This document shows, one piece after another, positions 1 through 62,901 of a stretch of 62,901 nucleotides of DNA. The stretch lies in the NCBI GenBank assembly GCA_030524705.1, contig JAUNGD010000014.1, forward strand, positions 1-62,901, in the 5' to 3' direction. Source of the stretch: Lachnospiraceae bacterium. Its GTDB lineage: Bacteria > Bacillota > Clostridia > Lachnospirales > Lachnospiraceae. The notes under the pieces were generated by a model. The model was given only the letters and a program-made list of their open reading frames with translations, had not been told where the DNA came from and ran no database searches. Position numbers and translations under genes: made by a program. Position 1 is the first letter of the stretch. Every line of letters starts with the position of its first letter.

Positions 1-132
1 ACCTACTGTGCTCATCCAGTTTGTCTCGTAGGCCTCTTTCATGTATTCCAACTCAGGGCCGTGCATCGTTGGGCTGGCGAGCCAGATTTTACTGGGACTT
101 GATTTTAAATTATGATTCTCTGGTATAAACAT
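1..132 (-). CDS. DegT/DnrJ/EryC1/StrS-type PLP aminotransferase, N-terminal fragment (runs off window)
   Basis: Forty-four codons read from an ATG at 132 to the window edge. They contain IWLASPTMHGPELEYMKEAY followed by ETNWMSTVG, the typical opening of sugar aminotransferases of the PglE/DegT class (KIWLSSPxMxGxE..Y..EAfdTNW). A GGGAG ribosome site lies about 10 nt upstream. The family transfers an amino group to a UDP-4-keto-6-deoxy sugar. It follows the 4,6-dehydratase at 920-3001 on the same strand, which fits a UDP-bacillosamine-like pathway, although 788 bp and an antisense toxin-antitoxin module separate them. Only the N-terminus is seen, so the PLP lysine cannot be checked. Confidence 0.8.
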   Translation of the reverse strand, partial: MFIPENHNLKSSPSKIWLASPTMHGPELEYMKEAYETNWMSTVG

Positions 133-302
133 GTCTCTTTTTCTCCCTGTGGTTATTGTGTGTCTATATTCATCTACATAGACTTCCATTTTGCTGCAAA
201 AGATCCATACGGCTGTAGTCTCCTCATAATTTATATATCTTTCTTCTCATTCAACTTACAGTCTGGACACCGTCGATATGTGTGTATTACGTATTTAACA
301 CA
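133..302. other. intergenic stretch before the toxin-antitoxin promoter
   Basis: AT-rich. On the minus strand the aminotransferase frame stays open for about 35 codons upstream of its chosen start but shows no family similarity there. Near 281-302 there is an imperfect dyad (TGTGT about 12 nt from ACACA) immediately before the -35 box. It could be an autoregulatory operator for the DinJ/YafQ complex, but the match is weak. Confidence 0.3.
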
Positions 303-330
303 TTGACGCCAAGCACATAAATGTTATAAT
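303..330 (+). promoter_or_regulatory. sigma-A promoter of the dinJ-yafQ module
   Basis: TTGACG at 303-308, a 16-bp spacer and TATAAT at 325-330. The ribosome site AAAGGAGGTG (339-348) comes directly after, leaving a very short leader before the ATG at 354. This gives the module its own transcription, opposite to the flanking polysaccharide genes. Confidence 0.75.
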
Positions 331-353
331 TCTAGCATAAAGGAGGTGCTTTT

Positions 354-635
354 ATGCCCAAAGTAAGTACAAATATTAATCTTGACGCAGATTTGAAAAA
401 AGACTGTCAGGAGCTTTTTTCAGATCTCGGTATGGATCTGACTACAGCTGTCACCATTTTCCTCAAACAGGCACGCCGTGTTCAGGGAATTCCCTTTTCA
501 ATTTCCCGTGAAAATCCGAACGCCGAAACAATTGCTGCTTTAAACGAATACGAAGAAATGAAGAATAACCCGGCAAAATGCAAACGGTATTCTTCTTTCA
601 AATCTGCCAGGAATGAGGTTTTAAACGATGCTTGA
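354..635 (+). CDS. dinJ: antitoxin of the RelB/DinJ family
   Basis: A 93-residue ribbon-helix-helix antitoxin. The N-terminus (VSTNINLDADLKKDCQELF) and the following GMDLTTAVTIFLKQARR are characteristic of DinJ/RelB, which bind their own promoter through the N-terminus and neutralise a RelE-fold RNase through the C-terminus. The start is set by AAAGGAGGTG 5 nt upstream. The end overlaps the toxin start by 8 nt, so the two are translationally coupled. The module lies on the opposite strand to the sugar operon around it and is probably a mobile insertion. Confidence 0.9.
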   Translation: MPKVSTNINLDADLKKDCQELFSDLGMDLTTAVTIFLKQARRVQGIPFSISRENPNAETIAALNEYEEMKNNPAKCKRYSSFKSARNEVLNDA

Positions 636-849
636 GATTGTTCTTTCCAATCGTTTCAAAAAAGATTTAAAGCTTGCTGCCGGAGAAGCCCTTCCCGATA
701 AAAACCGGGATCATGCGCTCTCCGGTGATTACGCGGGATTTCGTGAGTGTCACATCCAGCCGGATTGGTTGCTTGTCTATCGGATTGAAAATGAAGAGCT
801 TCTGTTATTTCTCTTTCGAACCGGTACTCATTCAGACTTATTTTCCTGA
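628..849 (+). CDS. yafQ: YafQ-family mRNA interferase toxin with internal deletion
   Basis: A 73-residue RelE-superfamily toxin; YafQ proteins are normally about 90 residues. The catalytic positions known from E. coli YafQ are all present: H29 (RDHAL), H42 (ECHIQ), D46-W47 (PDW), H68 and F72 (GTHSDLF). Aligned by eye with E. coli YafQ, the offset jumps from 2 residues at KDLKLA to 21 at RDHAL, so about 19 residues (an N-terminal helical segment) are missing between residues 17 and 18. The reading frame is intact. It may be an attenuated toxin or a naturally short form. It starts inside the antitoxin stop region and is followed by a strong terminator. Confidence 0.85.
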   Translation: MLEIVLSNRFKKDLKLAAGEALPDKNRDHALSGDYAGFRECHIQPDWLLVYRIENEELLLFLFRTGTHSDLFS

Positions 850-855
850 TTCTCA

Positions 856-882
856 AGAGAGGTCACAGTGGCCTCTCTTTTT
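856..882 (+). terminator. Rho-independent terminator of the toxin-antitoxin operon
   Basis: A 10-bp stem (AGAGAGGTCA pairing with TGGCCTCTCT, one G-T pair), a 3-nt loop and a run of five T. The T-run is only on the plus strand, so it ends dinJ-yafQ transcription before it collides with the dehydratase gene. Confidence 0.8.
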
Positions 883-919
883 GTCCCAATTATCTTGGCA
901 TCAAGGCTCATTATTCTCA

Positions 920-3001
920 CTAGCTAACGTGTTCTATTCTTTCAGATGGATTTTCACCAACCGGATGAAACGTTGAAACAATTTCCTCTACCATCTGCAC
1001 AATCTTGTCTGAATTTTCATAGCTCGCCTCAGCCAGGTTCTCCAGCTGTTTTAAAAACTCTGCCGTATCAAACGGGATCGGTTTCCCAATATGGATCAGC
1101 TCATTGTCGGTCTTCTTCATTCCCTCTTCTGCCATCAGCTTTTCTTCGAACAGCTTTTCGCCGGGCCTGAGACCAGAGTATGTCACCTGGATATCGACAT
1201 CCGGCTCATAACCGGACAATTTGATCAGGTTGCGCGCCAAAGTATCGATTTTGACAGGATCGCCCATATCCAGTACGAATATCTCACCGCCCCAGGCATA
1301 CGTACCTGCCTGCAGTACAAGACTGACCGCTTCCGGAATCGTCATAAAATAGCGCACGATATCAGGATGCGTCACAGTAACCGGCCCTCCTGCCTCGATC
1401 TGCTTTTTAAATAGCGGAATGACAGATCCATTACTTCCGAGAACATTTCCAAAACGTACTGCTACAAATTGTGTGCCCGTCCGATTCTTATTCTCTACGC
1501 TTTCGATCCGCAGTTTTGCTTCTCCTCCGTGTATTCTATCCACCGCCAGATGATCAATTGGATCATATACATGACCATCCGCCGTCTTATCCATATGGGC
1601 ATGAAGAAACGGCAGCAGATCCAGACGCCCAGCTTTACTGACTGCATCCATACTCTGGATGACCATTTCACAAAGTCTTTTACTTGCTCCCATAATGTTT
1701 GTCGGATTGACAGCCTTATCCGTACTGATCAAGACAAATCTCTGGGTTCCATACTTCATCGCGGCGTATGCAGTCTTATATGTACCGATCACATTATTTT
1801 TTATTGCTTCATTTGGACTGGTCTCCATCAGCGGTACATGCTTATGTGCAGCCGCATGGTAGACAATATCCGGTCTGTACTGTTCAAACACTTTGTCAAT
1901 CCTTCTGCTGTCACGTACAGAACCGATCAGCACCGCCAGATTCAGATTCTTATATTTTCTTTTTAGCTCCTGCTCAATGTCATACGCATTGTTTTCATAA
2001 ATATCAAAAATGATTAACTGCTTAGGATCATGTCCTGCGATCTGCCGGCAAAGTTCACTGCCAATAGACCCTCCCCCGCCTGTGACCAGAATAGTTTTTC
2101 CGCTGATATATTGAAAAATTTCTTCCATATTGACCTTGATGGGGTCCCTTCCAAGCAGATCCTCCACAGCAACTGCCTTCATCTGGCCCAGAGAAACATC
2201 CCCCTTTGCCAACTGATATACTCCCGGAAGGCTTTTTAATTCGCATCGGGTCTCCTTACAGATATTCAGGATGTCCCTTTTATCCTGGGCAGAGGCTGTC
2301 GGAATCGCAAACAGGATCTGATCAATATTGTATTTCTGGACAGCCTCCATAATGCTGTCCCGTCCGCCCACAATGGGAATCCCCTCAATAAAACGGCCCC
2401 ATTTGTTTGAGTTGTCATCTATTACACAACAGGGCTTTGCTGTCAGCTCTTTAGATCCCTTCAGCTCTTTCAAAATAACCTGTCCTGCAGCACCGGCGCC
2501 AATGACCATAACATTATGAGAATTTTTAGCGTTTTGTTCCCGGCTCACACGCATCAATGTGATATAACGGTAAGAAAACCGCACACCAGTAACCAGGATA
2601 AACTGTATAACTGCTCCAATTATGTAATAAGAGGCCGGCATCCGGCTAAAAAGGATCGTAATTCCTACAGTATGGAAAAGAGCCGTTATGACAGACGCTG
2701 CAAATATCCGGTTCAATTCGCTGAAGCTTGCAAATCTCCACAGGCTGTTATATAAACGGAGCCTGTAAAAAACAAGTAAAACTACTATCGTATAGATTGG
2801 TACAAAGGTTAAAAAGGCATTGAAGTATTCAGAGGGAATATGCGAAAATCGCAGGTCAAACCGCAACCACAGTCCTAAAAAATAGGAACCATTTACTGCA
2901 ATGATGTCATATATGATGAGATAAAATGCGATCACTTTCCAGTGTTCGATCTGTCTCTTTTTCGTTGGTATTCCGCTGTTCGCAGATGTACGGTCCTTCA
3001 T
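920..3001 (-). CDS. membrane UDP-N-acetylhexosamine 4,6-dehydratase (PglF/CapD family)
   Basis: 693 residues. About four membrane segments occupy roughly residues 22-150, followed by a first Rossmann domain (VIGAGAAG near 165) and a C-terminal extended-SDR domain with VTGGGGSIGSE near 308, HAAAHKHVPLME, STDKAVNPTN and MGASKR, where methionine replaces the usual SDR tyrosine as in this family. Such enzymes convert UDP-GlcNAc to the 4-keto-6-deoxy sugar for capsule or protein glycans. It is the seventh gene of the polysaccharide operon, with ribosome site GTGAGG just before the ATG. The aminotransferase at 1-132 would act next. Confidence 0.92.
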   Translation of the reverse strand: MKDRTSANSGIPTKKRQIEHWKVIAFYLIIYDIIAVNGSYFLGLWLRFDLRFSHIPSEYFNAFLTFVPIYTIVVLLVFYRLRLYNSLWRFASFSELNRIFAASVITALFHTVGITILFSRMPASYYIIGAVIQFILVTGVRFSYRYITLMRVSREQNAKNSHNVMVIGAGAAGQVILKELKGSKELTAKPCCVIDDNSNKWGRFIEGIPIVGGRDSIMEAVQKYNIDQILFAIPTASAQDKRDILNICKETRCELKSLPGVYQLAKGDVSLGQMKAVAVEDLLGRDPIKVNMEEIFQYISGKTILVTGGGGSIGSELCRQIAGHDPKQLIIFDIYENNAYDIEQELKRKYKNLNLAVLIGSVRDSRRIDKVFEQYRPDIVYHAAAHKHVPLMETSPNEAIKNNVIGTYKTAYAAMKYGTQRFVLISTDKAVNPTNIMGASKRLCEMVIQSMDAVSKAGRLDLLPFLHAHMDKTADGHVYDPIDHLAVDRIHGGEAKLRIESVENKNRTGTQFVAVRFGNVLGSNGSVIPLFKKQIEAGGPVTVTHPDIVRYFMTIPEAVSLVLQAGTYAWGGEIFVLDMGDPVKIDTLARNLIKLSGYEPDVDIQVTYSGLRPGEKLFEEKLMAEEGMKKTDNELIHIGKPIPFDTAEFLKQLENLAEASYENSDKIVQMVEEIVSTFHPVGENPSERIEHVS

Positions 3002-3086
3002 TTCATCCTCACTTTTACTCTGTGCAGGCTTTAAAATAAATTCCGCCTACAGATTTATCATTCTGACAAGCTCCAAAAACAGGTAT

Positions 3087-3854
3087 TTATTCATTTTCCA
3101 TACTGTTTTCTACTGTCGTATTATTTCTCCCCACAACAACATAGACATCTATCTCCTCCGGCAGCTTTTCTCCTTCTCCCGGTTCAATCCCGTTCTCCAC
3201 TTTCCCCACTTTTGTCTCGGAATTTGAAAATTGATGCTGCAGCCCCTCTACCTTGGCAGATTGCTCTGCATAAATGACCGTATGATCTTCTATCTCTCCT
3301 GTATAGCTTGCAGACACCACATGGCGGTATCCAAGCTTTTGCAGCTGTTCCTTCCAGGCCCCTGCGACTCCGGGCTTTTTTGTACCATTCAGCACCAGGA
3401 TTGTCTGCATCTTCTCGGAGGATGAAATTGTATATTCCTTCTCCCGGGTCGTTTCTGACTCCTTCTCCGAATCGCTTTCCAAGGTCTCCGGCTCATCAGT
3501 CTCTTCAGGAGCACGTTCTGACTGGTCTTCTGTCTCCATCATTGCCTCATCCGATTTTTTTTCCGAATCAACAGCAGCATTCCTGGAGGATGCCGTTTTA
3601 TTGGGCATTGCGGGCTTTGTTTTCTCCCGCTTGGAGGTTTCCGTCTCAGTTTCGGTCTCCCTGACGCGTTCCGTCATGATATATTCTGTCTCATTTTCGG
3701 CCGCTTGCTTTGTCTGTTCCTTGTACATCTTCTGACGTTCCTTGGACATAAACACAAAGAAAACAAGGCATCCCAGCAAAAGCACAACAGCTACTATATA
3801 AAGAACCACAAAAAGCGGATTTCTTTCTGGCTTATAATCAGATCTCTTTGACAT
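3087..3854 (-). CDS. single-pass membrane protein with C-terminal LytR_C domain
   Basis: 255 residues from the ATG at 3854 (GAGAGGA 8 nt upstream). The frame is open further upstream, but that part would overlap the preceding gene and lacks a ribosome site. A short basic N-terminus leads to one membrane helix (about 14-36), a long Glu/Thr/Ser-rich linker (about 40-150) and a C-terminal domain with TILVLNGTKKPGVAGAWKEQ and VVVGRN, as in LytR_C (PF13399). That domain usually ends LCP ligases; here it is a separate protein three genes from an LCP ligase that lacks it, so the pair may act as split parts. Function is inferred from context. Confidence 0.7.
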   Translation of the reverse strand: MSKRSDYKPERNPLFVVLYIVAVVLLLGCLVFFVFMSKERQKMYKEQTKQAAENETEYIMTERVRETETETETSKREKTKPAMPNKTASSRNAAVDSEKKSDEAMMETEDQSERAPEETDEPETLESDSEKESETTREKEYTISSSEKMQTILVLNGTKKPGVAGAWKEQLQKLGYRHVVSASYTGEIEDHTVIYAEQSAKVEGLQHQFSNSETKVGKVENGIEPGEGEKLPEEIDVYVVVGRNNTTVENSMENE

Positions 3855-3967
3855 ATGACATGTCCTCTCATCGTTGATATCGTTTGTTTGGGCAGACAAA
3901 ACACACGCCGCAGCTACGACATATGCCCCGCTGCCCTGTTCCTGTACCAGCCGAATCAGATAATGGA

Positions 3968-4567
3968 TTATTTCTCCAAAATCGTGAACGGACCAAGGCA
4001 CGGAAACGTTACTGTGATCTCACCGGTCTCCGGATCGAAGTCCTCCTCATCAATTTCGATAAAGTAAACTTCTCCGGTCTTCGGATTGATCTGCATAATC
4101 AGCAGATTCTCTACATCCGCATCCTTTAATGCTTCTATCGTAAGTGTTACCTTTGCAGATACCACTTCTCCGTCCACATCGTATTCTACGGATGTCCCGT
4201 CTGTGATTACCAGATCTGCGAATTTTGTAATCGGCTCGTATACGGTCGGGTCAACTACATTTCCGCTCTCTGTTTTGATTTCTGCTGTCGTATCTACCTT
4301 CAGAGTTTCAAGAATTTCTTTCATGGTAATCTTGGTAGCTTCATCGTTTACCTTTGTAACTACCTCAGCAGCTTCCTTACTTTCATACTTTTCAGGATCT
4401 ACTTCTGTTACAACAATTTTCTTTCCCTCTGGGATAACAGCAGCAGTCTCAGCAGACACTTCTACCTGCTCTGTAGCAATCGTTGAGATACTCGGATTTG
4501 CAAAAGCAGTCATTGTCATCCCAATTGTCATAACACCGGCTACAAGCAGTGCAGTAAGCTTTTTCAT
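3968..4567 (-). CDS. secreted protein of unknown function in the polysaccharide operon
   Basis: 199 residues. Start ATG at 4567, set by GAAAGGAGGAGAG upstream. A signal peptide (MKKLTALLVAGVMTIGMTMT, then AFA cleavage) is followed by an acidic, beta-rich mature protein of about 175 residues with no cysteine-based or catalytic motif that I recognise. The C-terminal half (INPKTGEVYFIEIDEEDFD, then PETGEITVTFPCLGPFTILE) looks like a small beta domain. It lies between the LCP ligase and the LytR_C gene, so a cell-wall or envelope role is likely. Small hairpins upstream (4596-4615) may set its expression relative to the operon. Confidence 0.75.
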   Translation of the reverse strand: MKKLTALLVAGVMTIGMTMTAFANPSISTIATEQVEVSAETAAVIPEGKKIVVTEVDPEKYESKEAAEVVTKVNDEATKITMKEILETLKVDTTAEIKTESGNVVDPTVYEPITKFADLVITDGTSVEYDVDGEVVSAKVTLTIEALKDADVENLLIMQINPKTGEVYFIEIDEEDFDPETGEITVTFPCLGPFTILEK

Positions 4568-4595
4568 TGGCTCTCTCCTCCTTTCTGCCAAGATC

Positions 4596-4615
4596 GAAAT
4601 ACCAGATGGTATTTC
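4596..4615 (-). promoter_or_regulatory. intercistronic hairpin
   Basis: A 9-bp inverted repeat (GAAATACCA / TGGTATTTC) with almost no loop, between the LCP ligase and the secreted-protein gene. There is no T-run after it, so it is more likely an mRNA processing or stability element than a terminator. Confidence 0.45.
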
Positions 4616-4650
4616 ATTTATGTTTAAACTGTTAAAGCTTAAACCAAACC

Positions 4651-5715
4651 TCAGATTTCTTCATAAAACAGCTCTATGATTTTTTCCTGAAGCGCGGTTT
4701 CATCCACATAAAACTCATCATGAAGCTCTCCCTGGGCATCCTGTCCTTCAATAAGAGAAAAACTATTTTCATCAAAATTGATACGTTTTAACAAATTTGC
4801 CAGATTGATATATTTATTCTTTGTAATACTCGTCTGGAGGTATTTGTTCATCTTTTCAACCTTGTTCCAGGTATCGGATAAATCCTCTTCCAGGACTATT
4901 TTAAACTGCTCCACATATGCAGACATATAAGAGCGCTGACGCTCCATTCGTCCTTCATTGCTGAAGTCCTCTTCCGTATCACGACTTCTTAAATAGGCTT
5001 CAATATTCGTGTCGTCCAGCTTTACAGAAGCGCCCTTTTGAAACTCCGGATAGTTCTCTGCCAGATCGTCATTTGGCACGGTGACCATAACGCCTCCCAC
5101 CAGCTGATTGATATACGGCATGGAGGAACGGTTCGTTACCACGTACTCATTGATAGGAATATCACCCAGCAGCTTAGAGACGGCTTCTCTCAGATTTTCA
5201 CAGCTTACCTTTCCACCGTCACCATACGTATAAGCCAGTCCTAAATGACTGGTATATGTTCCCCTGTCTTTTCCGCTGACAGTATATCTGCGGATTTCTG
5301 TCATGGTGTCCCGGTTGATCGGCATAATCGTCATTCGCTGATTCTTCTTATCCAGAATCACCAGATTGATGCTATCTGCTCTGGGAGCGTCTGTGTAGCT
5401 GCCCATCGTTTCCAGGACTCCTTCTGAATCGACACCGGCATAAAGTACCGTTGTGATCAGGGAATTATACTGGTATTCCTTGCCATTGTATGTAATGCGC
5501 CGATATCCGCTCCCCATATCAATGGAATTGCCGGCTGTAATGTGGCGATTGCTCTGCTGAATCAATGCATTTCTCATCCACACTACCAATCCCAGCACAA
5601 AAATTACTCCCAGAACCGTAAAAAGAACCGTTTGTTTTTTATTATGGCGTATCCATCGACGTATCCGGTAAAGCCTGCTGTGTCGATAACGATGTTTTCT
5701 TTTACTTCTACTCAT
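4651..5715 (-). CDS. LytR-CpsA-Psr (LCP) family glycopolymer ligase
   Basis: 354 residues. A very basic cytoplasmic N-terminus (about 1-27), one membrane helix (about 29-47) and an extracellular LCP domain with RADSINLVILD, MPINRDTMTEI and LRSRDTEEDFSNEGRMERQR, carrying the Asp and Arg residues that bind polyprenyl pyrophosphate. LCP enzymes move capsule or teichoic acid chains from the lipid carrier to peptidoglycan. There is no LytR_C domain in this protein; one occurs separately at 3087-3854. Its position after the BY-kinase is usual for Gram-positive capsule operons. Confidence 0.92.
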   Translation of the reverse strand: MSRSKRKHRYRHSRLYRIRRWIRHNKKQTVLFTVLGVIFVLGLVVWMRNALIQQSNRHITAGNSIDMGSGYRRITYNGKEYQYNSLITTVLYAGVDSEGVLETMGSYTDAPRADSINLVILDKKNQRMTIMPINRDTMTEIRRYTVSGKDRGTYTSHLGLAYTYGDGGKVSCENLREAVSKLLGDIPINEYVVTNRSSMPYINQLVGGVMVTVPNDDLAENYPEFQKGASVKLDDTNIEAYLRSRDTEEDFSNEGRMERQRSYMSAYVEQFKIVLEEDLSDTWNKVEKMNKYLQTSITKNKYINLANLLKRINFDENSFSLIEGQDAQGELHDEFYVDETALQEKIIELFYEEI

Positions 5716-5748
5716 ACTGCAGTACCCTTTATGTAATAGGAACCCTTT

Positions 5749-6534
5749 TTATCTTTTTTTCCTATGCGTACTATTTGAGTTTTCTTGACCATAGCCATAG
5801 CCGTAACCATAGCCATAGCCGCCATATCCGTAACCGCCTTTTTCAGCTCCGACTTTATTCAATACGGCCCCAAGTACCTTGACTCCTGCATATTCCAGCT
5901 GCTTCTTCGCCTTAACAGCCTGGTCGCGCTCGGTAAGGCCGCTTTCTATTACCATGACTGTACCATCACAATGTCTCGCGATCAGAGTTCCGTCAATGAC
6001 AGGATTGACCGGAGGCGTGTCAACTATGACATAATCATAGTTCCCGCGTACATACGTAATCATTTTTTCAAACAGCGGCCCGGAGATCAGCTCACTGGGG
6101 TTTGGAGCCACAGCACCGGTAAAAACAATATCCATATAGGGATCATCTGTCTTATAAATAGCATCCAAAAGCGGTATATTGCCGCAGAGGAATTCAGTCA
6201 ACCCCTCTACCTTCTGTTCTATCTCATATCTTGAAAGAGTCGTTGAATTTCGTATATCGCAGTCCAGATACAGGGTTTTTTTGTGGAGAGAAGCCATGCT
6301 TTTCGCCAGTCGAAAGGCGATTGATGATTTTCCCTCATGGGAAACTGCACTGGTCACCGCAACAGTTTTCAGATCATATCCGCTGAGCTGTATGTTTCCC
6401 CGAAGAACATTGATTGCTTCCTTTGCCTGAAAAGGCAGTTCTGAAATCTTCGGAGTCACCTTTTGTCCCCCGTTTTTTCGCTGCTGCCAATACTGATTTT
6501 GTTCCATATGTATATTCTCTCTTTCTTTTATCAT
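5749..6534 (-). CDS. BY-kinase (CpsD/CapB-type tyrosine autokinase)
   Basis: 261 residues. A P-loop kinase with Walker A SHEGKSSIAF (near 65), Walker A' YLDCDIR and Walker B YVIVDTPP. The C-terminus is a Gly-Tyr ladder (GGYGYGGYGYGYGYGYG) with eight tyrosines, the autophosphorylation cluster of this family. It acts with the Wzz-like protein upstream as a split Wzc and is dephosphorylated by the PHP enzyme. Start: ATG at 6534 shares bases with the upstream stop (TAATG) and has GGGAG at a good distance; an ATG at 6507 is an alternative. The tyrosine tail is encoded by six-base repeats (about 5786-5845) that could vary in number. Confidence 0.93.
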   Translation of the reverse strand: MIKERENIHMEQNQYWQQRKNGGQKVTPKISELPFQAKEAINVLRGNIQLSGYDLKTVAVTSAVSHEGKSSIAFRLAKSMASLHKKTLYLDCDIRNSTTLSRYEIEQKVEGLTEFLCGNIPLLDAIYKTDDPYMDIVFTGAVAPNPSELISGPLFEKMITYVRGNYDYVIVDTPPVNPVIDGTLIARHCDGTVMVIESGLTERDQAVKAKKQLEYAGVKVLGAVLNKVGAEKGGYGYGGYGYGYGYGYGQENSNSTHRKKR

Positions 6535-7247
6535 TAATGCTCCCTGTAATACGGCACAGACGTCAGTACAGGAATATCGAGATATTTCATCACATCATCT
6601 TCTGTTTTCAACGTAGTATTCATCAGCATTGCCACAAGTAATACCGCGCATACCAGAACTGCGCCGATCATCGCACCCATCACAAGATATTTAAGCAGCC
6701 GGGGCGTTACGTTTTCCACGGCGTCTGCCTCGGAATAGTCAATAACCGTGGGTTCGCTGCTTCCGATGATCTGATAGATCTGCTTAACACTGATGTTCAG
6801 TAATGCATTTGCAATATTCCGGCTCAGCTCCAGGTCATCGCACGTAACCGATATCTCTATAATGTGTGTGGAATCCGGGTTGCTCACCGAGATCAGATTT
6901 CCAAGCTGTTTATAATCCAAATCCAGCTGAAGCTCTTCGATCACCCGCTTCAGGACAGTACGGCTCTTGATGATCTTGGCATAATCATCCGTCAGTGCAG
7001 CGCTTAACTGCAGATCCGAAAATGTAATCATCGAATCCGTGTTGGTAATATAGATCACAGCATCTGCCCTGTAAGAAGGGCGCATCAGAAACGTATGGTA
7101 GGCGCCGAATATCACCGCCCCGGCAAGCATTGCCAGAAAAATCTTTTTCCAGTTATGCAGCAGCATAAAAAAGACTTCTTTTAAATCGATCACATCGTCC
7201 TCATTTTGCAGCCGGATCGGCTGACTCTGTGTCTGTAAGTTTTCCAT
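6534..7247 (-). CDS. Wzz/YveK-type polysaccharide chain-length regulator and kinase activator
   Basis: 237 residues. Two membrane helices (about 36-56 and 180-205) flank an extracellular domain; the N-terminal IDLKEVFFMLLHNWKKIF and the proline-rich entry to the second helix (VTPRLLKYLVMGA) are typical. It anchors and activates the BY-kinase, whose start overlaps its stop, and controls chain length. AGGTGAG precedes the ATG. The phosphatase gene ends 4 bp upstream. Confidence 0.9.
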   Translation of the reverse strand: MENLQTQSQPIRLQNEDDVIDLKEVFFMLLHNWKKIFLAMLAGAVIFGAYHTFLMRPSYRADAVIYITNTDSMITFSDLQLSAALTDDYAKIIKSRTVLKRVIEELQLDLDYKQLGNLISVSNPDSTHIIEISVTCDDLELSRNIANALLNISVKQIYQIIGSSEPTVIDYSEADAVENVTPRLLKYLVMGAMIGAVLVCAVLLVAMLMNTTLKTEDDVMKYLDIPVLTSVPYYREH

Positions 7248-7251
7248 TTTC

Positions 7252-7977
7252 TCACCTGTCTTTTGCTCTTTTTATTATTTTATTTATATTGTCATAAAGG
7301 ATACGATCCCGTATCTCTTCATCCACATGCTCCAAAATCCACCGGTACGCATCATATACATGCAGCGGACGGAACTCCATCCCATGGCAGTCACTGCCAA
7401 GATAATCCACCAGCCCGTCCTTCACCATCTGCCGCCAGGGATTTTTGCGGAAAAGAGAATCTTTTTGTAAAAGCATGTCGAAATTCATCTGAAGAAGAAT
7501 CCCCTGCTCTCTGATCTGAAGCAGATGCTCCTGTTCTCTGAGGCAGGAATACCGCTCAAAGTGCGCCAGTATGGGGAAATATCCATGGCTCTGCAGGTCT
7601 CTGAGCCCGCTTCGCAGATAACTGTACGGACAATCCGGATCAAACTCTGTCAGAACATAGCGCGAACCGGCAAGGGTAAGAATCTCTCTTCGGTCTAATG
7701 CATCCGCCAGCTCCGTATAGTAGTAGCATTCCTGTCCGGGATAAAGCATGACGTCAATCCCCTGTATCCGGCACTGCCTGCGCAGCTCCACCACCGAATC
7801 ATAAACCTGGTCGGCATAGACCTTATACCTGCCCGGATGAAAGTGCGGGGTGACAATAATCTCTTTTATCTGCTGCCGGGCTGCTTCCCGCATTACCGAT
7901 AGCGCTTCTTCCATCGTCCCGGCTCCATCGTCAACTCCCGGCAGAATATGACAATGAATGTCGCATAATCCTGTCAT
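7252..7977 (-). CDS. PHP-family protein-tyrosine phosphatase (CpsB/CapC)
   Basis: 241 residues. Metal-binding motifs of the PHP fold are clear: DIHCHILPGVDDGA at the N-terminus, TPHFHPGRY, GQECYY, LAHFERY and GSDCHG. CpsB enzymes are manganese-dependent phosphatases that dephosphorylate the BY-kinase tail. It is the first gene of the polysaccharide operon; the leader of about 170 nt upstream contains an eight-base G run (8057-8064). AAAGG lies about 12 nt before the ATG. Confidence 0.92.
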   Translation of the reverse strand: MTGLCDIHCHILPGVDDGAGTMEEALSVMREAARQQIKEIIVTPHFHPGRYKVYADQVYDSVVELRRQCRIQGIDVMLYPGQECYYYTELADALDRREILTLAGSRYVLTEFDPDCPYSYLRSGLRDLQSHGYFPILAHFERYSCLREQEHLLQIREQGILLQMNFDMLLQKDSLFRKNPWRQMVKDGLVDYLGSDCHGMEFRPLHVYDAYRWILEHVDEEIRDRILYDNINKIIKRAKDR

Positions 7978-8050
7978 AAATCTGGCATTCCTTTCCAGCC
8001 AACAAAAACGGAGGGTTGCGCACTGTAATAACCTTCAAAAATCATTATCA

Positions 8051-8064
8051 CAAATACCCCCCCC
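8051..8064 (-). promoter_or_regulatory. eight-base G run upstream of the polysaccharide operon
   Basis: On the coding strand eight G (8064-8057) directly precede TATTTG (8056-8051), about 75 nt before the first start codon. No good -35 can be found 16-18 nt upstream of TATTTG, so it may lie in the leader rather than in a promoter. The flanks (AAAATAC before, TAT after) resemble those of the nine-G run at 60078-60086. Confidence 0.4.
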
Positions 8065-8155
8065 TGTATTTTTTCGCTGTTATACAATATGTACCATGCA
8101 GTGTTTTCTAATAAGAAAAAGTACTTTCAGCATTTTGAAGGTGCATAGGATGCAA

Positions 8156-8184
8156 CAAATATGCAATTTTTATGTCACGGTCAA
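8156..8184 (-). promoter_or_regulatory. candidate promoter of the polysaccharide operon
   Basis: TTGACC (8184-8179), a 17-bp spacer and TATTTG (8161-8156). It would give a leader of about 170 nt including the G run. The -10 is poor, so the site is tentative. It overlaps the region that must also hold the promoter of the divergent XRE gene, so one may control the other. Confidence 0.45.
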
Positions 8185-8255
8185 TTATACATTGACTTTA
8201 GTATTTTGTAAATAGCCTTTTTCTGGATTAATCTAATTTAAGAAAGGAGCTTAAA

Positions 8256-8552
8256 ATGTTCGGTGAAGTTTTACAAAAGTTAAGGAAATCCTGCGGAATG
8301 AACCAGGTTGAATTAGGACGCAGGTTAGGAGTGACAAAACAGGCGGTCTCAAATTGGGAAAACAATAACATCCTGCCTTCAGTAGATCTGTTAATACGAA
8401 TTGCAGGACTTTTTTCTGTCAGCACAGATTATCTGCTCGAAATAGACAAAAGCCATTACATAGAAATCGAAGGGTTAAGCGTAGAAGAAATCGCACATGT
8501 GCAGCAGATTATAAGCGATATTCGAAAGTATAAACAAAAAAATGTATGTTAA
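8256..8552 (+). CDS. XRE-family helix-turn-helix regulator
   Basis: 98 residues. A canonical HTH spans about residues 5-60 (LRKSCGMNQVELGRRLGVTK, then QAVSNWENNNILPSVDLL), with a short helical tail. AAGAAAGGAGC precedes the ATG. It is divergent from the polysaccharide operon, with a shared 278-bp region, and is the best local candidate for its regulator. It is a single-gene unit, closed by the hairpin at 8574-8629. Confidence 0.85.
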   Translation: MFGEVLQKLRKSCGMNQVELGRRLGVTKQAVSNWENNNILPSVDLLIRIAGLFSVSTDYLLEIDKSHYIEIEGLSVEEIAHVQQIISDIRKYKQKNVC

Positions 8553-8573
8553 AATTTCAAAAAGACCAATAAA

Positions 8574-8640
8574 AAGAACTGCCGTGCTGACAATGTTCTT
8601 TCATAAAACATTGCCTTCTGGCAGCTCTTAAGCTCTTTTC
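8574..8640 (+). terminator. terminator of the XRE gene
   Basis: A long hairpin: outer arms AAGAACTGCC and GGCAGCTCTT (one mismatch) and an inner pair CAATGTT / AACATTG, followed by a T-rich stretch. It separates the regulator from the convergent RNase G operon and may work in both directions. Confidence 0.55.
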
Positions 8641-8665
8641 TTTTCTGATTCCATATCAGTTCTTT

Positions 8666-9979
8666 TTATTCCCTGCAGCATTGCGCCAGGGATTTTTCTT
8701 TTTTCTTTCTGGTAATCTCCACTAGGGACAGCTTCGTCATATCTACTAACGCGGTTGGGATCGGGTCTTTATGAAGCTCTTCCTTCAGATAAGAAAGTAA
8801 AGCATCCCTTGACTCCTGCTTTTCCATATTGACAAAATCGACAATGATAATACCGCTCACATTTCTCAGTCTCAGCTGTCTCGCAATCTCCTCGGCAGCC
8901 TCCAGATTCAGCCTGAGAAACGCGGCCTCCCTCTTTTTTCCGCCCTCGAACTTCCCGCTGTTCACATCAACGACGGTCAGTGCCTCTGTGGGCTGGATGA
9001 TCAGATACCCTCCGCACTTCAGCCAGACCTTTTCCTGCAGAGCCTGCTCCAGCTGGTGCTCCAGAGAATACAGCTTCACCATGGACTGCATGCGATCCTT
9101 ATACAAAGCCAGCTTCGGCAGATCCTCGGGATGCTGTACCGCCAGATACTCCTGCATTTCCTGATATAATGCTTCATCGTCCGTCATAATGCGCTCCGCA
9201 TCGGAATCATAAAGATCCGCAAGCCGGTTCAGATAGGGAGCAGGCATTTTCAAAAGGCAGGAATAGCACGTGCGGAACTGCGCCTGGCGCATCAATGCGT
9301 CATACTGTTCCTTCAAAAGTGAAAGCTCCGCCGAGAGAGTTTTCCGGTCCGCTGTCCCGGCATTCGTGCGGAACAACCAGCCATACGGCCTGCTACTCTG
9401 CATACCAAAATTGCATCCATTCTGACCACCGTTACCCTGCATACCGGAATCGCATCCATTCTGATCGCCGCTGCCCTGCGGAGCTTCCTGTCCTGCCGCG
9501 GTTCTCTCTCTGGCTTCGGATATGGCCATCTCCCACTCCTCTTCAAATTCCATCAGCTCTGCCCGCTTTTCCCTTGAAAGCTTGGAGGATACGGATACAT
9601 TGGTATTGCCGGTGGTCAGCAGAACGTATTTCCCATGCAGGGTAATATTCGTGGTCACGGAGGGGTACTTTGTCTTGATCCCCTCCCGGGATATCTGTAC
9701 CAGGAGTTCGTCTCCGGCCTGGGGAAGCTTTGACGTCCCTTTTTTTGTATACACGGGATGCTTCATGTCATCCAGCGCCAGATGGCACGTCACGCCGGGA
9801 GCCGTCTCTACAAAGGCGGCTCCGATATTTTTTGCAATATTTTTTATTCTTCCGATATAAATATTCCCAAGCAAACTATCTGAGTTTTCCGGGTCGCAGT
9901 GTATTTCCACCGCCTTCCGGTCATTCATCAGAAATGAAAAGATGCGGCCCTGCATCCGCGTAATAAGATACTGCTTCAT
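8666..9979 (-). CDS. rng: ribonuclease E/G family endoribonuclease
   Basis: 437 residues. An N-terminal S1-like domain (NIYIGRIKNIAKNIGAAFVE) leads to the RNase E/G catalytic core with the metal-binding DVNSGKF and VDFVNM motifs. It processes rRNA and mRNA ends. The sequence stops at EKSLAQCCRE, where enterobacterial RNase G/E continues into the Cys-x-x-Cys zinc link, so that element is absent or reduced to a CC pair. A 26-residue low-complexity insert near 165-190 contains two copies of a 13-residue unit ending NGCxxGMQ. The start overlaps the previous gene by 4 bp. Confidence 0.88.
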   Translation of the reverse strand: MKQYLITRMQGRIFSFLMNDRKAVEIHCDPENSDSLLGNIYIGRIKNIAKNIGAAFVETAPGVTCHLALDDMKHPVYTKKGTSKLPQAGDELLVQISREGIKTKYPSVTTNITLHGKYVLLTTGNTNVSVSSKLSREKRAELMEFEEEWEMAISEARERTAAGQEAPQGSGDQNGCDSGMQGNGGQNGCNFGMQSSRPYGWLFRTNAGTADRKTLSAELSLLKEQYDALMRQAQFRTCYSCLLKMPAPYLNRLADLYDSDAERIMTDDEALYQEMQEYLAVQHPEDLPKLALYKDRMQSMVKLYSLEHQLEQALQEKVWLKCGGYLIIQPTEALTVVDVNSGKFEGGKKREAAFLRLNLEAAEEIARQLRLRNVSGIIIVDFVNMEKQESRDALLSYLKEELHKDPIPTALVDMTKLSLVEITRKKKEKSLAQCCRE

Positions 9980-10683
9980 AGTATTTCCTCGCCGAGGCGA
10001 TCCAGCGGAACGAGGTTTCGCCTGCCCTCCGTTCCCATATCAGCGTAAACCTCACAGCGGTGGATCTCATAGGCAAAGGGCTCCGGCTCAATTCCCAGCG
10101 TCGCAAGATATGCGTCCATCACCAGCTCCGGCTTCAGGTTTGCCACGCTGCCGGAGGACAGCTTCATAAATACAGTCCCTGCATTCACGGACATTTCATA
10201 GATCATGGGCCGGATGTCGACCTCCTTTTCCGACTTCTTCGTCTTCTTCATCACCGTGATGGATTTCTGTGCGAAGAAATGTGAGATACCGGACTGCCAG
10301 TCCAGCTTCGGCTCATAGCCCTTTCGGAACCTTAACGTATAGTCGGCGGCGGCCACCAGGGTCATCGCCTTATTCGCCTTACCCTCTGGAATCTGATAAA
10401 ATCCCGTCACCTGGATTCCCTCTACGCCGACACGGTTCAGGGCTGCAATGGCCTCGGCAGAGGTGACCGGCGTTTTTATTTCAATATCCATATATTCGGC
10501 GTCGCTGGTCAGTCCTACCCCCAGCGGAGAAGCGAAGGACATAACCATATGGGGGCTCAGCCCTTCCGTGTAGACAATATCTATTCCGGCGCGCCGGATC
10601 GCTTTCTGGAAATAACGCATGACGTCAAGATGTCCGATAAATTTCATGATGCCGTATTTTGAAAACTTAACTCTTACCTTCAA
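9976..10683 (-). CDS. TIGR03936/DUF2344 radical-SAM-linked protein
   Basis: 235 residues. The sequence KVRVKFSKYGIMKFIGHLDV is the family signature. The usual family N-terminus begins here, and GGAGG lies 8 nt before a TTG at 10683, so I take that TTG as start rather than the GTG three codons earlier, which sits on the ribosome site. The family is always found with the TIGR03960 radical SAM protein, here encoded just upstream, and is thought to act with it in RNA or translation-factor modification. The exact reaction is unknown. Confidence 0.85.
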   Translation of the reverse strand: MKVRVKFSKYGIMKFIGHLDVMRYFQKAIRRAGIDIVYTEGLSPHMVMSFASPLGVGLTSDAEYMDIEIKTPVTSAEAIAALNRVGVEGIQVTGFYQIPEGKANKAMTLVAAADYTLRFRKGYEPKLDWQSGISHFFAQKSITVMKKTKKSEKEVDIRPMIYEMSVNAGTVFMKLSSGSVANLKPELVMDAYLATLGIEPEPFAYEIHRCEVYADMGTEGRRNLVPLDRLGEEIL

Positions 10684-10725
10684 CGCGGGCACCTCCTCTG
10701 TGTCTGGCAGTATGCGCTCTGATCT

Positions 10726-12591
10726 TTAATTTCTCGCTTCAACGCAGACACCTCCTTTATATCTGGCAGCGCCGCAGCCGGAGCACTTCATCCGGCAGTT
10801 CGGCGTCACCGTTTCCTTATGAGCCGTCTCCCATTCTCTTTTCAGAAAGGCCTTGGTGACTCCAATATCAATGAAATCCCAAGGGAAAATTTCGTCCAGA
10901 TCACGCTCCCGCACCGTATAAAAATCCATATCAACCCCGCAGCGGTCAAAGGCCTGCAGCCACCTGTCATAATTCCAGTATTCTGTCCAGGCATCGTACA
11001 GCGCTCCCATACGGTATGCCTCCAGGATCACCCTGGAGATCCGGCGGTCGCCCCGGGCAAACACGCCCTCCAGCAGCGTCACATCCGCCTGGTGCCAGTT
11101 GTACCGGATGCTTTTTTGATTCAGCATTTCCTTGATCTCATGATTGACCGTTTTTGCGAAGCCGAGGTAATCTCCGGGATAATGCATGGAAGCCCACTGG
11201 AAGGGTGTGAAGGGCTTCGGAACGAAGAACGAGGTGCTCACCGTGATCTGGCACTTGCCGTTCCGCTTGTCCTTTGGTATCTCATAGTATTTCACTGCAA
11301 TATCGTTGGCCAGGTGTGCGATAGCCTTCCGGTCTTCTTCTGTCTCCGTCGGCAGACCCAGCATAAAATACAGCTTCACCTTGTTCCAGCCGCCGTGAAA
11401 AGCCTGATCTGCTCCATCCAGAATGACCGCCTTCGTCAGGCCCTTATTGATCACATCCCGCAGCCGCTGAGAGCCGGCCTCCGGCGCAAAGGTAAGGCTG
11501 CTCTTGCGGACATCCTGTACCTTGCTCATAACGTCCAGGGAAAACGCGTCGATCCGCAGGGAGGGCAGCGAAATATTAATGTTCTGCTCCCGGAACTCGT
11601 CGATCAGGAAAGTAACGATCCCCTCGAGATCGCTGTAATCGCTGGAGCTAAGGGAGCTGAGGGAAATCTCCTCATGTCCCGTATTCTTCAGCATCCTGTA
11701 GGCATGCGTCTTCAGGACATCAAGGCTTCGCTCTCTAGTGGGACGGTACAGCATCCCGGCCTGGCAGAAACGGCAGCCGCGGATGCAGCCTCTTTGGATT
11801 TCCAGAACGACACGGTCCTGGGTCACCTTAATAAACGGCACCACCGGGGATTCTGGATACGGAGCATGGGTCACGTCCATCTCCACCTGCTTCTGCACCA
11901 CCGCAGGAACGCCTTCTTCCGTCGGCACAAAGGAAGCGATCGTCCCGTCTTCCTTATAAGAAACCTCATACAGCGACGGCACGTAAATTCCCGGAATCTG
12001 TGCGGCCCTCTTTAAAAACTCTGCCCGGGACGCCCCGGCAGCCTTGCATTCCTTATACAGATCCAGCAGCGGATCATAGACCGTCTCTCCCTCGCCGATG
12101 TAAAACATATCAAAAAAATCTGCCAGCGGCTCAGGATTGTAAGCGCAGGGCCCCCCGCCGATCACGATGGGACAGTCTTCGCCGCGCTCTGCCGCCATGA
12201 GGGGAATACCGCTCAGATCCAGCACCTGCAGGATATTCGTATAGCACATTTCATACTGCAGGGTAATCCCCAGAAAATCAAACTCCTTTACTGGATCCTG
12301 GGATTCCAGAGCGAACAGCGGAATATGTTCCTCCCGCATCACCTTGTCCAGGTCCACCCAGGGCGAGTAGACCCGCTCGCACCATACATCCTCCCGGCGG
12401 TTGAACATATCGTACAGGATCTGAATACCAAGATGGGACATCCCGATTTCATAAACATCCGGAAAGCACATGGCAAACCGAATCGCAATCTTCTCTTTCT
12501 CCTTCATGACCGAGTTCACTTCTCCGCCGATATAGCGGGCCGGTTTCTCAACCTTCAATAATATTTCATCACTTAATGCTAGTTTTCTCAT
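10726..12591 (-). CDS. TIGR03960 family B12-binding-like radical SAM protein
   Basis: 621 residues. A B12-binding-like N-terminal half is followed by the radical SAM core with QRGCIRGCRFCQAG (CX3CX2C for the 4Fe-4S cluster) near residue 260 and a C-terminal domain with a late cysteine group (CRMKCSGCGA). It heads the three-gene operon with the DUF2344 partner and RNase G, a conserved order in Clostridia. The substrate is unknown. AAAGGTAG precedes the ATG. Confidence 0.88.
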   Translation of the reverse strand: MRKLALSDEILLKVEKPARYIGGEVNSVMKEKEKIAIRFAMCFPDVYEIGMSHLGIQILYDMFNRREDVWCERVYSPWVDLDKVMREEHIPLFALESQDPVKEFDFLGITLQYEMCYTNILQVLDLSGIPLMAAERGEDCPIVIGGGPCAYNPEPLADFFDMFYIGEGETVYDPLLDLYKECKAAGASRAEFLKRAAQIPGIYVPSLYEVSYKEDGTIASFVPTEEGVPAVVQKQVEMDVTHAPYPESPVVPFIKVTQDRVVLEIQRGCIRGCRFCQAGMLYRPTRERSLDVLKTHAYRMLKNTGHEEISLSSLSSSDYSDLEGIVTFLIDEFREQNINISLPSLRIDAFSLDVMSKVQDVRKSSLTFAPEAGSQRLRDVINKGLTKAVILDGADQAFHGGWNKVKLYFMLGLPTETEEDRKAIAHLANDIAVKYYEIPKDKRNGKCQITVSTSFFVPKPFTPFQWASMHYPGDYLGFAKTVNHEIKEMLNQKSIRYNWHQADVTLLEGVFARGDRRISRVILEAYRMGALYDAWTEYWNYDRWLQAFDRCGVDMDFYTVRERDLDEIFPWDFIDIGVTKAFLKREWETAHKETVTPNCRMKCSGCGAARYKGGVCVEARN

Positions 12592-12717
12592 TTTTTCTAC
12601 CTTTTATTTTATTTATCATCCATTTCAGTTTCTGCCCTGAAAAATGGCCTGAAAATCTTCTTTCTAACATAAGCACTTTACCATAAAACAAATTTTTCAG
12701 CAATATCCCTCTTCAAG

Positions 12718-12781
12718 ATTCTCCAATTTTGCCTTTCTCCAATACCGTATTTCTCCAATTCTGTATTTCTCCGATTTTGCA
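12718..12781. repeat. four 16-bp tandem repeats (TTTCTCCAATTNTGTA-like)
   Basis: Units at 12718-12733, 12734-12749, 12750-12765 and 12766-12781 share TTCTCCAAT or a one-base variant, each followed by a variable seven-base part. They are too short and too diverged for a CRISPR array. Possible regulator sites or replication-slippage debris. Confidence 0.7.
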
Positions 12782-12865
12782 TTTTTCATGATTCCGCGCT
12801 TTCGCATCGCAAAATAATTCTGACAGAACTTTTTTGATTTCCACTCCCCATACTGTCCTGAAATG

Positions 12866-12874
12866 TGATATGAT
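12866..12874 (+). promoter_or_regulatory. extended -10 element for the AAA+ gene
   Basis: TGATATGAT (TG, one base, TATGAT). No convincing -35 is found 16-18 bp upstream, as is often so for extended -10 promoters. It lies 54 nt before the ATG. Confidence 0.4.
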
Positions 12875-12927
12875 AGTGCGACGGATCATTCGTCATTCAT
12901 ACATACATTTACAAAGGAGTGGAGATT

Positions 12928-14412
12928 ATGCCAGTATTTGATTTTCGTGATACACCAAATGACAAAACCGGGGCTGTATCTACCTATACAACCTTTCGTT
13001 CCAACGAAACGGAAGCTACGCCCGAACAGCCGATTCTGATTCTGGACAACAAAAAACGAGCGTGGAAGCATCACTCCTCCGGAGTTTTCACAAACTTTCA
13101 AAAAAGGACATCCTTTGAATTTAACGAAGAGGACGGAACCGTCAGTGCAGACATTTTAAAAATAGACGCCCGTTTCGTCAGCCTGCTGCAGTGGCTCGGC
13201 GAAAGCCATATCAACGTACGTCTGTCCGGCAAGAACCGGGAGGACGGCTACGCGGTTTACAAGATCCGGGAGATCGCCTTCGGCGGCGGGACAAAGCTTT
13301 CCGCAGAGGACGGCTTTCTCCAGTTTATGATCGAGCGGCTGCTTTCCAGCAACGCCCCGGCGGAGGACTACAACGAGGATGAGCAGGAGGAAACCGGCGA
13401 CAGCATGAAGCTCACCAGCATACAGAGTATTTCAGACTTTATTACCTGCGCCGGACGCACTCTGCCGGACAATATCCGGCTTTGGGCCCGGAGAAATCTT
13501 GCAGTCGCCCGCTCGCATGAGGTAACGCCCGAGGAGAGGCGCCATGCACAGCGCGCGCTTTCCATTATGATGACGATTCAGTGGAAAAACAACTATTTTG
13601 AATCCATTGATCCCACGGAGGCGCGCCGCATTCTGGACGAAGAGCTTTACGGCATGGAACGAGTAAAGCAGCGTATCATCGAAACGATTATCCAGATCAA
13701 CCGTACCCACACCCTGCCGGCATACGGACTTCTGCTGGTGGGCCCCGCCGGAACCGGAAAGTCCCAGATCGCCTACGCGGTGGCGCGCATCTTAAAGCTG
13801 CCCTGGACCACACTGGACATGAGCTCCATCAACGATCCCGAGCAGCTGACCGGAAGCTCCCGCATCTACTCCAATGCGAAGCCCGGCATCATCATGGAGG
13901 CCTTCTCCATGGCAGGAGAATCCAACCTCGTTTTCATCATCAATGAGCTGGATAAAGCTTCAGCCGGAAAGGGCAACGGCAATCCTGCAGACGTCCTCCT
14001 AACGCTTCTCGACAACCTCGGCTTTACGGACAATTACATTGAATGCACGATTCCCACGGTGGGCGTATATCCCATCGCCACGGCCAATGACAAGAGCCAG
14101 ATCAGTGCGCCCTTGATGTCGCGCTTTGCCGTCATTGATATCCCGGACTATACGCCCGAGGAAAAGAAGGTCATCTTTTCACAGTATGCCCTCCCCAGGA
14201 TCCTGAAACGCATGGGCCTCGGCAAAGACGAATGCGTTGTGCCGGAGGAAGCCCTGGATGCGGTCATCGAAAAGTACGCTAATACTACGGGAATCCGTGA
14301 CCTGGAGCAGGCTGCCGAGCATATGGCCGCCAATGCGCTTTATCAGATCGAAGTAAATCACGTCTCCCAGGTTGTTTTTGACGCAGACAGCGTACGGAAG
14401 CTTCTGGCATAA
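12928..14412 (+). CDS. Lon-like AAA+ ATPase without protease domain
   Basis: 494 residues. The start is ATG 12928 with AAAGGAG 8 nt upstream; a GTG three codons earlier lies on the ribosome site. Residues 1 to about 215 match no family that I know. The rest follows the Lon ATPase order: LYGMERVKQRIIE, Walker A GPAGTGKSQ, Walker B region FIINELDKA, sensor-1 ATAND, Arg-finger region LMSRF and sensor-2 GIRDLEQ. It stops where the Lon peptidase domain would begin, with no Ser-Lys dyad. In Walker B, Asn stands where Lon has the Mg-binding Asp (LLDEID), while the catalytic Glu is kept. It is monocistronic. Likely a remodelling ATPase; target unknown. Confidence 0.8.
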   Translation: MPVFDFRDTPNDKTGAVSTYTTFRSNETEATPEQPILILDNKKRAWKHHSSGVFTNFQKRTSFEFNEEDGTVSADILKIDARFVSLLQWLGESHINVRLSGKNREDGYAVYKIREIAFGGGTKLSAEDGFLQFMIERLLSSNAPAEDYNEDEQEETGDSMKLTSIQSISDFITCAGRTLPDNIRLWARRNLAVARSHEVTPEERRHAQRALSIMMTIQWKNNYFESIDPTEARRILDEELYGMERVKQRIIETIIQINRTHTLPAYGLLLVGPAGTGKSQIAYAVARILKLPWTTLDMSSINDPEQLTGSSRIYSNAKPGIIMEAFSMAGESNLVFIINELDKASAGKGNGNPADVLLTLLDNLGFTDNYIECTIPTVGVYPIATANDKSQISAPLMSRFAVIDIPDYTPEEKKVIFSQYALPRILKRMGLGKDECVVPEEALDAVIEKYANTTGIRDLEQAAEHMAANALYQIEVNHVSQVVFDADSVRKLLA

Positions 14413-14421
14413 AAGTTCCCG

Positions 14422-14465
14422 TAAAGTTACGTCTGATAAATGATAAAGTTACGTCTGATAAATGA
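14422..14465. repeat. 22-bp direct repeat, two perfect copies
   Basis: Two adjacent identical 22-bp units (14422-14443 and 14444-14465) beginning TAAAGTTACGTCTG, just after the AAA+ stop codon and before the terminator palindrome. Probably a slippage duplication; function unknown. Confidence 0.85.
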
Positions 14466-14478
14466 TATTCGCATGACT

Positions 14479-14506
14479 TATACCCCCAATTGGGGGTATA
14501 TTTTTT
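14479..14506 (+). terminator. perfect palindrome plus T-run: terminator of the AAA+ gene
   Basis: A fully symmetric 22-bp sequence (TATACCCCC, AATT, GGGGGTATA) followed by six T. It folds into a 9-bp stem with a four-base loop and is a good Rho-independent terminator. The same shape also resembles operators of CsoR/CstR-type repressors (ATACCCC..GGGGTAT) and it precedes a small ORF, so a double role is possible. Confidence 0.75.
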
Positions 14507-14549
14507 AGCTGTATATACTGGACCATTATGAGACAGGGGGTAAAAGCGG

Positions 14550-14729
14550 ATGATCCACGCCTACGATGAGATGTATGTGGAAGGCGCGATGCTGATTACA
14601 GGCAGCAGTATCCGGCGCCAATATGGAGAGAAGAACGCAGCGATCTTTATTGGAGTGGGTGTTTCTTTAAAAACGGCTCTTGCACTGACAAAGGCTCTTG
14701 GGGTTAAAATTGACGAGCTGCCTATCTGA
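14550..14729 (+). CDS. small protein of 59 residues, unknown function
   Basis: ATG at 14550 with AGGGGG 9 nt upstream, stop TGA at 14727-14729. The N-terminus (MIHAYDEMYVEGAM) resembles the opening of a family of clostridial HTH proteins that begin MIHAYDxxYL, but the remainder (SIRRQYGEKNAAIFIGVGVS, then LKTALALTKALGVKIDELPI) does not continue that family as far as I recall. It may be a truncated relative or a genuine small protein. It ends 8 nt inside the convergent methyltransferase gene. A weak TATACT -10 lies at 14514-14519. Confidence 0.5.
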   Translation: MIHAYDEMYVEGAMLITGSSIRRQYGEKNAAIFIGVGVSLKTALALTKALGVKIDELPI

Positions 14730-15375
14730 TGCCTCCGATACAGATCCAGTCTTCGCCTTCCTTCGTATGGATCCCGACAGCAGCAAATCCGGCCTCTTTA
14801 AACAGCTTTTCAAATTCCTCCTTCGTGGGATTGAACATCTGGTACCGCCGGATGTTTTCTGCCGCCCTCTCGCTCAGCCCTTCCTTCTGATAAATGTCGG
14901 CGACAAGCAAAAACAAACCGCCCTTCTTCAATACCCGCAGAACCTCCCGAAGATTCTCCGCGGGATTCGGCCAGAAATAAAAGCTCTCTACGGTAATGAT
15001 CTTATCAAAGCTCTCGTCCGCAAAAGGAAGCCTTTCTACAGAGGCTTCCAAAACCTCCATCCTCCCGTTTTGGATATCCTCTGCGTTCCAGTCCCTGGAT
15101 ACCTGAACGGAAACCGGTGAATAGTCTACGCCTGTCAGATGTCCAGAACGAATCTGCCTCGACATGCTGCGTAGGGTCGCCCCGCCTCCGCAGCCAATAT
15201 CCAGTACCTGATCCGACCCCTGAAGCTTCAAAAACGGCAGCGCCCATCCCGTCACGCCGGAGTGACTCTGGTTCATGCGCTGAAGCATTTTCGCACCGTC
15301 CTCTCCCTCCGGTTTCCGGGGATTACCGCTTCTCGTCACAGCCTCTTCTGCTGTTAAATTTTCCATTGTATCCAT
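14722..15375 (-). CDS. class I SAM-dependent methyltransferase
   Basis: 217 residues. The SAM-binding motif VLDIGCGGGATLR is near residue 55, followed by GVDYSPVSVQVS, the acidic motif II region and post-motif VLKKGGLFLLVADIY, as in the UbiE/Methyltransf_11 group. The substrate cannot be predicted. Three ATG codons in a row follow GGAGGA; the third (15375) has the best spacing. It is an isolated gene whose 3' end overlaps the small ORF on the other strand. Confidence 0.85.
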   Translation of the reverse strand: MDTMENLTAEEAVTRSGNPRKPEGEDGAKMLQRMNQSHSGVTGWALPFLKLQGSDQVLDIGCGGGATLRSMSRQIRSGHLTGVDYSPVSVQVSRDWNAEDIQNGRMEVLEASVERLPFADESFDKIITVESFYFWPNPAENLREVLRVLKKGGLFLLVADIYQKEGLSERAAENIRRYQMFNPTKEEFEKLFKEAGFAAVGIHTKEGEDWICIGGIR

Positions 15376-15412
15376 CATCATCTCCTCCGCTCTCTATCCT
15401 TTTATCTGCTCT

Positions 15413-17050
15413 CTATCCTTTTATCCGCAATGCCTCTATATTTCTTGTTTCTGCACCGTTCGCAGCGGACATCCAGGTCACTGTCACCACCTGGCCCTCA
15501 GACAGGTTGTCCGACATTTCAATATCAGTATCTGTGATATTGAAGGTGCGGTAAATACCATCTGAACCGCTCAGTTCCATGGTTCCCGGTGTGCAGGCAA
15601 CGACAACGCCCTCCACAGATACGGAACGTGCCTCATCCGCATCAGTATGACGCGTATAATCATTCACCTGTGAAGCCGTGTACGGCGCTCCTGCACCGGT
15701 ATAGAAGACTTCGACCCAGTCTCCCGTATAAATGGTATCCTTCAGGCTCATCGCCGCATAGACCGTATTAAAGACGGCCGTTCCCTGTCCATCATCCCGC
15801 TGGATCGTCAGTGTTCCGAAAGATGCTTCTGTCACTGTGCCGGAAAGATACCCGTTCTGTACGTACGTATCCACCACCGGCTCTGACCAGGACAGATAGT
15901 CTGCATATACATATCCGATATGGCCGTTATATTTCACCCGGATCCAGTTGTTGTTAGTCTTTCCGGTGATTTCAATTCCCTGTCCTTTGGACAGGCCTCC
16001 AAGGATAGAGCTGTCAGAGGAATATGCACTCCGAACATTGACGGATGCCGTCGCATACATGGTTCCGCTGGTATTCTGGGTCAGCACCGGCCTGGTAGTA
16101 CTGATATAATCGCCCCAGATGTATCCGGTAGCTCCGTTGTACTGGATCTGGATCCATCCGTCGCTGGTATATCCCATCTCAGTGACACCGCTTCCTGCCG
16201 CCAGACCGCCAAGGATGACCGCACTTAAGTTTCCTGCTGCGCGCACATTCACATCGTCCGTCGTATAGACAGTCCGCTGCAGCGGAGTGATCGTCTCCAC
16301 CGGCTTCTCCGGCTCCGGCTCTCTGTATCCGGACAGATCCGGAAGTGCAACCGTGACAGCCTGCCCGTTCTGTCTGAATTCAGCGTCTGTCTGTACCATA
16401 AAGGTCTCCTCATTTTCTCCCTGGGTCACGGTATAGATCATCTGAATGCTTCGTTTGAGAATGCTGCCCTGTTCATTCGTCTCCATCGTTCCCTGCAGGG
16501 CATCCACCACGATCCCCTGTCCGTCTCCGGAGCCCTCCAGCAGCTTTTTGGAATAATCTCCAAGGGTATCTGCCGTAGCTGCAAAATGATAGGTAACGGC
16601 CCCGCTTCCGTCGGTCTCCGAATACAGCATCTTCAGATAATTGCTGGTCATGTTCATATAAATCTCAGAATTGACCATATCCCAGATCGCCGTACGGTCC
16701 ATTTCCCGCTTCTGTTCTCCCTCCGAAGTCGTTGTGTAATAATATCCGTTCTGGTAGTAGCTCTTTGTGGTTCCCTCGTCCGTATCCACCTGAATATCGG
16801 CTTTCAGGGAACTGCCTTTTATTCCGGAAACCTTCAGGCTGACCATCTTATTCGCAGAGACATTGGTGCTGGAGGATACCGTCTTTTCTTTTACAGTCAC
16901 ATCCAGCCCGTCCAGCGCGTCCTGACCCTGTACAGCCGTGTTGTATGCAGTCTCAACGGTCTGTTCAAAAGCCGCCTGAGTGCCAAAAGTGCAGGAGCCT
17001 GCTGCCAGCATACCGCACAGCAGAAAAACAGCTGATTTTTTTATTTTCAT
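15413..17050 (-). CDS. secreted protein with two bacterial SH3 domains
   Basis: 545 residues. A signal peptide is followed by an N-terminal domain of about 230 residues that resembles DUF6612-type lipoprotein-like domains, then two SH3b repeats (about 262-318 and 328-388; both contain VNVRxxxxxxxxILGGLxxG and end in GYIWGDYIS or GYVYADYLS). Two small beta domains follow (about 395-460 and 470-545). SH3b domains bind cell wall. No catalytic domain is visible, so it is likely a wall-associated or signalling surface protein. GGGAGG precedes the ATG. It lies 86 bp after hisIE and is probably separately transcribed. Confidence 0.82.
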   Translation of the reverse strand: MKIKKSAVFLLCGMLAAGSCTFGTQAAFEQTVETAYNTAVQGQDALDGLDVTVKEKTVSSSTNVSANKMVSLKVSGIKGSSLKADIQVDTDEGTTKSYYQNGYYYTTTSEGEQKREMDRTAIWDMVNSEIYMNMTSNYLKMLYSETDGSGAVTYHFAATADTLGDYSKKLLEGSGDGQGIVVDALQGTMETNEQGSILKRSIQMIYTVTQGENEETFMVQTDAEFRQNGQAVTVALPDLSGYREPEPEKPVETITPLQRTVYTTDDVNVRAAGNLSAVILGGLAAGSGVTEMGYTSDGWIQIQYNGATGYIWGDYISTTRPVLTQNTSGTMYATASVNVRSAYSSDSSILGGLSKGQGIEITGKTNNNWIRVKYNGHIGYVYADYLSWSEPVVDTYVQNGYLSGTVTEASFGTLTIQRDDGQGTAVFNTVYAAMSLKDTIYTGDWVEVFYTGAGAPYTASQVNDYTRHTDADEARSVSVEGVVVACTPGTMELSGSDGIYRTFNITDTDIEMSDNLSEGQVVTVTWMSAANGAETRNIEALRIKG

Positions 17051-17136
17051 AGAAACCTCCCTGATCTTGCCGTCGTCCGGCTTTTTTGCCTTGCCCGTAG
17101 AAAAATCTTTCTAATACCTCCAGTATACACCATTCT

Positions 17137-18483
17137 CTATCTGCGCGCCAGCTCCTTTGTAATATCTTCCCAGGTAACGCCGCGCTCGGCCATCAGTACC
17201 ATGACATGATACAGAAAATCAGAAATTTCATATTTGATCTCCTCCGGATCCGGATTTTTCGCAGCGATCACGATCTCCGTCGCTTCTTCGCCCACCTTCT
17301 TGAGGATCTTGTCGATGCCCTTATCGAAAAGATAGTTTGTGTAGGAGCCTTCCTTCGGATGTTTCTTTCTGTCCAAAATAACATCGAAGACCTCTTCAAA
17401 GACCTTGAGTGGATTTGTCTCATCGTATTCCTTTTTCATGACTGTCCGGTAAAAACAGCTGCGGTTACCGGTATGGCAGGCAGCTCCCACCTGGGACACC
17501 TTTGCCAGCAGCGTATCATTGTCACAGTCGATGCGCAGCTCCTTCACATACTGGAAATGCCCGGAGGTCAGTCCTTTTACCCACAGTTCATTCCGGCTGC
17601 GGCTCCAGTATGTCATCCTGCCGGTACGCACCGTCGTCTCGAAGGCCTCCTGATTCATATACGCCATCATCAGTACTTCCTGAGTCTTATAGTCCTGCAC
17701 CACCACCGGCAGCATACCGTCGCTGTTCTGTTTTATATCCTCCCAGGAAATAGAGGCTTCGTACGTATTGACCGGAATCCCTGCAGCCAGAAGCGCATGT
17801 TTTACCTCCATAATATCATATGCCGGATCCATGAAACCGGATGCGCAGATTCCGGAAATCCTGCATGCATTCAGCAGCATTTCTGCCCGTACCTCATCAA
17901 AGGTATCGGCCATACAGTAAACCGTGCCCGTAAAATTACTTTCTATCCCCTCTTCTTCCGTACCGTCTTTTCCTGCACAGTTACCCTCTGTGCCGTCTTC
18001 CTCCTGCCGCAGCTCTGCCAGAGAAGACTTCAAAAGAACCAGGCCGCCCAGGATCTCCGCCTGAGCCTTTGCAGCCGAAAGCTCCTCCTCCGTACCGACA
18101 CAGGCCAGGATCTTTTCCATACCGAAACGGCTGGAAACCTCATGGGCGAGCTCTTCATTTTCCGCTTTGGAAAAGTTCAGAAAGACTTTCCGGCATCCGG
18201 CATAGATCAGCTTCTTGACATCCTCCATCCGCCGGATATTGCCGCCCCCGTACAGCGGAATATCCACGGCTCTGGCAATGTTTTTGATCAGCCCGATCGC
18301 TGCTTCATGCTCTTCGTCGCCCTCTGATAGATCAAAGATCAGCAGGGCATCTGCCCCGGCATTATCGTACGCCTTTGCCAGACGCACGGCATCCCCGTCT
18401 GTAAACTGTGCCATATTTTCTATTCCGGCCACCGCCTGTCCATTCTTCAGATAAAGCGGTACCAGCAATTCTTTCTGTTTCAT
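17137..18483 (-). CDS. hisIE: histidine biosynthesis fusion: degenerate HisA/HisF-like barrel + HisI + HisE
   Basis: 448 residues. C-terminal half: HisI (PRA-cyclohydrolase; zinc site [16 protein letters not shown]) near 265-350, then HisE (PRA-pyrophosphatase; [19 protein letters not shown]) near 360-448, catalysing steps 2 and 3 of histidine synthesis. Residues 1-250 are a HisF/HisA-like barrel, but T. maritima HisF Asp11 aligns with Tyr (VPLYLKNG) and Asp130 with a non-acidic residue (LACVG), so it cannot be a normal cyclase. An acidic low-complexity insert lies near 160-185. The architecture occurs in other Lachnospiraceae. It is the last gene of the his operon; GAGGAGG precedes the ATG. 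Confidence 0.92.
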
Positions 18484-18494
18484 TTTGTGCCTCC

Positions 18495-19082
18495 TCAGAT
18501 CGTCCCTTTCGTGGAAAGGACACCGGTAATTCTTTCATCAAAGCTTACTGCCTCATCCAGAGCCTTTGCAAAGGCTTTGAACATGCCCTCAGCCATATGG
18601 TGGCTGTTTCCGCTTTCCAGCATTTTGAAATGCAGGTTCATTGCGGCGGAATAAGAGACTGCATAGAAAAATTCCCGTACCATCTCCGTATCCATAGCGC
18701 CGATTTTTTCCGTAGGAAATTCTGCATCAGACCGGTAATACGGACGTCCGCCAAGATCCAGGGCGCAGATCACCAGCACCTCATCCATGGGAAGTATCCT
18801 GCTTCCGTACCGTCGGATCCCCTTCTTGTCTCCCAGAGCTTCCCGGATCGCCTGGCCCAGCACGATGCCTGTATCCTCTATCGTGTGGTGGCAGTCCACC
18901 TGCAGATCTCCCTGCACGCTGACCTCCAGATCAAACAATCCATGCCGGGCAAAGCCCTCCAGCATATGGTCAAAAAATCCAACGCCGGTATTTATTTTAT
19001 ACTGCCCTGTTCCGTCCAGATTCAGCCGGACGCGGATCCTTGTCTCCTTTGTATTTCTGATAACCTCTGCAACTCTGTCCAT
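18495..19082 (-). CDS. hisB: imidazoleglycerol-phosphate dehydratase
   Basis: 195 residues, the normal size for monofunctional HisB. Motifs [30 protein letters not shown] and GNSHHMAEG provide the manganese-binding histidines. It catalyses the sixth reaction of histidine synthesis. It lies 11 bp before hisIE and 36 bp after hisD in one operon. Confidence 0.96.
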
Positions 19083-19118
19083 ACGATATCCATTCCTTTT
19101 TTGTTTATTAAAGATATA

Positions 19119-20414
19119 CTAGTTGTCTTCAAAACGTACCTTAATAGAATTTGCGTGGGCCGTCAATTGTTCTGCCTCGGCAAACGCAATAATATCCCTG
19201 TGAACCGGTTCCAATGCCTCTCGGGAATAATACACAATGCTGGATTTCTTGATAAAATCATCCACGGATAAGGCAGAAAAGAATTTTGCCGTGCCGTTGG
19301 TCGGAAGCACGTGGTTCGGCCCTGCAAAATAATCCCCCAGCGGTTCGCTGCTGTATTCGCCGATAAAGATTGCCCCGGCATTCCGGATTTTTGTCATCAC
19401 CTGGAAGGCGTCCTTTGTGACGATCTCGAGATGCTCAGAGGCAATAGCGTTGACCGCATCCACTGCCTCATCCATGTCGTCCGCCAGCAGGATAAAACCG
19501 TATTGATCCAGAGATTTCTGAATGATCTCCGCTCTGGACAACGTCTTCAGAAAGCCTTCAATCTCCGCAGAAACTGCCTTCGCCAGTGTTTCACTGGTGG
19601 TCACCAGAATCGCGGATGCCATCTCGTCATGTTCCGCCTGGGAGAGCAGATCCGCAGCGACATACCGCGGATTTGCAGTCTCATCCGCCAGCACAAGGAT
19701 CTCGCTGGGGCCGGCTACAGAATCTATACTTACATGGCCGTAAACGGCCTTCTTTGCCAGAGCCACATAGATATTTCCCGGACCGGTGATCTTATCCACC
19801 TTCGGAATGCTTTCCGTACCAAAGGCCAGCGCCGCGATCGCCTGGGCGCCTCCTGCTTTATAAACCTCGTCTACTCCGGCCTCATGGGCCGCCACCAGCG
19901 TAGAAGCCGGTACCTTCCCATCCTTTCCCGGAGGCGTCGTCATGATGATACGGTCTACCCCTGCCACCTTCGCCGGTACGATATTCATCAATACGGAAGA
20001 CGGATAGACTGCCTTTCCACCCGGGACGTACACACCCACGGCAGCCAGCGGCGTGATCTTCTGGCCCAGCATGGTTCCGTTCTCTGTGCTGTCAAACCAA
20101 CTGTATTTTTTCTGTTTTTCGTGGTAACTGCGGATATTCACCAGAGATTTCCGAATGACCTCCAGCAGCTTTTTATCTACATTTTCATATGCTTCATCTA
20201 TCTCCTCTGCAGTGACCCGCACCGTTTCCGGCGTCACCTCTACATGATCAAACTGCTTTGTATAAGCAAAGACAGCCTCGTCCCCTTTTTCCTTTACATT
20301 CTGTATGATCGCATTTACGCGCTCTTCAAATCCCTGATAGCTGGAAGGGCTTCTCTTCAAAAGCTGCTCCAGAATATTTTTCTTCGTCTCGCTGGTCAAT
20401 CTGACAGTCTGCAT
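19119..20414 (-). CDS. hisD: histidinol dehydrogenase
   Basis: 431 residues from the ATG at 20414, which has GAGGAG 8 nt upstream; an ATG five codons earlier overlaps that site. Motifs include VYVPGGKAVYPSSVLMN, GPGNIYVALAKK, DSVAGPSEILVLAD and SQAEHDEMASAI with the zinc-binding and catalytic residues. It catalyses the last two oxidations to histidine. A 19-bp tandem repeat separates it from hisG upstream. Confidence 0.96.
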   Translation of the reverse strand: MQTVRLTSETKKNILEQLLKRSPSSYQGFEERVNAIIQNVKEKGDEAVFAYTKQFDHVEVTPETVRVTAEEIDEAYENVDKKLLEVIRKSLVNIRSYHEKQKKYSWFDSTENGTMLGQKITPLAAVGVYVPGGKAVYPSSVLMNIVPAKVAGVDRIIMTTPPGKDGKVPASTLVAAHEAGVDEVYKAGGAQAIAALAFGTESIPKVDKITGPGNIYVALAKKAVYGHVSIDSVAGPSEILVLADETANPRYVAADLLSQAEHDEMASAILVTTSETLAKAVSAEIEGFLKTLSRAEIIQKSLDQYGFILLADDMDEAVDAVNAIASEHLEIVTKDAFQVMTKIRNAGAIFIGEYSSEPLGDYFAGPNHVLPTNGTAKFFSALSVDDFIKKSSIVYYSREALEPVHRDIIAFAEAEQLTAHANSIKVRFEDN

Positions 20415-20451
20415 TTTCCCACTCCTCATTTCTTCCTATATCATATACAAT

Positions 20452-20536
20452 CCGATTTTCTGATAGCATCCTGATTTTCTAATGCTATCCAAATCTTCTG
20501 ACGGCATCCTGATTTTCTAATGTTATCCTGAATTCT
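20452..20536. repeat. 19-bp tandem repeat, four copies plus a partial, between hisG and hisD
   Basis: Units at 20452-20469 (18 bp), 20470-20488, 20489-20507 and 20508-20526 with consensus CCTGATTTTCTAATGCTAT, and a partial fifth that runs into the hisG stop codon. Divergence between units argues for age. It fills nearly the whole intercistronic space, so it is transcribed. Confidence 0.85.
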
Positions 20537-21185
20537 AAAGAAGGATCTGATTCAGCCTGGACAGGAGGCTCGTAATCCGCTCGTTTTCCATCCGCATGCT
20601 TACCGGGTTTACTACGACTCTGGCCGACAGCGGACAGATCTCCTCCAGCACCACAAGGCCGTTTTCCCGCAGGGTCGATCCTGTCTCCACGATGTCCACG
20701 ATCACCTCAGAAAGTCCCACGATAGGAGCCAGCTCAATGGAACCGTTTAATTTGATAATCTCCACAGTCTGGTTTTTCTGGTTGTAAAAATAGTCCTTCG
20801 CGATATGAGGATATTTCGTTGCCACCCTTATCAGCTCCTGGCCGTTCAGCTTTTCCCGGGCGGATTCCGGCCCGCAGACACACATCCGGCACTTGCCGAA
20901 GCCAAGATCCAGCACCTCATACAGCTTGCGGCCCTCCTCCTGTATTGTATCACGGCCGACGATGCCGATGTCCGCCGCACCGTATTCCACATACGTTGGC
21001 ACATCCGGCCCCTTCGCCAGGAAAAATTTTAATTTTAACTCTTCATTTACAAAAATCAGCTTGCGGGAATCCGGATCCTTCATCTCCTCGCAGGAAATCC
21101 CGATCTGCTCGAACAGCTCCATCGTCTTTTTTGCAAGCCTCCCTTTTGTAAGGGCAAATGTCAAATATCTCGTTTCATTATTCAT
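20535..21185 (-). CDS. hisG: ATP phosphoribosyltransferase, short-form catalytic subunit
   Basis: 216 residues: the short HisG lacking the C-terminal regulatory domain, which depends on HisZ (encoded 15 bp upstream). [28 protein letters not shown] and the PRPP-binding [18 protein letters not shown] are clear. It commits PRPP and ATP to histidine. AAGGAG lies about 10 nt before the ATG. Confidence 0.96.
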
Positions 21186-21200
21186 GGTATTCCAGACTCC

Positions 21201-22379
21201 TTACAATTCAACAACAAGCGTGCAGGACTTTGCCCGCGCATAATTCCTGCAGTCTTCTCTCGTGCGCTGTCCCGTGACACGAACCAGCTCCACGTCGATG
21301 CCTTTTCCCCGAAGCTCCGACGCCTTTGCAATGGCCTCCGCCTGTTTTTCACTGTCATAAATAATCATGCAGTGGCTTCCGGCAATCTCCTGCGTCACCT
21401 TTTGTCTCGACAAAGCATTCAGAAGCTGGTCAATGACCGCCACAAAGCCCACCGCCGGCGCATCCTTTCCAAAATGCCCCAACAGTCCGTCGTACCGTCC
21501 GCCCTTGATCACGGCGGCGCCTGTGCCAAAGGTATAACCCCGGAAGATGATTCCCGTATAGTACATATAGCGGCTCAGCATTCCCAGGTCAAAGGATACG
21601 TATTTTGATACGCCGTAAAGCTTCAATGTGTTCCATATGCTGTGCAGCCGGTCGAGGGCTGCCAGTGCGGCAGAATTGGAAGTAAGCTGCCGTGCCCGGT
21701 CAAGGGAATCCTCCGTTCCAAAAAGCCCTGTCAGAGATGCAAAGGCATTTTTCAGCTCATCACTGATATTCTCTTCCGACAAAAGCTTCTGAACGCCAAA
21801 GGTATTTTTGTTTGTAATCAGCTCTTTCAGCTCATCTACTACAGTATCCTCCAGATCCGCTTCCTCCGCTAAAGCATGAAAAAATCCCACATGGCCAATG
21901 CTGATCTGAAACTCCTGAAGACCGGAAGCCAGCAGCATCTGAACCACCAGAGCAATGATCTCCGCATCCGCATCCGCGCTGTCGTCTCCGATCAGCTCTC
22001 CGCCGATCTGGGTGGTCTCCTTCAGCCGTCCCTGATAACTGGAGTTGTTGATAAAGGTATTGCCGAGATACGTCAGCCGGATCGCCATATTTTCATTCAG
22101 AAAATACTTCGCCGCAGCCCGGGCGATGGCCGGAGTAAAGTCCGGGCGGAGCACCAGAGTCTCACCCTCCCGGTCAAAAAATTTGTACAATTCTCTTGAG
22201 GGGATCGTCCCGATCTCTTTGCTGAACACATCAAAATATTCGAAGGTGGGAGTCTCGATGTCATGATAACCGTAGGATTTGATCACGGTATGAAGCTTCT
22301 CCTGCAATGCAAGCTTCTGTTCACACTCTCTGCTGTAAATATCCCGTACTCCCTCCGGGGTATGTAAAATCTTCTGCAT
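21201..22379 (-). CDS. hisZ: ATP phosphoribosyltransferase regulatory subunit (HisRS-like)
   Basis: 392 residues, a class II synthetase-like protein with TPEGVRDIYSRECEQK, motif-2-like LRPDFTPAIARAAAKY and motif-3-like GGRYDGLLGHFG. Together with the short HisG this is the octameric, histidine-inhibited first enzyme. It is the first gene of the his operon and follows a 127-nt leader. I looked for a T-box in the leader and found none. Confidence 0.93.
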   Translation of the reverse strand: MQKILHTPEGVRDIYSRECEQKLALQEKLHTVIKSYGYHDIETPTFEYFDVFSKEIGTIPSRELYKFFDREGETLVLRPDFTPAIARAAAKYFLNENMAIRLTYLGNTFINNSSYQGRLKETTQIGGELIGDDSADADAEIIALVVQMLLASGLQEFQISIGHVGFFHALAEEADLEDTVVDELKELITNKNTFGVQKLLSEENISDELKNAFASLTGLFGTEDSLDRARQLTSNSAALAALDRLHSIWNTLKLYGVSKYVSFDLGMLSRYMYYTGIIFRGYTFGTGAAVIKGGRYDGLLGHFGKDAPAVGFVAVIDQLLNALSRQKVTQEIAGSHCMIIYDSEKQAEAIAKASELRGKGIDVELVRVTGQRTREDCRNYARAKSCTLVVEL

Positions 22380-22513
22380 AAATACATCTTCCTTTCCCGG
22401 AGCCTAACTGCCCCGGCAGTTCCTGCTGTTTAAAGCAATATCCAGGATTTCCCAGGATTTTACTTTATTACTGTGAAGTGATAATTCGCTACCACATAAA
22501 ATCAGCCGAACAA

Positions 22514-22542
22514 ATTATACGGGATTCCTTCTGTCTTGTCAA
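22514..22542 (-). promoter_or_regulatory. consensus promoter of the his operon
   Basis: Perfect TTGACA (22542-22537), a 17-bp spacer and perfect TATAAT (22519-22514). The -35 overlaps the last codons of recU. Transcription would start near 22507 and give a leader of about 127 nt to hisZ. The leader has a small hairpin (AACTGC/GCAGTT) but no recognised riboswitch. Confidence 0.9.
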
Positions 22543-23072
22543 TCCCTTGTATCAAGATCCCGCTGAAGCGTCTCAAGATACGGCACAAGAATCCCATTCT
22601 GAGGATGAATATAATAGTTCTGATCCAGCTCTTCATACCGGAAGCTTTTCCTCCCGCCCTCCCGGGCGCGGTTCCAGAACTTCATCATATCTGTATAGGG
22701 CAGATAAAACAGTTCGTTTCTCATACTGAAGAAAAGGATCAGAAATGAGATCCCGCCCTGGCGCTCAAACTGCGTCATAAATTCCACCTGATGCGGATGG
22801 ATATTCTGCAGCGCAAAGGTGTCCACCGTACATTCCTTGGCATCAAAACACACGGGAATCCCCTGTACAACGCCGATATAATCCACAGTACTCTTCTGCT
22901 CAAAATATGCCAGTGTGATATGCCGGCTTTCTTTGTCAATTTTTATCGGAGTGATGGGGGTCGGAACCTTCTGGATCAAAGCCAGCCCCTTTTCCAGATA
23001 TATTTCATTCGTGCGGTTGATCAGCTCCTCCAGCGTGGAGCCCCTCAGTCCGCGGGTATTCCAGGTAGCCAT
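22539..23072 (-). CDS. recU: Holliday junction resolvase RecU
   Basis: 177 residues. RecU motifs: GSTLEELINRTNEIYLEKGL, VPTPITPI and the PD-(D/E)xK active site STVDYIGVV..VCFDAKEC, followed by LQNIHPHQVEFM. Most RecU have Glu in FEAKE; here Asp (FDAKE), a conservative change. It cuts four-way junctions with RuvAB in Firmicutes; ruvAB are at 51311-52931. AGAGG precedes the ATG. It follows the RluA-type gene by 4 bp. Confidence 0.88.
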   Translation of the reverse strand: MATWNTRGLRGSTLEELINRTNEIYLEKGLALIQKVPTPITPIKIDKESRHITLAYFEQKSTVDYIGVVQGIPVCFDAKECTVDTFALQNIHPHQVEFMTQFERQGGISFLILFFSMRNELFYLPYTDMMKFWNRAREGGRKSFRYEELDQNYYIHPQNGILVPYLETLQRDLDTRD

Positions 23073-23076
23073 GTTT

Positions 23077-24123
23077 TTACCTCTTTATCCGTAGATTCTG
23101 TTCCTGCCCTGCCGGAAATACCTTTTGATAGACGGCGGGCGGCTCTGCGCAGAAGACCTTCCCTGACAGGTAAGCCAGCGGCCCTTCCAGCTTCGGAAAT
23201 TCCAGGCGGTACGCATGCAGAAGCTGGCCGCGGATCCCGCAGGAATCCCGGTAGAACTGATTCAAACGCATATCTCCGTATTTTGTATCTCCCAGGATCG
23301 GATGGCCGATGGAAGCCAGATGCGCCCGGATCTGGTGGCTGCGCCCCGTAATCAGATGGACCTCCAGCATACTCAGGCCATTTTCCAACATAAGAACCGT
23401 GTATTCCGTTTCAATCGGCCTGTCTTCTTCTGTTTCAGGCTGCTCGGATATCCGCACTTTATTTGTCACACGGTCTTTTGCGAGATACCCCTTCAAATGA
23501 CTGTGCCCGGTCATCGTCCCTTTCACGATGCAGCGGTAATATTTCCGCATCGAACGTTCCTGCAAAAGCCGGCTCATGGTCTGCAGCCCCAGCAGGCTCT
23601 TTCCGGCCACAACGATACCGGAGGTATTGCGGTCCAGACGGTTGCAGATACCGGGGTGAAAAAGCTGCAGCTTCTCCCGGGTAATACTGCCGTTATCCAG
23701 AAGGTATTCCGTAAGATGCTCCACCAGGGACACATCCTGGGTTTTCGCCTTCTGAGACAGCATTCCGGCCGGCTTATTGATCAGCACAATATGCTCATCT
23801 TCATATATAATGTCAAGCTGCTGCTTTTTCGCCACCCTTCTTCCCGACACAGCAGCTTTCTCCTTTTCCATTGTCTTTTCAGGCGGCTGATTTTCCCGGC
23901 CGCCGCCCTGAAATTTAAGTATCGTATCATCAGACAGAAAAAGCTTTACCACATCCCCCCGGGCCAGCAGCTCATTTCCCTCAGCCTTTTTGCCGTTCAG
24001 GGTAATATTTTTTTTGCGCATCATTTTATAAAAGAAGCTTTTCGGCGCTTCCCTCATATACTTTGCCAGCAGCTTATCAAGCCGCTGCCCTGCTTCATTC
24101 GCAGTGACCGTAATTTCTCTCAT
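23077..24123 (-). CDS. RluA-family pseudouridine synthase
   Basis: 348 residues. An N-terminal S4 RNA-binding domain (GQRLDKLLAKYMR to about residue 70) is followed by a linker and the catalytic domain with HPGICNRLDRNTSGIVV, where the Asp of RLDR is the nucleophile, and LITGRSHQIRAHLA. The family modifies uridines in 23S rRNA; the target of this paralog is not defined. It is joined to recU. Confidence 0.92.
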   Translation of the reverse strand: MREITVTANEAGQRLDKLLAKYMREAPKSFFYKMMRKKNITLNGKKAEGNELLARGDVVKLFLSDDTILKFQGGGRENQPPEKTMEKEKAAVSGRRVAKKQQLDIIYEDEHIVLINKPAGMLSQKAKTQDVSLVEHLTEYLLDNGSITREKLQLFHPGICNRLDRNTSGIVVAGKSLLGLQTMSRLLQERSMRKYYRCIVKGTMTGHSHLKGYLAKDRVTNKVRISEQPETEEDRPIETEYTVLMLENGLSMLEVHLITGRSHQIRAHLASIGHPILGDTKYGDMRLNQFYRDSCGIRGQLLHAYRLEFPKLEGPLAYLSGKVFCAEPPAVYQKVFPAGQEQNLRIKR

Positions 24124-24177
24124 CTGGATTCTCCCGGTAAATTCATTGACAGCTTCCTTTATTCTACTTCACACGCA

Positions 24178-24786
24178 TCAAAGGGAAATCGCCAGCAGTG
24201 TATGATAGATCAGCTCTTCCCGGGACAGATCCGGATACCGTTCATCCGGAGTGAATTCAATGCCCTCCCGGTAATGCTCCTGCCTGCTGCAGATGTCCGC
24301 TGCCCGCTGCTGATATTTCCGAAAATCCTTCATAACCCTGACCTGGGCGGAGGGATAGCCGTTGACCGTCAGAATTTTGGAAATATGCTTTTCCAGATAC
24401 GCCTCATCCGTCTTTTCATCCGGCGTATAGCACACCACCTGATCTCCGCAGACCACCAGCGTGTTCACCGGAGTGGTATGCTCATAAGCGGTAAAGACCA
24501 GCTCATATCCTGCGACGAGATCACCGTTCGCTTTTCTTGCCGCCTCATAATTTTCGGCCGAAAGAGGCTTCTGCATCATAATCATAATCAGGCTGACCAA
24601 CGATTTGCAGGCCGGCAGGCATCCCAGAATCGCAACAAAGGTAAACAGATTCAGCCTTGTTTTCGTCTGGATATATCCCGTCACATAAATCGTCAGCGGT
24701 ATTAAAAACATCACAAAGGTGATCAGAAACGTACGCTTTTTCTGATATTTGATATAACCCCAGTTACCCTTTTTAACTTTCTTCAT
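24178..24786 (-). CDS. membrane protein of unknown function
   Basis: 202 residues. A basic N-terminus, two membrane helices (about 19-40 and 47-70) and a soluble C-terminal domain of about 125 residues with no motif that I recognise. It lies 15 bp after the YgiQ gene and is probably co-transcribed. GAGGATGAGAG precedes the ATG. Similar proteins are known to me only as hypothetical in Lachnospiraceae. Confidence 0.7.
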   Translation of the reverse strand: MKKVKKGNWGYIKYQKKRTFLITFVMFLIPLTIYVTGYIQTKTRLNLFTFVAILGCLPACKSLVSLIMIMMQKPLSAENYEAARKANGDLVAGYELVFTAYEHTTPVNTLVVCGDQVVCYTPDEKTDEAYLEKHISKILTVNGYPSAQVRVMKDFRKYQQRAADICSRQEHYREGIEFTPDERYPDLSREELIYHTLLAISL

Positions 24787-24801
24787 GCTCTCATCCTCTA
24801 T

Positions 24802-26718
24802 CTATTTTTTCTTATGGACATTTCGAATTGTCTTTTTCTTTCTTCCGTCGTTTCCATTCCGGCCTTCATTTCTCACCGCCGGGGCTTTTCCACGGCTTTC
24901 GTTTCCTGCTGCCGGAGCCTTCCCACGGCGCGGCCGTATCAGGCATTCCGGCCCGAAACCGATCAGATCCTCCCGGCCCGCTATCTTCAGCGCCTCTGCG
25001 ACCATCTCATAATTTTCCGGCTTTCTGTATTGTATCAACGCCCGCTGCAGTGCCTTGCGGTGAGGATTTTTCTCCACATACACCGGCTCCATGGTGCGCG
25101 GATCCAGCCCTGTATAATACATACACGTAGAAACCGTGGAGGGCGTCGGGTAGAAATCCTGCACCTGCTCCGGCATATAGCCCAGCTCCCGCAGATAACA
25201 GGCCAGCTCTACAGCCTCCTTCATAGAACAGCCCGGGTGGGAAGACATCAGATACGGAACAAGGAACTGATTCATGCCGCAGGACTGATTCATCTGCTTA
25301 TATTTTTCCGTAAATCTGAGATAAACACTGTGTTCCGGCTTTCCCATCATATGCAGGACCCGGTCCGCCACATGCTCCGGAGCCACCTTCAACTGTCCGC
25401 TGATGTGATATTTAACCAGTTCCCGGAAAAATGTGTCCGACCTGTCGGCCATCAGATAATCAAAACGGATCCCCGAGCGAATAAATACCTTTTTTACCTT
25501 TGGTACCTTGCGGAGCTTTCGAAGCAGCTCCACATAATCGCTGTGATCCACCCGCAGATTCTTGCACGGCGTCGGAAACAGGCACTGCCGGTTCTTGCAG
25601 ACGCCTTTGGTCAACTGTTTTTCACAGGAGGGCTGCCGGAAATTCGCCGTAGGCCCGCCCACATCATGAATATATCCCTTAAACTCTGGATCCGCCGTCA
25701 TCGCCTCTGCTTCCCGCAGAATAGATTCATGGCTCCGCACCTGGATGATGCGTCCCTGATGAAAGGTCAGGGCGCAGAAATTGCAGCCGCCGAAGCAGCC
25801 CCTGTTGCTGACGAGACTGAATTTAATCTCCGCGATCGCCGGAATACCGCCTGCTGCTTCATACATGGGATGATACGTCCGGCAATACGGCAGATCGTAA
25901 ACATCGTCCATTTCCTGCATACTCAGGGGCTTCGCCGGAGGATTCTGAACCACATAGACCGTACCATACGGCTCCACCAGCCGTTTGCCGCAGAACGGAT
26001 CCGTATTGCAGTACTGCTTATAAAAGCTTTCAGCATAATTCCGTCTGTCCTTCAAAAGCTCCTGATAATCCGGCAATAGAATATAATCATAAACATTTTC
26101 CAGATGCTTTGTCCGATAGCATGTTCCTTCTACAAAAGTAATATCAGAAACATCCATGCCGGAGGCCAGCACATCTGCGATCTCCACGATTGAGCGCTCC
26201 CCCATCCCATAGGAGATCAGATTTGCCCCGCTGTCCATCAGCACAGAACGCTTCATGGAATCCGACCAGTAATCATAATGCGCCAGCCGCCGCAGGCTGG
26301 CTTCGATGCCGCCAACTATGATAGGGATATCCTTATACGCCTGCCGGATCAGGTTGCAGTAGACCACCGCGGCATAATCCGGCCGTTTCCCCATTTCTCC
26401 CCCCGGAGTGTAGGCATCCTTTTTCCGCCTTTTTTTTGAAACAGAATAATGGTTCACCATAGAATCCATATTTCCGGCGGTGACAAGAAAGCCCAGCCGC
26501 GGCTTTCCCAGTATCTTTACATTTTCCGGACTCCGCCAGTCGGGCTGCGGAATGATACCCACCGTATATCCGTGGGCCTCCAGCACCCTGCTGATGACCG
26601 CATGTCCGAAGGAGGGATGATCCACATACGCATCCCCCGTCACATAGACAAAATCCAGCTGTTCTATATTCCGTTCCCTTAGTTCCTGCATTGATATCGG
26701 AAGGAATGTCCTGTTCAC
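24802..26718 (-). CDS. YgiQ-family radical SAM protein
   Basis: 638 residues. The N-terminal DUF3497-like half leads to the radical SAM core with [15 protein letters not shown] (CX3CX2C) near residue 325, [11 protein letters not shown], and the conserved [20 protein letters not shown]. The start is GTG (26718) with GGAGGTG 5 nt upstream. The C-terminal 40 residues are very basic and hold a near-duplicated GKAPAxxNExR unit. The function of YgiQ proteins is unknown. Confidence 0.9.
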
Positions 26719-26737
26719 AAAAACACCTCCAGCATCT

Positions 26738-27415
26738 TCAATGAAAATCCGGCAGTACCTCGTATGTATGGTTCAATATCTCATCGTAAGATCTGATATA
26801 ATAATCCGCCAGCCGCCGGATTTCCTGCCGCTGGTCCATAGAATGTCTGTCCTCCACAGCGCATACCTGCATGCCCGCACTGCGCCCCGCCCGGATACCC
26901 ATGGGGACGTCCTCAAAGACAAGACAGCTTTCCGGTTCCACCCCCAAAGAGGATGCCGCGCTTAAATACACGTCCGGCGCCGGTTTGCCCCGGGCCACAT
27001 CACAGGAGATAGTAACACAGTCAAAACAATCCTTCATACCGTTTGATGCAAGACATGCCGCGATCAGCTCTCGGCTGTTGCTGCTGGCGATCCCCGTCTT
27101 TATGCCCCGACTGCGGATATGCCGCAAAAATGACGCTGCGCCGGGCTTTGGCCGGACAGCGCGGGCGTACTTATCATACGCCATGCGGTTCCATTCTCTT
27201 TTGATCTCTTCAATCGAGTCCGGCAAATGGAAACGCTCCTTAAAATACAGGGCCGTCTCAGTAAACCCCATTCCTTCAATCTCTGTCTGCAGATCCCGGG
27301 GCAGTTCATGTCCGTACCGTCCCAAATATTCAATATCAATATCCGCCCACAACCACATGGAATCCATCAGGGTTCCATCCAGGTCGAAAATAACTGCTTT
27401 CTTGTTTTCCAGCAT
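26738..27415 (-). CDS. HAD-superfamily hydrolase, beta-phosphoglucomutase-like
   Basis: 225 residues. The motifs are [11 protein letters not shown] (nucleophile Asp), IASSNSREL (motif II Ser/Thr), RGKPAPDVY (motif III Lys) and [11 protein letters not shown] (motif IV), with an alpha-helical cap after motif I. Likely a phosphatase of small sugar phosphates or nucleotides; substrate unknown. It starts 1 bp after the pseudouridine synthase stop, so it is in the same operon. Confidence 0.88.
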
Positions 27416-27416
27416 C

Positions 27417-28208
27417 TTATTGTCCTTCTCTTAATCTTTGCTTTTCTTCTGCCGTCAGCTCCCGCCACGTTCCCGGAGCCAGTGTCCCATCCAGAGAGAT
27501 CCCTGCCATAGAAATTCGCTTCAGATATGAGACCCTGCAGCCTCTGGCCGCAAACATGCGTTTTATCTGGTGAAATTTACCTTCGCATATTGTGACCTCT
27601 GCCTCCGAGACCACGCCGGAGCGGTACACAGTTCTCCGTGCACCCTTTCCTTTGTCTGCATCTGCCTGATCTGCTTCACCGCACTGCGTACAGTTCAGTA
27701 TCGTAAGCTTTGCAGGCAGGGTCGGCTTTTTCTCTCCGATATCTATCCCCGCATCAAACGCATCAATATCCTCCCGGGTCAGTTCGCCTTCCACCCGGAC
27801 AAAATACGTCTTTTCCACGTGATGCTTCGGTGAAAGCATCCGGTGCGCCAGTTCTCCGTCATTCATCAACAGAAGCAGTCCCTCTGTATCAATGTCCAGC
27901 CGTCCCACCGGAAACAGCTCGTCCTTTCTTTCATGCTGAATGTAATCCATAACCGTTTTCTGTGTCCGGTCCGAGACAGCGGTAATGCAGCCCGCCGGTT
28001 TGTGGAACATCAGGGCTACAAAGGGCTCGTACAGAAGCGGTCTGCCCTGGCAGGTGATCCGGTCCGCCTCCGGCTCAATCTTCTGCTCCGGTCTTTTCAC
28101 CGGCACGCCATTTACCGCCACTGTCCCGGTCTTCAATATTTTTTTCACTTCACTTCTCGTACCGACGCCGGCAAGCGTCAGAAACTTATCCAAACGCATT
28201 GTGCTCAT
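27417..28208 (-). CDS. RsuA/RluB-family pseudouridine synthase
   Basis: 263 residues. The S4 domain (RLDKFLTLAGVGTRSEVKKI) is followed by FHKPAGCITA, the catalytic VGRLDIDTEGLLLLMNDG and EGKFHQIKRMFAARG. It modifies a uridine in rRNA. The start ATG directly follows the rsmF stop (TAGATG), a coupled pair. An acidic Cys-containing insertion lies near 175-190. Confidence 0.92.
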   Translation of the reverse strand: MSTMRLDKFLTLAGVGTRSEVKKILKTGTVAVNGVPVKRPEQKIEPEADRITCQGRPLLYEPFVALMFHKPAGCITAVSDRTQKTVMDYIQHERKDELFPVGRLDIDTEGLLLLMNDGELAHRMLSPKHHVEKTYFVRVEGELTREDIDAFDAGIDIGEKKPTLPAKLTILNCTQCGEADQADADKGKGARRTVYRSGVVSEAEVTICEGKFHQIKRMFAARGCRVSYLKRISMAGISLDGTLAPGTWRELTAEEKQRLREGQ

Positions 28209-29657
28209 CTATTGCAGTCTCCATCCGGGATAATATTTGTTCTTGATAGTTCCCTTTACGTATTTGCCCCATCCCAGGGCAAATCCATCCACGCAGATCA
28301 GTACCCATCCCTTTGTTCCCGGAGTCATACATTTCCCTGTCTTTTCCAGTCCGGCATCCTCCCCGGCAGTCAGCTCCAACGTCTCTCCTTTCAAATAGCG
28401 GATCGTCCTTTCATCCGCCGCGGAAAGGTCAAGCACGCAGGGAAAAGAGTGCCGGTCCAGCAGCATCGCCAGCGCCTGGGAAGGCTCGAACCGTCCCCGT
28501 TTCAAAGTCCCCAGCATGATCCCTGTCCGGAGGTACCGCAGATGCTTCGGTAAATGATACGGCGGGAGAAGCAGACACTGCTCCCCGATCTGTTCATACA
28601 CCGTATTCTCCCAGAGAACCCCCGGAAGCTTTACAAGAAAGTCTGTGACCTGCTCCGGAATCTTCCTGTGGTTTTTCTGTATCTCCGGGGCACTGTATGC
28701 AGCCAGGGTACATTCTTCCCGGTGATATGCCGGTTCTGCCTGTTTCTTCGCACCCTCTGTTTCTTTTCTCCCGCGCTTCCGGAGCAGTGCCAGGAAATGC
28801 CCTTCCCCCTTCACGCGCTGCGGCCAGATACGGATACTCTGCCCGCAGGGAGCCGTACCGGCTGCAAATCCCTCTGCCATTTCCGGCTGTACAGGCTCCA
28901 TATCCGGATAGCGGCGGAGAATCTCTGAGATAACTTCTTCGTCCTCTTCCGATGAAAAGGTACAGGTAGAGTATGCCAGCACTCCGCCCGGCTTCAGCAT
29001 CTGCACTGCGCAATCCAGTATATCCTTCTGAACAGGCGCATAACTCTCCGGGCCGCGCGATTTCCAGGACTCGATCAGGCCGCTGTCCTTGCGGAACATC
29101 CCTTCACCGGAGCACGGCGCATCCACCAGTATCTTGTCAAAACAGCATCCGAACTGCTCCAGAAGCCTTTCCGGCGTCTCCCCGGTAATACAGCAGTTGG
29201 CAGTTCCCCACAGAGCAAGATTTTTCACCAGAGCCTTTGCCCTGCTGGCACTGGCGTCATTTGCCACAAGAAGCCCTTTGCCCTGCAGCTGCGAAGAAAG
29301 CTCCGTGGCCTTTCCGCCCGGAGCCGCACATAAATCAAGCACTATATCGCCGGGCTGCACCGGCAGTCTGGAAGCCGGAAGCATGGCGCTCGGCTCCTGA
29401 ATATAATACAATCCGGCGAAATAATACGGATGCTTTGCGACAGGCGACTCCCTGTCGTAATAAAATCCATTTGTTGTCCATGGAACCGGTGTCAGATGAA
29501 ACGGAACCCCTGAAAGGAATTCCTCCACCTTCACCTTTCCGGTGTTGACCCGGAGACCTGTATATCCCTCTGTATCAAAACACGCCAGAAAAGAATCGAA
29601 TTCTTCTCCAAGCTGCGTCTTCATCCGGTCTAAAAACTCCTGCGGAAGCCTGTGCAT
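28209..29657 (-). CDS. rsmF: rRNA cytosine-C5 methyltransferase (RsmF type)
   Basis: 482 residues. The RsmB/RsmF core has DLCAAPGGKATELSS, DAPCSGEGMFRKD and YSTCTFSSEEDEEV, where the two Cys are the release and nucleophilic residues. The C-terminal part (about 290-482) contains the extra domain of RsmF. It methylates 16S rRNA cytidines. It is the first of a three-gene RNA-modification/HAD operon. Confidence 0.9.
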   Translation of the reverse strand: MHRLPQEFLDRMKTQLGEEFDSFLACFDTEGYTGLRVNTGKVKVEEFLSGVPFHLTPVPWTTNGFYYDRESPVAKHPYYFAGLYYIQEPSAMLPASRLPVQPGDIVLDLCAAPGGKATELSSQLQGKGLLVANDASASRAKALVKNLALWGTANCCITGETPERLLEQFGCCFDKILVDAPCSGEGMFRKDSGLIESWKSRGPESYAPVQKDILDCAVQMLKPGGVLAYSTCTFSSEEDEEVISEILRRYPDMEPVQPEMAEGFAAGTAPCGQSIRIWPQRVKGEGHFLALLRKRGRKETEGAKKQAEPAYHREECTLAAYSAPEIQKNHRKIPEQVTDFLVKLPGVLWENTVYEQIGEQCLLLPPYHLPKHLRYLRTGIMLGTLKRGRFEPSQALAMLLDRHSFPCVLDLSAADERTIRYLKGETLELTAGEDAGLEKTGKCMTPGTKGWVLICVDGFALGWGKYVKGTIKNKYYPGWRLQ

Positions 29658-29747
29658 ATCTTTTCCACCTTTATCTGCGAGATCCTGCTGTTTACCCAGT
29701 CTCTTTCATATCTGTCAAGCGAGCCCTCCGGTACGGACACTGCCGTG

Positions 29748-30563
29748 CTACATCTCCTCCGTAGTGAAGGACTGCACCCGGTAGCCCTCTGCAATAATAT
29801 CCAGCTCCCTGCAAAAGCGCTTCAGCTGGTCAATATCATTCAATTCATAGATCCGGTAAAACTCATCCTGAATTTTGAGCACTTCTCGCTCATTGGCCAC
29901 CCCATAGAGATTCTGCAGATTATTCAGGATATCCGATACGAGCTTTGTATGGATCTGAAACGAATTCTGTGCATCCATGATCTCACTGCGCACCGACGAC
30001 ATCTCATTGTCCAGAGAAATGATCGCATTCGCCGCATTCGTAAGCTTTTCACGGATATGATCCGGAATATTTTTCTTATACTTATACTGTAGAGAATGCT
30101 CAATCGTAGACCAGAAGTTCATCGCCAGCGTACGGATCTGGATCTCCACCTTTATCTTTTTATTTCCATGAAGAGTCTGTACTTCATAATTTACAATCAC
30201 ATGGTAACTACGGTATCCACTGTCCTTCATATGATTGATATAGTCGCGTTCCTTCACCACTTCCATATCGGTGCGCCGCCGGATGATGTCCACGACCTTG
30301 GGGATATCCTCCACGAACTGGCAGATAATGCGCACGCCGGCAATATCCACGAAGCGCTCCTCAATCTCATTGACAGGGATTTTTTTCTTCTGTGCCTTAT
30401 CCAGAATACTGGCAATCGTTTTTACACGCCCCGTCACCTGTTCGATGGGGGAATACAGTCCCTGACTGCGATGTTCGTAAATCAGGTGCTCAAACTTCAC
30501 GATGAGCTCCTTCACTGCCAGATCATATGGAGTCAAAATCTCACGCCATAATTGTATTTCCAT
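29748..30563 (-). CDS. small alarmone synthetase (RelA/SpoT domain, YjbM/RelQ type)
   Basis: 271 residues from ATG 30563, which has GGAGG 8 nt upstream; a TTG four codons earlier sits on that site. It has a synthetase domain only: RVKTIASILDKAQKK, DIAGVRIICQFVEDI, SGYRSYHVIV and VEIQIRTLAMNFWSTIEH. There is no HD hydrolase or TGS domain. It makes (p)ppGpp from GTP/GDP and ATP. The C-terminal helices are longer than in RelQ (about 210 residues). A GC-rich dyad (CGGGCC/GGCCCG) lies just upstream of the ribosome site. Confidence 0.9.
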   Translation of the reverse strand: MEIQLWREILTPYDLAVKELIVKFEHLIYEHRSQGLYSPIEQVTGRVKTIASILDKAQKKKIPVNEIEERFVDIAGVRIICQFVEDIPKVVDIIRRRTDMEVVKERDYINHMKDSGYRSYHVIVNYEVQTLHGNKKIKVEIQIRTLAMNFWSTIEHSLQYKYKKNIPDHIREKLTNAANAIISLDNEMSSVRSEIMDAQNSFQIHTKLVSDILNNLQNLYGVANEREVLKIQDEFYRIYELNDIDQLKRFCRELDIIAEGYRVQSFTTEEM

Positions 30564-30653
30564 AATTACCTCCAACGGGCCGGGCCCGCACCACAGATTC
30601 CCAAAACAGCAGTATCTGTTTTCCTTTTACTACAATTTTTTATTTTAACATAT

Positions 30654-31505
30654 TCACCCTGAAGATGCAACGCAGCCTTTTGCCGTTTTCTGTGAACAGT
30701 ACCTCAGCACCCAGTAAGGATTCACGCTCAGCTCCGGCGTATCCTCCGTCCGGATATAAATTCCGAGATGCAGATGCACATCGAATTTCCCCCGGGTGCC
30801 CTCCGGACCATACCCGGTGTCTCCCATTGTGCCAAGCACTGTCCCGGCACTCACCACATCTCCTGCCTGAAAAGCACGGCTGTATTCGTTCAGATGAGCA
30901 TAATAGAAATAGCCGCCGGAAGGGCTTCTGATACCGATTCTGTATCCGCCCTTTGGCAGCCACCCGATTTTCTCCACAACACCGTCCGTCATACTTACGA
31001 TGGGATAGTGCCCGGGAATATTCTCCGGCGGCATCAGATCCACCCCCTCATGACCGCGCTTTCCTCCGTAGGTGCGCTCAAACATCCAGCTGTTTTCATA
31101 TACGATTTCTTCTGATGCCACCGGAAAGCACTGAATATCATTCCAAATGGCCCCATATGCTTCATTGAGCGCCTCATATCCGCTGCGGTTATACTTCAGC
31201 ATCAGATATTTCCATTTCAGGCTGGCTGCCGCGGTAAGCTCTCCTGACTTTCCCGCATTGCTGACCTTTCGCACATGGGCCAGCACCGTCATAATCTCCC
31301 CTGGCTGCATCTGCGTCTGCTGTGTCAGGGATAGAAGTGCTGCAAGACTTTTCTCATTGAGGCGCTGCTCCCTGAAAGGATCCGATTCCGGCTTCACCCA
31401 GGACAGCTGCAAAGCGACTGACTGCTGATACAGGACCCGGGACAGCCAGACGGAAGACCCAACCAGAAAAAACAAGAACAGTACATAATGTAAGTATCTT
31501 TTCAA
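30654..31505 (-). CDS. membrane-anchored M23 metallopeptidase-like protein
   Basis: 283 residues. An N-terminal membrane anchor (about 5-25), a helical middle, and an M23 domain with GHEGVDLMPP (zinc His and Asp) and KFDVHLHLGIYI (HxH). M23 enzymes cut peptidoglycan cross-bridges. The chosen start is a TTG (31505) with GGAG 8 nt upstream. An upstream six-codon ORF (ATG at 31521) behind AAAGGAGG ends in a TGA that overlaps this TTG, suggesting coupled re-initiation. It is divergent from ylbJ, so a sporulation-related role is plausible. Confidence 0.78.
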   Translation of the reverse strand: MKRYLHYVLFLFFLVGSSVWLSRVLYQQSVALQLSWVKPESDPFREQRLNEKSLAALLSLTQQTQMQPGEIMTVLAHVRKVSNAGKSGELTAAASLKWKYLMLKYNRSGYEALNEAYGAIWNDIQCFPVASEEIVYENSWMFERTYGGKRGHEGVDLMPPENIPGHYPIVSMTDGVVEKIGWLPKGGYRIGIRSPSGGYFYYAHLNEYSRAFQAGDVVSAGTVLGTMGDTGYGPEGTRGKFDVHLHLGIYIRTEDTPELSVNPYWVLRYCSQKTAKGCVASSG

Positions 31506-31565
31506 AACAGAAGCTCCGGCATATCCTCCTTTCAGTATATCGGGACTTTACAAAAAATAGAACTC

Positions 31566-31593
31566 TCATATTCTGTTTTTCTGTACATAAAAT
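31566..31593 (+). promoter_or_regulatory. candidate sigma-E/K promoter of ylbJ
   Basis: TCATATT (31566-31572), 13 bp, CATAAAAT (31586-31593), close to the sporulation mother-cell consensus (-35 kmATATT, -10 CATAnnnT). In Bacillus subtilis ylbJ belongs to the sigma-E regulon, which supports the call. Confidence 0.6.
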
Positions 31594-31620
31594 AGAGAGA
31601 CAAAGATCCGGAGGCGTCCC

Positions 31621-32565
31621 ATGCTTTTTTCCGTACTGATATTCTTTTTCTTTTATCTTCTGCTCTTCCCGGAAACGGCTCTCAGAAGTACCCAGAACGG
31701 CCTTCTGCTCTGGTATTCTTCAGTTCTTCCGGTGCTCTTTCCTTTCATGCTCCTGTGCGGCTTGTTACTGAAATTTGATTTTTTAAAACATCTCCCCAAA
31801 TTTCTGACCAAACCGTTCCAGGCGCTGTTCGGTGTATCCAGCCACGGCTCCTTCGCCATCATAACAGGCTTTCTCTGCGGTTTCCCAATGGGGGCTAAAA
31901 TAACCTCGGACCTTTACTCGGAGGGTAAAATCAGCGGTGAGGAAGCACGTTTTCTGCTGGGCTTTGTCAACAATCTGAGTCCGGCTTTCATCCTGTCCTT
32001 TCTTGCCACAGATCAAATGGGGTGTCCGCAGCTTAAACTGATGTTCCTGGGTGATATTCTGGGCGCCGCGGTGCTGTACGGCCTGATCACCTCTGTATAT
32101 CACCGGCAGAGAAAAGCGGCTTTCCCTGAGCCGCACGGCCCCATCGTTTTCCATCAGCAAAGCATCGCAGATGCATATACGCAGATTGATGCCTGTATTT
32201 ATGATACTGTTTTAAATACGGTAAAACTCGGAGTTTATATTACGATATTCAAGATCATCAGCGACGCGGTCTTTCACTTCATTCCACTTACGGATCCGCT
32301 CCTGCTTTTTCTTGGTGCTTCCATCGAAGTGACCGGAGGCATCCAGCTGCTGGCATCCTCTGGTCTTCCCTTTTATCTGAAATTCATACTTGTGAATTCT
32401 CTTTGCGCCTTCGGCGGCTTTTCCGCTCTGGCCCAGACAGTTTCTATTGCATCGCTGGATGGGGATGCCCTGTTTTATTATATAAAAAGCAGGGTGCTGA
32501 TCACCCTGCTTTGCGCTGCATTATCCTTTGGTTCTATTCTACTCCTCAGCTTCCTCCTCGGATGA
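31621..32565 (+). CDS. ylbJ: sporulation integral membrane protein YlbJ
   Basis: 314 residues, polytopic with about eight hydrophobic segments. It has the nucleoside-recognition (Gate) pattern of YlbJ: GFLCGFPMGAKITSDLYSEG and FVNNLSPAFIL, with a second repeat SIEVTGGIQLLA. It is needed for spore cortex formation in Bacillus. CCGGAGGCG precedes the ATG. The 3' end overlaps the convergent coiled-coil gene by 27 bp. Confidence 0.9.
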   Translation: MLFSVLIFFFFYLLLFPETALRSTQNGLLLWYSSVLPVLFPFMLLCGLLLKFDFLKHLPKFLTKPFQALFGVSSHGSFAIITGFLCGFPMGAKITSDLYSEGKISGEEARFLLGFVNNLSPAFILSFLATDQMGCPQLKLMFLGDILGAAVLYGLITSVYHRQRKAAFPEPHGPIVFHQQSIADAYTQIDACIYDTVLNTVKLGVYITIFKIISDAVFHFIPLTDPLLLFLGASIEVTGGIQLLASSGLPFYLKFILVNSLCAFGGFSALAQTVSIASLDGDALFYYIKSRVLITLLCAALSFGSILLLSFLLG

Positions 32566-33132
32566 CGGCATCGTCGTGTAGCTGGAGGGTGCTGCCTGCG
32601 GGGAAAGCTCATCACGGTTCTTGCTTACAATATCATAACAGGACTGAATAGAATTGATGAAATTATTGTATTTGCTGCCGGCTGCATCTATCGTATGGCT
32701 CATGATCTTTTCCAGGTTCTCCAGCATCTCATCTGTATAACGGATCGCGCTCATACGGATGTTGTTGGAATCCTCCGTAGCCTTATCCATGATCTCCTGA
32801 GCCTGAGCGTTGGTCTGCTCGATCAGCTGGTTGGACTGCTGCAATGCCACCTGCATAACCTCGCTCTCGCTGACGATCTTCTGAGCCTGGGCCTGAGCCT
32901 CCGCAATAATATTGTCCGCCTTTGTCTGTGCATCCTCCAGGATCGCATCCTTGTTGCTGATAATCTTCTGATAACGCTTGATCTCATCCGGAGTCTTCAT
33001 TCTGAGCTCCCTCAGAAGCTCCTCGAGCTCTTCTTTGTTCACCACGATCTTGGTAGATGAAAGAGGCTGGAATTTACAGCTGTCGATAAACTCTTCTATT
33101 TCCTCAATGATCTGTTCAATCCTACTGCTCAT
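32539..33132 (-). CDS. coiled-coil protein of unknown function (often labelled V-type ATPase subunit H-like)
   Basis: 197 residues, almost entirely helical coiled coil (about 1-170: KADNIIAEAQAQAQKIVSES, NAQAQEIMDKATEDSNNI) with a short acidic Ser-rich tail. It resembles DivIVA-like or ATP-synthase-b-like proteins encoded next to coaD in many Clostridia. A cell-division or envelope scaffold role is possible but unproven. GGAGAG precedes the ATG. It lies 22 bp after coaD in the rsmD-coaD operon. Confidence 0.75.
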   Translation of the reverse strand: MSSRIEQIIEEIEEFIDSCKFQPLSSTKIVVNKEELEELLRELRMKTPDEIKRYQKIISNKDAILEDAQTKADNIIAEAQAQAQKIVSESEVMQVALQQSNQLIEQTNAQAQEIMDKATEDSNNIRMSAIRYTDEMLENLEKIMSHTIDAAGSKYNNFINSIQSCYDIVSKNRDELSPQAAPSSYTTMPSSEEEAEE

Positions 33133-33154
33133 AATACACTCTCCTTATTTTTAT

Positions 33155-33655
33155 TTATACTTCATTTTCCCTCTGCTTTTGTTTAATCTTATCATATACT
33201 GGTTCAACGATGGAAGCCGGTACAAAACCGGATATATCACCTCCATAAGAGGCAACCTCCTTCACGATCGTAGAGCTGATATAAGCGTAATTCAACTCTG
33301 TCGCCAGAAACAGCGTATCCACCTCACGGTCGATGCTGCGGTTGGTCTGAGCCATCTGCAGCTCATATTCAAAATCTGTGACGGCCCGGAGTCCCCTCAC
33401 AATGAATGACGCATCACACTTTTTCACAAACTCCACCGATAATCCGGAAAATGCCTCCACCCGAACATTCGGAATATGTCTGGTCACATTTATTAACATA
33501 TTAACACGTTCTTCAACAGAAAACAACGGTATTTTTACATTATTATTGAGTACTCCGACTACCAGCTCATCTACGATACTCGCTGCACGTTCGATAATAT
33601 CAAGATGTCCCTTTGTCACCGGATCAAAACTTCCGGGATATACTGCACGTTTCAT
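33155..33655 (-). CDS. coaD: phosphopantetheine adenylyltransferase
   Basis: 166 residues, normal length. [20 protein letters not shown] (the TxGH-type nucleotide site), [16 protein letters not shown] and [11 protein letters not shown] (ISSTxV). It makes dephospho-CoA from 4'-phosphopantetheine and ATP. It overlaps rsmD by 4 bp. Confidence 0.97.
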
Positions 33656-34230
33656 AAACGCTCCTTTTTCTGCATAGTCAAAAAGACATGCTTATTCGTT
33701 TTGTATTCCTTCACGCGTACGACATCAAACCCCAGAGACTGCGTATAGGAAAAATCTGTGTCCAGCGACGCTTCTGCAATGATCAGGGTATCTTCATCCA
33801 CAAAGGATGGCCGGTGCGTCTCAAAGTATTCAAGAACATTTTTTTCCAGTTCACTGTTATAGGGCGGATCCATGAAAATGATCTGAAACGGACTCTGCCC
33901 TTCCATCCTGGCAAAAGCCGCAAACACATCACACTGCAGCACCACCGCATCATCCGCCATATGGGTAAATGCAAGATTCTGACGGATGCATTCCGCCGCC
34001 GCCCTGTTCTGCTCGATAAACCAGGCTTCCTTTGCGCCGCGGCTCAAAGCTTCGATGCCGATACCGCCGCTGCCGCTGAAAACATCCAGAAAGCGGATAT
34101 CATAAAGATCATTCTGCAATATATTAAACAAGGTTTCTTTAATACGATCTGTTGTCGGCCTGGTCTCTTTGCCGGGCACAGTCTTCAGCGGAAGTCTCCG
34201 CGCCTTTCCAGCTATTACTCTCATACTCAA
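33652..34230 (-). CDS. rsmD: 16S rRNA (guanine966-N2)-methyltransferase
   Basis: 192 residues. The N-terminal [18 protein letters not shown] and [15 protein letters not shown] precede the SAM motif [18 protein letters not shown] and catalytic IFMDPPYN. It is the classic operon partner of coaD. An AGGA site precedes the ATG. Confidence 0.96.
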
Positions 34231-34384
34231 TCCTTATAATCTGCATTATTCTGAATTATTATAAATATTTCGTCCGGGCATGTCAATACGGAACAGACAT
34301 TCTGCCTGTGCCAGTTCTAAAGTTCCACAGTCGTCCTAAACTTTATTTTGAAACAATTTCCAGTTTATATCTTTTCAAGATGCA

Positions 34385-34391
34385 CATACTA
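34385..34391 (+). promoter_or_regulatory. sigma-G-type -10 element for the SASP gene
   Basis: CATACTA, the forespore sigma-G -10 consensus, 71 nt before the ATG of the SASP gene. The -35 candidate (TTTATA near 34364) is poor and 2-3 bp too close. The call rests on the -10 and on the gene identity. Confidence 0.5.
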
Positions 34392-34461
34392 GAAGTGCAG
34401 TAAAGAACTGCAAAAAATAATCGAACGATAAAAAGAATGAAAAACAAAGGAGGCGTTTTAT

Positions 34462-34689
34462 ATGTCATCAACAAACACAGCAGCAGTACCGGAAGCAAAG
34501 AATGCATTGGACCGTTTCAAATTTGAAGTGGCAAACGAACTGGGCGTACCGCTTACAAACGGATACAACGGTAACCTCACATCCAAGCAGAATGGTTCTG
34601 TAGGCGGATATATGGTAAAGAAGATGATCGAAGCGCAGGAGCGTCAGATGTCCGGTAATGCTCAGACATCCGGCACATCTATGATGTAA
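34462..34689 (+). CDS. alpha/beta-type small acid-soluble spore protein
   Basis: 75 residues. The SASP signature is present: ALDRFKFEVANELGVPL, the GPR protease-type site around FEVA, NGNLTSKQNGSVGGYMVKKM. These proteins coat and protect spore DNA. The ATG follows AAAGGAGGCG. The gene stands alone and ends at a bidirectional terminator. Confidence 0.95.
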   Translation: MSSTNTAAVPEAKNALDRFKFEVANELGVPLTNGYNGNLTSKQNGSVGGYMVKKMIEAQERQMSGNAQTSGTSMM

Positions 34690-34768
34690 CGGATAAGCAG
34701 AACCTGCCACAGCATCTGGCCGGAGGCTTTTGTATCACAAAAAGCTGCAAAGTATGACTCTGTGACAG

Positions 34769-34809
34769 AAAAAAAGAGGGGCAGATATACCGTATCTGCC
34801 TCTCCTTTT
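34769..34809. terminator. bidirectional terminator between the SASP and DUF6465 genes
   Basis: A 12-bp stem with one mismatch (GAGGGGCAGATA / TATCTGCCTCTC) and a five-base loop. On the plus strand it is followed by TTTT, and on the minus strand by seven T, so it ends both convergent transcripts. Confidence 0.85.
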
Positions 34810-34818
34810 ATCCTGTCA

Positions 34819-35247
34819 TTATAATTCGATACTGCCGGTCACTTCATCATTGATTACATAGTAAGCCATATCTTCTTCCGGCTTTAAATATAAAGTAACA
34901 GACTTAAGATCGCCTGCCTTTTTCTTCATCTGCTTAGTCCATACTTCCTTCACAGCCTTCATAAGATCGTCCTTGTTGATCTCTTTTCCGAGATACTGAA
35001 GGTAAACCGTCTCTTTAACAGCCTTTTTCGCCACTGCTTTTTTGGCTACTGCCTTTTTAGCTTCCGACCTTACTTCCTCTGCTTTTTTCTCCACTTTGCC
35101 AGCAGCCTCAGCCACTGTTTCTCCAACAGCCTTTACTGCTTTGCGGGTCACCTTCTTAGCGGCTTTGGGGGCCTCTTTTACATCAGAAACGACCTTCTCA
35201 GCAGTTTCTTTTGCCGTAATCTCTGCATCTTTGACAACTTTCTTCAT
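34819..35247 (-). CDS. DUF6465 protein with histone-H1-like lysine/alanine tail
   Basis: 142 residues. Residues 1-80 are very rich in Lys, Ala and Val (KAAKKVTRKAVK, repeated AVAKKAV), like histone H1 tails. Residues 80-142 form the compact DUF6465 domain (VYLQYLGKEINKDDLMKAV, DMAYYVINDEVTGSIEL). The basic tail suggests nucleic acid or polyanion binding; the role is unknown. AGGAGGG precedes the ATG. Confidence 0.8.
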   Translation of the reverse strand: MKKVVKDAEITAKETAEKVVSDVKEAPKAAKKVTRKAVKAVGETVAEAAGKVEKKAEEVRSEAKKAVAKKAVAKKAVKETVYLQYLGKEINKDDLMKAVKEVWTKQMKKKAGDLKSVTLYLKPEEDMAYYVINDEVTGSIEL

Positions 35248-35331
35248 TTAAATCCCTCCTGAAATGAAGCTTACGACTTTTATGCATTTCTATTAGTATA
35301 TGCGCAAACTGTTCTTAATTCTTTCAAATGC

Positions 35332-35360
35332 ATCATAAACCATAATTTGAGACAATGCAA
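35332..35360 (-). promoter_or_regulatory. promoter of the DUF6465 gene
   Basis: TTGCAT (35360-35355), 17 bp, TATGAT (35337-35332). A CATATACTA sequence further down (about 35295-35303) resembles a forespore -10, so a second, sporulation promoter is possible. Confidence 0.55.
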
Positions 35361-35365
35361 GTCAA

Positions 35366-35403
35366 AAATTCGCAAAACTTTGGCAATTATCAGGAAGTTT
35401 TGC
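35366..35403 (-). terminator. hairpin after the DUF1846 gene
   Basis: A perfect 9-bp inverted repeat (GCAAAACTT / AAGTTTTGC) with a 14-nt loop, followed on the minus strand by GAATTTTT. The stem is AT-rich, so it is a moderate terminator. Confidence 0.45.
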
Positions 35404-35409
35404 ATAAAA

Positions 35410-36882
35410 TCAGGCCTGTATATGCTCCGTGGTGGGTTCCATCGTGACCTGAAGACCGAGCTTTCTGAGGGTATTTAAATCCACCTTTGAAAGCCTTGAG
35501 GAACAGTGGAGCTGGCATCCTCTCAGAAGCGGTATGGAATCCAGCGCTTTCTGAGCCATGTCGCTTTCAGCGGCACTGATGGAGAGCGCAATGAGCGTTT
35601 CGTCCGTGTGAAGCCGCGGATTCCTGCTGCCGAAATACTGTGTTTTCAGTTTTTGGATCGGCTCCAGCGCCTTTGCGGAAATAAGCGGAAGCTCGTGATC
35701 GATCCCCGCCAGTTCCTTCAAAGCGTTGAGAAGTACGGCCGAACAGGGGCCCAACAGCTTTGAGGTCTTGCCTGTCACGATTTTTCCATTGTCCAGCTCA
35801 ATAGCTGCGGCGCAGAGACCGCGCTGGGCGGCAGCCTCCTTTGCAGCTTTGGCACAACGGCGGTCGTCACAGTTGATGCCGAGCTGCTGCAGGAGAAATT
35901 CGATTTTGAAAAGCTCATCTGCAGTGGCTTCCATATCAGCCTTACGTATCATGGATTCGTAGTATCTGCGAATGATCTCCTGTTTGGATGCTTCGCAGCA
36001 CGCCTCATCGTCAATAATGCAGTACCCGGCCATATTTACCCCCATATCTGTGGGAGATTTGTATGGACTTTCTCCAAATATCCGCTCGAACATCGCATTG
36101 AGAACCGGGAAAATTTCAATATCACGGTTGTAGTTAACCGTGGAAACGCCATATGCGCTTAAATGGAAAGAATCGATCATATTGACATCGTTCAGATCCG
36201 CCGTAGCCGCTTCGTATGCCAGATTCACAGGATGGGAAAGCGGCAGGTTCCAGATCGGAAATGTCTCAAATTTTGCATAGCCCGCCCGGATTCCTCTTTT
36301 GTGTTCGTGATACAGCTGAGAAAGGCAGGTCGCCATTTTCCCGCTTCCCGGTCCTGGGGCCGTGATGACCACCAGCGGACGTGTCGTCTGGATATAATCA
36401 TTTTTCCCGTATCCATCGTCACTGACGATCAAAGATATATTCTTCGGATAGCCGTCGATCTTATAATGACAATAAACGGGGATACCCTGATTTTCAAGTT
36501 TTGCTTTAAAGGAAGCTGCCAGCCCCTGCCCGCCATAACGTGTCAGGACCACACTTCCGACGTACAGTCCGTGGGAACGGTATATTTCGATCAGGCGCAG
36601 CACATCCAGGTCATATGTAATGCCGAGATCCGCGCGTACTTTGTTTTTTTCGATATCCTCTGCATTAATGACAATAACGATCTCTGCCTGCTCCCGAAGC
36701 TGCAGCAGCATCTGGAGCTTGCTGGACGGAGCAAATCCCGGAAGCACCCTGGATGCATGATAATCGTCAAAAAGCTTTCCGCCAAATTCAAGGTAAAGCT
36801 TGTTATCGAACATGGAAATCCGTTCTTTGATTTTTTCCGACTGCATCTGAAGATATTTCTGGTTATCAAATCCTGTTTTCAT
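35410..36882 (-). CDS. DUF1846 family protein
   Basis: 490 residues, full length for DUF1846. It opens with TGFDNQKYLQMQSEKIKERI; near residue 172 it has a P-loop-like VITAPGPGSGKMATCLSQLY, then HLSAYG and a C-terminal TDETLIALSISAAESDMAQ. The family is widespread in anaerobes and of unknown biochemical function; a nucleotide-dependent activity is suggested by the glycine-rich motif. AGAGG lies before the ATG. It is a single gene. Confidence 0.9.
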   Translation of the reverse strand: MKTGFDNQKYLQMQSEKIKERISMFDNKLYLEFGGKLFDDYHASRVLPGFAPSSKLQMLLQLREQAEIVIVINAEDIEKNKVRADLGITYDLDVLRLIEIYRSHGLYVGSVVLTRYGGQGLAASFKAKLENQGIPVYCHYKIDGYPKNISLIVSDDGYGKNDYIQTTRPLVVITAPGPGSGKMATCLSQLYHEHKRGIRAGYAKFETFPIWNLPLSHPVNLAYEAATADLNDVNMIDSFHLSAYGVSTVNYNRDIEIFPVLNAMFERIFGESPYKSPTDMGVNMAGYCIIDDEACCEASKQEIIRRYYESMIRKADMEATADELFKIEFLLQQLGINCDDRRCAKAAKEAAAQRGLCAAAIELDNGKIVTGKTSKLLGPCSAVLLNALKELAGIDHELPLISAKALEPIQKLKTQYFGSRNPRLHTDETLIALSISAAESDMAQKALDSIPLLRGCQLHCSSRLSKVDLNTLRKLGLQVTMEPTTEHIQA

Positions 36883-37029
36883 TTTTTACCTCTTCTGTTT
36901 TTCACTATATTTCCATTTGACAGTATACGACATTTTTACCTGAATGACTATCGCTTTTTACAAAAAAATATTGTTTCTTGTCCGGTTGATGTATTTCAGG
37001 CATTATCTCTAAAAAAATCAAAATAATGA

Positions 37030-37057
37030 TTGATTTTTTAGGGATTTCTGATATAAT
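37030..37057 (+). promoter_or_regulatory. promoter of the mgsA-like gene
   Basis: TTGATT (37030-37035), 16 bp, TATAAT (37052-37057), with TG one base before the -10 (extended -10). Confidence 0.75.
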
Positions 37058-37107
37058 TATTCTGTATTCGTTTGTTGAGAAAAATACTGAGAAAGGTTGG
37101 GTAGAAG

Positions 37108-37515
37108 ATGAATATCGGTTTTATTGCACACAACAATAAAAAAACCCTGATCGAGAATTTTTGCCTGGCTTACAAGTACATTCTGTCGAAACACAATTTA
37201 TATGCAACGGGAACGACCGGAAGACGAATTGAAGATGTCACGAATTTGAAGGTATACAAGTTTCTTCCGGGAAGTGTGGGCGGCGACAAACAATTTATTG
37301 ACATGATTGAGCGCAACTGCATGGACATGGTTATCTTTTTCTACAATCCGATTATGACGAGCCCGAATGCACCGGATATTTTTGCTATCTCACGTTGCTG
37401 TGATGAATACAATATTCCTATTGCGACAAACATTGCTACGGCAGAGTCTCTTGTACTTGGTTTAGCCCGCGGTGATCTTGACTGGCGCCTCAATATACGG
37501 TCGGATGATTTTTAG
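37108..37515 (+). CDS. methylglyoxal synthase-like protein with altered active site
   Basis: 135 residues, MgsA fold: YATGTTGRRIEDVT (phosphate site), PGSVGGDKQ (catalytic Asp kept at D60) and ATNIATAESLV. By alignment with E. coli MgsA, however, Asp20 is Asn9 (AHNNKK), Asp91 is Asn80 (FFYNP) and His98 is Asn87 (SPNAPD); Asp101 is kept as D90. Loss of the active-site His and two Asp makes normal conversion of DHAP to methylglyoxal doubtful. It may be a regulatory or differently specialised paralog. It is monocistronic with promoter and terminator. Confidence 0.82.
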   Translation: MNIGFIAHNNKKTLIENFCLAYKYILSKHNLYATGTTGRRIEDVTNLKVYKFLPGSVGGDKQFIDMIERNCMDMVIFFYNPIMTSPNAPDIFAISRCCDEYNIPIATNIATAESLVLGLARGDLDWRLNIRSDDF

Positions 37516-37538
37516 TTTTTATTTCAGCATCAGAATTT

Positions 37539-37573
37539 CAGGGACAGATGGAAAAATCTGTCCCTGTTTTTTT
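37539..37573 (+). terminator. terminator of the mgsA-like gene
   Basis: An 11-bp stem CAGGGACAGAT / ATCTGTCCCTG with a six-base loop and seven T. Very strong. It overlaps the end of convergent recG by a couple of bases. Confidence 0.92.
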
Positions 37574-39635
37574 ACAAATTCAAATGATCTGTCTGGTGCC
37601 GGATCAACAGCTCAAAATGAGCTTTCAGCTTCTGATGCTCCGGCAACTGAAGCTGCGGATCCTTCTTCAGTATCTCACCTGCTGCTTCATTTGCCTGCTG
37701 CAGGATTTCAGCATCGGTATAAATATCAGCCAGCGTAAAATCCAGCATACCGCTCTGGCGGACGCCGAACAGATCCCCAGGCCCTCTCAGCTGCATGTCT
37801 TTATTTGCAATCTCAAATCCATCGTTTGACTTACACAGAATATCCAGCCTTTCCTGAATTTGCTTTCCATCCATCGCATGCATAAAAATACAATAAGACT
37901 GCGCACTGCCTCTTCCTACCCGCCCCCGGAGCTGATGAAGCTGCGCCAGTCCAAATCGTTCTGCATTCTCGATCATCATTACTGTCGCGTTCGGGACATT
38001 CACGCCGACTTCTACCACCGTAGTGGATACCAGTACCTGAATCTCATTCAGAAGAAAGCGGTTCATGATCTCATTTTTCATAGAAGGCTTCATTTTGCCG
38101 TGCAGGTATTCCACCGTAATGTCACCGGGGAGTTCTCCCCGCAGTACCTCCGTATATTCCACCACATTTTCAGCTTCCACAGCCTCGCTCTCTTCCACCA
38201 TCGGGCAGATCACATACGCCTGATGTCCCTCTTCCACCTGCCTTCGTATAAACTCATACGCCTTTTTTCGATATCCCGTATTTACCACACAGTTCTTGAT
38301 GGGCAGCCGGTTGGATGGCATCTCGTTGATCACGGAAATATCAAGGTCTCCGTAGAGGATCACCGCCAAAGTCCGCGGTATCGGTGTTGCGCTCATCACG
38401 ATCGTATGGGGCATCTGTCCTTTAAGCGAAAGCATTTCCCTCTGTCTGACGCCAAAACGGTGCTGTTCGTCCGTGATCACCAGCGCCAGGCTGTGATAAA
38501 CTACTTTTTCCTGGATCAGGGCATGGGTACCTATAATAATAGAAGCTTCTCCGCCGGAGATTTTTTCGTATGCCTCTCTTTTTTGTTTCGCGGTCATGGA
38601 ACCGGTCAGCAATACGGTGGAAAAGGGAAAAGCATTCTGCTCGATCAGCTCGCAGACCGACTGGTAATGCTGACGCGCCAGCACCTCCGTTGGGACCATC
38701 AATGCGCCCTGATAGCCGCTGTCCGCCACCATGATAAGGGCCAGGATCGATACAATCGTCTTTCCCGAACCGACATCCCCCTGTATCAGCCGAGCCATGA
38801 CCGATTCGCCCTGGAGTTCTTTTTCTATCGTCTTCCACACCCGCATCTGGGCGGAAGTCAGCGTGTACGGCAGATGCTCCAGAAGCTGTACCGTGCGTAT
38901 GCCGGGTAAGATCCGAAAATGATTTTCAGACTTTTCCCTGACGGATTTGAGGCTGCGCAGCTGCAGGATAAAAAAGAAAAATTCATCAAACACAAGCCGC
39001 TTTCTGGCCAAAAGCATGGCATGATAATCCTTGGGGAAATGAATCTGTTCAATGGCATAATTGTACTCTGCCAACTGATACTTCGTCCGAAATTCCTCCG
39101 GAAGGTAATCCTGAAGCAGGCTCTTCTGTGCAAGGACCTGCCGGACCGCCTTCTGTATCATCTGGCCGGTCAGTCCTTTGACAAGAGAATATACCGGCCG
39201 AAGCACACCGGCTAGCCCTTCATACTGCTCCGTCTGAAAAACAGCGGGCTGCTCCATGAGCAGCCGCTGACCCTTTGCTTTTATTCGTCCCCGGAACACA
39301 TATGTCACCCCGGAACGTATCTGATTTTTTAAAAACGGCATATTGAACCATGTCACCGCCATCACATCGCTTCCATCGCTGCACAGAGCCGTCGAAATGG
39401 AAAGTCCACGTATATAGCGGGTGGCAAGAGGCGCTGTGAGCTGCGCTGCGACAGCGGCGACTTCTCCCTCCTGCAGGCTGTTTATCTGCTTTGGAGCATC
39501 ATAGCTCTCATAGTTTCTGGGATAGTGTGTGATCAGATCCCGCAGATTTTCAATACCCGCCTTCTGAAAGGTCTGTTTCGTCTTTTCTCCGATCCCCTTT
39601 AAAGAGTCAAGAGAATCGTCCAGATCCATACCCAT
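37572..39635 (-). CDS. recG: ATP-dependent DNA helicase RecG
   Basis: 687 residues, normal length. The N-terminal wedge/OB domain is followed by Walker A QGDVGSGKTIVS, the DEQHRFGVRQRE box, VMSATPIPRTLA and the late HQLRGRVGRG motif. It reverses stalled replication forks. AGGAGGTG precedes the ATG. It lies downstream of the YloV gene in the usual order. Confidence 0.97.
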   Translation of the reverse strand: MGMDLDDSLDSLKGIGEKTKQTFQKAGIENLRDLITHYPRNYESYDAPKQINSLQEGEVAAVAAQLTAPLATRYIRGLSISTALCSDGSDVMAVTWFNMPFLKNQIRSGVTYVFRGRIKAKGQRLLMEQPAVFQTEQYEGLAGVLRPVYSLVKGLTGQMIQKAVRQVLAQKSLLQDYLPEEFRTKYQLAEYNYAIEQIHFPKDYHAMLLARKRLVFDEFFFFILQLRSLKSVREKSENHFRILPGIRTVQLLEHLPYTLTSAQMRVWKTIEKELQGESVMARLIQGDVGSGKTIVSILALIMVADSGYQGALMVPTEVLARQHYQSVCELIEQNAFPFSTVLLTGSMTAKQKREAYEKISGGEASIIIGTHALIQEKVVYHSLALVITDEQHRFGVRQREMLSLKGQMPHTIVMSATPIPRTLAVILYGDLDISVINEMPSNRLPIKNCVVNTGYRKKAYEFIRRQVEEGHQAYVICPMVEESEAVEAENVVEYTEVLRGELPGDITVEYLHGKMKPSMKNEIMNRFLLNEIQVLVSTTVVEVGVNVPNATVMMIENAERFGLAQLHQLRGRVGRGSAQSYCIFMHAMDGKQIQERLDILCKSNDGFEIANKDMQLRGPGDLFGVRQSGMLDFTLADIYTDAEILQQANEAAGEILKKDPQLQLPEHQKLKAHFELLIRHQTDHLNL

Positions 39636-39707
39636 TCAGGCACCTCCTGATCTTATTCTGCGCATGGCCATACACCGACAGGCTTGCGGAGAAAGCCCCG
39701 CTTTGCC

Positions 39708-41417
39708 TTATTCCGCAGAGATAATATAATAATAGATGGGCTGTCCGCCAAAATTCAGCTCGATATCACAATCGCCGTACTGCTCTTCAATCTTATCCTT
39801 CAGCGCAGCCGCCTCTTCTTCCCTGATATCCTCACCGTAATAGATGCTGATCAGCTCCGTCTCATCGTCAACCATCATGGAAATAGTATCCAGTGCAACG
39901 CAGTCAATATCTTTTCCCACCGCAAGGATGGCATGGTCGCCAACTCCCATGATATCTCCGGCTTTGATCGTCTTGTCATCAATGTGGGTATCCCTTACCG
40001 CATACGTAAGCTGTCCGGTCTTCACCCTGGCAATCTCTTCTTCCATCACTGCGGCGTTTTCCTCCGGGGATTTTTCCGGCACATAATTGATCACTGCAGT
40101 AATCCCCTGGGGAATTGTCCTGGTAGGAACCACAATGATATTTTTGTCTTCAGTCAGATCTCTGGCCTGATTTGCCGCCAGAATGATATTTTTATTGTTC
40201 GGAAGAATGAAAATGTTCTTCGCATTTACCTGAGCGATGGCATTCAGCATATCCTCCGTGCTGGGATTCATCGTCTGTCCGCCTTCAATCAGATAATCCA
40301 CGCCGAGATCCCGGAAGATATCGGCAATTCCGTCACCGATGGATACCGAGATAAAACCGATCTCCTTCTGCTCTGTCTGCGGCTTTGCCGCCGGAGCCTT
40401 CGGCTCAGCTACTGACGCCGCCTGCTTTTCTGCCGCCTGTCTTTCCGCTTCCCGGATCACCTTTTCATTATGCTCTTCCCGCATATTGTCAATCTTCATT
40501 TTGGTCAGTGAGCCGTAGGTCAGCGCTCTCTGGATCGCCAGACCCGGATCATTCGTATGCACGTGGACTTTTACGATATCATCATCGGACACCACTACGA
40601 TGGAATCGCCGATGGACTCCAGGAACGCCTTAAACTCCAGCTCCGTATCCGCCGTGTATTCCTTCTCCAGCATGATGATAAACTCCGTGCAGTAGCCGAA
40701 TTTGATATCTGCCGTAGATATATCGGAAGACTGGGCGCCTGTCTCCGCCTTAGCCGCACTCCGTTCTCCGCCCTCGATGGAATAATCTACTTCCTTGCCG
40801 CAGAATGCATCTGCCGCACCCTTCAGCACCTGAAGAAGGCCCTGTCCGCCGGAATCCACCACGCCTGCTTCCTTCAGGACCGGAAGCATCTCCGGAGTCT
40901 GATTCAGCACCTCCTCGGCTCTCTGGATCACCTCAAAAATCAGCGTCTCAAGATCAACATCCGGATTTTCTTCTAAAAGCTCCACCGCCCGCTCTGCGCC
41001 GCCTCTGGCAACGGTAAGGATTGTACCCTCCTTCGGCTTCATAACTGCTTTGTACGCAGTCTCCACAGCCTTCTGCAGTGCCGCTGTCAAAGTGGCTGCG
41101 TCAATCTCTGTCTCCTTTTTGATGACCTTTGTAAATCCCCGGAGCAGCTGTGACAAAATAACGCCGGAATTTCCCCGAGCGCCTCTCAGGGAACCTGAAG
41201 ATACGGCTTTTGCAAAAGTCTCCATCGTAAGATTGTCCAGCCCCACCACTTCCCGGGCCGCAGACATGATCGTAAGCGTCATATTCGTACCGGTATCGCC
41301 ATCCGGAACCGGAAACACATTCAATTCATTGATCCATTCTTTCTTTGATTCCAGATTCTTCGCTCCGGCCAAAAACATCTTCGCACAAAGAGACGCATCT
41401 ATCGTATTCGTATTCAC
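39708..41417 (-). CDS. DAK2-domain protein, YloV/FakA type (fatty acid kinase-like)
   Basis: 569 residues. The chosen start is GTG 41417 with AAGGAGG 8 nt upstream, giving the family N-terminus NTIDASLCAKMFLAGAKNLE. A DAK2/DhaL ATP-binding domain (VFPVPDGDTGTNM, GSLRGARGNSGVILSQLLRG) is followed by a middle and a C-terminal DegV-like region (FIPNNKN-type segment ILPNNKNIILAANQA). FakA phosphorylates exogenous fatty acids bound to FakB. A linker rich in Ala/Glu lies near 325-350. It follows the Asp23 gene as in many Firmicutes. Confidence 0.9.
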   Translation of the reverse strand: MNTNTIDASLCAKMFLAGAKNLESKKEWINELNVFPVPDGDTGTNMTLTIMSAAREVVGLDNLTMETFAKAVSSGSLRGARGNSGVILSQLLRGFTKVIKKETEIDAATLTAALQKAVETAYKAVMKPKEGTILTVARGGAERAVELLEENPDVDLETLIFEVIQRAEEVLNQTPEMLPVLKEAGVVDSGGQGLLQVLKGAADAFCGKEVDYSIEGGERSAAKAETGAQSSDISTADIKFGYCTEFIIMLEKEYTADTELEFKAFLESIGDSIVVVSDDDIVKVHVHTNDPGLAIQRALTYGSLTKMKIDNMREEHNEKVIREAERQAAEKQAASVAEPKAPAAKPQTEQKEIGFISVSIGDGIADIFRDLGVDYLIEGGQTMNPSTEDMLNAIAQVNAKNIFILPNNKNIILAANQARDLTEDKNIIVVPTRTIPQGITAVINYVPEKSPEENAAVMEEEIARVKTGQLTYAVRDTHIDDKTIKAGDIMGVGDHAILAVGKDIDCVALDTISMMVDDETELISIYYGEDIREEEAAALKDKIEEQYGDCDIELNFGGQPIYYYIISAE

Positions 41418-41430
41418 TGGTAGTTCCTCC

Positions 41431-41787
41431 TTAATCAATCACTCTGACGCCTTCCACAAACATATTTATCTTCTCAACTTCCATACCTGTGAACTCCTCC
41501 ACACGGTACTTCACATTGCCGAATAAATTGTCTGCGACGGCTGAGATGCTGACGCCATAAGATACTATTACGTGAAAATCAATGGTTATCCTATTGTCCT
41601 CGATGCGGACACTTAAGCCCCGCTCCAGGCTGTCCCGTTTCAGAAGTCTTACAAGACCGTCCTTCATATTGACGATCGCCATGCCTACAATGCCGAAGCA
41701 CTCTACTGCAACGCTGCCCGCATAGGTAGCTATCACGCCCGGGTCAATGACAATTGATCCAAGCTCATTGCTCATACGTCCTTTCAT
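41431..41787 (-). CDS. Asp23/Gls24 family envelope stress protein (YloU-like)
   Basis: 118 residues from ATG 41787 (GGAGG 9 nt upstream); the frame is open for 49 further codons upstream but without family similarity. The core GSIVIDPGVIATYAGSVAVE, CFGIVGMA and VEEFTGMEVEKINMFVEGV is typical. These proteins line the membrane and affect wall homeostasis. It is coupled to YloV with a 13-bp gap. Confidence 0.92.
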   Translation of the reverse strand: MKGRMSNELGSIVIDPGVIATYAGSVAVECFGIVGMAIVNMKDGLVRLLKRDSLERGLSVRIEDNRITIDFHVIVSYGVSISAVADNLFGNVKYRVEEFTGMEVEKINMFVEGVRVID

Positions 41788-41890
41788 AAACAGAAACCTC
41801 CATCTATTCTGACTTTTTCTTCTTATACTGAATCTATTTGCCTTTACAGACAAAGGCAGTCCCGCCGCTTTCCGGCGCTGCCTTATACGT

Positions 41891-41918
41891 ATTCTATCAG
41901 AAAAGCCATTACTTGCAA
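41891..41918 (-). promoter_or_regulatory. promoter of the asp23-yloV-recG operon
   Basis: TTGCAA (41918-41913), 16 bp, TAGAAT (41896-41891). It is divergent from the rpmB promoter, which uses the same hexamers, giving an almost symmetric pair. Confidence 0.65.
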
Positions 41919-41969
41919 AGATAATTTTTGCCATTATTTAAAATTATTTATGATTTTATTATTTTGTAC

Positions 41970-41998
41970 TTGCAAAATATTGTAGTATCTGGTAGAAT
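41970..41998 (+). promoter_or_regulatory. promoter of rpmB
   Basis: TTGCAA (41970-41975), 17 bp, TAGAAT (41993-41998), about 60 nt before the start codon. Confidence 0.75.
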
Positions 41999-42058
41999 AA
42001 TCATGCTGTGAGTCTATATCGTGGGAGTAGGCTTAATTTATTTCAAGGAGGTGCGGTC

Positions 42059-42244
42059 ATGGCTAAATGTGCTATTTGTGATAAAGCTGTTCATTTCGGA
42101 AACAATGTGAGTCATTCTCATAGAAGAAGCAACAAAATGTGGAAAGCCAATATCAAACATGTAAAAGTGAAGGTTGACGGTGCGGCTAAGAAAATGTATG
42201 TTTGTACTTCTTGTCTCAGATCCGGCAAAGTTGAAAGAGCTTAA
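42059..42244 (+). CDS. rpmB: ribosomal protein bL28
   Basis: 61 residues. ATG 42059 follows AAGGAGGTG; the frame is open 17 codons upstream but those are not part of the family. AKCAICDKAVHFGNNVSHSH is the standard opening. It has CxxC pairs (CAIC and CTSC), so it is the zinc-binding (C+) form. Part of the 50S subunit. Single gene with strong terminator. Confidence 0.97.
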   Translation: MAKCAICDKAVHFGNNVSHSHRRSNKMWKANIKHVKVKVDGAAKKMYVCTSCLRSGKVERA

Positions 42245-42257
42245 TCTCATTAATACA

Positions 42258-42289
42258 GGCAGGTTATCAGATGATAACCTGCCTTTTTT
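42258..42289 (+). terminator. terminator of rpmB
   Basis: An 11-bp stem GGCAGGTTATC / GATAACCTGCC with a four-base loop and six T. Confidence 0.93.
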
Positions 42290-42300
42290 CATTTCTGTCC

Positions 42301-42492
42301 TCAGCAGACAAAAAGATTATATCCGAGCAGCAGGAAAAAAAGTATCAGCAGTATACTTATAATAATACTTTCAATAAACAGCTCTGCTACCATTCCGGCT
42401 GCAATCCAAAACAGAGTATAACCGATCAGTCTCCGCATCAGATACTTTTTCCTTTTCTTATATCTTATGCAGAAGGCCGGGGCTTTAGACAT
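42301..42492 (-). CDS. small membrane protein next to ytfJ
   Basis: 63 residues. ATG 42492 is one base after the ytfJ stop (TGAAATG), with GGAGAGGAGAG upstream, so the two are coupled. A basic N-terminus (IRYKKRKKYLMRR) is followed by two hydrophobic segments (about 22-37 and 42-60). Not recognised. Its coupling to ytfJ suggests a sporulation or germination role. Confidence 0.6.
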   Translation of the reverse strand: MSKAPAFCIRYKKRKKYLMRRLIGYTLFWIAAGMVAELFIESIIISILLILFFLLLGYNLFVC

Positions 42493-42493
42493 T

Positions 42494-42898
42494 TCAGAAG
42501 CTCTCCTCTCCCGATGAAGCGTTGTGGATCGCCTCATCCACATTCGGATCGCTCTGAGTATCGCTTCCGCGTCCCGCTGTAAATTTGTTTACAAAATCCG
42601 GGACCATATCGAGGATCTTCGTCACGCTGTCCTGATTCTTCACGTTGACAAGCTTCGTGGTGCCGTTTTGAATGACAAGCACTGCGCTGGGAGTAATCTT
42701 TCCTCCCATCCCGCCTCCTCCGTTGTTCTTGCGGTCCTCTGATTTTGCAGATGCCGCAACACCAAAAGAAACATCTACCAGCGGGAGTATGATCGTCTCC
42801 CCAATCGTTACAGCATCACCGACCACCGTCTTCGTCGTGATAAAATTCTCCATTCCTTTAAACAGTGATTCTACCGTACTCTGAAAATTTTCTGCCAT
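42494..42898 (-). CDS. ytfJ: sporulation protein YtfJ/GerW
   Basis: 134 residues from ATG 42898 (AAAGGAG upstream; 15 upstream codons in frame are not family sequence). Conserved ESLFKGMENFITTKTVVGDA, then VTIGETIILPLVDVSFGVA, GGGGMGGKITPSAVLVI. It is the GerW spore protein required for germination in Bacillus. It follows the DUF2953 gene, the usual clostridial order. Confidence 0.93.
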   Translation of the reverse strand: MAENFQSTVESLFKGMENFITTKTVVGDAVTIGETIILPLVDVSFGVAASAKSEDRKNNGGGGMGGKITPSAVLVIQNGTTKLVNVKNQDSVTKILDMVPDFVNKFTAGRGSDTQSDPNVDEAIHNASSGEESF

Positions 42899-42956
42899 TT
42901 CTGTTCTCCTTTCCTGTAAATACCCTACCATATTTACCTGCAAATACTCTACATAT

Positions 42957-44072
42957 TTATTTTCTTCTATTTACGTATTTCACGATCCGGCGCAGCCTCT
43001 TATTCCGGAACCCTCTCCAGAGGACACGCAGCAAATGGATTGCCCGGATATGCCCGCCAAAAGAGATATCTGTCTCAAAAACAGCTTCCCCAAACTCAGG
43101 CTGCAGTGTAAAACTGTCCGCCCGGGCCGGCAATATCAAATACAGCAATCCCGCAATCTGTGCTGTCGCGGCAGGATCGCCGGTACCAAAGCGAAGGTAC
43201 CCACTAATCCTGCGGGGCGAATAATGCTTCAGCAAAAGTCTGAGATATCCGAAGATATCCCCAAGCCCTTCTTTCACTTCAAGCTTTCTGGCCAGTTCAA
43301 GAAGCTGCTGAGGCTTTTCCAGCAGCATTCTCATTTTTTCAGCCATCCGGTCCAGCCGATCCGGCAAAGAAAAAATCCATCGGAGCACTGCCTTAAATTT
43401 TTCATAAACTGCTTTTATTTTATCACATATCTTCCTGAATGAAAATCGTATCTTGCTGAATTTATGTTCCTTTTCCTCAAACCTGTTCCCTGTGATATCC
43501 GCCGCCTTTTCAGGCGTGTCCACCGGCCCTTCCAGAGCATCCGCTGTCTCCTCTGAAGCATCGGCTATTTCTTCCGGTACATCCGACAGCTCCTCTGAAG
43601 TACCGGTGCTCTCTTCCAGAATATCTGACAGCTCCTCTGAAGCATCTGCTCTCTCTTCCGGTATATCCGACGGCTCTTCCGGTATATCCGCCAATTCTTC
43701 AGGTACATCCGCTGTCTCTTTCGGAATGTCCGCCAGTTCCTCCGGTACATCCGCTGTCTCTTTCGGAATGTCTGTCTTTTCCTTTGCAGCCCTGGGCCGC
43801 TTTTTTCTGCGAAACAGCGGCAATTGAATGCCGAACATCCGGATGATGATCTCGTTCTCTGCACCTTTCTTTAGCTGTAAGGATACGCTGACGAGATGAA
43901 GCAGCCAGCTTGCCTTTATCCCGGCCCAAACTCTGTCCTCCTGCTTTTCCGCCTGTACCTGATATCGCACCGGTACAAAAATAAGCGCCAGCGCAGCCAA
44001 CAGAACGATCAGTATCAGGATTCCCAGAACAATTCCGATAATCTTTAGTATACCCAGAATCATATGAAGCAT
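42957..44072 (-). CDS. DUF2953 membrane protein with heptad repeat insert
   Basis: 371 residues. A membrane helix (about 10-34), a first DUF2953 segment (VPVRYQVQAEKQEDRVWAGI) and a C-terminal segment (YSPRRISGYLRFGTGDPAAT) are family features. Between them, about residues 97-200 are some fourteen 7-residue repeats of the form D-I/V-P-E-E-x-A, highly acidic, coded by 21-bp tandem repeats. DUF2953 lies with ytfJ in Clostridia, so it is sporulation-linked; role unknown. Confidence 0.82.
   Translation of the reverse strand: MLHMILGILKIIGIVLGILILIVLLAALALIFVPVRYQVQAEKQEDRVWAGIKASWLLHLVSVSLQLKKGAENEIIIRMFGIQLPLFRRKKRPRAAKEKTDIPKETADVPEELADIPKETADVPEELADIPEEPSDIPEERADASEELSDILEESTGTSEELSDVPEEIADASEETADALEGPVDTPEKAADITGNRFEEKEHKFSKIRFSFRKICDKIKAVYEKFKAVLRWIFSLPDRLDRMAEKMRMLLEKPQQLLELARKLEVKEGLGDIFGYLRLLLKHYSPRRISGYLRFGTGDPAATAQIAGLLYLILPARADSFTLQPEFGEAVFETDISFGGHIRAIHLLRVLWRGFRNKRLRRIVKYVNRRK
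43487..43783. repeat. 21-bp tandem repeats inside the DUF2953 gene
   Basis: About fourteen diverged 21-bp units. Longer near-identical blocks (42 bp units coding for DIPKETADVPEELA) occur twice near the 5' end of the array, a sign of recent duplication. The unit length keeps the frame, so copy number can change without frameshift. Confidence 0.8.
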
Positions 44073-44090
44073 ATTCTCCTGTGCCCTTTC

Positions 44091-44423
44091 TTATACTTTG
44101 TGATACTGAGAAACGGAATTCTCCAAATATTTCCGTATATCAGCATTGCCTGTCCTGTCCACGGTTTCCTGGACGATCTGCTGCACCATGGAAATCATCT
44201 CATCCTTCCCGCATCCAAGACCCACGATCATCGGACAGCTTTTTTTGTTGTACCAAAACTTCATATTCCACGCCGGAATAATCTCCAGCTGATTATCATC
44301 TCCTGCCGGCAACGCCAGCAAATACGTATTAACAGGAGTTTTCCCACTTTCTATTTTTCGAATCAGGGCTTCTTTTTTCTTCTCTGCTTTTTTTCCTACA
44401 TACAAATCCGGATACCAGTTCAT
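44091..44423 (-). CDS. conserved hypothetical protein of 110 residues
   Basis: ATG 44423 with AAAGGAAG upstream. The sequence begins MNWYPDLYVGKKAEKKKEAL and contains LLALPAGDDNQLEIIPA and MIVGLGCGKDEM. It is soluble, with no signal peptide or membrane segment. I do not recognise a function. It sits 18 bp before the DUF2953 gene on the same strand and is probably in that operon. Confidence 0.65.
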   Translation of the reverse strand: MNWYPDLYVGKKAEKKKEALIRKIESGKTPVNTYLLALPAGDDNQLEIIPAWNMKFWYNKKSCPMIVGLGCGKDEMISMVQQIVQETVDRTGNADIRKYLENSVSQYHKV

Positions 44424-44461
44424 GGCGCTTCCTTTCTTTTCCATACAACCTGGGATGATTT

Positions 44462-44500
44462 CAAAATGCCGACATTCCGCAGCAGACGGAATCCCGGCAT
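44462..44500 (-). terminator. terminator of the NUDIX gene
   Basis: An imperfect 14-bp stem (ATGCCG and ATTCCG pairs with CGGAAT and CGGCAT) followed on the minus strand by TTTT. Moderate. Confidence 0.5.
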
Positions 44501-44507
44501 CATGTGG

Positions 44508-44960
44508 TCAAAAGTATTTTCGGTTTCCCCAAAGATTATTCTTTTTCAGATTCAAATACTCACTGTAGGCCTTCTCAAGGATCATCTTCTCATTTGTAAA
44601 CTTAAGAAGATGATATGCCTCGTGGTATTTATAATACCCTGAGTCAATAAAATACTCCTCTCGCTGTGGCTTGCTGTAATAACTGTCCGCCATCATCAGA
44701 TACCAGTGAACATCCTTTGCCACAGTATCCTCCGGTACATTAAATGTATACTGGCTTTTGCCAATATATTTAATGATAGAAGCCCGCACTCCGGTCTCCT
44801 CCAGTACCTCCCGGGCAGCAGTTTCTTTAAATTCTTCGCCTTCCTCCACCGTACCTTTCGGCAGAACCCAGCCCTCGTACTTGTTCTTATAGCTCTTGTA
44901 CAGAACAAGTATCTTTCCTCTGAATATCACCACACCGCCACAGCTTGTTGCCTCGATCAT
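44508..44960 (-). CDS. NUDIX hydrolase
   Basis: 150 residues from ATG 44960 (AGGAGGG 6 nt upstream). The Nudix box GTVEEGEEFKETAAREVLEE fits GX5EX7REUXEEXGU. It opens ATSCGGVVIFRGKILVLYKS, as in Ap4A/ADP-ribose-type diphosphatases. Substrate undetermined; house-cleaning of nucleoside diphosphate derivatives is likely. Confidence 0.88.
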   Translation of the reverse strand: MIEATSCGGVVIFRGKILVLYKSYKNKYEGWVLPKGTVEEGEEFKETAAREVLEETGVRASIIKYIGKSQYTFNVPEDTVAKDVHWYLMMADSYYSKPQREEYFIDSGYYKYHEAYHLLKFTNEKMILEKAYSEYLNLKKNNLWGNRKYF

Positions 44961-45057
44961 TGCAATCCCTCCTGTTCGCGTTGTGCCACAAATGACTGCA
45001 ATCAGTATAACTCTTTTTCCGAAATCACGCAACTAGAAATCCGAGGCGGATATATTC

Positions 45058-46485
45058 CTAATATCCATATATATTATAATAAGCCTGAAAGACCTGAGAC
45101 GCAATGGGGACAGCCGTCTCACTGCCCGTTCCGCCGTCTTCCGCAATGACCGCCACAACAAGATCAGGATTTTCCACATTCGAAAATCCGACAAACCAGG
45201 AATGTGTACCTTCATATCCGTTTGATACGTACTCCGCGGATCCTGTCTTTCCTGCGGCTGTGTAATTGTACCAGCTAAGTGCGGTGGCTGTGCCGCTCAG
45301 TACCGTTTCCTGCATGTACTCAGTCAAAAGCCGCGCCTCCTCTGTCGTCATAAGACGTTTGTATTTGGAGGGACTCGTTTTGGACACAACATCGCCGTCG
45401 TATGTCTCGATGTGATCCACACAGTAGGGGCGCATCATGATACCGCCGTTTGCCACAGTAGCTGTGATGAGCGCCATGTGAAGCGGAGTCACCAACGTGT
45501 CTCCCTGTCCGATTGCAGTCGTCATCTGTTCTCCATAAGAAGAATCCTTATTCAGGACAAACTGTGAAGTACTGTGCTGCATCGTTGCCGGCAATGATTT
45601 ATTAAATAAAAACTCTTCGCACAGTGACTTGAAGTCCTCATTGTCCAGCTCCATCCCGATGGATGCAAAGGCAGTGTTGCAGGAATGGGCAAAAGCGCCC
45701 TTCAAATCCTCCTGTCCATGAGCCGTATTGTTATAGCAGTTGATTGTGACATCATCCACGGTAAGCCGGGAATCGCAGCTAAACTGAAAATCCCTGAAGC
45801 TTCCCGGCTGCTGCCGCATAAAGGCCAGGGTTGTCAGTATCTTAAAGGTCGAGCCGGGAGGATACAGCCCCTGGGTCGCACGGTTCAGCAAAACACTGCT
45901 GGAGCTGTCTGTGATCAGGCTCTCCCATATCTCCTCAATGGAATTTGGGTCAAAATCAGGCTTGGAGACCATGGCCAGTATCTTTCCCGTATCCGGTTCA
46001 AGCGCCACCACCGCGCCATTATATCCACCCAGCGCTTCATACGCGGCATTCTGCAGCGCTGCATTCAAGGTGACAACTACAGAATCTCCCCGCATCTTTT
46101 CATTCTCTGCTTCATCCTTGATCTGTGTCAGGACAGACGCATGGGAAGAAAGAAGATCATAATTGCTGCTGGCTTCCAGCCCCGATTTTCCGTTTGACGA
46201 GTATCCGATCACATGCGCAAAAACATTGGCATAGGGATACACTCTTGTTTCCTCGCCACTCTCCGAAACGTCTGTTCTCGCCAGCACGCTTCCGTCCGAG
46301 GAAAGAATAGAACCGCGGATGTATTTGTCCGTATTAGCATCCTGTTTTGTGTTGTATGCGTTGGAATTCAATTCATCCGCTTTAAAGATGTTGATATAGG
46401 AAAGATAGCCGATCATCAGCACAAAAAGAAAAACAAAAGTATATGTCACAATACCAAGTTCTGTATTCCGGCCTTTTCCCGTCAT
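45058..46485 (-). CDS. class B penicillin-binding protein (FtsI/PbpA type transpeptidase)
   Basis: 475 residues from ATG 46485 (AGGAG 9 nt upstream). One membrane helix (about 12-34), a dimerisation region with IRGSILSSDGSVLAR, and a transpeptidase with SxxK in YPPGSTFKIL, SxN in FAHSCNTAF and KTG in AAGKTGSAEY. It cross-links peptidoglycan with the SEDS partner encoded just upstream. An open frame continues about 150 codons upstream, across the FtsW tail, but has no signal or family sequence and is rejected as part of the protein. Confidence 0.92.
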   Translation of the reverse strand: MTGKGRNTELGIVTYTFVFLFVLMIGYLSYINIFKADELNSNAYNTKQDANTDKYIRGSILSSDGSVLARTDVSESGEETRVYPYANVFAHVIGYSSNGKSGLEASSNYDLLSSHASVLTQIKDEAENEKMRGDSVVVTLNAALQNAAYEALGGYNGAVVALEPDTGKILAMVSKPDFDPNSIEEIWESLITDSSSSVLLNRATQGLYPPGSTFKILTTLAFMRQQPGSFRDFQFSCDSRLTVDDVTINCYNNTAHGQEDLKGAFAHSCNTAFASIGMELDNEDFKSLCEEFLFNKSLPATMQHSTSQFVLNKDSSYGEQMTTAIGQGDTLVTPLHMALITATVANGGIMMRPYCVDHIETYDGDVVSKTSPSKYKRLMTTEEARLLTEYMQETVLSGTATALSWYNYTAAGKTGSAEYVSNGYEGTHSWFVGFSNVENPDLVVAVIAEDGGTGSETAVPIASQVFQAYYNIYGY

Positions 46486-46552
46486 GGGTTCCGGCTCCTG
46501 TTCGAAATAAACTTCCTTCACCTTGACGGGAATTTTTCCGCCTTTCCTGGAA

Positions 46553-48256
46553 TTATCTGTTTGTCTCGTCCCAGTCCGGGTCGTATCCTCCATATCCGTC
46601 GTCGTCCTGGTAGTACTCATATTCTGATCCGGCATATCCGCTGTACGTCTGCTGCCCTTCTTCGCTTTCGTACGGCGGGTACGGCTGCTGTCCTTTTCCA
46701 TATTCATTCCCTCCATATGTGTTGTACATGTCTGTCTGATCATCCGCATAACTGTTTTCCCGATACGGTGCGCCGCCTGAATACGGCCCTGGCTCCTGAT
46801 ACTGTATATCGGCGTCCCGATACGGCATATTGCCACGGTACGGCATACTGCCCTGATACGGAGCGCTGCCCGCATATGACCCGTAATATCCGCCTGCCAT
46901 CTGCTGTTCATAGCGCTGCTGTTCCTGGAGCATCTGCCTCTGCGCACTCTTTATTTCCTCATCTCTCTGCAGCATATACAGCCCCTGGACAATAGAGAAC
47001 ATAATAAGCGTACTCAGCATGGAGCTTCCGCCATAGCTGACCAGCGGAAACGTCACCCCCGTCAGAGGGATCAGCTTGATTCCGCCGCCCACTGTAAGGA
47101 ATATCTGAGTCGCATACGTCGTCCCCAGCCCCACGGCTACAAGCCTGTAAAAACGGTTGGTAAGCTGCATGGAAATATTGACAAACATGATAAAACAGCT
47201 CATGCACACGAGAATCAGGCAAATGCCAAAAATACTGCCCAGCTCTTCCGCAATCGCCGAAAACATCATGTCCTGCTCCACGAAGGGTATCGCCCCCGGC
47301 GACCCCTGGCATAAGCCTGTCCCGAACCAGCTTCCGGCACTGATGGCAAAAAGCGACTGGCAGATCTGATATCCGCCTCCCTGATAATCTTTAAAGGGAT
47401 CCTGCCATGCATGTACCCTGACACGGATATGGGCAAACAGAAAATAGGCTCCCACTGCAGCCAGAGATCCTGCCAGGATCCCCGCCAGCACATAAAACGG
47501 ATTTCTGGTGGATACAAAAAGCATCACCAGATAAGTGACAAAAAAGATCAGGGCACTTCCCAGATCCTTCGAGACGACAAGGATCAGTACATGAAGTGCA
47601 GCCAGCGCTGTGGCAAGTACGATCCGCCTGAAATCTCTGGCATGGGTCAGCAGCCCGGCAATCGCAAACACAAAAATAATCTTTACGAATTCGGAAGGCT
47701 GGATCGATATCCCTCCTACGGTAAAAGAAAGCTTCGCGCCGTAGGTAGAGCGTGCCGCAATAGCCACCAGGGCCAGCAGACCAATCCCCACAAGGGTGTA
47801 CAGCCAGTACATTTTTGTGATAAAACGCAGTTTTCGTATGATGATCGGAACCAGCAGTGCTACCACTGTGGAAAATACCGCTATTTTAAACTGCTTGATG
47901 CTCTGGTCATAGGACAGCCTCGTAATCATGATAAAGCCAATACAGATCAGCATGCACATATTATTGATCAGAAGCCTGGAAGCCAAAGGATACAGGTTCC
48001 GGAACAACACCAGCACTGCCGCCAGATAAATGACCTGCGCCCCGTAAAATAACAGCAGCGTCGTCTCCGACATCTCAAGATACAGCACGGTAAACGCAAC
48101 AAAATGCATGACAAACATCAGCATATTCTGCCGCATAAACAGATATTCTCTGGCCTCATCGTCTTTCTTGTGAAACACCGTATAGCTTTGAAACGTGTAC
48201 AGAGCCATCAAAATTATAATAAGATATTTAGAAACCTGAATAATAAGATTCGTCAT
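46553..48256 (-). CDS. SEDS peptidoglycan glycosyltransferase (FtsW/RodA/SpoVE) with long Tyr/Gly/Pro tail
   Basis: 567 residues. About ten membrane segments within residues 1-430; SEDS motifs include STYGAKLSFTVGGISIQPSE, FAIAGLLTHARD, DLGSALIFFVTY and the late LTGVTFPLVSYGGSSMLST. It polymerises glycan strands with the PBP downstream. Residues about 437-567 form an unusual cytoplasmic tail with over 20 tyrosines and repeats of the SAPYQGS/MPYRGN type. AGGGGAG precedes the ATG. Confidence 0.92.
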   Translation of the reverse strand: MTNLIIQVSKYLIIILMALYTFQSYTVFHKKDDEAREYLFMRQNMLMFVMHFVAFTVLYLEMSETTLLLFYGAQVIYLAAVLVLFRNLYPLASRLLINNMCMLICIGFIMITRLSYDQSIKQFKIAVFSTVVALLVPIIIRKLRFITKMYWLYTLVGIGLLALVAIAARSTYGAKLSFTVGGISIQPSEFVKIIFVFAIAGLLTHARDFRRIVLATALAALHVLILVVSKDLGSALIFFVTYLVMLFVSTRNPFYVLAGILAGSLAAVGAYFLFAHIRVRVHAWQDPFKDYQGGGYQICQSLFAISAGSWFGTGLCQGSPGAIPFVEQDMMFSAIAEELGSIFGICLILVCMSCFIMFVNISMQLTNRFYRLVAVGLGTTYATQIFLTVGGGIKLIPLTGVTFPLVSYGGSSMLSTLIMFSIVQGLYMLQRDEEIKSAQRQMLQEQQRYEQQMAGGYYGSYAGSAPYQGSMPYRGNMPYRDADIQYQEPGPYSGGAPYRENSYADDQTDMYNTYGGNEYGKGQQPYPPYESEEGQQTYSGYAGSEYEYYQDDDGYGGYDPDWDETNR

Positions 48257-48259
48257 GTA

Positions 48260-50716
48260 TTATTCTACTCCCCTTTTGAAGTGTCCTCGTGTGTCCTTCA
48301 AATCTGAACCATATGCAGGATGTTCTGCAAACAGAAGATCCGCATACTGCATCAAAATACGTCTTGTCTCTTTTGCAGACTCTATTGTAAAGGATAGCCT
48401 TACGTATGCCGGTGAAAGCGCCTGGATCTCCTTCCTGCATCCGCCAAGCTGAAGAGGAACGCTGTTGTATATGGTATTGCAGCAGATATGGCAGCGATTC
48501 AGAACCGGAAATTCGACCCCCTTCCGATCCAGCAGGTAAATTGCCTCCGGGATCCGTGTGCAGCCGGAAGTATTTTTCATAACACACTGCGCCGACTGCA
48601 TCAGCGGCTGATATCCATAAACGATCAGTTCCTTTTCCCGGGCTCCCAGCTTCATAAGCTCCCGGAAATTAAGTTCAGAAGACAGCGTTGTCCTGACAAT
48701 CCCCTGTTCATGCAGAAAAATCTCTGCCTGCTGATTGCAGGAATAAAGATTGTCATCTGCGATCAGCTCCGCTGCCGGATTCTGTTCCCGGACATACGCG
48801 CCAAAGTAAGCCAGCTCGTCGATCGTATGCAGCAAAAATCCATCTGCCAGCGCCATCAGCTTTCTCATACCGCCGCTTCCAAATAGTTTTCGTTCTCTGT
48901 CACGAAATACCGGCGGACAGTTTATACAGCATTTGATTCCTGCTGCTGTGACGCTGCGGATCATATCTTCCGCCTCCGGCACATATTCATCGGGAGTTTC
49001 TTTTCTGCAAAAAAGCATCGTATCCAGATAGATCGTGTCAATCTTTATATCCGGAGCTGAAAGCACTGCTTCCAGCTGCCCGCTGCTCATCAATGCGAGA
49101 CTCAGCTTGTATTCCGGAGAACCACCGGATATCCGGGCATCCCCTATGCTGCAAACCATCTCTCTGGCAGATGTCGCGCCGCGCCCTTTCTCCAGGCTAT
49201 GGATCTTTCCGGTGCCGGAATACTCCTCTCTTTGATACCTCCGCAGTATCGCCTGTTCCAGCTCCGCCAGGCCGCTCCGCCGCAGCTCATTAAGACTGCG
49301 CACCGGCACAAACAGACCATCTTCCAGACTAATATGAAGGCACTCAAATACAAATGGCGTATTGCCGGTCTTCTGCATTTGCTTCCGTATGGCATCCTCC
49401 GTCGTAGGATTATTTTCGGCCGGTTCTGCGATCATCCCGCTGACCGTCACACAGGCACTTTCATTCCATAATTTCAGTATAGCAGGTGAACCGCTGAAAA
49501 TCCTTAAGTCACCCTTAATTTTTTCTTTGCGATCTTTTTTTATATATGTTTCCTGCAGTTCCTGCAGCAGGAACTCATTTTTTGTTCTGTAAATCACATT
49601 CCCGGGGCGAAGAGCTGCCCTGGGAGTCCTGACATGAAACAGTGTATTTTCTCTGATTTCCCGGGATACCGTAATTTCCTGTTCCTTTCCCAGCTCCAGC
49701 ACATCTCCCTTATGCAGTGGTTCCAGCGCCGTCATTTCGGCCGTGCCTTTTCCGGCGCTTTTTACTCTGGCCGCTTCTGTTCCCTGATGATTCGGCCGGG
49801 TCATAGCCATCATCGTCCTGCCATTGTGCATTTTATAATATCCTTCGGAAAATCCGCCCCGATTGTACAGATCCTGAAGAATCCTCCGGTCCTCCTCCGA
49901 AACGCAGTATCCCTGCCGGCCCTGCTCCCGGTACCGATCAATATATTTCCGGTAAATACTTACAACTCCCGCTGTGTATTCTGCCCGTTTCATCCTGCCC
50001 TCGATCTTCATGGAGGCAATTCCCGCATCAATGAGATCCGGGAGCAGATCGATTGTACACATATCCTTCATACTGAGCAGATAAGCCGGCTTTCCATTGC
50101 CTGGCCCGTCGGAGACACGATATGGCAGACGGCAGGGCTGCGCACACCGTCCCCGGTTGCCGCTTCTCCCGCCCAGCATGCTGCTGAACAGGCACTGCCC
50201 AGAATAGGAATAGCACATGGCGCCGTGGATAAAGGTCTCTACCTCAATACCTGTTTCATTAATGATACTGCGGATCTCCTTCAGAGAAAGCTCCCGGGCC
50301 GGAACCACTCTGGTGATCCCCAGTCTCTGCAAAGTCCTCGCACCGTCCACGCCTGTGACTGTCATCTGTGTACTGGCATGCAATTCCATTTCCGGGAAAT
50401 GCTGCCGGATCAACCGCAGAACACCAAAGTCCTGTACGATCACGCCATCCAGCCCGCTTTTATAATACGGAAGCAGGTACTCATACAGCATCGAGGTAAG
50501 CTCATCTTCCTTCAGCAGCGTATTGACCGTCAGATAAAGCTTCCGTCCGCGAAGATGGCAGTATTCAATTCCCCGTATCAGCTGCTCCTCGTCCGGATTT
50601 TCCGCATACGCTCTGGCTCCAAACATCCTGCCTCCGATATAGACCGCATCAGCTCCTGCGTTTACAGCGGCACGAAGGCTCTCAAAGGAACCCGCCGGCG
50701 CAAGTAATTCCACCAT
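48260..50716 (-). CDS. U32 family peptidase/hydroxylase with DUF3656 (RlhA-like)
   Basis: 818 residues. N-terminal U32 domain: LLAPAGSFESLRAAVNAGAD, GVIVQDFGVLRLI, HASTQMTV, and the signature ETFIHGAMCYSYSGQCLFSS with GRCAQPCR supplying Fe-S cysteines. A DUF3656 middle domain and a C-terminal half related to the second U32 segment follow. E. coli RlhA of this group hydroxylates C2501 of 23S rRNA using prephenate. AAGGAGG precedes the ATG. It lies 3 bp before the FtsW gene. Confidence 0.9.
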   Translation of the reverse strand: MVELLAPAGSFESLRAAVNAGADAVYIGGRMFGARAYAENPDEEQLIRGIEYCHLRGRKLYLTVNTLLKEDELTSMLYEYLLPYYKSGLDGVIVQDFGVLRLIRQHFPEMELHASTQMTVTGVDGARTLQRLGITRVVPARELSLKEIRSIINETGIEVETFIHGAMCYSYSGQCLFSSMLGGRSGNRGRCAQPCRLPYRVSDGPGNGKPAYLLSMKDMCTIDLLPDLIDAGIASMKIEGRMKRAEYTAGVVSIYRKYIDRYREQGRQGYCVSEEDRRILQDLYNRGGFSEGYYKMHNGRTMMAMTRPNHQGTEAARVKSAGKGTAEMTALEPLHKGDVLELGKEQEITVSREIRENTLFHVRTPRAALRPGNVIYRTKNEFLLQELQETYIKKDRKEKIKGDLRIFSGSPAILKLWNESACVTVSGMIAEPAENNPTTEDAIRKQMQKTGNTPFVFECLHISLEDGLFVPVRSLNELRRSGLAELEQAILRRYQREEYSGTGKIHSLEKGRGATSAREMVCSIGDARISGGSPEYKLSLALMSSGQLEAVLSAPDIKIDTIYLDTMLFCRKETPDEYVPEAEDMIRSVTAAGIKCCINCPPVFRDRERKLFGSGGMRKLMALADGFLLHTIDELAYFGAYVREQNPAAELIADDNLYSCNQQAEIFLHEQGIVRTTLSSELNFRELMKLGAREKELIVYGYQPLMQSAQCVMKNTSGCTRIPEAIYLLDRKGVEFPVLNRCHICCNTIYNSVPLQLGGCRKEIQALSPAYVRLSFTIESAKETRRILMQYADLLFAEHPAYGSDLKDTRGHFKRGVE

Positions 50717-50806
50717 ATATCCTCCTTAAATAAAACAGGCTGCAACAATCTCCATACCTTCTTCCCAATGAAATAAAAGTATATGCAAATAATCGCAGCC
50801 GACCGC

Positions 50807-51217
50807 TTACCGTTTATTCTGATTCTTCAGTCTGGTATCCAACTGAATATTTTCCTTCTGAAGCTGAGCATTTTTTTCTTCCAGAGACTCTGCTTCCTTC
50901 TCCGCATTCTCCAGCTTGATCCGTGCAGTGATCAGCTCATGCTTAAAATCATAAATCTCTTTATCCTTCTCAGAGAGCTCCCGCTCCAGCTCCTCTACCT
51001 TCTTTTTCATTTTAAAATAATCATCGGCCGTATTCAGATTGAGCAAAATATTCTTAAGCTCCGGAGAAAGTTTGTGGTACCCCTCCAGATTCTTGAATTC
51101 CGATATCCTGGCGTTCAGATATGTTGCGACCCGCTGCAGATATTCTTCGCTTTCATAGCCGCTCAAAGTATATATTTTGCCTGCTATAATTACCTGTGTT
51201 GTATTTTTGGATGACAT
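50807..51217 (-). CDS. zapA: cell division protein ZapA
   Basis: 136 residues. The N-terminal ZapA core (VIIAGKIYTLSGYESEEYLQ) is followed by a coiled coil extending to the C-terminus (about 65-136). It stabilises FtsZ rings. The gene has its own promoter (51280-51307) and precedes the U32-FtsW-PBP genes. Confidence 0.88.
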   Translation of the reverse strand: MSSKNTTQVIIAGKIYTLSGYESEEYLQRVATYLNARISEFKNLEGYHKLSPELKNILLNLNTADDYFKMKKKVEELERELSEKDKEIYDFKHELITARIKLENAEKEAESLEEKNAQLQKENIQLDTRLKNQNKR

Positions 51218-51279
51218 ATGGCATTCCTTTCAATTTATCTTAAGACTTCATTTTTCGTTCACAGCTTCCCATATCTTAC

Positions 51280-51307
51280 ATTATAAACAAATTAAACATA
51301 ATTACAA
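51280..51307 (-). promoter_or_regulatory. promoter of zapA
   Basis: TTGTAA (51307-51302), 16 bp, TATAAT (51285-51280). Close to consensus, between ruvB and zapA. Confidence 0.75.
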
Positions 51308-51310
51308 CAC

Positions 51311-52303
51311 TTATTTCTCGCGTCCAAGATGCTGATAGGCAAAATCTGTGACAACACGTCCTTTGGGCGTGCGGTTCAAAAAACCGTTTTTGATCAAATA
51401 CGGCTCGTAAACATCCTCTATCGTACCGGAATCCTCACCGATCGCCGCCGAAAGTGTATCAAGGCCGACAGGGCCGCCGCCAAATTTGTCTATCATCAGC
51501 TCCAGGATCCCCCGATCAATCCGATCCAGGCCGTAGCGGTCCACTTCCAGCAGATCCAGCGCCTCAGAAGCGACCCCGGAAGATATCCTTCCGTCGTAGC
51601 GCACCTGTGCATAATCTCTCACGCGTTTCAGCATACGGTTCGCCAGACGCGGCGTTCCCCGGGAACGGCGGGCAATCTCCAGAGCGCCTCTGTTGTCAAT
51701 CTGGACTCCCAGTACCGCCGCTGAGCGCAGTACAATCGTCTGCAGTTCTTTTTCTGAATAGTATTCCAGATGATTTACAACGCCAAAACGGTCACGCAGC
51801 GGAGCAGAGAGCATTCCTGCCCTGGTCGTTGCGCCGATCAGTGTGAAATGGGGAAGATCAAGCCGGATCGAACGTGCGGCCGCCCCCTTCCCGATCATGA
51901 TATCAATTGCAAAATCCTCCATGGCAGGGTAAAGCACTTCCTCTACCTGGCGATTGAGCCGGTGTATCTCATCGACAAACAGAACGTCCCCTTCCTGGAG
52001 ATTATTTAAAATAGCAGCCATTTCTCCTGGTTTTTCTATTGCCGGCCCGGAAGTGATCTTGATATTCACGTCCATTTCATTGGCCACAATACAGGCCAGT
52101 GTCGTTTTTCCCAGCCCTGGTGGACCATAGAACAGAACATGGTCCAGAGAATCTTTCCTCTGTTTTGCAGCATCTATAAAAATCCTCAGTGTATTCTTCG
52201 CCTTTTCCTGACCTATGTAATCATTTAAAAGTCTTGGCCGAAGTCCCGTGTCCAGCCGGATATCCTCTTCCATCGTATCGGTGGTAATAATTCTTTTCGC
52301 CAT
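51311..52303 (-). CDS. ruvB: Holliday junction branch migration ATPase RuvB
   Basis: 330 residues. Walker [12 protein letters not shown], Walker [11 protein letters not shown], sensor-1 [11 protein letters not shown], Arg finger LRDRFG and the C-terminal winged helix ([15 protein letters not shown]). It works with RuvA, encoded 13 bp upstream, and with RecU as the resolvase. Confidence 0.98.
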
Positions 52304-52316
52304 ACCTCTCCCCTGA

Positions 52317-52931
52317 TCATAAGAATGCCATCTGCTTCAATGCAAGCTTCAGGATTGTCTCAGTATCCATGTCTTCCGTAATCTCCGCCCTGCGCACAGC
52401 CTTGAGCGCATCGCTGTTCGAATACCCCAACGCTGTAAGCGCCTGCACTGCCTCTGACCTTGCATCACTGATATCTCCATCGGATGCAGACAACGCCGTA
52501 TCTGCCAGCTTTCGTTCAAAGGCGTCCTCAAGACTCAGCTTGTCCTTCAGCTCAAGAATCAGCTTTTTCGCTGTCTTTGCTCCGATTCCCGGCGCCTTTG
52601 CTATTGTTTTCACATCGTCGGACAACACTGCAAAACGCAGATCATCCGCAGTCAGCACAGACAGTATGCCAAGCGCCGCTTTGGGCCCGATTCCGTTTAC
52701 ACTCAGCAGGAGCTTATACATCTCCAGATCATCCTGTGTCAGAAACCCAAAAAGCTGCATGGCATCTTCTTTTACATTCAGATACGTAAAAATACGGACT
52801 TCTTCGCCGCGGCCGGGCATTGCCTGAGCATCCCTGGCGGATATAAATATCTGAAATCCTATATTGTTTACATCGAGTATCACCCTGGACTCGGTAACCT
52901 CTGCGACAATCCCCTGTAAATACGCGATCAT
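52317..52931 (-). CDS. ruvA: Holliday junction branch migration protein RuvA
   Basis: 204 residues: OB domain ([20 protein letters not shown]), two HhH motifs ([32 protein letters not shown]) and the C-terminal RuvB-binding domain ([16 protein letters not shown]). GGGGAAAAG lies before the ATG. Confidence 0.97.
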
Positions 52932-52952
52932 ATCTTTTCCCCTTTGTACGTT

Positions 52953-53534
52953 CTATTTCTTTTTCCGCCTCACAGCATCGGCACCGAAATGAAAAGACCT
53001 TCCGGCACGAACAGACTCCTCCAGCAAACTGTCCGGTATCCGTTTCAGGATCTCCCGGCTCAGCAATCCGATGACCAGTCCGGTAACTGCTCCGGAGAGA
53101 AGCAGCACAGGAAGATAATACAACAGGTTCAGATTTTCCACCAGAAAAATCGCGGCAATGAGCTGCCCGATATTGTGAAAAATACCGCCTGCCATACTGA
53201 TCCCGACTATTGAGAATACATTTGTCTTTTTCAGAACAACCATCACGGACATACTGAGCAGCGCGCCGGCAAAGCTGTATATAACAGAAAATGCATTGCC
53301 AAACAAAAAGCCCGTGAGTATGATCCGTATTCCCGATATTAAAAAAGCAGCGGGGGCACCCAGGAAATACAAAATCGTCAAAGACATGCTGTTTGCCAGC
53401 CCCAGCTTCACCCCCGGTATTCCCCAAAAAAACGGAAACAGCGATTCTATATAGCCGAGTATCATAGCCAATGATGTAAATATACCAAAATATGCTACCT
53501 TATTCTTCATAATCATCAGAATCCTCATCCTCAC
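52953..53534 (-). CDS. Gx transporter family protein (heptaprenyl diphosphate synthase component I-like)
   Basis: About 193 residues; several ATG codons near the start (53534, 53516, 53510), of which 53516 or 53510 are best spaced from GAGG. Five to six membrane helices and the family text AYFGIFTSLAMILGYIESLF, GVKLGLANSMSLTILYFLGA, GGIFHNIGQLIAA. The labelling as a prenyl synthase subunit is historical; the fold is an ECF/Gx-type membrane transporter. It is coupled to the NusG-II gene, a pair often seen with flavin/Rnf-type functions. Confidence 0.82.
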   Translation of the reverse strand: MRMRILMIMKNKVAYFGIFTSLAMILGYIESLFPFFWGIPGVKLGLANSMSLTILYFLGAPAAFLISGIRIILTGFLFGNAFSVIYSFAGALLSMSVMVVLKKTNVFSIVGISMAGGIFHNIGQLIAAIFLVENLNLLYYLPVLLLSGAVTGLVIGLLSREILKRIPDSLLEESVRAGRSFHFGADAVRRKKK

Positions 53535-53561
53535 TGTGCAGGTATCAGTGCAACGCTGCCG

Positions 53562-53927
53562 CTAATTTGCAATGACATCCGGCTGGTCTCCGTCACCTGA
53601 AGCAGATTTATCACTGATCCTGACTGTAACCCTGTTCGGCAGACAGATGATCATCTCCCCATCCGCCCGAATCCTTCCCTGTCTCACACAAAGATGATCC
53701 GGACAGTCGGCAAAACTCATCCGGGCACTGTGGTCTTCTATCAGAAGTCGGTTTCCCTCCTCAATATCGACCTCCTGCTCCTTATCCAGACTATATGTGC
53801 CAAATGGTTCTCCCCCGATCTCAACGACAACGGACGCGCCCTCCTCCTGGAAAAAGAACCGCAAAGAAAACAAAATAATGCTTACTGCAAGGATGGATAT
53901 CCCTAATATAATATCCGATTTCTTCAT
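53562..53927 (-). CDS. NusG domain II-containing membrane-anchored protein
   Basis: 121 residues from ATG 53927 (AGAGGTG upstream). A membrane anchor (about 6-24) precedes a small extracellular beta domain with GEPFGTYSLDKEQEV, DHLCVRQG and CLPNRVTVRI, the NusG_II signature including the CPDHLC pair of cysteines. Not a transcription factor. It is usually partnered with the Gx transporter, here 27 bp downstream. Confidence 0.82.
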   Translation of the reverse strand: MKKSDIILGISILAVSIILFSLRFFFQEEGASVVVEIGGEPFGTYSLDKEQEVDIEEGNRLLIEDHSARMSFADCPDHLCVRQGRIRADGEMIICLPNRVTVRISDKSASGDGDQPDVIAN

Positions 53928-53954
53928 AAAAATCACCTCTTGCATTTTAGCATA

Positions 53955-53998
53955 AGAAAAGGATAAAATCAACCAAACGTTCGATTTCATCCTTTTCT
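53955..53998 (-). terminator. long hairpin upstream of the NusG-II gene
   Basis: AGAAAAGGAT / ATCCTTTTCT arms extended by AAATC/GATTT around a 12-nt loop. It lies after the SleB-type gene on the minus strand and probably ends that transcript, with its T-run inside the stem. Confidence 0.5.
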
Positions 53999-54066
53999 GA
54001 AAATACTGCTGAAACAATTGTCGTCTTCAGACCAAACTGACTAAATGAAAAAGTAAGCCAATAGAA

Positions 54067-55311
54067 TTATTTCCATGTGGAGAAGAAAACGTGATCGCCT
54101 ATTTTCTCATACTTAGCTGTCAGATTGAGACGCTCATAGGCCGGCTGTGTCATAAAGAACAGATATGGGAACACTTCCGCCTTTCCATTAATCTTAATGT
54201 ATATCTTCTGTCCCGCGGTGTAATTTTGGAACCGCTCCATAACCGTCTTTGCCGCTTTTCTGCAATCCTCGTCCACAAGAGTCGGATAACTCAGCGATTT
54301 TGTCAATGCCCCGTCCCGCGCAGGCTGAAACTGCTGTTTCTGATAGATCAGTTCACGAAGCGTATTTGGAAACTGCGCACTGTACACTCTGTTCATGATA
54401 ACGATCCCCACCGCTACCTTTCCTGTATACGACTGATTTCCTGCCTCACTGTAAATGATCGAAGCCAGAAGCGTTTCATCGTCCACCAGAGGATCCGTAT
54501 AATAAGTATCCTCCACCTCTACACTGGGCGCCGGCACATTGCTGATGGCAATCAGACTGCCCCGTCCCGCACTGTTGAACTTATATGTCTTGTCCTTTAC
54601 TGTAACTGTGGTATTCACCACTTTTTTATAAGTGTCAGGATCAAAATAGTAATAATACTTTCCAATCTTCTGCAGGCCCACGCAGGCTTTTCCGTTGCTG
54701 CCCAGATAGCAGTCATCCTTCCAAGTCTTCGTCAGACGCAGCCCCGTCTTCCCCACGTAATAGCGTCCTACCCACTGGCTTTTGGCCATCGCGCCGGTCT
54801 CGCCATAATAATAATACTTCCCATTCGTCTTGACCCATTTGTTTGTCACCATACGGCCATTGGAGGAAGAAAAATAGTAAATCTTCTTCTTATATGTGCG
54901 GCGTCCCTTCAGAACTGCGCCACGACTGTCAAAAGCATATGTATACTTCCCGCGTACCTGGTGCATGCCGTTTACATACAGAGCTCCACTTTCTCCGGCA
55001 TAGTACAGATTTTTATTATATTTGATCCATTTGTCCTGGAGCATCAGTCCGGATTTTGAAAAATAGTACCATTTTTTCCCTTTGTAAAGCCATCCGGTCT
55101 GGCGTACTCCTTTGGAATTTATGTAGTATGTTCCCTCTGCACTCTTTATCCACTTCTTTGTGACCTTCTTACCGTCTTCATAATAAGAATAAGTCCCGTT
55201 TGAATTCTTTTTCCAGGTTCCCTCTGCCCGGACGGTCATACAGGAAAACATCAATAGGAATAATATGGCTGTAATAAGAAACACTTTTTTATTCCTGTAC
55301 TGGGTGAACAT
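54067..55311 (-). CDS. secreted SleB/CwlJ-type cell-wall hydrolase with wall-binding repeats
   Basis: 414 residues from ATG 55311 (GGAGGAG 8 nt upstream). A signal peptide precedes about ten choline-binding-like repeats (GTYYINSKGVRQTGWLYKGK and similar, about residues 45-260). A C-terminal Hydrolase_2 domain follows with LASIIYSEAGNQSYTGKVAV, where the Glu is the likely catalytic acid, and NRVYSAQFPNTLREL. It cleaves peptidoglycan, in spores or vegetative wall. The promoter is perfect sigma-A, so it is not obviously sporulation-only. Confidence 0.88.
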   Translation of the reverse strand: MFTQYRNKKVFLITAILFLLMFSCMTVRAEGTWKKNSNGTYSYYEDGKKVTKKWIKSAEGTYYINSKGVRQTGWLYKGKKWYYFSKSGLMLQDKWIKYNKNLYYAGESGALYVNGMHQVRGKYTYAFDSRGAVLKGRRTYKKKIYYFSSSNGRMVTNKWVKTNGKYYYYGETGAMAKSQWVGRYYVGKTGLRLTKTWKDDCYLGSNGKACVGLQKIGKYYYYFDPDTYKKVVNTTVTVKDKTYKFNSAGRGSLIAISNVPAPSVEVEDTYYTDPLVDDETLLASIIYSEAGNQSYTGKVAVGIVIMNRVYSAQFPNTLRELIYQKQQFQPARDGALTKSLSYPTLVDEDCRKAAKTVMERFQNYTAGQKIYIKINGKAEVFPYLFFMTQPAYERLNLTAKYEKIGDHVFFSTWK

Positions 55312-55329
55312 AAGCTTTCTCCTCCGTGA

Positions 55330-55442
55330 TGTAACATTCTGGTTTTTATTTTGTAACATTTAATTCATATTATATGATATATATTACAATTTGTCAAACA
55401 GAATATAGCGCAAAATACAACATTTAGTTACATGATGTTACA
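55330..55442. promoter_or_regulatory. four TGTAACAT-like motifs around the hydrolase promoter
   Basis: TGTAACAT at 55330-55337 and 55352-55359 (22 bp apart, two helical turns), GTTACAT at 55427-55433 and ATGTTACA at 55435-55442. Two lie around and after the transcription start and two upstream of the -35, as expected for a repressor that loops or covers the promoter. The regulator is unknown. Confidence 0.5.
55369..55397 (-). promoter_or_regulatory. consensus promoter of the SleB-type hydrolase gene
   Basis: Perfect TTGACA (55397-55392), 17 bp, perfect TATAAT (55374-55369). Start near 55362. Confidence 0.9.
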
Positions 55443-55518
55443 CTTTTCCCACACGGCATTGTATCAATGACTTTTAAGAAGTAAGCCGTCCCCGGATGAA
55501 CAGGAATTATGAGCACAG

Positions 55519-55554
55519 CAAAACCGCCGTACAGATAATTTTCCATACGGCGGT
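55519..55554 (-). terminator. terminator of spoIVA
   Basis: A perfect 9-bp stem ACCGCCGTA / TACGGCGGT with a 14-nt loop, followed on the minus strand by TTTT. Confidence 0.6.
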
Positions 55555-55598
55555 CTGTGCCTGTTATCCTGCTTCCAGGTTCCGATCCAATCCATCTC

Positions 55599-57068
55599 TT
55601 ACAGGATAATACAGATTATCCGTCCCCGGGATTCATTTACGATCCGTTTCATCGTATCCTGAAGCTTCTGCTGGCTCTCATCGCTGATGGAAGAAAGCTT
55701 CGTCTGTATGCCATCCTCCACCATCTGTTCAATGGATTTCCCGAAAATAAGCGTATTCCAGGCTCCCTCCTCCGAGTTCTCATTTTCTTTCATATAAGAG
55801 ATCAGATCCTCTGCCTGGGATTCGCTGCCGACAATAGGCGCTATTTCCGTTTCAATATCCGCCCTGATCAGATGAATGGAGGGCGACGTTGCTTTTATCT
55901 TCACACCATATTTATTGCCCTGGCGGATAATCACAGGTTCCTCCATCTGAATTTCTTCTTTTAATGGCGTGATCACACCGTAGCCCGTCTGTCTGACTGC
56001 GTTTATTGCGCTGGAAACAGCTTCGTATTCTTTTTTCAGCGCTGACATTTCCCGGACGATGGAAATGAGCTTGTATTCACTTCCGATATCTGTTCCCGTC
56101 ATTTCACTGAGCACCCGATAATACAGAGAATCCTGCATCTGCACATCAATCTCTGCATTTCCTGTTGACAGATCCACCGCTTCCAGCTTCGCCCTTTTTA
56201 CGTACTCACTTTCTATGCCCAGGGACTCTGAATAAATATCCCTGACTGTGTGTAGCCTTGCCATAGTCCCTTTGGCGGCTTCAAAAAGATTCTGCTTCAG
56301 CCAGTGGGAATTTTCCAGCGTTTCCGTCCATTTCGGCATCTGAAATACGACTCTTGTCAGAGGGAACTCCAGCAAAAACTGTTCAAAAACATTCTGAATA
56401 TCCTTCGGGCCCATCTGTTCACAGTTCAGTATCATACTGGTGACGCCATATGTATGATTCAGATATTCCGCTGTCATCCTGGCTTCGTCCGCATACGGTT
56501 TCGCAGAATTTACGATCACGAGAAACGGCTTCCCGATCTGGCGAAGCTGTGTGATGGCTTCTTTTTCCGCATCAAGAAAGCTGTTCCGGGGCAGCTCCCC
56601 GAAGCTTCCATCGGTAGTGATCACGATACCCACCGTTGCATGATCTGTGATCACCTTCTGAGTCCCGATCCTTGCCGCTTCTTCAAAGGACATCGGCTGC
56701 TCCTGCCACGGTGTTTTCACCATACGGGAAACTCCATTTTCCTCCGTCCCTTCTGCACCGGGCACGAGAAATCCGACACAGTCCACCAGCCGGAGTTTCA
56801 TTACCGTTCCATCTCCGATCTCAATCTGCGCCGCCTCCCGGGGAATAAATTTCGGCTCCACCGTCGTCACTGTTTTTCCGGAGGCGCTGGCCGGCATCTC
56901 ATCCCTGGCCCTGTCATATTCCTGATCCTTCAGTTCCGGCAGTACCATGTTTTCTACTACTTTTCTCACAAAAGTCGATTTCCCTGTCCGCACAGGGCCT
57001 ACGATGCCCACGTAAATATCGCCACCTGTCCTCGTCTGAATATCCTTGTATAAATCAAATTTTTCCAT
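55599..57068 (-). CDS. spoIVA: stage IV sporulation protein A (spore coat ATPase)
   Basis: 489 residues from ATG 57068. The N-terminal GTPase-like domain has Walker A GPVRTGKSTFVRK, EPKFIPREA, LRLVDCVGFLVPGA (Walker B) and the TDGSFGELPR loop; the C-terminal region ends in the membrane-targeting GRIICIIL. It polymerises with ATP hydrolysis into the coat base layer on the forespore. The AGGGGG ribosome site lies in the 3' arm of the hairpin at 57076-57110, which may block translation until it is opened. Confidence 0.97.
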   Translation of the reverse strand: MEKFDLYKDIQTRTGGDIYVGIVGPVRTGKSTFVRKVVENMVLPELKDQEYDRARDEMPASASGKTVTTVEPKFIPREAAQIEIGDGTVMKLRLVDCVGFLVPGAEGTEENGVSRMVKTPWQEQPMSFEEAARIGTQKVITDHATVGIVITTDGSFGELPRNSFLDAEKEAITQLRQIGKPFLVIVNSAKPYADEARMTAEYLNHTYGVTSMILNCEQMGPKDIQNVFEQFLLEFPLTRVVFQMPKWTETLENSHWLKQNLFEAAKGTMARLHTVRDIYSESLGIESEYVKRAKLEAVDLSTGNAEIDVQMQDSLYYRVLSEMTGTDIGSEYKLISIVREMSALKKEYEAVSSAINAVRQTGYGVITPLKEEIQMEEPVIIRQGNKYGVKIKATSPSIHLIRADIETEIAPIVGSESQAEDLISYMKENENSEEGAWNTLIFGKSIEQMVEDGIQTKLSSISDESQQKLQDTMKRIVNESRGRIICIIL

Positions 57069-57075
57069 CAAAAGA

Positions 57076-57110
57076 CCCCCTGCATATACTAGTTCAATAT
57101 ATGCAGGGGG
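57076..57110 (-). promoter_or_regulatory. hairpin covering the spoIVA ribosome site
   Basis: A perfect 13-bp inverted repeat (CCCCCTGCATATA / TATATGCAGGGGG) with a 9-nt loop. In the mRNA the 3' arm contains AGGGGG, the only ribosome site for spoIVA, 8-9 nt before its ATG. A second palindrome (ATCATAT, TTTC, ATATGAT) lies further upstream at 57138-57155. Confidence 0.75.
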
Positions 57111-57211
57111 CCGTTCCGGTAGAACCGGATTACCTTCATCATATTTTCATATGATATCCGCTTTTATTCCGTTTGTTTCAATCACTTTGCATGTATGTCC
57201 GGTTAGCAGTA

Positions 57212-60016
57212 TTATTTTACCGTAACCTTGCAGGTCTTCTTTACCTTGCCTGCCGTCACAGTGATCACTGCCGTTCCTTTTTTCTTCGCAACGATCTTTC
57301 CGCTGGCATTTACCGTTGCCACTTTCTTATTGGAACTCTTATAGGTAATCTTTGCCTCTGCGCCCTTCGGTGAAAGCTTCGGCTTCAAAGTGGTAGATTT
57401 TCCTTTTTTCAGAGTGATTTCATCTTTTACACCGGTAATGCCGGTAGGCGCAGTTTTCGGCACAGTGACTGTAACAACCGCTTTTTTGCTTCCCGATTTT
57501 ACGGTGATTTTTGCCTTTCCGGAACCTTTTGCCGTGATAACACCCTTACCGGATACGGTGGCCACCTTCTTGTTGGAGGAGGAATAGCTTACCTTATCCG
57601 TGGTGGTGATCGGCGTGATCACCGGAGCCAGCGTATATTTCTTTCCCTTTGCCAGAGTCAGCTTTTTACTCACGTTGCTGATCTTTGAGGTCTTTACAGC
57701 CCCCTTCTGTACCGTTACCTGAACCTTTTTCTGCAGGCCGCTGGCCAGGGTAATCGTAATATTTGCTTTTCCTGTCTTATTCTGCGCCGTAATCTTACCT
57801 TTGCTGTTTACCTTTGCAACCTTCGTATTGCTTGACTTCCAGGATACGATATAATCGCCCGCTGCCAGCCCGGATACCTTTACCTTTGTGGTAGACTGTT
57901 TTACCTTCAGCGGAATCTTGGAAGTATTGACTGTCATAGTCGGAGCCAGGGCTGCGATCGGAGTGGTTTCCTGAACGCCGCAGACAGTACAGGTGCGTAC
58001 CGATACACCGTCGGCAAATACGGTCGGGGCCTGAGCAATCGTCCACTCGCCAAAGGTATGGCTTCCGGTGGCCCAGAGAATATCGTCATATTCATCTCCG
58101 CATATTGTACAGCGTGCCTTTGCGGAGCCATTTGTGACGCAGGTCGGCTCAATGCGGCTGATGTAGCTGGGCTGATGCTCGCAGACTGTGCCCATATTAA
58201 TATTGAAAGAACCACTCATACTATCCTCGAGATACTGCGCAATCAGATAATATGTCTTTCCCGCAGTCAAATTGTATTCGATCCTGAAATTCAATCTCTC
58301 GCCGCCGTCATCATCTGACACAAGAGTAGTCTTGTTTTCATCACAAAGATACGCATATGTATCCTCCTGTGTACTGGAATAAAATGCATATTTTGCCGTT
58401 TTTTCCGGTACGATCTTATAAAATACTTTTCCTCCTGCGGCCAGGGATGCACTGACCGTTCCGCCATTCGGCAATACTGACGCATTCTGGAAATCAGAGG
58501 CGTTTATTACTTTGATATCGAAATATGCATATCTGTGCATATACCCGTCAGTAACCCGGCATGTGATCCGACAATTCGACGTAATTTCCGGTGTTGTATA
58601 AGAGACCCCCGTCGCTCCTGGAATATCAATATCTTCTGTACCCATCCACTGGTACTGCAAAGCGCCTGCACCTGCATCTGATGAAGCTGATACAGACAGA
58701 CTGACCGGCTGACCCATTTCTACAAACACATATCTGTTGGGTACTGGAGATACCGTAAGATGTGTCTCTGGTCTTACATAAAAATCAGCCCGTATCTCTT
58801 CAACATCATCCGATATCTTACACACATAGTCACCGGTTTCATTTACAGTTAAACTCGGAGCAACTGCATTCTGTATCAAATCTTCTTGTTTTGTGAGAGG
58901 ATTATATTTATACCATGCATATCTGATTGTCCCATATTTTTCATCGTCGTGTGAAGCACTTACCGAGAGAACAGCACTTCCACCAAGGAACAAATCCACG
59001 AAACTTTCTTCATTTTCCACTGTAAGTCCCGAGGTCACATGGATAAAATAGTGATATCTCACAGAAAATCCATTCTCATCTACTAAATCACAGTAATAGT
59101 AATTCGTTTCCCCATCACTGTCTACTGTGTAAGTATTTGTATAGCTTTCCCCTTCAATCGGAAGTGGTTCTGTTCTATCATTATAGCTTGCATACCATTG
59201 ATAAGTGATATTCTTTTCCGGTGACTCTGCTACTAAAGTGCATGTCTCGCCAGGTCTTACGGATGGATAAAAGAAATGATACTGTAAGCAAGAAAATCCT
59301 ACCTGCGCAGTACAGTCAGCTCCTGAACGGTTCACGATTTTCAGCAAATATGGATCTCCTTCTAATATCTTAAGATAATATGCTTTGAAACCATCCCCAT
59401 TAATCTGTATACAAGAAGCAGGTTCTTCTGCAGATTCGTACAAATCATATATTGTTACATCTATATTTTCCTGAACTGGGAGCTTTATATAAAAATATCC
59501 ATCGTTTTCACCATTAAAAGTATAGCTTGCCTCAGTATTTGCGGGCACGGTAACTGTTTCCGTATCAGAAGTGATTGAAGCAGAAAGGGCAGCCCCTTCC
59601 ATATAGCTACTGGTGTCACAGACTTCCTCCAACGCTTCAATTGATTCAACAAAATCATCCGTTACAATTTCATTTTCTACCGGCAAGGCAGCTTCTTCCT
59701 CATGATACAGACTTTCCGCCTCTGTCGGTGCGGATTCTGCTGCAGCTTCTGCCAACGTCTCTGCCTCCAGCTCTTCCGCTTCATCGGCCGGAGCATTCAA
59801 TTCTTCCTTTGACTCCTCCGTTTCATTGGCCGGAACATTCAATGTTTCTGCTGACACCTCCGCTTCTTCAACGCCCGTGTCAAAAGAAATCTCTTCGTCC
59901 ATGATCGCATCTTCCACAATCATATCCTCCTCTGCATACCCCACCAGAGCATTTGCCGGAGCAGATGTCATTACCATGGCCATCGCCAAAGCGAAAGCCA
60001 GCTTTCTCCTTTTCAT
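57212..60016 (-). CDS. large secreted surface protein with Ig-like domains
   Basis: 934 residues from ATG 60016 (AAGGAGGAAGAGG upstream). A signal peptide precedes an acidic, Glu/Ala-rich region (about 30-135, repeats of the type PANETEESKEELNAPADEAE), then several Ig/PKD-like beta domains (about 155-590), a double C-x-x-C segment (CTICGDEY and CTVCGVQ near 620-660) and three bacterial Ig-like Big_2 repeats (YSSSNKKVATVSGKGVITAK and similar, about 675-934). There is no sortase motif or membrane anchor. Likely an adhesin or wall-associated protein. Its promoter contains a nine-G run. Confidence 0.85.
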   Translation of the reverse strand: MKRRKLAFALAMAMVMTSAPANALVGYAEEDMIVEDAIMDEEISFDTGVEEAEVSAETLNVPANETEESKEELNAPADEAEELEAETLAEAAAESAPTEAESLYHEEEAALPVENEIVTDDFVESIEALEEVCDTSSYMEGAALSASITSDTETVTVPANTEASYTFNGENDGYFYIKLPVQENIDVTIYDLYESAEEPASCIQINGDGFKAYYLKILEGDPYLLKIVNRSGADCTAQVGFSCLQYHFFYPSVRPGETCTLVAESPEKNITYQWYASYNDRTEPLPIEGESYTNTYTVDSDGETNYYYCDLVDENGFSVRYHYFIHVTSGLTVENEESFVDLFLGGSAVLSVSASHDDEKYGTIRYAWYKYNPLTKQEDLIQNAVAPSLTVNETGDYVCKISDDVEEIRADFYVRPETHLTVSPVPNRYVFVEMGQPVSLSVSASSDAGAGALQYQWMGTEDIDIPGATGVSYTTPEITSNCRITCRVTDGYMHRYAYFDIKVINASDFQNASVLPNGGTVSASLAAGGKVFYKIVPEKTAKYAFYSSTQEDTYAYLCDENKTTLVSDDDGGERLNFRIEYNLTAGKTYYLIAQYLEDSMSGSFNINMGTVCEHQPSYISRIEPTCVTNGSAKARCTICGDEYDDILWATGSHTFGEWTIAQAPTVFADGVSVRTCTVCGVQETTPIAALAPTMTVNTSKIPLKVKQSTTKVKVSGLAAGDYIVSWKSSNTKVAKVNSKGKITAQNKTGKANITITLASGLQKKVQVTVQKGAVKTSKISNVSKKLTLAKGKKYTLAPVITPITTTDKVSYSSSNKKVATVSGKGVITAKGSGKAKITVKSGSKKAVVTVTVPKTAPTGITGVKDEITLKKGKSTTLKPKLSPKGAEAKITYKSSNKKVATVNASGKIVAKKKGTAVITVTAGKVKKTCKVTVK

Positions 60017-60071
60017 TTCCTCTTCCTCCTTCTTTTCTCTATGCTTTGCCGCACAAATAAATATATTTTTT

Positions 60072-60101
60072 AGTATACCCCCCCCCGTAGTATTTTGGCA
60101 A
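60072..60101 (-). promoter_or_regulatory. promoter of the Ig-like protein with a nine-G spacer (candidate phase-variable promoter)
   Basis: TTGCCA (60101-60096), an 18-bp spacer whose last nine bases are G (60086-60078), then TATACT (60077-60072). Loss of one G would give the optimal 17-bp spacing, and gain would weaken the promoter. Homopolymer spacers of this kind switch surface genes in other bacteria; switching here is inferred. Confidence 0.65.
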
Positions 60102-60153
60102 CATAGTTCCATCACATTTAATATTTTGTAAAATAAACGTAAAAGAAGCGCAC

Positions 60154-60204
60154 AAAAAAAGCACCACACTTTCTGGTATTGCGGACTACCAAAAAGGTGG
60201 TGCT
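60154..60204 (-). terminator. strong terminator of the cobalamin-riboswitch transcript
   Basis: Arms AGCACCAC / GTGGTGCT extended by CTTTTTGGTA / TACCAGAAAG (one mismatch, one bulge), about 18 bp, then seven T on the minus strand. It ends the transcript begun at the riboswitch promoter. Confidence 0.9.
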
Positions 60205-60207
60205 GTT

Positions 60208-60241
60208 CGTACAGATCAGCTTGCGGAACGTCATCTGTACG
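60208..60241 (-). ncRNA. conserved-looking hairpin in the riboswitch transcript
   Basis: A perfect 9-bp inverted repeat (CGTACAGAT / ATCTGTACG) around a 16-nt loop, only 3 nt before the terminator stem. It gives the 3' part of the transcript a structured, non-coding character. Confidence 0.5.
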
Positions 60242-60427
60242 GGCTCTGACGGTTTGCTTTTGCGGAGAGCTGATACCAGCCAGAGCACAAGGAGGTATGT
60301 TTTGTGTATATCTCCATTGCCTTGAGACAACATTCCATTCATTTCATTCATGCCTGATTACCCAATTCAGACAATACGGCCAATTGACCGTTGTGGAGTG
60401 TTCAGCTTTACTCGGAAGCTCTTCTCT

Positions 60428-60589
60428 CATACCAAGCAGGTTTCCTGGCTCACAGATCATCGCTTACTTCTCCTTCTCACGTTTGTATGGGTACGCAATG
60501 GATTCTCGAAGCTCGCTCCCTGTATACAGTGACCGGATCGCTCAGGCATCTCACCTGATTCCCTCTTCAGATTAACTGCACTTGATATG
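60428..60589 (-). ncRNA. cobalamin (adenosylcobalamin-type) riboswitch aptamer
   Basis: On the minus strand the aptamer shows the conserved elements in order: P1 5' arm CATATCAAG (60589-60581), GAGGGAA, GGTGAGATGCCTGAGCGATC, CCGGTCACTGTATACAGGGAG, GAAGGAGAAGTAAGCGATGA, and the B12 box GAGCCAGGAAACCTGC, closed by CTTGGTATG (60436-60428), which pairs with P1 over 9 bp. It binds cobalamin derivatives and normally represses B12 synthesis or uptake genes. No such gene follows here. Confidence 0.93.
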
Positions 60590-60612
60590 GCAATTTCTTA
60601 TTACACGTTAAA

Positions 60613-60641
60613 AATATAACATATTTTTTTCAATGCGTCAA
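60613..60641 (-). promoter_or_regulatory. promoter of the riboswitch transcript
   Basis: TTGACG (60641-60636), 17 bp, TATATT (60618-60613). Start near 60606, about 17 nt before P1. Confidence 0.8.
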
Positions 60642-60674
60642 CGCCTTTATTTCAGTTTCTGAAAAATTGAAAAG

Positions 60675-60944
60675 TTAACGCACACAGAATCCTCTTTCTT
60701 CTACTATCGAAATCTCCTTCGCATCCATCCAGTCGATTGAAATGTATCTGTCATTGTTCAATCCTTCCAAAAGCTTATCAATAAGGATACTGCTTCCCTG
60801 GAGTTCCATACTGACCGTCCCGTCCCACTCATTTCTGACCCAGCCGGTCAGTCCCAGGGACTGGGCCATGTATTTTGCCTTATAACGGAACCCAACTCCC
60901 TGAACGCGCCCGTAAAAATGAATATGCCTGCGTATTTCTGCCAT
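60675..60944 (-). CDS. acyP: acylphosphatase
   Basis: 89 residues, full length. The active site GRVQGVGFRYKAKYMAQSLG (catalytic Arg) and GWVRNEWDGTVSMELQG (catalytic Asn) are present. It hydrolyses acyl phosphates such as carbamoyl and acetyl phosphate. It ends just before the riboswitch promoter; no functional link is apparent. Confidence 0.94.
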   Translation of the reverse strand: MAEIRRHIHFYGRVQGVGFRYKAKYMAQSLGLTGWVRNEWDGTVSMELQGSSILIDKLLEGLNNDRYISIDWMDAKEISIVEERGFCVR

Positions 60945-61005
60945 TTCTCTGTTATTCCTTTATTCTTTTCCTGACTTAAAATGTGTTTGCAGATCAAATA
61001 CTGCT

Positions 61006-62295
61006 TTAGTAGTAGCAGTTATGCACCTTCTGCCATTCACAGATAATATCAATATTGTTCAGCTCCGTGCTGGTGATATATGTGTACAGCATGTCATTTG
61101 CTGAGCTTGACGGACAATACGGTTTCGCCTGCTCATACCAGTCTTTTCCGTTGAACTGATCATAGGCTTCCTTTGACGCGCCGCCGTTCTCCGGATGGAA
61201 CACATAGCCATATCTGGCCAAGATCTCATTGATTGCAAGCTGGGATTTGTAATGCTCCTCTTCCACGCTGGAGCCCTCCAGTTTTGTCAGATCTGCATCC
61301 GTTAAGGTCTGGGTGCTGCTGTACGGAAAGATAAAATCAGAAGCGGGAGCCTGAATACCGTTCACCACCGTTATCATCTCCACGGGAGCCTCTAAAGCGC
61401 CGCCGCTGCCTTCCAGGGCAGCTCCGTTCCCAGCTCCCGATGCGTCAAGACTGCCTCCTGATATCCCGTTGTCCGTACTTCCTGATGCTCCCCCGGATAC
61501 CGCCGACAGGATCTCCGGCGTCACAAGCGCAGTCTGCTGCCCTGCCGCATAGGATGCTACATTGTATGGTGCAATATTCACATACATTCCTTCTGCCTGC
61601 ACCCAATATTTCATTATATCAAAGCAGCTTCTGATACTGTCCTCTGTGATATTTTCTACCTGACCTATGATCTCCTTCCTGTATGCCTCCACAACAGCCT
61701 CCTGCGCCGTGGTCTCGTCACACCCCAGGATTCCTCCCATAGTCAGTTCCTCCCCGGTGCGGAGATTGAAGGTGGTTCCCACCGGGAAGCCGTATCCGTG
61801 CGCCCCTCCCGTATAGCTGTAGTAGTCCTGTTCCACAGAAAAAATTTCTCCGTCAATATAAATAGACCCGCAGGTCACTTCTGAGGTCAGATGCTGAACT
61901 GAATCGGGATTATACTCCTGCACCTCCGCAGCAATTCCATTCATATTTTCCGCCTCATCCATGGCCATCTTGTATGCTTCCTCATAAAAATGCTGATTAA
62001 TGCTGTCTACAATGCTCTGGTCAAAACCATCAATCCCGGCCAGTACGGGATACTCTATCTTTACGTAATCCCCCTGTGTGACCGTGGACACAGAAGCCTG
62101 GAAAATACCGGAAAAATATTCTTCTGCTTTCACAGTATTTTCTCCCCAAAAACATGCCTGCAAGCCGCCGATACAAATGCACGCTACAGCTATGGCCGCC
62201 GCTGTCTTTCTGCCCATTTTTCCGTCTATCCTTCTGTTTATCCTTCTATCCATCTTTTCATTCATTTTTTTATTCATCCCATTTTTCCTGCTCAT
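61006..62295 (-). CDS. secreted or membrane-anchored DUF4163/DUF3298 protein with YARHG domain
   Basis: 429 residues if started at 62295; an ATG six codons later (62277) has a better ribosome site (AGGAAA). A strongly basic N-terminus of repeated MNKKMNEKMDRRINRR type leads to a hydrophobic signal or anchor (about 30-48), a DUF4163/DUF3298 region (about 60-240, with YSYTGGAHGYGFPVG), a Gly/Ser-rich linker, and a C-terminal YARHG domain (AINEILARYGYVFHPENGG). RsiV-like anti-sigma factors share DUF3298, but no cytoplasmic anti-sigma domain is visible here. Confidence 0.8.
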   Translation of the reverse strand: MSRKNGMNKKMNEKMDRRINRRIDGKMGRKTAAAIAVACICIGGLQACFWGENTVKAEEYFSGIFQASVSTVTQGDYVKIEYPVLAGIDGFDQSIVDSINQHFYEEAYKMAMDEAENMNGIAAEVQEYNPDSVQHLTSEVTCGSIYIDGEIFSVEQDYYSYTGGAHGYGFPVGTTFNLRTGEELTMGGILGCDETTAQEAVVEAYRKEIIGQVENITEDSIRSCFDIMKYWVQAEGMYVNIAPYNVASYAAGQQTALVTPEILSAVSGGASGSTDNGISGGSLDASGAGNGAALEGSGGALEAPVEMITVVNGIQAPASDFIFPYSSTQTLTDADLTKLEGSSVEEEHYKSQLAINEILARYGYVFHPENGGASKEAYDQFNGKDWYEQAKPYCPSSSANDMLYTYITSTELNNIDIICEWQKVHNCYY

Positions 62296-62409
62296 TCTAT
62301 TTTTCTGTACCTAAGCTTTTCACAGTATGAACTGCCTGATATTTTGAAATATCCGGCAGCTTCCCCTATCTCTGAAGCCTGAAACGCTGTCTTTGTTTTA
62401 TTTGTATTC

Positions 62410-62439
62410 AGTATAGTATACCGTTCCCTCTTTTTACAA
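62410..62439 (-). promoter_or_regulatory. candidate promoter of the DUF3298 gene
   Basis: TTGTAA (62439-62434), 18 bp, TATACT (62415-62410). A leader of about 105 nt follows, with a hairpin (CTGCC..ATATTT / AAATAT..GGCAG at about 62343-62371). Confidence 0.5.
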
Positions 62440-62441
62440 GC

Positions 62442-62486
62442 AAAAACAGGCCCGCAGAGAAAATTTTTCTCCACAGAGCCTGTTTT
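62442..62486. terminator. terminator of folD (possibly bidirectional)
   Basis: Outer arms ACAGGC / GCCTGT and inner GAGAAAA / TTTTCTC, with a T-run on the minus strand (TTTTT) and a weaker one on the plus strand (TTTTCTTT). Confidence 0.7.
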
Positions 62487-62533
62487 CTTTCACATACCTT
62501 CCGCAAAGTACCAGCGGAAGCTTCATCCTGCTC

Positions 62534-62901
62534 TTACAGTCCGGCTTTCTTTGCTGCCGCTTCTACTACATGGCTTACCAGAACAGACGTCGTAACGCTT
62601 CCAACGCCGCCCGGTACCGGAGTGATCGCTTCTACGATCGGCTCTACTGCTGCGTAATCTACGTCGCCGCAAAGCTTTCCTTCTGCATTTACGTTGATAC
62701 CGACGTCAATGACTACCTGACCCGGTTTTACGTACTCAGCGCCTACCACACCTGCACGGCCTGCAGCTACGATAATAATATCTGCTTCTCTCGCTACAGA
62801 CGGCATATCCACAGTTCTTGTGTGGCAAACAGTAACCGTCGCATTCTTCTTGATCAGCATCATGGCTGCCGGCTTGCCTACTACAAGGCTGCGGCCGATG
62901 A
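62534..62901 (-). CDS. folD: FolD, C-terminal part (methylenetetrahydrofolate dehydrogenase/cyclohydrolase; runs off window)
   Basis: About 122 codons to the window edge. They begin [20 protein letters not shown], the NADP-binding region of FolD (IGRSxxVGKPxAxLL), then [21 protein letters not shown] and [16 protein letters not shown], the other family motifs. The N-terminal catalytic Lys/Tyr region lies outside. It provides one-carbon folates in the cytosol. Confidence 0.96.

Follow-up and report, generated by a model that had tools for sequence, protein, structure and literature searches.

A poly-G tract abutting the -10 hexamer as a candidate phase-variable promoter of a secreted Ig-like protein gene in a Lachnospiraceae bacterium, with similar tracts ahead of genes for exported-looking proteins

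Does a run of nine G between the -35 and -10 hexamers of a gene for a secreted Ig-like protein serve as a switch, or does it belong to an ordinary promoter? We addressed this question in the window, which is the whole 62,901-bp stretch of Lachnospiraceae DNA analysed, and by comparison with other genomes of the genus, family and class. Judged from these comparisons, the G9 run probably marks a place of slippage within a sigma-70-type promoter spacer, by which the secreted Big_2 protein would be stochastically switched. Promoters with a homopolymer in the spacer are a known kind, represented by opc and porA of Neisseria meningitidis and by PPA1880 of Cutibacterium (Propionibacterium) acnes. The porA gene has a poly-G promoter of variable length and encodes a surface protein; it differs from the window locus in belonging to a Gram-negative pathogen and in encoding an unrelated protein.

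Promoter anatomy and gene start

A preliminary description had reported TTGCCA, 18 bp and TATACT, the -10 being directly preceded by nine G, ahead of a secreted multi-Ig protein. The promoter was confirmed on the minus strand by direct readout (plus strand AGTATA at 60072–60077, C9 at 60078–60086 and TGGCAA at 60096–60101) and by a promoter scan, which also lists the TTGCCA/TATACT pair with 10 of 12 matches. The description of the protein was likewise right, with three Big_2 stretches found by domain search and an N-terminal signal sequence recognized by eye, as expected of an exported or surface product. The features, in order of transcription, are:

60096–60101, minus strand: -35 hexamer TTGCCA, 5/6 matches to TTGACA
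60078–60095, minus strand: spacer of 18 bp, AAATACTAC followed by the nine-G run (sequence readout, promoter scan)
60078–60086, minus strand: G9 tract abutting the -10, the proposed slippage site (sequence, homopolymer count)
60072–60077, minus strand: -10 hexamer TATACT, 5/6 matches to TATAAT
60017–60071, minus strand: 55 bp separating the -10 from the ATG and containing a ribosome-binding site of the GGAGG type
57212–60016, minus strand: gene for a 934-aa secreted protein with three Big_2 (bacterial Ig-like) stretches

The spacer thus holds a homopolymer of the length sought (about eight or more between the -35 and -10). Because G occupies the positions preceding the -10, the TG of an extended -10 is impossible here, and because an extended -10 cannot form, the promoter must use its -35. 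Lacking an extended -10, it would depend on the -35 and on its spacing. Replication slippage that adds or removes a G would shift the -35 relative to the -10, such that the present 18-bp spacing would become 17 bp with one G fewer and 19 bp with one G more, and the outcome would be stochastic, heritable high or low transcription of the secreted Big_2 protein. We infer slippage at the window locus, its effect on expression, surface exposure of the product and a benefit such as immune or phage evasion or bet-hedging.

The G9 tract is the only homopolymer of at least nine in the 62.9-kb window. G8 strings numbered 3 against 2.13 expected from shuffles, and promoter-like sites in 58500–62901 numbered 9 against 7.6, neither being significant alone. 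These shuffle-level counts are what an ordinary fixed promoter would predict, in which the G-rich spacer has no role in switching; given the recurrence and tract-length differences described below, we consider such a promoter unlikely, while G9 may be fixed at the window locus itself. With 5/6 matches in each hexamer the window promoter falls below consensus, and a strict TTGACA/TATAAT pattern would miss it.

The tract could also act in translation, if an upstream start yielded a longer protein whose frame was shifted by slippage. The reading frame of the gene is indeed open as far back as 60169, across GGGGGGGGG, but the ATG at 60016, which is preceded by AAGAAGGAGGAAGAG and lies 55 bp past the -10, agrees with both the ribosome site and the signal sequence. 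Moreover, open frames between tract and gene were not in excess: of the 111 poly-G sites at which a gene could be called, 18 had one, compared to a mean of 26.5 for the other two frames. We consider a translational role very improbable.

A cobalamin riboswitch RNA and a terminator upstream

Just upstream of the poly-G promoter and on the same strand lie a riboswitch and a terminator that were absent from the preliminary description:

60613–60641, minus strand: promoter-like site TTGACG-17-TATATT, its -10 preceded by TG, a possible promoter of the riboswitch RNA
60418–60600, minus strand: cobalamin riboswitch aptamer, RF00174 (92.1 bits, E = 1.5 × 10−21)
60205–60417, minus strand: conserved structured RNA from aptamer to terminator, an expression platform or sRNA body
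60154–60204, minus strand: strong intrinsic terminator, a hairpin with a T run, between the riboswitch RNA and the poly-G promoter

The covariance-model match covers positions 1–189 of the 189 in the model, with a gathering threshold of 31.5 bits. An 86-nt stretch containing the terminator folds at −35.9 kcal/mol (z = −5.2), and the terminator stem covaries across 23 aligned sequences. The unit was detected by DNA match (E < 0.001) in 41 of 46 other genus genomes, some of these matches being pieces of the aptamer only.

This arrangement raises the alternative that the riboswitch is the main determinant of Ig gene expression, such that at low B12 transcripts from 60613–60641 pass the terminator and the poly-G promoter is minor. 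The strong RF00174 match and the promoter-like site, directly upstream on the same strand, are compatible with such control, as is the conserved 3′ region, which offers alternative helices, one of them pairing the 3′ end of the aptamer with a later hairpin. However, the strong terminator intervenes, and the RNA is not tied to the Ig gene: of 29 relative loci, with flanks of up to 1.5 kb, 16 had spoIVA downstream of the RNA and none had the Ig gene there. We regard control mainly by the riboswitch as quite improbable, with B12-dependent read-through a possible second input to the gene. In the window genome the Ig gene thus occupies the place next to the RNA that in relatives often belongs to spoIVA. 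It starts just past the terminator, where no promoter candidate is better than the G9 site.

Other neighbours of the RNA varied. A protein resembling 62534–62899 (FolD) was nearby in 18 of the 29 relative loci, an acyltransferase-like gene intervened between the RNA and spoIVA in two loci (L041, L042), and nuoE-like genes followed the RNA in two others (L052, L066), these three names being assigned by eye without a family search. Because the following genes differ between species, the RNA may represent either an sRNA under B12 control or an expression platform of elaborate design. Within it (60154–60600, minus strand), some 250 nt of highly conserved sequence come after the aptamer. They include a 12-bp long-range helix, invariant or almost so, with which a local GTACAGAT/ATCTGTAC hairpin competes, as well as an ATACCTCCTT (anti-Shine-Dalgarno-like) segment and UCCGCA motifs. 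The alignment of 23 sequences, in which the terminator covaries, has 57 predicted pairs, 19 of them with double changes. An Rfam search with the 3′ part of the RNA gave no family at the cut-off and, at a loose threshold, weak sub-cut-off eukaryotic families only, and the hairpin motif GACGTTCCGCARRC showed no excess in the genome (92 compared to 126 for the control, allowing up to two mismatches). Nine cobalamin riboswitches above the cut-off were found in the window genome (G000, 3.87 Mb; L067–L075).

The best full-length homologue of the Ig protein (L010 in genome G027) has 38% identity over query positions 1–859 and 2 internal stops, and no poly-G was present within the roughly 380 bp inspected upstream of this single full-length homologue. 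A related-locus search with the Ig protein as query returned no relative. We rejected the possibility that the tract is conserved together with the gene, as this sole full-length homologue inspected is without it; given also that the Ig gene follows the riboswitch RNA in none of the relative loci, the tract is conserved with neither gene nor place.

Recurrence of G runs abutting the -10

The preliminary description had interpreted the site as a phase-variable promoter, and that interpretation gained support from three observations: recurrence compared to near-zero controls, a bias toward exported products, and homologous promoters that differ in G number. A G9 search of the window genome (3.87 Mb) returned 6 overlapping matches, corresponding to 5 distinct tracts. 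Two of the five end directly at a TATACT, are served by a -35 with 5 or 6 matches at a distance of 18 or 19 bp, and precede a secreted-looking gene; the second copy reads TTGACA-19-TATACT with G9. The other three are inside reading frames of other genes.

Among 47 genomes of the genus, G runs abutting TATANT (GGGGGGGTATANT) occurred at 33 places in 18 genomes, compared to 1 match for the reversed control, and 30 of these places were inspected as loci. Requiring a full -35 (TTGACAN{3,14}GGGGGGTATANT) left 12 sites in 8 of the 47 genomes (reversed control 0). The pattern TTGACAN{4,13}GGGGGGGTATAAT was found at 9 sites in 6 of 391 genomes of the class, indicating that the strict form is uncommon across it, at 12 sites in 9 of 299 genomes of the window's family, and at 86 sites in 69 of 398 genomes of another family of the class (f91), with a control count of 0 in all three sets. 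That a G-abutting -10 recurs with almost no control matches argues against the ordinary fixed promoter. A chance origin of the class was rejected on the basis of these near-zero or zero reversed-pattern counts, the window site alone being at shuffle level.

Named genomes contained the strict TTGACA/poly-G/TATAAT form in at least 120 stretches, a count made without a control pattern. Among the matches listed (80 titles), most were metagenome-assembled genomes of Clostridia and Bacilli, many from animal gut or rumen by title, and Streptobacillus, Streptococcus, Helicobacter, Saccharibacteria and spirochaetes were also represented. A phage origin was rejected, with 1 stretch found in viral contigs.

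Products of poly-G promoters

Genes directly behind poly-G promoters were enriched in exported-looking products (82 of 103, compared to 148 of 526 neighbours in the same 120 stretches, P = 1.4 × 10−22), as scored by a crude hydrophobicity rule that looks for an N-terminal positively charged hydrophobic segment. The 120 named stretches contain 127 sites; the 103 are those whose first gene had at least 80 aa and a ribosome site, 24 being dropped, and the background consisted of genes of at least 100 aa with a ribosome site. Behind plain promoters, exported-looking genes numbered 2 of 14, and at the f91 loci inspected (30 sites) the corresponding share for poly-G promoters was 20 of 29 first genes. 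A domain scan of ten products from the genus assigned terminal Big_2 domains to five (from genomes G009, G022 and G015), a BspA-type LRR to one from G023 and a peptidoglycan-binding domain to one from G066; another, from G011, is the product of a polysaccharide synthesis gene, and two of the ten had no clear family.

Tract length differs between homologous promoters

One set of homologous promoter pairs was defined by an upstream flank aligning at 80% or more over at least 40 bp. The number of G differed in 8 of 14 such pairs and was equal in 6, and the length of the non-G spacer differed in 3 of 14; the pairs are not all independent, and the variation is between genomes or contigs rather than inside one population. 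Genomes G773 and G788 carried G9 and G10 with the same non-G spacer and 250 of 250 identical bp downstream, and their alignment over 2277 bp contained 91 mismatches and only 2 gap openings. Two contigs of G015 carried G9 and G10 within a 122-bp match of 96.7% identity that covers the promoter and sequence upstream of it. In G972, G8 and G7 were carried by two contig ends (114-bp match, 96.5%). These differences in G number among homologous promoters are a second point against an ordinary fixed promoter.

A G11 tract in G772, beside G773 and G788, was excluded from the counts. Three strings with the same TTGACAAAATTC and 10, 11 or 12 G were likewise excluded, their flanks not being homologous.

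Spacer lengths

Spacers of poly-G promoters ranged from 13 to 20 bp over the sets. Sites were pooled if TATA[ACT]T was preceded by 7 or more G and the -35 had no fewer than 5/6 matches, others being dropped. The 157 sites were distributed as follows:

14 bp: 5
15 bp: 18
16 bp: 27
17 bp: 10
18 bp: 47
19 bp: 45
20 bp: 5

Plain promoters, drawn as controls from all loci under study and not solely from those bearing poly-G, peaked at 17 bp (20 of 42, or 43 of 99 when one -35 mismatch was allowed), and the 17-bp share differed between poly-G and plain promoters (10 of 157 compared to 20 of 42, Fisher P = 3 × 10−9). Shuffling tract lengths placed a mean of 23.8 sites at 17 bp, with 4 of 20,000 shuffles as low as 10. 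In f91, spacers of 17 bp numbered 13 of 86, those of 16 bp 12 and those of 18 bp 22, and among f91 strings not seen before, 17 bp accounted for 9 of 64. Avoidance of 17 bp as a law was rejected, as the dip in the first set was not replicated in f91. Both sets have a broad spread with no peak at 17 bp. A variable tract seen in snapshots would give such a spread, whereas promoters of a static class should show a peak.

A putative class of slippage promoters and its known relatives

These promoters recur before genes for exported proteins in other bacteria, many of animal-gut origin, and may thus constitute a class of random on/off switches that has drawn little notice. On balance we lean toward regarding -10-abutting poly-G promoters as a widespread, largely undescribed phase-variable class that serves exported proteins in host-associated Clostridia and Bacilli, with spacers spread around the 17-bp optimum rather than kept at it, such that in most cells full expression would be one or two slippage steps away. 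Among the matches listed in open-licence literature (titles and abstract starts), none described promoters switched by a poly-G tract in gut Clostridia or in Lachnospiraceae.

The closest known system, to judge from excerpts of the report, is PPA1880 of C. acnes, where 11, 13 and 15 G correspond to spacers of 18, 20 and 23 nt as printed, and the protein was secreted only by the strain with the 18-nt spacer (PMC3224659). Like the window locus, it has a G tract in the spacer of a putative promoter and a secreted product, in its case a putative adhesin, but it is actinobacterial, concerns one gene and has longer tracts, whereas the form searched here abuts the -10 and occurs in many Clostridia and Bacilli. 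As portrayed in an excerpt on N. meningitidis, opc shares a homopolymer of variable length in a surface-protein promoter; it differs in that the tract is named as C, the organism is a Gram-negative pathogen and the protein is unrelated (PMC3960869). G-tract slippage also switches a surface structure of a gut commensal, the pilus of Bifidobacterium breve, although the summary of that report places the tract within the gene and not in promoter spacing (PMC9187656). Phase-variable promoters of Clostridia are represented by pdcB and pdcC of Clostridioides difficile, which differ in that the switch is DNA inversion by site-specific recombination and not slippage; the excerpt of the phase-variation review that describes them covers Clostridia via C. 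difficile loci, two with inverted promoters, and does not mention slippage for these loci (PMC11868660).

If the class is real, the surface heterogeneity of uncultured gut Clostridia and Bacilli would be readable from metagenome reads by counting G, and predictable gene by gene. Slippage promoters would then cover Ig-like, LRR and other exported proteins, and the class permits a specific comparison of expression against spacer length over hundreds of loci.

Other G-tract loci

In four genomes (G007, G029, G070 and G006), G-run/TATAAT sites were preceded by AATGACC-N(4-5)-TGTGAC, with an ATGACC-type hexamer replacing TTGACA. Twelve loci are of this type (L084, L085, L088, L092, L095, L096, L098, L100, L101, L102, L104 and L105), 10 of them truncated by a contig end. 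One poly-G promoter of the standard form, TTGACA-15-TATAAT with G8 (L264 in G011:C17, minus strand), lies ahead of a polysaccharide synthesis gene; a chain-length-type gene (by eye) comes next, and slippage control of a capsule operon is possible there. A G10 tract of the window genome (L002/L003, G000:C21:12853–12862, minus strand) is located in a polysaccharide-like cluster, recognized by eye, at the junction of two frames of one acetyltransferase-like gene that is frame-broken at this point, a possible intragenic contingency locus.
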